This document shows, in pieces, positions 1-64,000 of a stretch of DNA of 64,000 nt (position 1 is its first letter; every line of letters starts with the position of its first letter). The stretch is taken from NCBI RefSeq assembly GCF_964204645.1, contig NC_134026.1, positions 26,678,650 through 26,742,649 on the forward strand, written 5' to 3'. Both the position numbers and the translations under genes were made by a program. This DNA comes from Tubulanus polymorphus (lineage: Eukaryota; Nemertea; Palaeonemertea; Tubulaniformes; Tubulanidae). The notes below the pieces were generated by a model that worked only from the letters and a program-made list of their open reading frames with translations, was not told the origin of the DNA and searched no databases.

Positions 1-244
1 AAATGTATGGAAATATCATTCAAAATTTAGGACGGATTCATAGTATCATAGTTTATGAGAATTGGGCGCCACAGTTAAGTCCGTATTGTCCATTCATGGA
101 AACATCCCGGAAAATATGCGCGATTGTTTTAGTTCTCAGAAATTCCGCTATCGTTATTCATAGGGGCAGCACTGAACGGCTGAGATCTAGCCGAGCCTCT
201 CTTTTTTACTGTGGCATGCGAGGAATACAGATCTGATTTTATTC

Positions 245-300
245 CATCTTCACCCGTCAAGGGATTCGAACCCACTACGCTAAAGCTGTTCCCCGAACCC
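245..300 (-). repeat. tRNA-like B-box fragment
   Basis: On the minus strand, about 256-275 reads as a GGGTTCGAATCCC-type T-arm (internal B box of a Pol III promoter). No full cloverleaf and no acceptor stem can be built around it, so it looks like a remnant of a tRNA-derived SINE rather than a tRNA gene. Confidence 0.45.
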
Positions 301-304
301 CCAT

Positions 305-637
305 CCTCCCCCGGCAGGGATTCGAACCTGATGGCATCGAGATTGCCACGGCACGAAACCCTGCCATAATCGACCGTGTGCGCAGATACATGCGCAGTTC
401 AGATAATGTGATTTTTAGCCAATCAGAAATCCCGTTTTATTTTAGCCCAGGTTTTCCCATTTATAGTTCTTCCTTGAAATTTGCCTCAACGATTATACAA
501 CGAGCAATCTGATTGGTGCCGCCAGTTTTCGTTCGGAAAGCTGCGCATGTACCTGCGCACCCGGTCTACTGATGCAGGGTTTCGTGCCGTGGCTGAGTGT
601 AGCGATGCCATCAGGTTCGAGTCCCTGCAGAGGGAGG
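305..637. repeat. Fold-back element with tRNA-like arms
   Basis: The arm at 305-397 is the inverse complement of 541-637, with most bases matching over about 93 nt. Both arms contain a B-box-like GGTTCGARTCC and the shared stretch GGGTTTCGTGCCGTGGC. The right arm also has an A-box-like TGGCTGAGTG. The spacer holds a further inverted pair (CCAATCAGA at 419-427 and TCTGATTGG at 508-516), so pairing continues inward. It reads as two copies of a tRNA-derived SINE head to head, or a fold-back MITE. A real tRNA is unlikely because A and B boxes are only about 25 nt apart. Confidence 0.7.
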
Positions 638-1003
638 ATGCGACCCCTTGACCTCACGAGTCGTTGGAGTCGTTACTAGCCGACCAGAATCCGGTCGTAC
701 CAATCACAGCACTTGTAACAAACCGTCAGTAGACTTCTGTTGGTTTTCCCGTTAAATTGACCGATCAGCAAACGTTTTACCGAACAAGGAAGTATTTCGC
801 AAATCGATATATGACGTCACGCGCAACAGCGGGCTCGGGAGTGATACCGGACCCCTGGCAAGCGAGGATGATTTTATTCACCATTCAACACAAGTTGTTT
901 AGAATCAATAATTGTATCAATTTTAAAGCACTAGAATGCTACACACCTTGAGAGAACCTTTTAGATCAATCAAACACAATAAATGATGCATGTTTTACTT
1001 GGA

Positions 1004-1013
1004 TTTATTTATT
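1004..1013 (-). terminator. Poly(A) signal of the UBASH3-like gene, distal isoform
   Basis: Two overlapping AATAAA hexamers on the minus strand lie about 0.99 kb past the distal stop codon at 1999. A further AATAAA sits at 1147-1152. Either would end the long isoform with a 3' UTR of about 0.85-1.0 kb. The region 1014-1998 is AT-rich 3' UTR with no other feature seen. Confidence 0.5.
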
Positions 1014-1998
1014 CATGTTTAATAACTAAAATAAGGTAAAAATTTCTTGTTAGAAGCAAAAATAGTTATAACAGCAGATAATTAATTGTACAACAGCATT
1101 AAATCTAACTTTCATACTCTATTCACATAATTATAAAGATTGGTTTTTTATTAATCCTATAATAACTATAATAATTTGATTCATCTCTGATTTCTAGCAC
1201 ATTATTATCTGGCATTCATTAGATTAATGTAACAAACTTTTTGTTCAAAGATCTAACAATGTATTTCTTGACAGTGAATCTAAAGATCAATTAATCACAA
1301 GACATTATGCTTCCAAATTGAGAAATAAAAGCAAAATATTCTAGAATTTAAATTTAAAAAACAAATTGCAGTTATCATTAGCACCAGGTTTAACAAAAAT
1401 GAAACAGCTTTCTGGTTAAACTCTTTATCGATTTAGAAAAATATAAATAAAATCTAACAAAACGTTTATCAACTTGTGAGCAGCATTCAATTAATACAAT
1501 TCAAACATCTTATGAGATTCAGCTTTAGATAGAAAATTAATATAAATATAATACAATTTTATCCGAGTAAAGCAGATGAAGCTTCTTCTTCTAGCCACGA
1601 GACATTACCTCCTTTTTGATTTTTAAGAGTCCATTCACTAAGTTAACAGTTTCTAGATACTCATATGCGTCTTTAACAAACAAAAATTTACCAACGTAGA
1701 TTTTTCAGCATCGTAAAATAACAAGAAACAAAATCACTTGAATAATTAAACTAATTGGATCATGTTCATCGCAAATTCACCAAGAGCATGATAACCAAAC
1801 GCAAAATATATGGGTTCTAATTCCACATAGAACTGTGCTTTAAGTACCGATTATTCTTTATAGATGTCATAGATTTTTTGATAGAGCATCAGCAGGCGAT
1901 CTGTGTCCCTAATGATTGTTTCTATCACATCATGTATGATGATAAAACGTAGACTAGATTTAACAATATAATAAATTTGAGCAGTTGATACAGAGATG

Positions 1999-2240
1999 TC
2001 AAGACAACAAAACTCTCCAGTCATAATGTCTGTTGATACCGTTAGCAAATCCTGCAGAAGGCGGCTCATTAATAAGCCATTTTTTACATGATTTATCCTC
2101 TTTGATAACTGCCATAGCAGTGTAAGGTATGCGTTTATTGATGCTTTGGAATTTTTCCTTTGGTCTAGGCGGCTTCCCTAACAATTGCCTTGTACATGTT
2201 TCCACAGTGCCTGCATGACCAATGAACAAAATGGTGCCAT
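1999..2240 (-). CDS. UBASH3: UBASH3 alternative last exon A (distal)
   Basis: Second copy of the terminal exon. It starts after a TAG acceptor with the same phase as the proximal copy (two bases completing a split codon) and ends in its own stop. It encodes [10 protein letters not shown] (His527), KPPRP, RIPYTAM and a C-terminal YDWRVLLS. It shows roughly 45 percent identity to exon B by eye, so the duplication is old and both copies look constrained. Followed by about 1 kb of 3' UTR with AATAAA hexamers. Confidence 0.85.
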
Positions 2241-5200
2241 CTACAAAAACACAGAATATGATGAAACACAATGTCAATCACAAAAAATTTACAATTACTG
2301 CTTACAAATGAAAAGCTTTTATGCTTATCTCATAAAAAGAGAATTTCATCTTTATAATTACATGTCATTTATCTAAATTATTGCAACAAGCAGTACAATA
2401 ATCAAGATATAACTTCGACCTATCTAAGAAAAATTTGTAAAATAAATCATTAGACTTTCAACACTTCTGCAACAGTATATAATATATACAAAATATTTTT
2501 GTATTATGATGTATATAATATAAATTCCTGGTAAGTCTTAAAATTTCTGACTAAAACAACAACTGCCAATCATAGTAGGCATTAAAACTATTTTGGAAAC
2601 AAGGAATAGGTGGCTGCACCAGATCCCAGTGTGATAAATCTTCAGTTTCCTTTATCGTTGCCATGGAACAATAAGGAATGTGCATTAAGAGTTTTTGAAA
2701 ATGACTGCTTGGTCGCGGAGGTTTGTTGAGTATTTGTCTAGAGCAGACGTCTAATGTTGCTGCGTGTCCGACCAGTAACACATTTCCACCTACCATAAAA
2801 ACATGCATCATTTATAGATTCTCACGTTAATCATTTAAATTTACTTGTTCAGCCATTGACTAAGTAGATACCAGAGAAATAACTTAATATAAAGAAAGGA
2901 AACTAAAACTGATAGGAAATGAAAGATCTTTGGAGTGAATACTCACTATTTTTATGATATTTTTCCAAAATGAGTTCAGTGGTTAGATGACAGCGGTTGT
3001 AGTACATTTCAATATTTTCATAAATGTCGAATTGGGAATCATCCCACACCGGCTCGTACGAACGATTCACCTTGAAACCGTTATCCATTAATTCATCAAG
3101 TGTGAGAAACTCTGGTATTGTTGGTTTATACCAGCCTAACCATTCAAACAAACCGGGCTCAACTCTAAGCGGGAGATCAGTTGCGCCATAACCTGAAATG
3201 TAGAGTCAATTAAACTTCATGAGCAACAACTATTAACCCAGGGACAATAAAATTCACTGGGTACTGCTCTTGACTAATAACTGCCAGTCTCAGTTACTCA
3301 CCTTCTAGAAATTTAGCAGATGTTTCAATGCAGCGTAATGAAGGAGAAGTGTAAATACAGTCGATCTTGATACCGATGTGTTTCATGTATTCACCTGTAT
3401 TCAATGCCTGGAATTTACCGAGTTCAGTTAATGGGCAATCTCGACTGAAATTAGCAGCTCCTCCGTGACGTTTCGGAAGTGTCTTAGGAAGATTTAAGTT
3501 TGTTCGTACGTATTTCCCTGGTAAACAATAATAACCAGATAGATGAATTACACAATACTGGTTCAAAATTATGAAATGTTAAATAGCGTGTATCAAGATT
3601 TACCATTTCGATCGAAACTCCAGTTCATCCAGTTACTGAACGTAAAATCAACTCTTTCACCATGACGCATTATATACACTGTTCTCGGTTTCCTTTTGCC
3701 TTTATCCACCTATACTCATAAATAGGATACAAATCAATGTTTAAAACTTCAATATTAATCAACACATGGCTGAATAATCTACCTGAGAATATATAGGAGT
3801 ATTATCACAGTTTGAAGCACTTGATCCGCCTATTAAAGGAATTGATCTGAAAAAAAGTGAATAATAGATTTGTGAAAATAGAAAAAGAATTACCAGGTAT
3901 CAGTTGGAAATGAAAATAAGCCACTCACTTATGTAGAATCCAGGTGTCAGTTTCTGGAGCTCTTACTGTGTAAGGAAGTGGGAATTTTGCAGTGACACCA
4001 GTTCGCCAAGACGTGCCTATACGCCAGTCACCCATCGGAGTCGCATCTTCTGATACAAATATATAGTCATTTGGTTCTAAATCTAATTCTCCGGGGCATC
4101 TTGAAGTGTGCTGTGTTGTAACTTTGTACGTCTGAAATGACAGAATCAACAAAACTTAAGTACATTGAGACAGCTACTAGTACTGAAGCTACATTTAACA
4201 AAAAGCGCAAATGCCTTACATTACAATTTTTACTTCTAGCATCCCGGGAATATAGTCTGAGATCCCATCTGACATCCCCTGCAAGGTCAATTTGTTTGGC
4301 CATAGTTGTTAATTTTGTTACATCAGCTTTCTGGTCCGACAAAAACTTGTATGCTAATGACAAATGATGCTCTTTCTTGTACACTGGCACAGCTATTCCT
4401 GCCATGAGAAAGTAGAAAATTAGATCTAATTCAAAATTGCTAGCGGCAAAAGAAAATGTAATTACAAGAAGAAACTGACCATGTTTTCTGGCTTGTTCTG
4501 AAAACGTCATAATAAGCTCTTTCGCAAAAGGCACAGTTTCCTCATTCATAAATAAACCAATGAAATTGTCCGAATTGAAGAAGTCCAATTTCAAAACTTT
4601 CGGGATGTTTTTCACTGTTTTGCAAGTATCTTCCATTGCTGAACACAAAAGTTCTATTGCATCATCTTTTACCTAAGAATGCAAACCATGTTCTTGTATC
4701 ATACATCTATAATAACATTTTGAAGATAAAATCGATTATGAATGAAAAAATTAATTGCCTCAAAAAAGGTGGTCATAGTCATATGAGGAAAGTAATTTCG
4801 AGCTTGATTCCAACCGCATTCTTTAAAAGAATTCAACCAAAACTGATCCAATTGATGCTGTAATTCTCCAACCGGACAAAGATATAATATATACTCTCTG
4901 CAAGATTCTAAATCCAGAGTCGGGTCATTCACATGTGAAAGTAGCCTAAAAATCAAGTTATTCAGTGTTGTTAGTTGAATCTCTCGCTGAAAAACCTGTA
5001 ATATCGTAGACTTTGATTTGCAGAGAAAAACTTTATTCATATTGTCACCTCTTCACAGTTGCATGTGAAGCTAAATTAGTTACCAAGTCATCTAACCTAA
5101 CCAGTCTAAAGTAGTTCAACCTCATTTACACTTACCAGTCTGTTGCTACTTGAACTCCTTTATCGGCTGTGGAGGTTATAGCTTTCTGACTGAAAAAGAA

Positions 5201-5879
5201 GAATACAATTTTGTTTCGGTACATGTTGGTATGATATAGCTCTTTCAGTAGCTCATTTGGTACACCGAGGAAGTACCGTAAAAGCGCAGTCATGACACAG
5301 TTGTCAGTCCAAGACAAGACTTGATCTGGAGGAGGACAGCGGGATTGGAAAACCCCAACAAGGCAAACACGAAATCCATGTCACGTACAGAAAACGAATC
5401 GAATGAAATTGTACCTAAACCTTCACTATCTTCTCACTTTACTCAGACTACGGTTCGTACTAAACAGTATACTACCACTGACTAAAATCAATGGAACTTG
5501 AATTTGAAAGCAATCCCAAAAACGGGTCCTCCTTATCATCATCGAGATGACGTAATTTACGGAGATGACATGAAATATAACATATTTATTTATTCCTTAT
5601 CAATTTTAACACTTGAAATCATATTATATCATTAATAAATGCCTGCTCTGCTGGGGTCATATTTTACATATTTTGTCGGATCAAGGCAATATCAAAATCG
5701 CCCAAAAATTTTGGGTGAATATCTTTTGAGTATGGATTAGGACCTATATTATGGAAATAAAAAAGTACTAACGCTCGATTCCTGGCAAATCCCATCTGTA
5801 ACAGCAACTCAAACGAGCTCTTTTTACCAGAGTTAGGTAGCTTTACAACAGCAGCATCCTGCTTCCAAGATAACGCCAT
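1999..5879 (-). CDS. UBASH3: UBASH3/TULA-like: UBA, 2H, SH3, histidine phosphatase
   Basis: Family proteins (UBASH3A/B, TULA, Sts) bind ubiquitin and dephosphorylate tyrosine kinases in the cytoplasm. Predicted exons, 5' to 3': 5879-5773, 5189-5136, 4945-4759, 4672-4480, 4398-4220, 4131-3929, 3846-3783, 3709-3604, 3517-3302, 3192-2947, then either 2789-2551 or 2240-1999. The frame stays open at 597 or 598 aa, normal for the family. Visible: UBA (about 22-62, with LLQMGF); a 2H-phosphodiesterase-like module with two H-x-[TS] motifs (His108 and His192); SH3 (about 241-308); histidine-phosphatase domain with RHG at 344-346, the SPSLRC arginine, the VEPGLFEW glutamate, and a second histidine at 527 in the last exon. 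Intron 3 needs a GC donor. Head to head with VPS53. The vertebrate A/B split cannot be assigned. Confidence 0.93.
2551..2789 (-). CDS. UBASH3: UBASH3 alternative last exon B (proximal)
   Basis: Proximal terminal exon, closest to exon 10 (2947-3192). It encodes [10 protein letters not shown] (His527), KPPRP, HIPYCSM and the C-terminal YYDWQLLF, then a stop. The acceptor is TAG at 2790-2792 and the phase equals that of exon A. No canonical AATAAA is seen on the minus strand between 2242 and 2550, so how this isoform is polyadenylated is unclear. The 310 bp between the two copies is AT-rich and otherwise empty. Confidence 0.88.
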
Positions 5880-5884
5880 TTTTT
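5872..5884 (-). promoter_or_regulatory. TISU/YY1-like start context of UBASH3
   Basis: The start codon lies in AAAAATGGCGTT on the minus strand. This resembles the TISU/YY1 consensus (SAASATGGCGGC) found at starts of short-leader housekeeping mRNAs. It supports the choice of this ATG; the following residues lead straight into the UBA domain. Confidence 0.4.
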
Positions 5885-5928
5885 ACACTCCGCTAAACTG
5901 AGTAATCGGATTATAATCCGCGTTTTAC

Positions 5929-6931
5929 TATGGAAGCCCTGAGACGACATTGCCAGTTGCTAGTTGCCAGTTGCCAAATGCTTCTTGTTTGCTAGCTTTG
6001 GTTGCTTGCTTGAGTACGTATTCTGTCTTCGAAAAGATAGGCTCAAATCAATTTTTTCCCTTACCAATCCATAAACAAACATTTACATGTTAACGCCATT
6101 AAAATACTTTGGACAAAACAGATACTATTTTAAGACTGAAAACAAGAAAGGAAATTCTATGGACTTTCCTAGATTTACATGGATACCGGTTAATCCACTA
6201 TCAAAATTAAAGAAAGAAATTTGAGTTTCTCAAATTATGAGTGGTAAGCGCAATGAAGTTGTTGGCAGAATTTCCAGAGGATCCACACGCTGCAAGTAAT
6301 CTAAAAACCTAATATGTCTCCACTCAATTGAATAAGAATTTTTATGAATTAAAATATGTCTATTGACGGGGTTTTTGACCCCAGTATCCGCAAGTACATA
6401 AATACCTGTCATTTAGGTATAATTGTTGTTGTGGGATAAAACGACATGTTCATGTCAATTGAACCATTACATGAGTGAAACTCTCGTTTACGCCTATGGT
6501 GGTTGGACTAGTTGTTTTTTTAAGTCCACGTGTTTGAGGAGCTTACATTATAATTCCTCGAGCACTCCTGGCATTTTCTTAATTGTTGTATGAGAATAAA
6601 TATGATTGATTTTAAAATTTGTCATTCGGTTAGTTAAGTTCAACATAGCAAATCCTGGATTGAGGCCTATCGTTTAAGAAAAACAGATTTAATGAAGAAA
6701 TTAAATCGATTTAAGAGTAAAAAACCTTTTTATGAAACTCCTGTGTTTTATTCTTGCAATATACTTCTTTTTTTTAACCGAAAAAATAATCCCATCACCA
6801 ACTGGTCTGCCGACAAGCTTAGATGCGATTATATCAACAGCACACCATACGTTCCGACACTGCACATTGACGCTTTACTCGCAACTGGCAACTACTAAAG
6901 CAACTGGCAAAGTCATCTCAGGGCTTCCATA
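5929..6931. mobile_element. 999-bp TIR element (MITE-like) with TA flanks
   Basis: The ends are inverted repeats. The left end (5931 rightward) and the reverse complement of the right end (6929 leftward) both start TGGAAGCCCTGAGA. They match at 28 of the first 30 bases, then share TAGTTGCCAGTTGC after a 5-nt gap. Each end is bordered by TA (5929-5930 and 6930-6931), as expected for a TA target-site duplication of Tc1/mariner-type elements. No transposase frame is present, so it is non-autonomous. It occupies nearly all of the 1,136 bp between the UBASH3 and VPS53 start codons. Confidence 0.72.
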
Positions 6932-7010
6932 TTTTACAGTATGTGGCCGTGTTTTAGTCCCGAACGCGTTTTACGAAATGTACCGTATTGTGGCGCCCTC
7001 TAAATCTCAT

Positions 7011-7024
7011 CCAAAATGGCTTCC
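7011..7024 (+). promoter_or_regulatory. TISU/YY1-like start context of VPS53
   Basis: The VPS53 ATG (7016) lies in CCAAAATGGCTTCC, close to the AAnATGGC core of TISU/YY1 sites. It is 87 bp right of the TIR element, so the leader is probably short or lies partly inside that element. Confidence 0.4.
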
Positions 7025-10000
7025 ATCGAAGATGATGATGTACTAGACGATGAACATTTAAACTCTATACTGCAGTTTCCCGAGGATGTACAAGCTGCTA
7101 TTGATGAGGTATGTATAACTTATACAAGGGATATTTGTCATTGTTTTATACATTAATTCGATGAAAGTAATGCGTTGAAATTCGAGGGAAAGTCTTGATC
7201 TATTTTACTTCCGGGTTTGGTTTTCCCACCAACCAGTCGAGTCACTCACACTAGTCACTAGTACACTACTGCTGAGCTGAGTGGAGGAGGGAGCCAGGAA
7301 AGGCTACCTGCCTTTAGTAAGTAAGGACAGTAGATTCCAATTAGTCTACTTAGGGTTAATCTGGCTCAAACTATCCCTAGCTCAGGAGATGTAGCATGAT
7401 AAGCGGCAGCCTACTAGTACTATTGTTTTTATTGCTAATCAATTTTTAGGAAACAAACAGTGACAAGTGTAATTATCTTACTGCTGACAGTTACAATACA
7501 ACAGTCAAATGAGCTAGATTTAGGATTTACCAGTAGACTCAGCATTGAACTGTTTGAATAAATTAATCATGTTATTTTCTATATCAACTAGGTTTTACCC
7601 AGTAATGATCCACTAGACAAGCCAGATTTTAACCCTGTGGAATATATCAATACATTGTTCCCTACTGAACAATCACTGGCTAATATTGATGAAGTGGTTG
7701 GACGTATTCGTCTGAAAATAAGGTACTTACTCAACTTAACAATAAGGAACTAACTCAAACATTCCAGAAAATCGTTGATCTAAATATACAGATATTGGCA
7801 TCCAACATAGTATGTAATTGTCTTCATTTATTGTTATTAGACGTCTAGATGATGACATAAGGACAGTAGTGAGAGGTCAGACAAATGTCAGTGAAGATGG
7901 AAAACAAGCTCTGGAAGAGGCTCAAAAAGCGATTATACAGCTATTTTCACGGATTAAAGATATCAAAGACAAGGCGGAAAAATCAGAGGATATGGTAATT
8001 CGAATTTGTTTGTTGAATGTGAAAAAAGTGAAAAATTATAATAGATTAGCGACAGTATTTATCTATCCATTCATTAGGTGAAAGAAATCACGCGTGACAT
8101 TAAACAGTTGGATTTAGCGAAGCGTCATCTGACCACCTCTATAACGACGCTCAATCATTTACATATGCTTGTGAGTGGAGTTGATTCTTTACAGTAAGTT
8201 TTGGTTGTCTTTTCACTGTTATGTTTGTTTGTATTAAAAATCTTTGAAATAAATTTTGAATTTATTTCCATTTATTTTGCAGAGCTCTAACAAGGAGAAG
8301 GCAGTATGGCGAAATAGCTCCCCTTTTAGAAGGCGTCCTCAATGTATTGGATCAGTTTCAAAAGTATATGGGGATTCCTCAGATTAAAGAGCTAGCGGAC
8401 AAGGTCAAAGAAATACAAACAGAGCTTGGCACTCAAATACTTGCTGATTTTGAGGAATCATTCCAGGGTCCTAACTCAAAGGTGTGTTTTTATCTATGGA
8501 TATTGATTATTTGATTCTATGGTCTTCATTTTGTTTGTCATTATATCTATGATGATGTATCTGAATTATAGTATGGGCCAACAAATCAAGCTTTATTATC
8601 GGATGCTTGTCTGGTAGTGAATGTACTTGATCCTCGTGTGAAGAGAGATTTACTCAGTTGGTATATTCGTCTTCAACTATCTGAATATTTGGTGCTTTTT
8701 GGTGAAAACCAAGATGTAAGTTTAAGTAGTGTTTTCTATGCTTCCCCTGCTTAACTTGATATAGAGAAACACACCTTAATGAAGAAGTTTATTTTCAGGT
8801 TGCTTGGCTGGATAAGATTGACAGACGTTATGCTTGGATTAAGCGCCAGTTAGTTGAATTTGAGGAGAAATTTGGGAAGATGTTTCCAAACGACTGGGAG
8901 CTTAGTGAACGGATATGTATTGAATTTTGTAACATTACAAAGTAAGTTTGATTGCTATCCTTTTAATTATCTAATATCACGATTTATTGATTGTTTTTAT
9001 AAGTGTAAAAATTACGGAATGTATGGATTTTTTTTCAGGAAAGAGTTATCTAAAGTAATGGCTATGCGAGTTAATGAAATGGATGTAAAATTATTGTTAT
9101 TTGCCATTCAAAGAACAACTGCTTTTGAAGCTCTGCTTGCTAAGAGATTCACAGGAATAACACTTGTTGGCAAAGAAAAGGTATGATGCTATGAATACAT
9201 AATTATTATATCTATGATTTTCTTTCTAATTTTTCTTTCAAGCCTGTAATATTTTTCTCTTTCGCCACGTTCTTATAACAGCGATGGTTTCATATTTCAG
9301 GCTTTATCACCTGTCTCCTCTGCAGCTACAACTCCCACTGCCAGCACAAATCCATTCGGTGAACCTGATGAACCTTCAACAAATCCATTTGAAAATGAAA
9401 TTGAACCTGAACCTGAAACAGAACCTAAAGTAATCTTACTTATGATTCAATCCCTCCTCCATTATCCGATCATTGAGCAATTTCAATTCTAGAAATCATA
9501 TATTATAATCACAATCCTGTTTATTCTTGAATTGACTGATCATTTCATCTATTGACAGAGCCAAGCATTGAAACTGACCCCTGCAAATCCATTTGTTGGA
9601 ATTATATCTCGATGTTTTGAACCCCATCTCAACATCTACATTCTTTCACAAGATAGGTAAGTCTATATATACAAATTCATCCTTTCCTTGTAGGATACAG
9701 TACTTACCGTAGGAAAAAAATTTATGATAAGTGTTTTTTTTAAAGGAATCTCAATGACCTGATCGATCGATTTGTCGAGGATTTCCGGCGTCAAGGAATC
9801 CCTAAAGTTCAGACTGATGAAAGCAGTAATATTCTGCCAAGTTGTGCTGATTTATTTGTATATTACAAAAAGTGTATGGTACAGTGTTCACAGCTGAGTA
9901 CTGGACAGCCAATGTTAGAACTTACGAGAACATTCCAAAAATATCTGAAAGAATTTGCCATTCGACTTCTCTTGAACAATCTCCCAATCAAAAAGTATGT

Positions 10001-13000
10001 TAAATTCATTGCTTTCTTAGTTACGTATGAAATCATAAAACTGATCTTTTCAAACATGAAATTGTTATTGACATTTTCAGGAGTTATTCTCAAGGAGGCA
10101 TAACATCGGCTTCTGGTTTGATACAGAGTATTCTTAAAGAAGGAGAGATGACAAAATTTTCAGTCGCTGATATAAGACTTATCTGCAGTTTGCTCTGTTC
10201 TGCTGAGTATTGCTTGGAAACAACTCAACAATTAGAGGGTAAACTGAAAGAAAAGGTTGATAGCGAATTGAGTGAACAAATCAATCTGAATCAAGAACAG
10301 GACATGTTTCATTCGTAAGTTCAATTCACCAATTATTACATAGCGGTATTTATACATCATTTGAGACATCTTCCAGTATGCATTAGATTTCATCCTCATA
10401 ATATTTTACAGAGTTATTTCAAGTTGTATACAATTATTGGTACAAGACCTGGAAGGGGCTTGTGAACCTGCATTAAATGCTATGAGTAAAGTAAGTTGAA
10501 GCAATTTATTTTTCAAATTAATTTCTGTATTTTTGTGACAATTACCAGCTCCTATTACTGGCTTTTATTACCAGTATATTATGTGTGTTTATAATCTATT
10601 TCAGCTACCATGGCAAAGTATTGAGAGTGTAGGTGATCAAAGTAATTATGTGACAGCCATTATAAATCATCTCAAACAAGACCTTCCTGTTGTCAGAGAC
10701 AATTTGGCTTCATCTCGTAAATATTTCACCCAGTTTTGCCTCAAGTTTGCGAAGTAAGTTATGCTCTCTCCTTCCATATTTGATGTTTCTCATCATATCT
10801 GGTAACATATTTACATTAGATATGTCCATCCTTTATTTCAGTTCATTCATTCCGAAATTCATCATAAATCTGCACAAGTGTAAACAACTGAGTACGGTAG
10901 GAGCTGAACAGGTACGTACATCAAATACAACCAAATGTTGCATTTGCTGATTGATAGATAATAGGCCATAATTCATGCACCATGTTGTAGGATTTCTGAT
11001 TAAAAATACATGTACTGATAGCTCTGATTCAATGTGACACTTGTAAGATTGCACTACCATAGCTTTATTTTTTGTCGTCTTTATTTCAGTTGCTGTTAGA
11101 TACACATTCGCTGAAGACTGTACTGTTAGATCTTCCATCCCTTGGTTCTCAAGTAGGCCGTAAGGCACCTGCAAGGTATGTAGAAAATTAATTTACTCAA
11201 TATACTATTTATCAAATGCTCCTAGTCAGTCAATATTTAGAATGAATGCACAATGTAAATTTATAGTCATTTGACAATACATCAAGCATTATATATATGC
11301 ATATCAACTTTAATTTTTTATGCTGTTGGATAAAATAACTTGAATTGTAACAGGTGAGTTTGTGTTCAGAAGGTGAATATGCAAACTTTCACCACAGTTT
11401 ATTACTGTAGTATGCTAATACTGTTTGTCATCGATTGCGACATACTCTTGAACCATTCATTTTTATTTACTTGAAGAAACTATTTACTCGTTATATGAAT
11501 ATCGCTTGGGCTTACTGAATGCGGTCTGATTGAATTTCCTCGAGCCCCAGACATGGATTAAATTCAGCAATGGATGCATTTTTATCTTTCCGTTTGTTCG
11601 TGAACGTGATCGCGTTTCTATTCGGAGTTGGTGGCAATATGTTTTTATTTGTTTTGATCGCGACACGTGTCAGACTGCACGGTTATCACTATAGATTTAT
11701 AGCAAGTTCATCTTTATCTCACATTCTCGCCGTGGGTTTAAACTGTTTGGATACATTCTTGGCTTTGCGTTCGCACTCTCTGGATGAAACGATTCACTTT
11801 TGTCAGGCGATTATCGTCATCTCATTGACATCATCGGGAGTTTCAGTGATAAGTTTCGCATTATTGGGACTACACAAGTATATAACGATATGTAAACCGG
11901 AGAAGTATAATCAAATCTTCATTTCAAGTAAAGTGAATGCGATGTTAATTCTTTCATGGGTGATTCCTGTGCTTGTATACGTTTCAGCTGAGATTGCCAC
12001 CAACTGGAATTGTTTAATAACAACTGAAGGCTCGAATGGTTCGACAATTTGTGTTTATAATATTACGACTGATAGTAATCGTAGGATATGCGGCATCATT
12101 ATGATTTGCCTGTCCATATTTGTGCCTTGCACTATATTGGGAGCTTGTTATATATTCATTATCAATATGGTTAGACATCAGATGTTGTCGACTACTACGA
12201 GTAAAGTGTTAAACCCAAACTCTTTAGATCATGAGAGCTGGATTCACTGGATCAAAAGAGTACAAACTAGTCGTAGAACTCGTCCACTGTTTATACTATT
12301 TACTATCTATATGTCATACTTTATTTCAACGTTTCCTTTCGGAGTGGCGATGTTAGTGAGTAGCGTGTTTCCGGTATCCAATCTGGTTATTCGTTTGACA
12401 TCTTGGATTGCGGGAGTTTATTTTTGTTTTAACTGGCTGATGTACTGTCTGGTTGACCGAAATCTTCAAACGGAATGCCGAAATCTATTCGTCAAGAAAC
12501 CAGTCCAATCTGATTTAGTTATGATCGAAAGATCTTGTACAGATTCATGATATATTTCTTTGTATGATAGAATTCCTTGCTAATAGAATGATTTGACGTT
12601 GATGACATTTATGTTTAACATCTGTGCTTAAAGTGTGATAACGCGGGACGTCAAAAGAACCTGACTGTCTTCATATCGGTGGTGCTTTGTTTTTTTTTTT
12701 CAGTAAGCGATAATTCGATCAATTGTAGATCTCTGAGGCTTCCAGCAGATGTTCGTTAACATGTTTTTATTACCAGTCGTAAACAATAAGATAAGAGAAT
12801 GACAGGTGTCTCATATTCCATTTACCTCGGCACCGTAGCTTTGAATGAATAGAAAAATCAACCAGGTTTTCAACTCTAGTTTGTATTTTAGTGACAAAAA
12901 AAGTATTTATTACAGTCAAGAATGTTCCATGAAAATGATATCAACATCTACCTAATTCAACCATCAAAATTGAATTCATCATTGTTACAATACAAAGGAG

Positions 13001-16000
13001 GTAATTTCTCAAATAGAAAACATTTTAAATGGCATTTCATGTAAAACCTTTTGATTTAGACATATATGTAGAAGTTAGTTGTACCCATGTTCTCGTAATA
13101 AAAATGTTCTAGATCTTGGACTGGCTATTGAACTGTATGTTTGCCAGTGTCCTCTGCGACAGCACAATAAGTGTACAAGAATCTTCCTGAAACGTTGTCC
13201 AACGAAAGCAAAAACAAATAGATTCACAAAACAATGAAACGTCGTCAGTGAGTCACCCGCTAATTGCATGATGTAAGCATATCTCTTCTCTTCTAAGAAT
13301 TTTTCAGCCGATCCCTTGTGAACGTGTAATATTAGGCGATAAACTCGAATCGGCGTTTCGCAAATGATGAAAATCACGACTATGGTTATCAGCGTCGCGG
13401 TGACGTTTGAAGTCGCGCGACCGGAATAGTTTTCATTGTTTTGCTTTTGTTTACGGCGAGAGCTTTGTATTTTTACCATCAGAGTCGAGTTGAAAATAAT
13501 CATAGCTAAAACGGGCACGAAATACCCGACCGAATCGAGCGTATAAATCAGCGCATAGTTTTTCTTACAAAAACGTGTCAAATCGTTGTAAGTTAACACC
13601 TTTCCGGTGCAATGTTGTTTCATTTGAACAGTGTTGATGACAAAAAATCTCGGAATGTTTATTCCGATCGATATGACGATGATTATCACCATAACAATAC
13701 GTGCATACCTGATTTTACCCCACTTGTGAACTTTTTCCGGGTGACACACGCGTATGTATCTATCAATCGTTATGGCCGTTATGACGAGCATTCCAATCGT
13801 ACTAGCCGTCATCCGTAGCGGCCAAATATAAGGAATCATGTATACAGAACCTCGATAATACTGCTCTAATAATCCGGTGTACGGGTAAAACGAGGAAAAT
13901 GTGTGATGGATCATCATCAACAACAGCGACAGAATGTCTGACACGGCCAACGCTTTTAAAAAGAATGTTATCGTCGTTCGGTGGTCTTTCGATAAAACGA
14001 TTATCGCGATGAAGTTAAACAGTATTCCGAAAACGCAAAGAATACCGACGAGAATTACGTACACGTAAAATCTCATATCGGCGAACATCATTGTACTGGT
14101 CACGTTCATTGTGCAGTTCGTATGTTCCGATACCGGATCATAACGAGAATCTGTTTGAGATTCACCGTCCAGTATCGGTACTGGATCCCAACTAGCTCGT
14201 CCACTTGAAGCTTTCATAGCTGGCGTATCCATTTCATAAACATTAGGTCCCCATTCCGGGAATTCTGACCGCAGTGATAATTCCCACATGTGATATGAAT
14301 CGTGTATTTCTTTCGCCATTTTTTGCATCATGCGCGCTATCGGTCTTATCAACTCGATCCTTCTATCGTCAGTGATATTAATCATGTGTTCCATCTTTGT
14401 TGGCTTCCATGTCTTTTCGATAATGGAAATCGTTCAGCTTTGCCCGCTGTTGATAACGGATTGTTCTTCGTCTGGTGTGAATTTTGAATCATAGAAGCCC
14501 TGGAAGTACGAAAGAAAGTATGTGATATTACCTGTATTCAGATAACGTATTTATAATGGAAGCAGCAACCCATTTACTAATATATATATATATGGTGATG
14601 CTTGGCTTTGGGTGTGATTTATTGGTTTTACAGGTTTTGTTTGTCATTTTATCAATTTTGTATGGCTTTAAGGCATATTTTCCACGGAAATATTCGCAGT
14701 TGACATAAATATCCATCAATCTGTATATTCTGCTGCAGGCAAAAATATTTATTTAATTTGATGTCACTATTTTATGGACACAGGTGAAATTGACATTTAC
14801 TGACATTAACACATTGATTGGCTATATACAAGTAGAAAGTAAGACATTAGCAATCAGAGTAATGACCACACTAGCTAATACCGCAAACTTCATCCATTTC
14901 TAAATGAAAGAATACTCACACACTACCAAAAAAGAGATGAAAAAGTTTGGAATGAATAAGAAAAAAGATCAGATACCAAAATCCACAAAATACCTACATG
15001 CAAACGTGATATCATAGAAACATTATTCTCTTTACACCAGAAAGTTCAACCACTGAATCGCCACAAGAATATATTACCAGGAGACAGTATTCATGCATGT
15101 TGAAAAAAATTAAACGAATAAAGCAAGAATTCATTAGCATAATTACTTATTTATTTATATAGAGTTTTTCTTTTCATTTTCCCTCAGCGAAAATGTATTA
15201 GATTTTGGACTGGGAACTGCGTTATACGACTGCCAGGGTCCTTTACGGCACAGCAGCATGTGGACGAGTATCCTTCGAAATCGCTGTCCGACGAACGTGA
15301 AAACGAACAGATTCACAAAGCAGTCAAACGTAGTAAGCGTGTCTCCTAGTAACTGTATGTAGTACGTGGTTTTCTCGTCTTGTGAGAAGCGCTGGGCAGT
15401 TTCATGATGGGTAAAACTTTTCAAGAAGACAAGAAGTCTGTAGATGCGTATGGGAGTTTCACAAACGATGAATATGATTACGATCGTAATCAAAGTTGCG
15501 GTCACGTTCAGCGCCACGCGGCCAGAAAATGAGCCGGTACTTGTTTTTTGTTGTAAGGGTTGTTTTTGCCTGGACCGATGTACGGTTATGAGTAGAATCG
15601 AATTGAATACGATCAATGCGAAGAAAGGTATGAAATATCCGATGGAATCTAAAGTATAAATCAACGGAAAATATTCTCTGTAGAACTGAGTCAGTTCGTT
15701 ATAGACCATGATTCTATTCGTTTCGGGCACATAACAGGAAGAAGTCTTTATTACAAAGAACCGCGGTATGTTAATACTGGCTGATAAGATGACGATTACG
15801 ACCATGGTTATATAGGCATTGCGAAGTTTAGCCCATTTAAGAACTTTATCCGAGTGACACACACGAATATACCGGTCGATTGTGATCGCTGTGATGACTA
15901 ACATACACATCGTATTGACCATCATCCTTAGAGGCCAAATGTATGGTATCATGTACACAGAATCGCGGTAATAATTTTCCAGTAATCCCGTGTACGGATA

Positions 16001-19000
16001 AATCGACGAAAAAGTGTGGTGTATTAACATCATCAGCAAAGATAGAATATCTGACAGGGCTAACGCTTTCAGGAAGAAATTGATGGTCGATTGGTTGTCT
16101 TTGTTCAGCACGATAATTGAGATCGTATTGAAAATAATTCCGAGAAAACACATGATCCCGATCACGACGACGTAGACATAGAATCTGATATCAGCGAATA
16201 GGAACGATACAGCAGTCGTTGTGACGTTAATTGACGGCGATAAAGTTGTAGTATTTTCAGTTATAGCTGGATCTGGTTTAGTCGTGACAGTCACGCGTTC
16301 AGGTGGATGATAACTAGTCATAGTTGGTAACCTGCTATATTTGTATTCACGGGGAAAATGTGGCATCTCATGAAGGATCGGCACCTCCCACAGATGATAC
16401 TGTTGATGAATAATTTCTACTAATTTTGATGTAGATTTGGCTATATCGATTACAGACAGGTTCATTTTGCTTCCCCGTTTCGATGCCTACAAGTTAAAAG
16501 AAAATTAACCAGATTATAACTCATCTTTGTGAATCAAATGTATTGAAATGGCGATTTGAAAAAACTTACCTTGACTTGAGAATTAGCATTAGAAAACAGT
16601 TAAGTAGTAGCAGTAAGTAGCTCGAGAGTAGATTGCTTTGTAATCCGTGTAGATTCAGGTAAATTTTAGCACGAACACAACATCGGTTACTGACAGTTTG
16701 CCGCAGTTATAAACATAACATCAGAACATAAAAATGAATAGTAGTTTAGACTCTACCTGAATGAATTCTTCTGTTCGTATTTAGATTCTGATAACGTTAT
16801 CTTCAATCGCCGAACGCTATCGACTTACCGACCAGTCATAATCCTACAAGTAATTTCACACTCTGTTATGATGATGTTTAAACTTTCAATGTTGCGCGCA
16901 CGTAATGTAGCGGCATTGTTTAAAAGAAATGTCATCATCGGTCATCAATTGAACAATCCCGCCCGACGCTATATTCCTGTCTAACTTCACCGCAGTCGTG
17001 TTTATTCTCTGACAAATACAGTTCTATTTGTTCTGTTCTGTAATGTTTAGATTATGAATTTCTGTCATGCGTTCTCATTATGATTGGCTGCAGTAGGTTA
17101 TGATGGCGGTCAATACTGAATTGTATGATTTCAGTTTGCTCAATTTTATCATTCTATCACTGCAGATATATATACAGAAGACAATCAATTGTAACTGACA
17201 ATTGATGCTCCGTTGCTTAATATTTGATAGACATATTGCGATTATAACATCCATCCGTTCTGGTTTATAAGTCCTCTCTTGAGTATTCCTAAACATTTCA
17301 TCCATCTGTTGCCTGTCATTTCTATTTTTCATTAACCATCCATGTTAAGCTCATGAAGTGATATCATTACTAGAATGAATGCATATCCGTATTGTTCTGA
17401 ATGTATGAACAAGTATTTGAAAAATATCGTAAATTAGTTTGCCGACATCAATAAATAGATATTCGTCGTGCAATCGTTAGGTCAGACTAATATTATCGGG
17501 GTGTGGCTTGGCTCTATGAGGAGTGTTATACAGGCAGGAATAGAGTTGGTTGTATTTTAACAGCCTTCGCATTTTTGTGAGATACTATTAATCTGTTTAA
17601 AGCTGACGCTAAAATTTATCATTTCTAACTGTAAACAACCTCGTGTCACTGGTTTATCATGAGATAATTGAACTATTTGAAATATCAGGGTGATATATAT
17701 GTAGTTGAAATAGCGAATAACTGAATTTAGTTGGATCTGTATTTGTCAGTAGGCTGGTATTGTGATAAGTGCAGAGTTATATATTCCCAACATCGAATGA
17801 GTGAATATAAAGTCTTGATAGCCATGTGTTGCTATACTGTTATTAATCTAATTAGTGGACTGAAGTGATCTAGAAATGACTCCAGATGAATTACCATACT
17901 GATACTGCTCAGTATGAAAACAGAAATGATGTTATTTCACATGCGATGGAAACACTGAAAACCTGTAATTAGCAACAAGCGAATCTAGAAAAAATGTGCA
18001 TTAAACGTGTTTTTGTAAAGAGGTATTTGAGTAATATTTCATCGAAACATGGAATTTCTAGTGTTTTATGAGAGACGTATAGAAACTTACATTTATGGTG
18101 ATCCCCTCTTAGTGATACATGTGTGCAGGAAAATAAAGAGGTTTTTTATTGCGAAGTCTTTTGTTACCCAGCTGGTACTAGTAATAATGAAGCGTTACAG
18201 TCCCTATGCTGGTATAAAACTCATGTCAGATTGTAGCTGCTATGGGTTTTCAGTCATTTAATGATTGTTTATTGTTTGTCACTCATATTGTACTTTCCAA
18301 TGAGACACCAACAGAATTTGGCAATCAGAAAACTTGTGTCGACAAATTTAGTTGTTTACTGTAATTTCTGATTCCCAGTCACTGTTTATCATGGCATCCC
18401 CAGTCTCTTATTAATTGGATTGGTTTTTTGGCTCGAGGGAATTACTGCACATCTTTTTTTCAAAGAGTTGTCACGTAACAGCGGCAAGTGAATCAACTAC
18501 TTTTACCAGTACCTCGGCACTATCTTCTTGCTTCGCCGAGTGAGTGATACATGATTTCATCGTATAGTATCCGAAGCTATCATTACATTTTGATGAATGA
18601 GAAAATTAGAACTTGTATGGTAGAATGTTATCTATCATATTTCAGTTGGTCATGCAAGTTTCTCCTTTTCTTTTTATTTATTTACTCGTACACGTGTAAT
18701 GTGCTTTTCTTTGAACTAACTGGTACAAATAGAAAATGTCCCGACAGATCGAATTTAATCGGTTGATTAGATTTTGAAATTGCTTCACTACGTCGGGAGA
18801 GATTAATTACAAAGCGTTGAACACTTGAAATCAATTCGCGGAATTTGCATAAAACCCATAAACGGGAGTAATTCTTTCGTCTGTGGTTTGTAGAACATCG
18901 AGATAAATTGAATTAAACATAATCCGATGTATGCACCGCGCTAGTATTAGCGCCGCTATGGCTAATGTAGAGTGTCTCCTCACTAATAAGGTTAAAACCT

Positions 19001-22000
19001 GATGGGCATATCCAACTAGAGATTACACTGTAGAGCCCATAGACAGGATTCTCACCGGGGAAGCTTTAAAAGTACAGATTGTCAGTAGTGTTTTGTTCAT
19101 CGAAGCAAAGCAACTTTATTTTTTATTTTTTAAGACATCACAGAAATGAATCGTTTATATTTAGTCCAGAGTATCAATTCCATTATCATCATGAGAGGAC
19201 TGTCATCTTTCATTTATAAGTTGCCAATAGCTTCATATTCACAATTTATGAATTTGCAATTCTAATTGATATATTCTGATCATGTGTTCTGTTTAGTGTG
19301 TGAGAAGATGATTTGTATCAATATATACATCGTTTAGCTCAGCACATTTCTCAGTACGCTCCAATATCCCTAATGAGCTCTCAATCATAAGACTTCATAA
19401 ATATAATCATTCATAGCATCATTGCAAATTGATTCTGTATTAATTAGTTCGTGCCTTTAATGATGAAGTTTCAGTTTATATTTCTCATTGAATTGGGAGA
19501 AATAGTGTTTAATGATTTATAAAGTCGATATTGACTTGATTTAGGGACGGATCGCAACGAGGAGATCATTAACTTTACCGATATCTAATTTCCTGGAAAC
19601 ATCGATGTTTTTCAAAATTCATGATACTTTGGATCAGCCATCTATAAATCGAATATATAGACCAAAAATATGAGAGATTTGAATGTTTCGCTGGACATTA
19701 TGGTCAGAGTGAGTGAGCACGCATTCATTATGGTTTTATATTCATTTTATTACCCATTTATAGTCAATACACCACTAATGAAACATGTTCTTGCGGGGTA
19801 TCATTCAATTGTATTTGACATCATTCTGACTAAATTTCATGCTAAATTGCGTGAGCGTTCCAAAATACGAAGACCATAATGAACACATGAAAAAATGTGT
19901 ACATCGCTTGCATACTAGTTCTATGAGTGACACCGGATATTTTGTGACACTAGTTAGTCATCAATCTTAAACAAAAACCCAGTGACTCTAATCCCCTTAA
20001 CCAAGCAAGGAAGTGTTACTATACAGCTTCTTTTACTAATCATGCTTTAAGGCTTCGTTTGAGTTTCTTATCTTAATCTCATATTTATGAAAGGGATAAA
20101 AAGGCAATGATAACTGATGCATTTTTCATAAGCCGGAATAATGTTGCCTAGTGATGATGTGAGAAAATAAAAATATAGTAGGAAAGGCGTTACCTGCAGA
20201 AACCTTATACACTCATTATATATATGAGACACATACATTTATATATATCTAGTATGCTTTCTACATGATTGTATTGCTTTACAATTAATTAATTGTTGTA
20301 ATGATGATACCTCATTACTGTTTGCATCTCTATACCTCTATATCACCTTATGAACATGATACGCTAAAAAGTATTGCGTAATTTGATTAACTCTTGCAAG
20401 GTTAAACTTCGTGACCAATTTCAACCTGAATATTCACCTCAGTTAGTTACTTTGTAATGACTTACCCGTATGTGAAGTGAAACGAATATTCCGTGCACTT
20501 ATTTGAGATCATTGCCGATGCTGCGTATGAACACGACTGCTGATGGTGGCACTTTATGACTGAGACATTGTGCAGTCGTAGCTTTAACGAGTTTACCTTG
20601 TCTTTCTATTGGTTCTCAGAAGTTCACCATGTGAAGCTTACGATTCAAAGAACCCGAATCCTGTTTGCTGAGTTCAGTTATCTCGTGGATTGAGATATGT
20701 TTAGTATTGATGATGCACCTGTGTATCTCACCTATCTGTTACCAATGCGTAACAACAACATGCGATGCGTATAAATCTGAATTAACTTAATCTAGAATTG
20801 TAGTAGCTACAGTTGGTGGTAATCATTACCACTACAGTTTACTGCCACTATTTTCAGGTGATAGAGTACTTCCAATAAATGTGGTAACGAAAATCCATAT
20901 CACCATACAAAACTTCCACCCTCAATATCTGCATTGATGCTTTCAAAACAAAGGCATTTTCTAAACTAAGATTATACTTTTAAAGTATTGGGTAATGTCG
21001 GGTTCTGTGCGATATGTTTACGCCTCTTAAAAAAGATTCTATGTTGACAAGTAGTCACTGAATCAATATTGAAGTTAGAGACTTGACATGAAGTACAGCA
21101 TCGGTCTTCGGAGAACGGTTCTTCTTCTCGATGTCATTTCTGTGGAATGGTAAGTCTTAGAATTGAAAGACTTTTACTTCTTAGAAATATTTTGAGTTTT
21201 CGTATTACGGAATCGATGTCAAGACGTAACTTAAAGATTAGCAAAAATTTGTATACTTAATCGAATAAATTGTCAACACATGTTGCAAGAGAAATAAATT
21301 TCTATTTTATTATAAGTTTGATAGTGGTCGGGTACATATATTTTTCGCCCCAGCTGATATTGAATCAAGCTGTTGCATTTTGATGATTTTAATCTGGACT
21401 AGAGGAAAATGTTTATTGCTAAACGTGAAGTGAATACTGAAGATTCCACTTAGTTCATTGAGATCACAGCAATAATCAATTTTGCTCAAACCTAAACTGT
21501 TTGAATTGTTTTCTGGCTGAGAACAAGTTGCCGGTAACATAAGAAGACTTCTTGTTGTTGAATGAATAAAAGATGACGAATCTCCATGGAGAACTGTGTA
21601 CCCCTCAAAGATTGTTGATTCTTGTTGTATTCAGTCACTACCTATGCTTCACTATTCAGCATGCATGTCATTCTTGAAGTTTTTTGTTAAAACAGGATGA
21701 GCTATTTTCGATGGCAATATGGAAATTCCTTTCTTGTTTTCATCTGTTCTTCTAAGAACGTCTGCTATAAGATGCCGTTACGTACTGATTTAGAAGCAGC
21801 TATTGTTCTCGTTTCAATCATTGTTCTGTCATTTTTCATATATTCGCTGATGAGTCTGCAGAAAACTGCTGCCGATAATGACGAGCCGCCATCAAGTTGA
21901 AAACATCCGCTTTCTCATCTCGTATGTCTTTTTTCCACTAATTTACTTAGTGTTCATATATACTTCATCCATTATCGCAGTTTCCTGTGAGATCATGATT

Positions 22001-25000
22001 AGTAATTATTGTCACACTAACTATTCTATGTCTCATCTCTTCCTGCTGCTACCCTTGATTGGATGTAGCTTACAGTCCCGCCAAACATTGATTAGATTGT
22101 TTTAAACGACAGAATTCATGCATGAATCTATTCTGTCGTAGTAATTTTAAGTTGGCATGTTAATGGCATCCGTCCATGAATTTACGCGCCCTCTTTAAAG
22201 AATTCATCTTTCGGTTGATATCGGTTGGAGTTCTGCACTCCGATAAACTACAAATTATCGTCGGAGATAGTAATGAATTCTCAATTCCTCTCGGGGTCGA
22301 TGTGAAAAGTTACTTCAAATCATTTTTTTCTATCACTCCTCTGAGTGAAGCGGAGTTGTTGCGCAGTCATGTAAACCATTGAAAGAACTCGGGTAAACAA
22401 CTATTCGCGGAAGAGGTAATACATATTGCCTTATCGCGATCACTTTCTCGCTGATCCAGGAATTTGCCGAATATCAATCAATAATCAATTTCCTAGAGAT
22501 TCAGATCAATTTCGTGGAGATCAAAAAATGATAGCTCGTCGTGTAATGTCATATGGATTCTTTTACACGGCGATTCCCACCTCAAATGAGCAATATCCGA
22601 AATACCTAGCCATTTTGTCAGTTGCCGAGCCAGGAGGTATTTGTAAGCAAATATTGAATCGTGGATGAAAAAGATCAACCTATAAGCTTAAGTTTGGTCA
22701 TAAAGCTTAAGTAACGGTGTGAAGTTCGTCTCTGGTGATGCATTTCTACATCCAGGGTCTTCACTGTTCATCGACTCAATACAAATAATGAGCTAAATTA
22801 AAATACACACTGTACGGACCATTAAAATAGGTCCCCAGTTACCAGTAAGCCATACATCTAGGATCGTCTGAACAGTTGCGATCTAAGAAGGTGCCGGTTT
22901 GTCTTAGTTTCGGGACTCAAAGATGTCAGCCATTGATTGATCATTTGTTATTATAAACCCTATCAGAAAAAAATAGCATTTTCAGATTAAGTAGATTCAA
23001 ACGGATTGCCACAAGTCGAAGCAATTCATCATCGTAAGTGCACCAGTGACGTTAGATTTCAAAATTCTGATGTTTCACATAAGACACCTCACGAATAGAA
23101 TTCAACCATAATGAGTGCATGATTTCATTTATTTTTTAAGAGACCGGCTGCCTGTCTACCGAGTGCATTGAAATTGAATTCACATGAATTGATGTGAATT
23201 TAGTGTTTGTGTTTTTTTTCATATTCCCTGCCGATTCGGGCTTATTTATGCCATTTTCCCCATGAATACTGCATGGAGCTTATGATATGACTAAGAGTAA
23301 TCAACAGAAACCTTCAAAAGATGCACATATTAATGTTTCATGGGTTGATACTGCCAGTCATAGGAATACATAATCAGTGTGATACACCGTACCGCATGGC
23401 TTGACAATCAGCCTATTTTTCATGCATATATCGGTGAATTGTCAACAGTAACGTATAAATGCCTTATTTTTTTTTTACATGTGCCATTAGTGCGTTACTG
23501 TAATATACTTCGGTATGTTGTTCAAGTCAGAGCTCGGTCCTCAAAGGTAATACTTGTTAAAACAACGTGACCATCCAAGCGCAGGTAGGAAAGCATTGCC
23601 AGCCTTATTTTTGAAAGTTTCCAGTGTTAATAAATGGAGTGATAATTCATATTAAATGAATTAACTTTAATAATTGAATCCGTATGATGGATTTGTCAAT
23701 GAAATCATCTCATTAGTAACAAACAGTTATCTGTGTTCCTCTGTTTGAAGCCCTTGTAAATTTTATCCGTATAAAACATTTACAGATCATTTGCAAACAT
23801 TGATTTTATTAATCTTCTGTTTATTGTCGAGTGTTTAATTAAAATGTTTATAAATCACAACTAGTTGCTTTCAAGGTTAGGGTGAAATAGGAATGTTTTT
23901 TGAATATTTGATAACCAGGCATAAGGTCAGTGAGTACAGGAGGTGATCAGGTATTCTTACTTTATATTGGTATCCATTTTATGGACACTAAATGGACCAG
24001 TTTACTACTGATAATCTCAACGAATTGCTCCTATGAAACAAACCAGAATCAGTGGGGTCTCTCATGACCAAGTCTTTAGGTTCTGATCGTGAAAGTCACC
24101 AATGGTCTTTTGCTCCAAATGGATAAGTATTTTGATGTTTCGTCACGTTTCTAATGCCAGGGGCCAGTTTCCCAGGAAACCGTGTATTTCCAGATGACTC
24201 TGGTCGTTATTGTGAAACTAGTCCCTTACTGAGTATCTCACTGGCCTCCAGCATGTGTTGTAGGCTGATTAATTTGAATACCACGTCATAATGATCTCAG
24301 TTTTCATTTATGAAAATATTTTGATTATTCATACTGGTATAAACCCGTATAAGTCACTCTATCTTTCCTAGAATACCCAAGCCCTATACCACTCCTTGTT
24401 TTAAAGGACCAGTGAAGAAAAGTGACTTAGATATTCCAATATCATTTGCTGACCACTATTTACATGCACTTTATTTGTATCTCTACCCCAGTAAGCGCTT
24501 TCCAGATTAGTTGCACCGATTAATGGATCTGCATCTGTTGGGGGATAGCCTATCTTTTCCTCTGTTCTATCTAATGACAGTGTGGCCCGTGTAATTTCTC
24601 CAAGTTTAGCCGATGTTTACATGATTGCCTGGCTAATACTATGTCTTATCTAAGACTAGAAAACCCTGACAAGCATTCGCAATAACACACGATTGAAATG
24701 GCGACGCATTTGGTTCTAGTTGATTAGATTCAGGTGAAGACCAATGTTTAGGTGCCTGGTATGAGGTAACAGGTCCAAATCATTAGGTTCAGGGGATCGC
24801 ATATGATTTATAAAATATCTATGAGGCGCCAGCTTTGCGATCATGTTTTTTAGCCGATGATTGTAGATTTTGTATTATGTATGTTATTACCCCATTTCAT
24901 CATACTCAGACCTGATGAGCTGGATTGCGCTTGTCTTGTCATTTGTCAGGCACAAAATGGCCATTGTTTCTGTTTAAACTTCTCAGCATCGATCAATTAT

Positions 25001-28000
25001 ATTTCCATTTACGTGGTTCCTGTAGATGTACCATGTGAGATTAATGGTACTATAATGGCTTCACAATTCAATTAGCCAGACCTCACTTAATTCCTGATAT
25101 TGTTTTCACTCATTTATGCTATTAACTCGATTTTTGTGTCATTTCTAAAACTGATTCAGTGGAAAGAAATTATACATAATATATAAAAGATCGTCAATTC
25201 ACTGGCATTATGACCATTTTAGCTGTAGAGAAAATGACTGATATTACACACTTCAGTTGACTGTGAATAGATATGATACATCTTAAGCTAGTTATAATCC
25301 AAGTGGGAAGATGTGTAGGATATGGTTGAAATATTGTAAACCTTTCTGAAATTGGATACAATTTGCAGATTTGAAATGTGATATAACAACATGAGCAGCT
25401 TTTACATGATTGTATGCATTGATTAATTGAACTCTCACGAATCAACTATGATACTTTGATGGATTTTATTGATGAACACAAAACCAATCAATTTTCGTGC
25501 ACTATATCAACAAAAATGATGAAAAAGTATTAACGGTTATCAGATTTAGACATTCTAAGCTATAAAAAGGATTGGAAGCAATTATTAGAATCAACCTTGT
25601 ATACAGTTTTTGAATGATGAATGTTGATCTAAACTTTTCTAATTTCTAACTCTATTTTTTCCCTAGTTTTCAAACGAGAATGTCATTGAGATTCAATTTG
25701 CCTTTTAAGTGCATTCTAAACAGTAGGAGACAATAAGTCGCAAAAAACAATCAGCCAAGTGTACATGGGGGAAGTACATCACATTTATTGGTCTTGTGCA
25801 ACTGATGTTGGCTGACAACTCATGGTCGTTGTCACATTAAGAGTGTATGTAATCACTTGTTTTATAGATTCCATGGTGCAACTATATAGTATTATCCCAA
25901 ACAAACGGTTGTTCTCATGGATTGACCAAAAGGGGATCACTATTTCATAGATAAAGAGTAAACTCTAAGTAGAGGAGTTAACACTCGAAAGATTGGTACA
26001 ATTATTGGGAGTTTCAGCTAAAATTTTCCAGTTGCATGTGATAATTTGTGCGGTTATATGATAATCGTGTAAAGAATTAATAGAAATAAATCACTATGCT
26101 GATATTCTCATAAATGGGGTTTGCTAGACTAAGGGTGTTGTGTTGATGATTAGCAAAGTTATTTTATTTTCATACTCATGTTACTTGGAGCTCATCATTA
26201 GACAGAGAGAGATAAAGTTCATTTTGGATACTTTCCACGAAGCAAGGTTCTTGTTCATCTGCGTGGGATAAATTCATTTTGTTTGAAGTTATTAAATGAT
26301 ATCCTTCTGGTGGCAACTGAATCATGCATCACATCGTCAATCTTAATATCGCTAAGAGGTTTTCCTTAGTTTTAGCGATAAGGCTGAGATTGTTTGTCAG
26401 GTAGAGATGGCAGAGGTTAAATGAATGCTCTCATAGGGAAATATCCTCTTATCTTACAGTCAAGTGTCTTCTGACATCAATTCTGAGCATCCTCACAAGA
26501 CTTTTTTCTGTTTAGAAATATGGTTTTCTCTTATACTGACAGCATTTCTAGCCCCTCGTATATTCTGATATCTCCTTTTTTCCGTTGAATAGTTGAAATC
26601 AAACAGTAGCGAAATATTTTCCAGCGAGCATTCCGCTGGGGTTTGTCTGTATCTATTCTATAAATCATTTGTTCAGTGAAAATGATCGAGTTCACTCCAA
26701 TTCTCTAATGCAGTATGTAAAAATGTCAGTAAAATGAAGTACACACGGCTGATTATCTAAATGATTGAAAACCGAATGTAAATGTTTTTATGGAACCAGG
26801 AAAACAGAATATTTTTCATCATCTTCTGTGTTCATTCATCAATATCTCCACAATGGTTTGGCTTTGCTTAGTTTTATCAACTTGCTTCCATCAATTCCTT
26901 TGGTAATCTAGTAACTTGTTATTGTAAACTTCCATTTCAATTCAATCGTTCCATCTAGTGGTTTGACACACGAGTGGTTTGACTTCCTATTGCTTCGTCC
27001 TTGTGGACTGCAGTAAATTGATTAATGTATTGACTTACTACTGGACACTCCATGCTAAGTGAATGTCAAACATTAATGAAAGAGCCCAATTAAGTACCAC
27101 ATGCTTCTTCCCTCATATTTTCGAATATCTTATGGTCGAGACAATGGACCTCTATAATGCTTCTGTTAAGCATCAGTGTGCTGAGATAAATTGTTGTCCA
27201 GAAGAAACGTATTGCCACTGAAATCTTCAGATAAATGTGTCAACCACAGATAAGTCCGAAAGACATCCCTGGAGAATCTAACCAATGCAAATGAAAATTT
27301 CCGCTTTAAGGCTTCATACAGAATCTTTTTTTGTCGGTGAAATGCTCAGTATCATCCACAGATTCCTTGTCATCTTCATTAAATTCCTTCGGTTCTTCAT
27401 TGAGAATTTTCTATAAAGACAAAGTCGTTGCTTATCATCATGCATAATGTATGAGTTAATGAAGCAGACACTAGTGCTGTACATTAGACCTCTAAATGTG
27501 AGAGATATGCGTTGAAAATTCAGTGGTGCAGAAAATGCAATAGCCTTCCCAGATAAGTGTGGACGGATCATATTGAGATATCACGAATCACTTGAGAAAA
27601 TGTTCCTTACAACGTATGACATAAATCATGAATTATGTCGACAGTGATGTTGATCTAAACAAACCCCAACAAGTTCACCAGGGAAACCAGAATGATCTCT
27701 ATCTCGAGAGGCAATTTTTCATCCGATTAAAAATGCCTCAAGTATTATTTAGGATTTCCATATCATACATTGAGTACACTGAATGCAGTTGGTAATGAAG
27801 TAGCATAACTATATGATCTATCATAAGATTATGAGGGAAACCAATATTGTTTATTTCAGTTTTGTCCATTTAGCTGGTATTGAATGCTATTTGGACATGG
27901 TATGTACCGGTACTGTTCACTGATTGATCCTCTATCTACTCAGATCTATGGCTCTCGCTTTTCAGGACTGCTAATTGAATAAGATCATTTACTGCTGGCC

Positions 28001-30096
28001 CCTAGTGATATATTTTTCCTTTCATAGATTTCTGCAACATACTTGAATGCTCTCTCTCTCTCTCTGCAGAGTATTGTCAATCTTGTAATGACAGATGAGG
28101 GTATGTTCTGAGTGGGAATATGGAAATTTCTAATCCAGTCTTCACCAAATAGTTTACATGTATGGCTTATTGGAACATTCGACAGTCTCAGCAAATCGTC
28201 ATTGTTTTCAACTACCGGTATCATTTGCATTTAGTCGTTCGATATATGGTCAATATACAATCCCAGAATTCATATGGTTGGTTTTCATTATTTGACATGT
28301 TGATGAATTGTCCACTATTCCAGTGCGTATTGTGATGTATTAGATTCATTTGATTCGATTATTGAGAGATAAGACCAGCAGATTACTCTATCCCAGTGTG
28401 TGATTTATGGTCCATTTCAGGATAGAATTAGTTCCAATGCTTTGATGATTGGTGTAAATCTTCTAATGGCGATGTGTGTAGTCGGTGGTTTATAAATTTC
28501 TGAAGGACACCGTTCCTATGTCAATACTGAGTAATGCATTCATGATTATCCAGTCAGTGTAATTTGTGTAAAGGATTATAGATTTCTAATGTTTAAAACC
28601 AGGGATATATGATGTTTCGGTTTCACATGTGATTCTTGTATGTTCACTTGTTGCACCACAGTCCTAGTTAGGGGCATTTAGTGTGCCAGATTATCCCTAT
28701 TTGGGTAATTTTCTGATCTGGTGACAAAGTTTCAAAGGTGATTTCCTCCTGGTAACAAAAGTTGCTTCATAGTTGTTATGGCAACAGTCTGGTCGTAATT
28801 CTCTTCCCCTTCAGCAGACGTTGTTAGTCGAATTCATTTGAAAGCGATAAGATAAAATCTGAGAAATCCTGTGGTGGTTCATGTTCTATGTTTTAACATA
28901 TCTCGACTAGGTACACAATATTGGCAATTTTCATGAAAAAATCCAATTATTCTAAGAAAGCCTTCGATCTTTTCACTGTCTTTTTCATTTTCATCGAATG
29001 ATGAAGTAAAATGATATCTTACCTGCACAGAACCATGATCACATTCCTTCCTAGTCATGATTTATCAGTTGGAGCATTAATAAGCTATTGCACATTAGAA
29101 GCAGGGTTACTGATAACTATTATCAAACTAATAACCCCTGTGTATCTGATACATCTGTGCCATGATGTCTGGGGAATACAGCTAATACCATTGACTATGA
29201 GGCCACGATGCTACTGACGAAATATATCTTAGTTTTACATTTATAAGGAATGATGAATGTACAGTGCAATTGCCTTTTTCTACTGAGATGACCTTTCAAG
29301 GCTTTCGAACATTTCTGAGCGATATTGTTTTAGTTTGAGAAAAAGAAGATTTTAAGTTCCAATTTCCTGCATTTGATTTCAGGAACTTAACTGTTTACTG
29401 TCATTTCATATTCAAACTTCTTTTTATTTATCATTTCAGTTATACGAAGATTGTTGTTAAAGGAATGACTAGAGCTGAAATGATACTCAAGGTGAGATAA
29501 AATTGATGGTTTTGATTCGTCAAGATCGATATAATTAGCATATTGCATGTACTATTCATGAATTTCAATAAATACCGGCAGTTATGTGTTTCCCTATCGA
29601 TTTTTAGGTGGTTATGTCGCCAAGTGACCCACCCCAAAGCTTTGTTGATAATTTCTTGAAGTTATTAGCAGACAGAGATATATCAGACTTTCAGAAGGTT
29701 CTCGATATGAAGGTAAATATTATTTCATAATGAATGAATTGATAATTTATAGCTGGTGGCAATAAACACATAAACTTCCAATAACAATATTAGCATGAGC
29801 GGGTTAGCTTACAAATGGTTGATAAATGGTTGATTCAGGATTGGGTTGAGGACTAAGATGACATATGAAATCGATTAATTCTTTTAATCGTAGCTTTCTT
29901 TTGTTTCTAGGGACTGAAAAGAAGTGAACAAAATATGATGATTGAAATTTTCCGAACTCGAATACCTCAGATGCCGCCTAGTGGTAACAATGAGAATACT
30001 AATCATCAACTGCAACTAAAATCCAATGAAACATCTGTAGAACAAGAATCAAGTCGCATAAAAAAACTGGAGAAACTCATCAAAAAACGTTTATGA
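7016..30096 (+). CDS. VPS53: VPS53, subunit of GARP and EARP tethering complexes
   Basis: VPS53 scaffolds GARP (VPS51-54), which tethers endosome-derived vesicles at the trans-Golgi, and EARP on recycling endosomes. Nineteen coding exons join in one frame to 852 aa: 7016-7108, 7592-7722, 7841-7994, 8078-8193, 8283-8481, 8572-8715, 8799-8941, 9039-9180, 9301-9429, 9559-9656, 9746-9994, 10081-10314, 10412-10490, 10605-10753, 10842-10911, 11090-11175, 29440-29491, 29608-29712, 29911-30096. Near-invariant family stretches are visible: [70 protein letters not shown] and the C-terminal [13 protein letters not shown]. Exons 16 and 17 join exactly within the conserved KAPASYTK-type sequence, so no exon is missing from the 18.3-kb intron between them. 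All other introns are under 0.5 kb. Confidence 0.97.
11570..12550 (+). CDS. Class A GPCR-like orphan, single exon
   Basis: The 326-aa frame has seven hydrophobic segments. TM1 carries the usual GN (GGN, 21-23). Cys78 before TM3 can pair with Cys148 or Cys161 in loop 2. N-glycosylation sites (NGS, NIT) lie in that loop. The DRY position reads HKY (102-104) in [14 protein letters not shown], and TM7 has NWLMY in place of NPxxY. The extracellular N-terminus is only about six residues, and the ATG follows an acceptor-like TTCAG at 11564-11568, so an upstream exon may be missing. Same strand as the host gene. The TM3 end recalls alpha-group receptors (opsin/melatonin-like), but I do not recognise a ligand class. 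Confidence 0.78.
   Translation: MDAFLSFRLFVNVIAFLFGVGGNMFLFVLIATRVRLHGYHYRFIASSSLSHILAVGLNCLDTFLALRSHSLDETIHFCQAIIVISLTSSGVSVISFALLGLHKYITICKPEKYNQIFISSKVNAMLILSWVIPVLVYVSAEIATNWNCLITTEGSNGSTICVYNITTDSNRRICGIIMICLSIFVPCTILGACYIFIINMVRHQMLSTTTSKVLNPNSLDHESWIHWIKRVQTSRRTRPLFILFTIYMSYFISTFPFGVAMLVSSVFPVSNLVIRLTSWIAGVYFCFNWLMYCLVDRNLQTECRNLFVKKPVQSDLVMIERSCTDS
12906..12911 (-). terminator. Poly(A) signal of the first minus-strand GPCR
   Basis: An AATAAA on the minus strand lies about 165 nt past the stop codon of the GPCR ending at 13075. The rest of 12551-13074 is intergenic space between two convergent nested genes, with no other feature seen. Confidence 0.5.
13075..14394 (-). CDS. Neuropeptide (FMRFamide-receptor-like) GPCR, copy 1
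   Basis: 439 aa in one exon. A long extracellular N-terminus (1-105) has glycosylation sites (NIT, NCT, NVT) and an SYHMWEL motif. TM1 starts near 108 with the GILFN asparagine. TM2 has the ALAVSD aspartate. TM3 ends in [10 protein letters not shown] (DRY at 211-213). TM5 lies near 285-308, TM6 contains CETPIR, and TM7 ends [12 protein letters not shown], followed by a basic tail with a double cysteine. This fits rhodopsin-class peptide receptors of the FMRFamide-receptor-like group expanded in protostomes; the actual ligand is unknown. Runs antisense to VPS53 and is a tandem paralogue of the gene at 15155-16465. Confidence 0.85.
   Translation of the reverse strand: MEHMINITDDRRIELIRPIARMMQKMAKEIHDSYHMWELSLRSEFPEWGPNVYEMDTPAMKASSGRASWDPVPILDGESQTDSRYDPVSEHTNCTMNVTSTMMFADMRFYVYVILVGILCVFGILFNFIAIIVLSKDHRTTITFFLKALAVSDILSLLLMMIHHTFSSFYPYTGLLEQYYRGSVYMIPYIWPLRMTASTIGMLVITAITIDRYIRVCHPEKVHKWGKIRYARIVMVIIIVISIGINIPRFFVINTVQMKQHCTGKVLTYNDLTRFCKKNYALIYTLDSVGYFVPVLAMIIFNSTLMVKIQSSRRKQKQNNENYSGRATSNVTATLITIVVIFIICETPIRVYRLILHVHKGSAEKFLEEKRYAYIMQLAGDSLTTFHCFVNLFVFAFVGQRFRKILVHLLCCRRGHWQTYSSIASPRSRTFLLREHGYN
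15155..16465 (-). CDS. Neuropeptide (FMRFamide-receptor-like) GPCR, copy 2
   Basis: 436 aa, single exon, clearly paralogous to the gene at 13075-14394 along the whole receptor core: [42 protein letters not shown] and CETPIR are shared. The N-terminus (1-95) is poorly conserved except for QYHLWEV, which matches SYHMWEL in copy 1, and it has NVT/NTT sites. The stop codon overlaps an AATAAA on the minus strand (15150-15155), so a very short 3' UTR is possible. The upstream 16466-17000 contains no recognised exon. Confidence 0.85.
   Translation of the reverse strand: MNLSVIDIAKSTSKLVEIIHQQYHLWEVPILHEMPHFPREYKYSRLPTMTSYHPPERVTVTTKPDPAITENTTTLSPSINVTTTAVSFLFADIRFYVYVVVIGIMCFLGIIFNTISIIVLNKDNQSTINFFLKALALSDILSLLMMLIHHTFSSIYPYTGLLENYYRDSVYMIPYIWPLRMMVNTMCMLVITAITIDRYIRVCHSDKVLKWAKLRNAYITMVVIVILSASINIPRFFVIKTSSCYVPETNRIMVYNELTQFYREYFPLIYTLDSIGYFIPFFALIVFNSILLITVHRSRQKQPLQQKTSTGSFSGRVALNVTATLITIVIIFIVCETPIRIYRLLVFLKSFTHHETAQRFSQDEKTTYYIQLLGDTLTTFDCFVNLFVFTFVGQRFRRILVHMLLCRKGPWQSYNAVPSPKSNTFSLRENEKKNSI
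16466..21771. other. Intronic DNA without recognised genes
   Basis: AT-rich sequence within VPS53 intron 16. Short open frames exist, but none shows a family motif, clear coding composition or convincing splice partners. Promoter sequence of the GPCR starting at 16465 presumably lies in its first kilobase; no core element can be named with confidence. Confidence 0.55.
21772..21900 (+). CDS. Candidate smORF: 42-aa single-pass membrane peptide
   Basis: The frame reads [10 protein letters not shown], then a hydrophobic segment of about 19 residues ([18 protein letters not shown]), then a polar acidic tail ending DNDEPPSS and a stop. Order and length fit a small membrane-anchored peptide. The local base composition is less AT-rich than around it. 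The same frame is open from 21697, and an acceptor-like TTCTAAG lies just upstream. I do not recognise a homologue. Chance hydrophobic frames of this size occur in AT-rich DNA. Confidence 0.3.
   Translation: MPLRTDLEAAIVLVSIIVLSFFIYSLMSLQKTAADNDEPPSS
22106..22139. repeat. Perfect 10-bp hairpin
   Basis: ACGACAGAAT at 22106-22115 is exactly complementary to ATTCTGTCGT at 22130-22139, with a 14-nt loop. It lies 206 bp downstream of the candidate smORF stop. Function unknown. Confidence 0.5.
26338..26393. repeat. Imperfect hairpin of about 55 nt
   Basis: CAATCT pairs with AGATTG and, inside it, TATCGCTAA pairs with TTAGCGATA, separated by a small internal loop and a loop of about 15 nt. Size is at the low end for a pre-miRNA-like stem; there is no other evidence for a miRNA. 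Confidence 0.35.
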
Positions 30097-30286
30097 TAAC
30101 CTCATGAATGAAGTTAACCTGTTCAAAACTTGAAAAGTGAAAATGTGATGATCAGTTCTCAGTGTATGTTGATGTTGTTATGGAACAATTTTGTTAATTG
30201 TATATTGTATCAAATGTAAGAAAAATATTTATAATGCCGCCGCAAGACATCACTCATTGATTTTAAAAGTCTCTAGTCAAAAACGA

Positions 30287-30292
30287 AATAAA
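30287..30292 (+). terminator. VPS53 poly(A) signal
   Basis: AATAAA about 190 nt after the VPS53 stop codon at 30096. The interval to the PGAM5 start (30731) is short, so the two genes lie tail to head on the same strand. The less AT-rich part near 30490-30600 probably contains the PGAM5 promoter. Confidence 0.7.
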
Positions 30293-30587
30293 GAGAATTA
30301 ATTATTGTATATAAGTATATTTTTCTTGTATTTTCTTTAATGGAAAGGCACAAAGGAGTAGAACAGTCCTGAAGTAAACACTGGCATATCCTGCGATGCT
30401 TGATATGGGATGAGGGTATCCCAAGTTTGAAGCCCTGTTTACCGATAGGCTGAATCAAAAACTAAGCTCGAATAAAATCGCATCATCTATTTCTGATCGG
30501 CGGAGATAGGGCTGCCATCCTCGGCCCGCCCGCTGTCAGATACAATTGAATATTGAAGATCAGTTTCTGTCGGTAAATAGTTGGTTA

Positions 30588-30635
30588 ATGGCGGCGCCCA
30601 TGAACCAGTGTACAACTCCCAAAAATCGGAATTAA
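30588..30635 (+). promoter_or_regulatory. Possible uORF with YY1-like ATGGCGGC upstream of PGAM5
   Basis: TTAATGGCGGCG at 30586-30597 matches the YY1/TISU core and opens a 15-codon frame ending in TAA, 95 nt before the PGAM5 ATG. If transcription starts upstream of it, it would act as a uORF; if downstream, the motif would be a promoter element. Confidence 0.35.
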
Positions 30636-30730
30636 CAAGCATTTAGCCCAATCATAGACATTAAGAGATATAAATCTTGTAAATGCTAACAATATCGTTT
30701 GCTAAATTATCATAAAAGCTTATCCAAGGT

Positions 30731-32110
30731 ATGGTTTGGCGTAGGATAGCGTCAAAATTAGCGGCTACTGCCGGTTTAGTTTCTGGTGGAACTGCCATCT
30801 GGTGGTGTTCAGATAAAACTAAACAGCAAAACACTGTTTACGCTTCTTGGACATCAGGATTTGTACCAAGCGTCAAGTGGGACTTTAATTGGGATAGGTA
30901 AGTATGAAATGCTCAATGCTTCCTTTTATATTTGCCTATTAGGTTCTGGCAAGCCCTCGGCCTCTCTCAACAACATGTGAATACCACCATGAATTGTTTC
31001 ATTTGCAGACGGAATCCTGAAGACTTGGTGAAACCAGTAGAGGATAAGAATGACGAGGCTCAGATAGCGGAGCGAAAAAAGAAAATCAAGGAGCTAAAAC
31101 CTACTGCTGTGCGTCATTTGATATTGATAAGACATGGCCAGTATCACATGAATGGTTCAGACAAAGGAACATTGACATCGCTAGGTAGGCATTATACCGT
31201 ACTGCATGTAGATATATAATAATTGAAATCAAAAGACAAGTTTGTAACAGATGTTGATTATTACAGGTCAAGAACAAGCAGCTTTCACAGGGAAAAGATT
31301 GCAGGAACTTGGTTTTGATTATGATTTCATGGTATATTCTACTATGCCTCGAGCCACGGAAACCGCAGAAATCATTCATAAATTTCTACCTAATGTTGAA
31401 ATGACATCTTGTAATTTCCTACGAGAAGGATCCCCAATCCCGCCAGAACCACCAATAGGAAATTGGAAGCCAGAAGCACAAGTATGTTAAGTTAACCATA
31501 TCTATTATAATCAATCATCTGTATTTCTAAATCCTTGTTTTATTGATGCTAATTTTTAGGAATTCTTCGAGGATGGAGCTCGAATTGAAGCTGCATTTAG
31601 GAAATACATACATCGTGCTGATCCTAGTCAAACTAAAGACAGTTATGAAATTTATACTTGTCATGGGAATGTCATCAGATATTTTGTTTGTAGGTTAGTA
31701 TATATAGTTTATTCGTTGTTCTATAGTGTGTCCTATTTTCTCGTAGTTTTATGAAGATGGTGCTCGAATTGAGGCTGCATATAGGAAATATATTCATAGA
31801 GCTGATGCTAGTCAATCCAAAGATAGTTATGAAGTCTATGTATTTCATGCAAATGTCATCAGATATTTTGTGTGTAGGTAAGGTAATTAGCATTAATGTT
31901 GGTGTCTAAAACGATTTTGAAAGCATTCTGTTTATTTGTGCATGATTTATGTTTTTCAGAGCTCTACAATTTCCACCTGAAGCTTGGTTACGTCTTTCAC
32001 TACACAACGGTAGTATAACATGGTTGACTGTTAGACCTAATGGACGTGTTACATTACGTGAACTTGGTGATTGTGGACATATACCTGCAAATAAACTATC
32101 AACTTCATAA
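30731..32110 (+). CDS. PGAM5: PGAM5, mitochondrial protein phosphatase
   Basis: PGAM5 is a membrane-anchored mitochondrial Ser/Thr/His phosphatase acting in mitophagy, fission and cell-death signalling. Exons: 30731-30897, 31009-31184, 31267-31481, then 31560-31693 or 31747-31877, then 31960-32110, giving 280 or 279 aa. A hydrophobic N-terminal segment (about 10-26) provides the anchor. The WDxNWD multimerisation motif is WDFNWD at 50-55. The catalytic core has LIRHGQY (His98) and the second histidine in exon 4 (about His221). The C-terminal [21 protein letters not shown] and RPNGRV are family signatures. Splice phases agree throughout. The fourth exon exists in two versions (see separate entries). 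Confidence 0.95.
31560..31693 (+). CDS. PGAM5: PGAM5 exon 4a (mutually exclusive copy)
   Basis: 134 nt, phase 0 in and phase 2 out, flanked by TTTTTAG and GTTAGT. It encodes [23 protein letters not shown] and [13 protein letters not shown]. The histidine in CHGNV is the second catalytic histidine of the fold. Closest to the usual family sequence at CH, but with Gly where the family usually has Ala after His. Confidence 0.9.
31747..31877 (+). CDS. PGAM5: PGAM5 exon 4b (mutually exclusive copy)
   Basis: 131 nt, one codon shorter than 4a, same phases, flanked by CTCGTAG and GTAAGG. It encodes [22 protein letters not shown] and [13 protein letters not shown]. About 80 percent of residues match 4a and the catalytic histidine is kept. 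The intron between the copies is 53 nt (31694-31746), and joining both copies would shift the frame, so only one can be used per functional mRNA. Confidence 0.88.
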
Positions 32111-32222
32111 CATTCATTGGTGATTTTATTCGGTGTACCATTTAACAGTGACGTGTATCAGATCTGTTCATTTTGTACTTAATTTGATCATGTAGAAATT
32201 AAAACATTTATGTTGTGATATG

Positions 32223-32228
32223 AATAAA
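32223..32228 (+). terminator. PGAM5 poly(A) signal
   Basis: AATAAA 113 nt after the PGAM5 stop codon. Confidence 0.7.
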
Positions 32229-32244
32229 TATCTATCGTGGTTCT

Positions 32245-32345
32245 AAGCACGTCATATTTTTCTTATGGGGTTAATTTAATTGGCTTTTTGGAAAACTTTA
32301 AGGCCCTGATTTTTCCTTACTTTTCTTCACAACAATGTAAAAAGT
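32245..32345 (+). repeat. Dispersed repeat, copy 1 (after PGAM5)
   Basis: Shares AGCACGTCA, TTTTGGAAAA, AAGGCCCTGATTT and a TTTTC-CACAA-AATGTA-like tail, in the same order and orientation, with 59351-59450. Both copies lie just after the poly(A) signal of a plus-strand gene. Confidence 0.5.
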
Positions 32346-33129
32346 CCTGAAAGAGCTACTTATTGACTTGAAGTAATCTGAACATTTTTTGTCGCAGGAT
32401 TCGTAATTACGTGTAGGTGTCATCAGTGCATTAACATAAACAATTAACATTTCCTAGTGTATGAATAACAGGTGAAATTTATTGGTCCGTGAGACATGAA
32501 GAAATTGCAAACCACTCACTTAGTAGAATATGGAATGTAAAGCGAAACATGGGGATTCTAATTTAGCAGGCCGGTGTGGGAGCTCAACAAAGAGTGAATT
32601 GAATTGAATAATTCGGAATAAGGTTGGACGGTCCGATCCATGTGTCCAACGGGCACTTGCCCATAGGAATCCCCGAATTACGTCATTGGGAAACTAACGC
32701 TCGTATCAACAAAACTAAAGTTATGAAGTTTTTCGGAAATATTTTACGTTAGTATTTGAAATAGCCTGTTGTTAATAGAATTATTTGAAGTGATTCTTTT
32801 TTGATTGAACATTGAAGAATAATGAAGTTAGATAATTATGCATTATATTATACCCTATCGAATGGAAACTGAACAGAAACAACCAGAATTCCTACTACTT
32901 ACCAGATGCCAGCAGAAGAAAGTTAAAATTTCCCCTCCCCCAACAATCAAAAAACCATGCTTACCAGTGCGAAAAATGAATACACCAGACAATTGAGATA
33001 CTGAACCAGAAATCACCATAACGTTACATTCTTATCAAACATTTGCCTCAAAATTGGTTCATTTAATATTCATTTCCAGGCTTAATAACAACTATTGATT
33101 AGCCTTTAGGGCTAGGCCTACTCCTGAAA

Positions 33130-57595
<24,466 letters not shown>

Positions 57596-59273
57596 CATTG
57601 TGCTACTGATTGCGTGATGATTGGATATACTTGAAATCAAGGTTAAAGATGAATCTCATCCACTGAAGATCAAACACATTATATACATATCACATATCAA
57701 TTAAGAGCGCTATCATCTAAGAAGCTACTTACAACCGAAACATTGTAGTAAAACCGTTGTGAGAATGTTTGTATGTGTAAATACGTATATACTGTATGTT
57801 TTATATACAAGTAGTAAAGGAATGAATGATGTGCCTTTATTGCAGATCCATTTACTGCATATATAAATAATAGTTACACTACCAACCGATATTGATAATC
57901 AACCAGCTACATGTAATCATATCTTATATGTATGTTGTAATAATGTCAGGTATTAGAATTTGTGTGAAAAGTTAGTTGATCTAGGACACTTTGAAATTCA
58001 TAATTCGAAAAAAGAGATGAATGAACATCTCTTTGTTAAAAGCACACGTGACAGTATATTGACGTATCCTAATACTTTATCATATGCATGCTAAATGTTA
58101 GCAAATACGTATTTGAATGTATGAAGGTGAATAGGTTCGTTATACAAAATTGGCTTCAATGGAATTCAACTGAAAATAAACTCTTCAAAAAGAGTGTGAG
58201 TGTATATATTAACATTCAGTATTAAATTTAACCATTCAACCTAACAAAAACAGCCTATTCCAGAATCTTCATTTGGGCTGAAATGTAATGAAACTAGGTA
58301 TGTAGTAATTGGTCATGTTAGGCTCTAGAATTCAAACTACATATGAATCTAGTCCTCATTGCAAGCAAATCAATAAATTCACAATGTGATGAAAAATGTT
58401 TAAAAAGTTATATACTACTAGTCAACTTACAGATTGTAAACATACATTAGACCTCAAACATGGTATATTTATTTGAAAATTTTCAGGAGCAAGGGATTTG
58501 CTTGTCTCAAATAATGTAGGATTATATATGATTGGATATTATTCTAGAATCATGTATATGATTGGGACCATGTTCATACATTCATAAAAATGTGAATGAC
58601 ACAATTAATTGTAATTTTATATTCATCACATAATCATAAATTATGTTACTAAGTATTCAGCAGTGGTCATTATCATGAGAGCAATTCAGATATCTAATTT
58701 TGCTTCTAATCTAGAAACGCGCAATTAGATTAGTTTATTTTCTGCATTATTTCCAGGCACGTAGCAGCATAAACCACGTAGTATAAAACCTTAAAAGGTA
58801 TGATTGGTATTTTAGTGTAGATCAATAATTATTAGCTGTGATATATCATTAGTGTATTGTATAGATGGTAATATATACAGAGTTTGTAAATAACTCAAGG
58901 AAAGATGTGGAGCAACCATTTTCTTCCATTATTAAATCATGGTCAGTTTATTGCTTGAATCACAGTTTATTTATCAAATGATGAAAATACATTATTGTTT
59001 CCAGTTATTGAATGAAATTATCATTGTTCGGTCACATAAAAAGTACAGCAAAGCTAAGCTAAAAACAGTAGCAAAAATCTCTCCATCTATCTGTTTGTAG
59101 CCTAGTTCCGCTGTATCTTTTAAATGAAATCAGATTATTTATTATTTATGTAGAAGTCTGCTCACCTGTTAAAAGATTGTTTGTTAGAGGATTTTATTTA
59201 TTACATAATTTGTACCATTAACGATAACTGTATGTACATGTATGTATAAACCCATCGAGGGATTAAATGTACC

Positions 59274-59279
59274 AATAAA
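59274..59279 (+). terminator. RIMBP poly(A) signal
   Basis: AATAAA in ACCAATAAATATATTTT, 1.68 kb past the RIMBP stop codon. Confidence 0.6.
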
Positions 59280-59350
59280 TATATTTTCTAGTAAAATATC
59301 AGTCAGAGTTCAATTCCTTCATTCATTGGGCGAATATAATTCCATGGGTA

Positions 59351-59450
59351 TGGTTTTTAGCACGTCAATGTAGTGCCAATTCGTGCTTTCTTTTGGAAAA
59401 AATTTGTCAAGGCCCTGATTTCTGATAATTTTTCACAAAAATGTACGTCA
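59351..59450 (+). repeat. Dispersed repeat, copy 2 (after RIMBP)
   Basis: Partner of 32245-32345, with the same ordered blocks: AGCACGTCA, TTTTGGAAAA, AAGGCCCTGATTT, TTTTTCACAAAAATGTA. Confidence 0.5.
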
Positions 59451-59789
59451 AAATATGCACCTTTATCTTGGAAGTTAACTGAATATTTGTCATAGCATTT
59501 AAATAGTGGCCCGGAATAGTTGATACTCTGTATTGATCAGTATTGTAGTAGATGCATCTAGATCCAGTGATGATATCATTACTGAAGTAATTTTTTTACA
59601 CTTACTACCGGTATATATGAAATACATAACATCCAACTCCGATATCACTCGGACACATTTTATGGTCCCAAAAGATTTGACTTGAGCGAAGTCTACTGTA
59701 CATCACGACTGCGATGAGTAATAACTAATTCAATACTTAATCCTCACGTATTTGAGTTTACAATAAAGACACGATTTACATAAAATTTG

Positions 59790-59795
59790 TTTATT
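59790..59795 (-). terminator. SMARCB1 poly(A) signal
   Basis: AATAAA on the minus strand about 140 nt after the SMARCB1 stop. The two convergent genes' signals are about 0.5 kb apart. Confidence 0.7.
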
Positions 59796-59936
59796 ACTTC
59801 CAGAGATACTTTACAATGATAAATACAAAATGAGAAACAGTACAAAATTCAATTCACAATGCTCTCCCCATACTTTTACATGTAGTAAGATTGCACAAGC
59901 ATGTCATAATTCAGTGAGCGATTGTCTTTCAGTAGT

Positions 59937-62699
59937 TTACCATGAAGGTGCGGTGTTTGCTAATCGACGCATTCGCCTAAAAATATAAAATAGTTCGTAT
60001 TCAGAATTCTGAAAGGTATCAACATTCGACATGTCAGTACACAGTATACATAGAGGATGTACACACCTGGTGTTTCTGTCTTGATCTCTGATCTTTTTCT
60101 CCATCTCTGCATCTGTCAATGACTCGAGGAATGGGCACCATTGATCTGATTCATTCTGATTTCTAAATGCCAGTTCTATCTGTGGTAATGGCGCTTCACT
60201 GAAACATATTTACATTATTGTAATTAAATCAAATGTACTGTAGTTTTACCATTAATTCTACAATCATTCACTACTACTCTACCTAAATGCGTATGTTCTT
60301 TGGTGCCAGCTCAACTGTCCACGAATGCTGTATGCTATTGATGTTACAAATTCACCTCCAAGACCTAAATGGTTAATTACAATAAACCCTCGAGTTACTT
60401 ATTTCAAATATACAGAGTTAAAAGAATTTCTTAGTTCTTAATTACCTAATTCAGCACAGAGTTTAGTTGCAAATTCTTCGGGACTATTTTCTGGTTCAGA
60501 CATATCCCATTCAAATTGATCAACTAACGATATATTTCCCACATGGATGTTCAACTGAAAATATAGGTAACATACATCGAAAATGAATCTTCTAAAAAAG
60601 TGATATATGTGATACCATGGATTAGAGTCCATGGTGATACAAATGAAATTCGTCATTACTTTTAAGATAACCCTTTGATCCAACTGTTCTTCTATAATGT
60701 TATCTGCTGGAAATGCTTCAATCTGTTGTCTGATTGCCTGAGCTATGGCTGCCACAAAATTCATCGGATTTAAATCCAAATCATCGCATAGAATCTCGGC
60801 AAATTGTTCTGGAGTAATCAATGTTTCTAAAAATACAATCAATTTACATAAAATCAGGAACATCTTATACAATTAAATAAAACATTTCGAAATAAAATGC
60901 TTGTTGGTATTGATATATTATTACCATTTTTATTCCATGTGAAACAATCTCTGAGCTTTTGACCTTCAATTTCCATATCGAGTCTAATTGGTACAAGAAC
61001 CTCAGCCTGACGGGCATTTTCATGCATTGCAGCTGGATCCAAGTCATCAAAACTGTAAGAAACATAATATGACAACATAATGTCATTCTTCAACCAAAGT
61101 CAAGGTTTAGACCACTATGATACTTACCACAATGGGAATGTTCTCATCTTATTTTTGGACATTCGATTACGATTAATTGGCGTTGAACAAGGTACAGCAT
61201 CTAAATGATGTGAACTACTGGGGACAGTGGGCACCCAGTTATTACCACGTTTGTTTCTAGATTTACTATCGCTGAAATAAAGAAGCACAATTATCTCTCA
61301 TTATCATAGATTCATCTCTCTATAGAGAATGAGCATAATTGACAAATATACCTAGCAGGCGTCTGATCAGCTCCTACTGATACTGCCTTGTATTTATCAT
61401 CCCTTCCTTCGAATATCTCATCCACTTCAGACGCTTTTAGTAAAGTGATATTTGTAGCTAGGGTATGCTGACCAAAACCAGCTGCAAAATTAAAAGATAA
61501 GATTTACATATATTAATCTAATTGAAACAACTGAATGGGGTACAAAATACTGAATAACACAAGAAATGGAACAACAGAGGCTGAAAAAAAAACAGCTTAT
61601 CATGCTAGCTAATTACAGTCATACAGAACTGCTGAAATATTATTGGCTGCCCATTCCCATCTAATAACTAACTGTTGAATATATGATATTAAGAATTAGC
61701 GAAGCAATTGAATGACTACATCTTCAAAGACAAATATTCTTATGTTAGTAAAATAACCATCACTTTAAGATGATGCAGTTACTCAATAAGTAATACTTCT
61801 CAAGAAAAGACACCGGCTAATTGTTAGAAAGCAAGAAATAATGTTTAGCATTTGATGAATAACACTTGAATTTTACTGCTCTGTATAAAGAGAATCGGAA
61901 TGATGCTGTAAAAAAACTGGGAAATCTAGATTATAATAGACTTCAAAACATTATTTTCGTATCAACTGACAAGCAAAGGGATTGGTTAAGATACTAAAAT
62001 GTCTAGAGTAAGTAATATTGTGTGATATGTTTGACTTTAAACCTACCTGCAGCTTTAACTGATACACCTGTAAAATGAACATATGTCAAACCACAGCCAA
62101 CCAAGCAATAATAAAACAAAGTATATAGAAGCAGAAAACAAAACTTCTAACCATGCAAGTATATTCACATGCTGTGTATGAATATATTAGAATTCATTGA
62201 GGGAAATTCTATGTCGATTTGTTTTTTAAGATATTCCTCACATGCTGAACACACACATCAATGTGACAAATATAGATAGTTAAATGTCTGTACCTAAAGC
62301 GGCTATTCTTTTTCTTTCCTCAACTGAAACCAATCTTCTCCACAATGAAGGATAACGTTTATACAATGAACCTCTGAACATTCGCAAATAATTTCCAACC
62401 TGTCGACGAAATAGAAGAACAAAGTTATGAATAAACAAATTCTAACAAAAAACTTATCTTCTTAGTCAGACTTAACTGTTTCAGTTAGTAAATAGTACGA
62501 CTGTTTTATGAAAACAAAGACCTTTTATCGCTGGTCTTATCGTGTTAACGAATGAACCATAAAACAACATATATCAAAATTATCTGTTAGTTACCTCAGA
62601 TCCGATGTAATAATAATCGCCATCATCTTCGATCTGGAAAGGGATAGGTTTTTCACCGAAAGTTCGAGTTCCACAAATTAACGAATTCGGCGTCGCCAT
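59937..62699 (-). CDS. SMARCB1: SMARCB1/SNF5 core subunit of SWI/SNF (BAF)
   Basis: SMARCB1 (SNF5, INI1, BAF47; fly Snr1) is a core subunit of SWI/SNF remodellers in the nucleus; its C-terminal helix contacts the nucleosome acidic patch. Exons: 62699-62595, 62399-62294, 62067-62047, 61481-61352, 61271-61128, 61052-60925, 60826-60660, 60554-60446, 60364-60283, 60198-60067, 59976-59937, giving 387 aa (human 385). The N-terminal DNA-binding domain includes [16 protein letters not shown] and [15 protein letters not shown]. Repeat 1 follows ([28 protein letters not shown]). Repeat 2 is [20 protein letters not shown] to [11 protein letters not shown]. The basic C-terminus is [11 protein letters not shown], then [13 protein letters not shown]. 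The third exon is a 21-nt microexon. Convergent with RIMBP. Confidence 0.97.
61482..62046. other. SMARCB1 intron 3
   Basis: AT-rich intron between the microexon and exon 4, with no other feature seen. Confidence 0.6.
62047..62067 (-). CDS. SMARCB1: SMARCB1 21-nt microexon (possible cassette)
   Basis: Acceptor TTTTACAG and donor GCAG|GTAGGT enclose 21 nt, phase 1 in and out, coding for six whole residues plus a split Gly/Ala (GVSVKAA). Skipping it leaves the frame intact (380 aa). It lies where human SMARCB1 also varies by a short in-frame segment between isoforms. Confidence 0.7.
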
Positions 62700-62703
62700 T
62701 TTG
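62691..62703 (-). promoter_or_regulatory. TISU/YY1-like start context of SMARCB1
   Basis: The start codon lies in CAAAATGGCGAC on the minus strand, near-consensus for TISU/YY1. An upstream ATG in the same frame (62867) would add 56 residues unlike the family, so this start was chosen. Confidence 0.5.
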
Positions 62704-63159
62704 AACTGTAGGTGGCGCCACATACGAGTACATATCCTCACTTGCCACGCCAGCATAAAGTGTAGCCGTAGTTTAGAAACGACTGTCAAACACACCCTTC
62801 TTACGTGATGAAGCGAAAGCTCGTATCTTATACTTAAATAGTTTACGTCCTTATTATCTGCCTCCACGTTTTACTGAAACGTAGGATTCAAATTCTTTTT
62901 GCTGAGGTTCCAGATGATCAAAAGGAAAAAGGAGTGTGCTAAAAGTTTAAATCCGCTGAGATTTGTCCATTCATAAAAAGAATTGTTAGATTTTATTTTC
63001 TTAAAACACAACAATTTATTGGGCTGCATCTATAGCTAAATTATAAGTCCTCTAATCGTACATTTCTATGACACAAATCATAGTTATCTTAATATCAACA
63101 CACTCTAGGTCAATTCATATTTTACAAAATGTTCATATTTTTGAAAAAAGTATCTTTGA
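62700..63159. other. SMARCB1 upstream region and NDUFB7 3' UTR
   Basis: Less AT-rich near 62700-62870 (presumed SMARCB1 promoter), then the 3' UTR of NDUFB7 on the same strand. Confidence 0.6.
63015..63020 (-). terminator. NDUFB7 poly(A) signal
   Basis: AATAAA on the minus strand about 140 nt past the NDUFB7 stop. Confidence 0.65.
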
Positions 63160-63841
63160 TTATTCATCTAGTGATTCAGTACTTTCTTTCAGTGCCTTTC
63201 TCTTCGCTCTTTCCAGAAGTCTCTTCTCCCTTTCAAATTCTTTCATTCTCATTATAAAACTGAAAAATTCAAAATGTTTAGACATTTCAATCATAGTTCA
63301 GTACATGCAAGAGCCTGTTGTTTACTTGTGAACTTGAAAACATGAACTTGTAAAGACTTACATATTCGCAATTATCGAACAAGATTTTTCAAATAAAAAC
63401 TCACTCATTATGTTGACATGTTTCCCATTCATGTAATTCATGTTTACATTTTATATTCCAGGGCATATTCTCTTTTTTGCATCTCATGAAATCAATGTAG
63501 AGATGAGCACAATAATCTCGTTTATCTAGTGGCAAATTAGCAGCTTGCATTTCTTCATAAGATGCGATACAAACTGAAAATACAAAGTACGAGAAATGAA
63601 TGCGGAGCTACAAACTCTACCGTTAATGGCATATCAGAATAACAGCATTAAAAGATGCCTGAAATCATTGAAATATAATGCATTGATGATTGGAATTGTC
63701 ATTGACTTGACAAATTTAAATAGGCCTACCTCTTTCTTTCCTGCCATTTGGAAATCCATACATCGCATCAAATGTTGGTTCTTCTTTATAATTAGGAGTT
63801 GTATCGGGGTGGCTTATATACGACGAGTACCACTGTCCCAT
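63160..63841 (-). CDS. NDUFB7: NDUFB7, complex I B18 subunit
   Basis: Accessory subunit of mitochondrial NADH:ubiquinone oxidoreductase, on the intermembrane-space face. Exons 63841-63730, 63573-63405 and 63259-63160 give 126 aa (human 137). Two CX9C motifs are exact (CAHLYIDFMRC and CKHELHEWETC), the signature of MIA40-dependent import. The family pattern RDYCAH, then DFIMRMKEFEREKRLLER, is clear. It begins MG, which fits the known N-myristoylation of this subunit. The tail is short and acidic (ESTESLDE). The start context is CAAAATGGGA. Same strand as SMARCB1, whose ATG lies about 460 bp downstream of this stop. Confidence 0.94.
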
Positions 63842-64000
63842 TTTGGTTACTTTTAAAATCAAAGCCGAAAAAACCTATTAACCCAACAACACGGAAGTGA
63901 ACGCACTGGGTAACAACATTCTGCGGGTAATTCCAAACCCGTGTAGTAGTGTTTCCCGAAAAGTATCGTATGCGTAACCATACATTTTTTTAATTTAATT
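63842..64000. other. Right edge, upstream of NDUFB7
   Basis: Short less AT-rich stretch likely to contain the NDUFB7 promoter. No coding region seen before the window ends. Confidence 0.5.

Follow-up and report, generated by a model that had tools for sequence, protein, structure and literature searches.

Two tandem exons, each carrying the second catalytic histidine, in the PGAM5 gene of Tubulanus polymorphus and the case for their mutually exclusive splicing

The PGAM5 gene of Tubulanus polymorphus raises the question of whether a single gene can offer two versions of the exon that carries a catalytic histidine and, if so, what would keep the two versions apart in the transcript. The complete gene lies at 30731–32110 on the + strand of the window, the whole stretch of 64,000 nucleotides that was analyzed. 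Between exons 3 and 5 it contains two exons, 4a and 4b, separated by a very short spacer, and its features are as follows.

30731–30897, + strand: exon 1 (coding part), with a hydrophobic N-terminus and the motif WDFNWD; assigned by translation, GT-AG junctions and alignment to human PGAM5 (5muf)
31009–31184, + strand: exon 2, with the first catalytic histidine in LIRHGQYH, equivalent to human H105
31267–31481, + strand: exon 3, which ends just past the stretch matching the human β3-α3 catalytic loop (172–193)
31560–31693, + strand: exon 4a, 44 residues and a split codon for R, with the second catalytic histidine, equivalent to human H230
31694–31746, + strand: spacer between 4a and 4b, 53 nt, GT...AG
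31747–31877, + strand: exon 4b, 43 residues and a split codon for R, with the second catalytic histidine
31960–32110, + strand: exon 5, with the stop codon; apparently terminal

With one copy of exon 4, the gene encodes a full-length protein of 280 residues (4a) or 279 residues (4b). The 4a isoform matches human PGAM5 (5muf) at 292.3 bits (E 2.8e-86) and the 4b isoform at 290.0 bits (E 1.3e-85), and the corresponding scores against the Pfam family His_Phos_1 are 73.0 and 73.9 bits. The WDxxWD motif, described as the multimerization motif of PGAM5 (PMC6355839), is present as WDFNWD in exon 1, where it aligns to human W58. Equivalents of the catalytic residues H105, R152 and H230 are found in RHG of exon 2, PRATE of exon 3, and CH or FH of exons 4a and 4b, respectively, and both catalytic histidines are kept in each predicted isoform. 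Exon 5 looks to be the last, because the normal stop codon lies in it and ATTAAA/AATAAA motifs come after it, at 32198 and 32223. When the 268 Mb genome was searched with the 4a isoform, the six matches among the best candidates were all exons of this gene and no second PGAM5 copy was found among those candidates; the gene appears to be single-copy in this genome. A search of genome contigs with 196 residues of the 4a isoform yielded no prokaryote relative of PGAM5, as none of its 10 pattern matches was confirmed. COX1 was likewise not found in the assembly. One more histidine phosphatase was identified in the window: a UBASH3-like gene, named by eye, at 2580–4700 on the − strand, ∼26 kb before PGAM5, with a histidine phosphatase domain.

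The first-pass annotation had described the two exons as tandem, about 80 percent identical and of common phase, each with the second catalytic histidine, and their coordinates, phases and splice dinucleotides proved to be as claimed. Exon 4a is 134 nt and exon 4b 131 nt long, both 2 modulo 3; each begins in phase 0 and stops two bases into an Arg codon that the intron splits. The same residue is encoded at 35 of 43 aligned codons (81%; the first codon of 4a left out), and CH in 4a and FH in 4b align to human H230. In a direct-repeat search, the region appeared as two 150-nt copies that are 80% identical, with the likeness limited to the exons and their immediate edges; the introns are not similar. 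The 24 nucleotide differences are distributed 5/5/14 over codon positions 1, 2 and 3. By the NG86 method on 43 codons, dS is 1.00 and dN 0.10, a ratio of 0.10 that describes the divergence between the two copies and is not split by lineage. With 24 substitutions placed at random on 4a, none of 10,000 trials kept 35 residues, and at least 14 changes fell on third positions in 0.6% of trials. As many as 42% of the trials were free of stops, so that the open frame on its own carries little information. Identity to human PGAM5 is equal for the two exons (32/44 for 4a and 32/44 for 4b). Because dS has reached ∼1.0 while dN is ∼0.10, both copies have apparently been kept by selection for a long time, and the pair reads as an old duplication of which both copies have been retained.

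The same figures bear on two other explanations of the pair. It is unlikely that one copy alone is used in practice, the other being a silent duplicate that has not yet decayed. By generic weights, the splice sites of 4a are indeed the weaker ones (donor 2.2 versus 5.6 in 4b; acceptor 0.7 versus 3.2), but with synonymous change near saturation and a dN/dS of 0.10, an unused copy this old would be expected to show decay, and here both frames are open, both pairs of splice sites are intact and identity to the human protein is equal. An assembly artefact, in which two haplotypes or a repeat were set in tandem, is hardly credible. Misjoined haplotypes can yield tandem copies, but the divergence (dS ∼1) is far beyond that of haplotypes, the likeness does not reach beyond the exon and its closest flanks, and the copies differ by an in-frame codon.

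The length of the spacer between the copies was compared with other introns of the genome in two ways. Homology-anchored intron lengths were obtained from the gaps between neighboring exon matches of two profiles, Myosin_head (65 of 121 candidates scored, giving 91 rows) and Cpn60_TCP1 (all 58 candidates scored, giving 53 rows). Among 105 neighboring pairs closer than 2,500 nt, 66 were kept as usable gaps; the other 39, whose profile positions failed to meet within 12 residues, were left out, and their smallest gap was 300 nt. The sole estimate below 70 nt, a 69-nt gap on contig C31, was rejected as an intron, since it lies inside an uninterrupted frame of 575 residues. The single 575-residue frame in question (C31:7097–8704, L034; contig of 110,711 bases) encodes a divergent chaperonin-like (Cpn60_TCP1) protein, possibly a BBS/MKKS-type relative; an assignment to bacterial GroEL was rejected on reading, given the divergence of the frame. 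For the 65 remaining introns, the four shortest estimates of 71, 77, 77 and 80 nt became 80, 77, 77 and 80 nt when read at base level, each with GT...AG ends and a frame that continues across. The other lengths are estimates, and the resulting limit reflects a sample of moderate size from a single genome.

Splice-site pairs between open coding stretches were also scanned de novo in 264 kb (the window and 20 stretches of 10 kb), using our own splice-site weights and the reversed sequence as a control. At a threshold of 12, the scan returned 52 candidate introns versus 10 in the reversed sequence; 28 versus 1 were 70–99 nt long, and 2 versus 1 were shorter than 70 nt. At a threshold of 8, the totals were 68 versus 20, with 3 versus 2 below 70 nt. 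Of the five introns that PGAM5 has when both copies are placed in line, just two pass the cut-offs, and because these reject sites such as the 4a donor (2.2), the scan misses introns with weak sites. Of the three candidates below 70 nt, the 58-nt one in a SMARCB1-like gene (window 60009–60066) was rejected, as its acceptor was wrong; a later AG makes the intron 90 nt long and gives back 10 residues that we take to be the C-terminus of SMARCB1. Two other short candidates, of 35 nt (L020) and 53 nt (L030), were not recognizable as genes on reading. No other intron verified in this genome is as short as the PGAM5 spacer, which is exceptional among those that could be verified. The earlier suggestion that 53 nt is probably too short to be spliced agrees well with these lengths, which peak at 70–99 nt, the shortest intron read being 77 nt. 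The spacer holds a sole branch-point-like site of the form YTNAY, whose A, at 31711, lies 17 nt away from the donor. A distance of <50 nt between donor and branch point is regarded as a potential source of steric interference (PMC5740500), and through its one putative branch-point-like site the spacer would fall well within that range.

A second constraint lies in the reading frame. On translation, joining both copies breaks the frame, as the first-pass annotation had stated, with a stop at 32016–32018; skipping both copies also breaks it, with a stop at 31978–31980, and transcripts with both copies or neither lose the C-terminal part. Both of these stops fall in exon 5. Decay of messages with a stop in the last exon is weak, and since exon 5 is apparently the last, nonsense-mediated decay probably would not remove the doubly included or skipped forms; exclusion at the splicing step would therefore matter more. 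It might be supposed that the joined and skipped transcripts are themselves regulatory, frame-breaking forms made in addition to one normal form, and the two lengths of 2 modulo 3, by which double inclusion and double skipping both break the frame, would suit such a role. This is very improbable, as all other introns verified here exceed the spacer in length, stops in an apparently last exon are poorly placed for decay, and the retained likeness of both peptides would be left unexplained.

The spacer is also open in frame, up to a stop at 31752–31754 inside 4b, and read-through of the 4a donor would yield a short PGAM5. Positions 31694–31754 would add a hydrophobic tail of 19 residues, so that the protein would end in a sequence of 22 residues, the hydrophobic tail replacing the C-terminal part. 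The tail begins where human PGAM5-S diverges. An open frame of ∼18 codons is not rare, however, and read-through alone leaves a conserved exon 4b with splice sites of its own unexplained; although splicing of human PGAM5 yields an L and an S form (PMC11816071), there is very little chance that this is the correct account of the locus.

The reading that we favor, and consider likely, is that an anciently duplicated pair of exons in an apparently single-copy PGAM5 gene is spliced in a mutually exclusive manner, with exclusion brought about by the too-short spacer and by the reading frame. The 53 nt would not allow the 4a donor and the 4b acceptor to be used together; transcripts would be 3-4a-5 or 3-4b-5, and the animal could probably make two forms of PGAM5. 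The two enzymes would likely differ in how they assemble into rings and in the surroundings of the second catalytic histidine. Mutual exclusion, as proposed in the first-pass annotation, is thus supported by in-phase homologues under constraint, a short spacer and a frame broken with both copies or with neither. At the level of transcripts, mutually exclusive exons are defined by reads that run from each copy to the outer exons and bridge the other copy, with no reads joining the copies unless these shift the frame (PMC5740500).

What might set the choice between the copies was considered from the splice sites and the introns. With its weaker sites, 4a is possibly rarely used, and the stronger sites of 4b suggest that 4b may be used by default, with 4a as the regulated form. 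An inverted repeat (31542–31554 with 31885–31897) is present around the pair. Shuffled sequences gave intron pairing as strong or stronger in 21/500 cases for introns 3+4, which is nominally 4% among three tests in one genome, and in 313/500 and 62/500 cases for introns 4+5 and 3+5, respectively. Among these three intron pairs, with 500 shuffles, no convincing RNA pairing of the docking/selector type was found that would explain exon choice. The donors of the cluster (gtatgt, gttagt and gtaagg), read by eye against the U12 donor consensus, include no U12-type donor, and assignment to the class based on U2/U12 incompatibility was rejected on that ground.

The consequences of the swap for the protein were assessed in human numbering, anchored at W58, with which H105, R152, Y198, H230 and F244 fall in place. 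The swapped exon corresponds to human positions ∼196–240; it begins shortly after the 172–193 catalytic loop and holds both the α3 contact position 198 and H230. Nine aligned positions differ between 4a and 4b: 196 (Glu/absent), 198 (Phe/Tyr), 208 (Phe/Tyr), 217 (Pro/Ala), 220 (Thr/Ser), 226 (Ile/Val), 228 (Thr/Val), 229 (Cys/Phe) and 231 (Gly/Ala). The one-residue deletion in 4b, at 196, is near the α3 interface and just before position 198. Human Tyr198 is a contact in PGAM5 ring assembly, and the mutation Y198E disrupts both the α3 dimer interface and the rings, with a ∼twofold loss of catalytic efficiency (PMC6355839). The position of human Tyr198 is a plausible second point of difference between the predicted isoforms, which may differ both at the active site and in the way they assemble.

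Around the second histidine, the sequence is CHANVIRY in human PGAM5 and CHGNVIRY in 3eoz, the structure of a distant relative named putative phosphoglycerate mutase, presumably from Plasmodium. The first-pass annotation had drawn attention to the different residues flanking the histidine, Cys-His-Gly in 4a and Phe-His-Ala in 4b. The difference is real, but the CHGN of 4a is not in itself unusual, given CHGN in 3eoz and CHAN in the human protein; the odd residue among 4a, 4b, 3eoz and human PGAM5 is the Phe that precedes the histidine in 4b. A small residue is probably usual before the second catalytic histidine. On the sequences of the two exons, the isoforms may differ in activity, as the first-pass annotation had suggested. 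A bolder proposal, which we regard as doubtful, is that one exon choice sets both ring assembly (through α3, by 198 Phe/Tyr and the 4b deletion) and the setting of the second histidine, so that splicing would toggle this mitochondrial phosphatase between two forms, one more catalytic and the other more like a scaffold. Mitophagy, cell death and metabolism all involve PGAM5, whose activation is said to be governed by poorly understood mechanisms (PMC6355839). Isoforms that occur naturally as a conserved pair, and are alike except in the exon bearing the second histidine and the α3 contact, would allow a clean comparison.

Several known systems resemble this arrangement in part. Exons of α-tropomyosin and α-actinin are examples of the steric class of mutual exclusion. 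In PKM, the choice between exons 9 and 10 also bears on the assembly of enzyme subunits; unlike in PKM, the exon swapped in PGAM5 carries a catalytic histidine as well. In human PGAM5-L and PGAM5-S, it is the C-terminus that is replaced, whereas here two homologous exons would be swapped. Alternative splicing of PGAM5 as such would be common to the human forms (PMC11816071) and to the gene described here. With steric-class tandem exons, as characterized in PMC5740500, the pair shares homologous neighbors of the same phase, a very short distance between donor and branch point, and a frame that is broken by double inclusion. It differs in its host gene, PGAM5, and in that exclusivity is here deduced from anatomy, with the length limit taken from the genome's own introns. 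Exons 4a and 4b of OGDH are likewise property-changing mutually exclusive exons of a mitochondrial enzyme with a restricted intervening intron; in OGDH the reported cause lies in distant branch points close to the donor of that intron, whereas in PGAM5 the spacer itself is very short (PMC7969005).

A mutually exclusive PGAM5 exon pair was not found in the open-access literature, judged partly by title or abstract (PGAM5 exons, isoforms and duplication; phosphoglycerate mutase), which accords with the earlier remark that no such pair is known from described PGAM5 genes. The term "PGAM" is absent from the main text of the survey of human mutually exclusive exons (PMC5740500), and "PGAM5" from the main text of another paper on mutually exclusive or tandem exons. 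The pair would add to mutually exclusive exons an enzyme in which the catalytic residue itself lies on the swapped exon.

A tandem arrangement of exons was also seen elsewhere in this genome. A muscle-type myosin heavy chain gene (L033, C4:4122400–4127100, − strand) contains four tandem copies of one exon (profile positions ∼119–152, EDQI...NNNSSRF) at a spacing of 553–588 nt, and these probably form another mutually exclusive cluster, with long spacers. Such a gene would suit a mollusc-like or other lophotrochozoan animal. Within the window, two adjoining single-exon rhodopsin-type receptors, alike by eye, occupy 13075–16486 on the − strand, and a third receptor of this type lies at 11534–12550 on the + strand. 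Beyond PGAM5, coiled-coil frames and SH3 pieces extend over 33130–57000 (ends approximate) on the + strand; by eye, they belong to a RIM-binding-protein-like gene, with one SH3 piece above the Pfam cut-off and one below.
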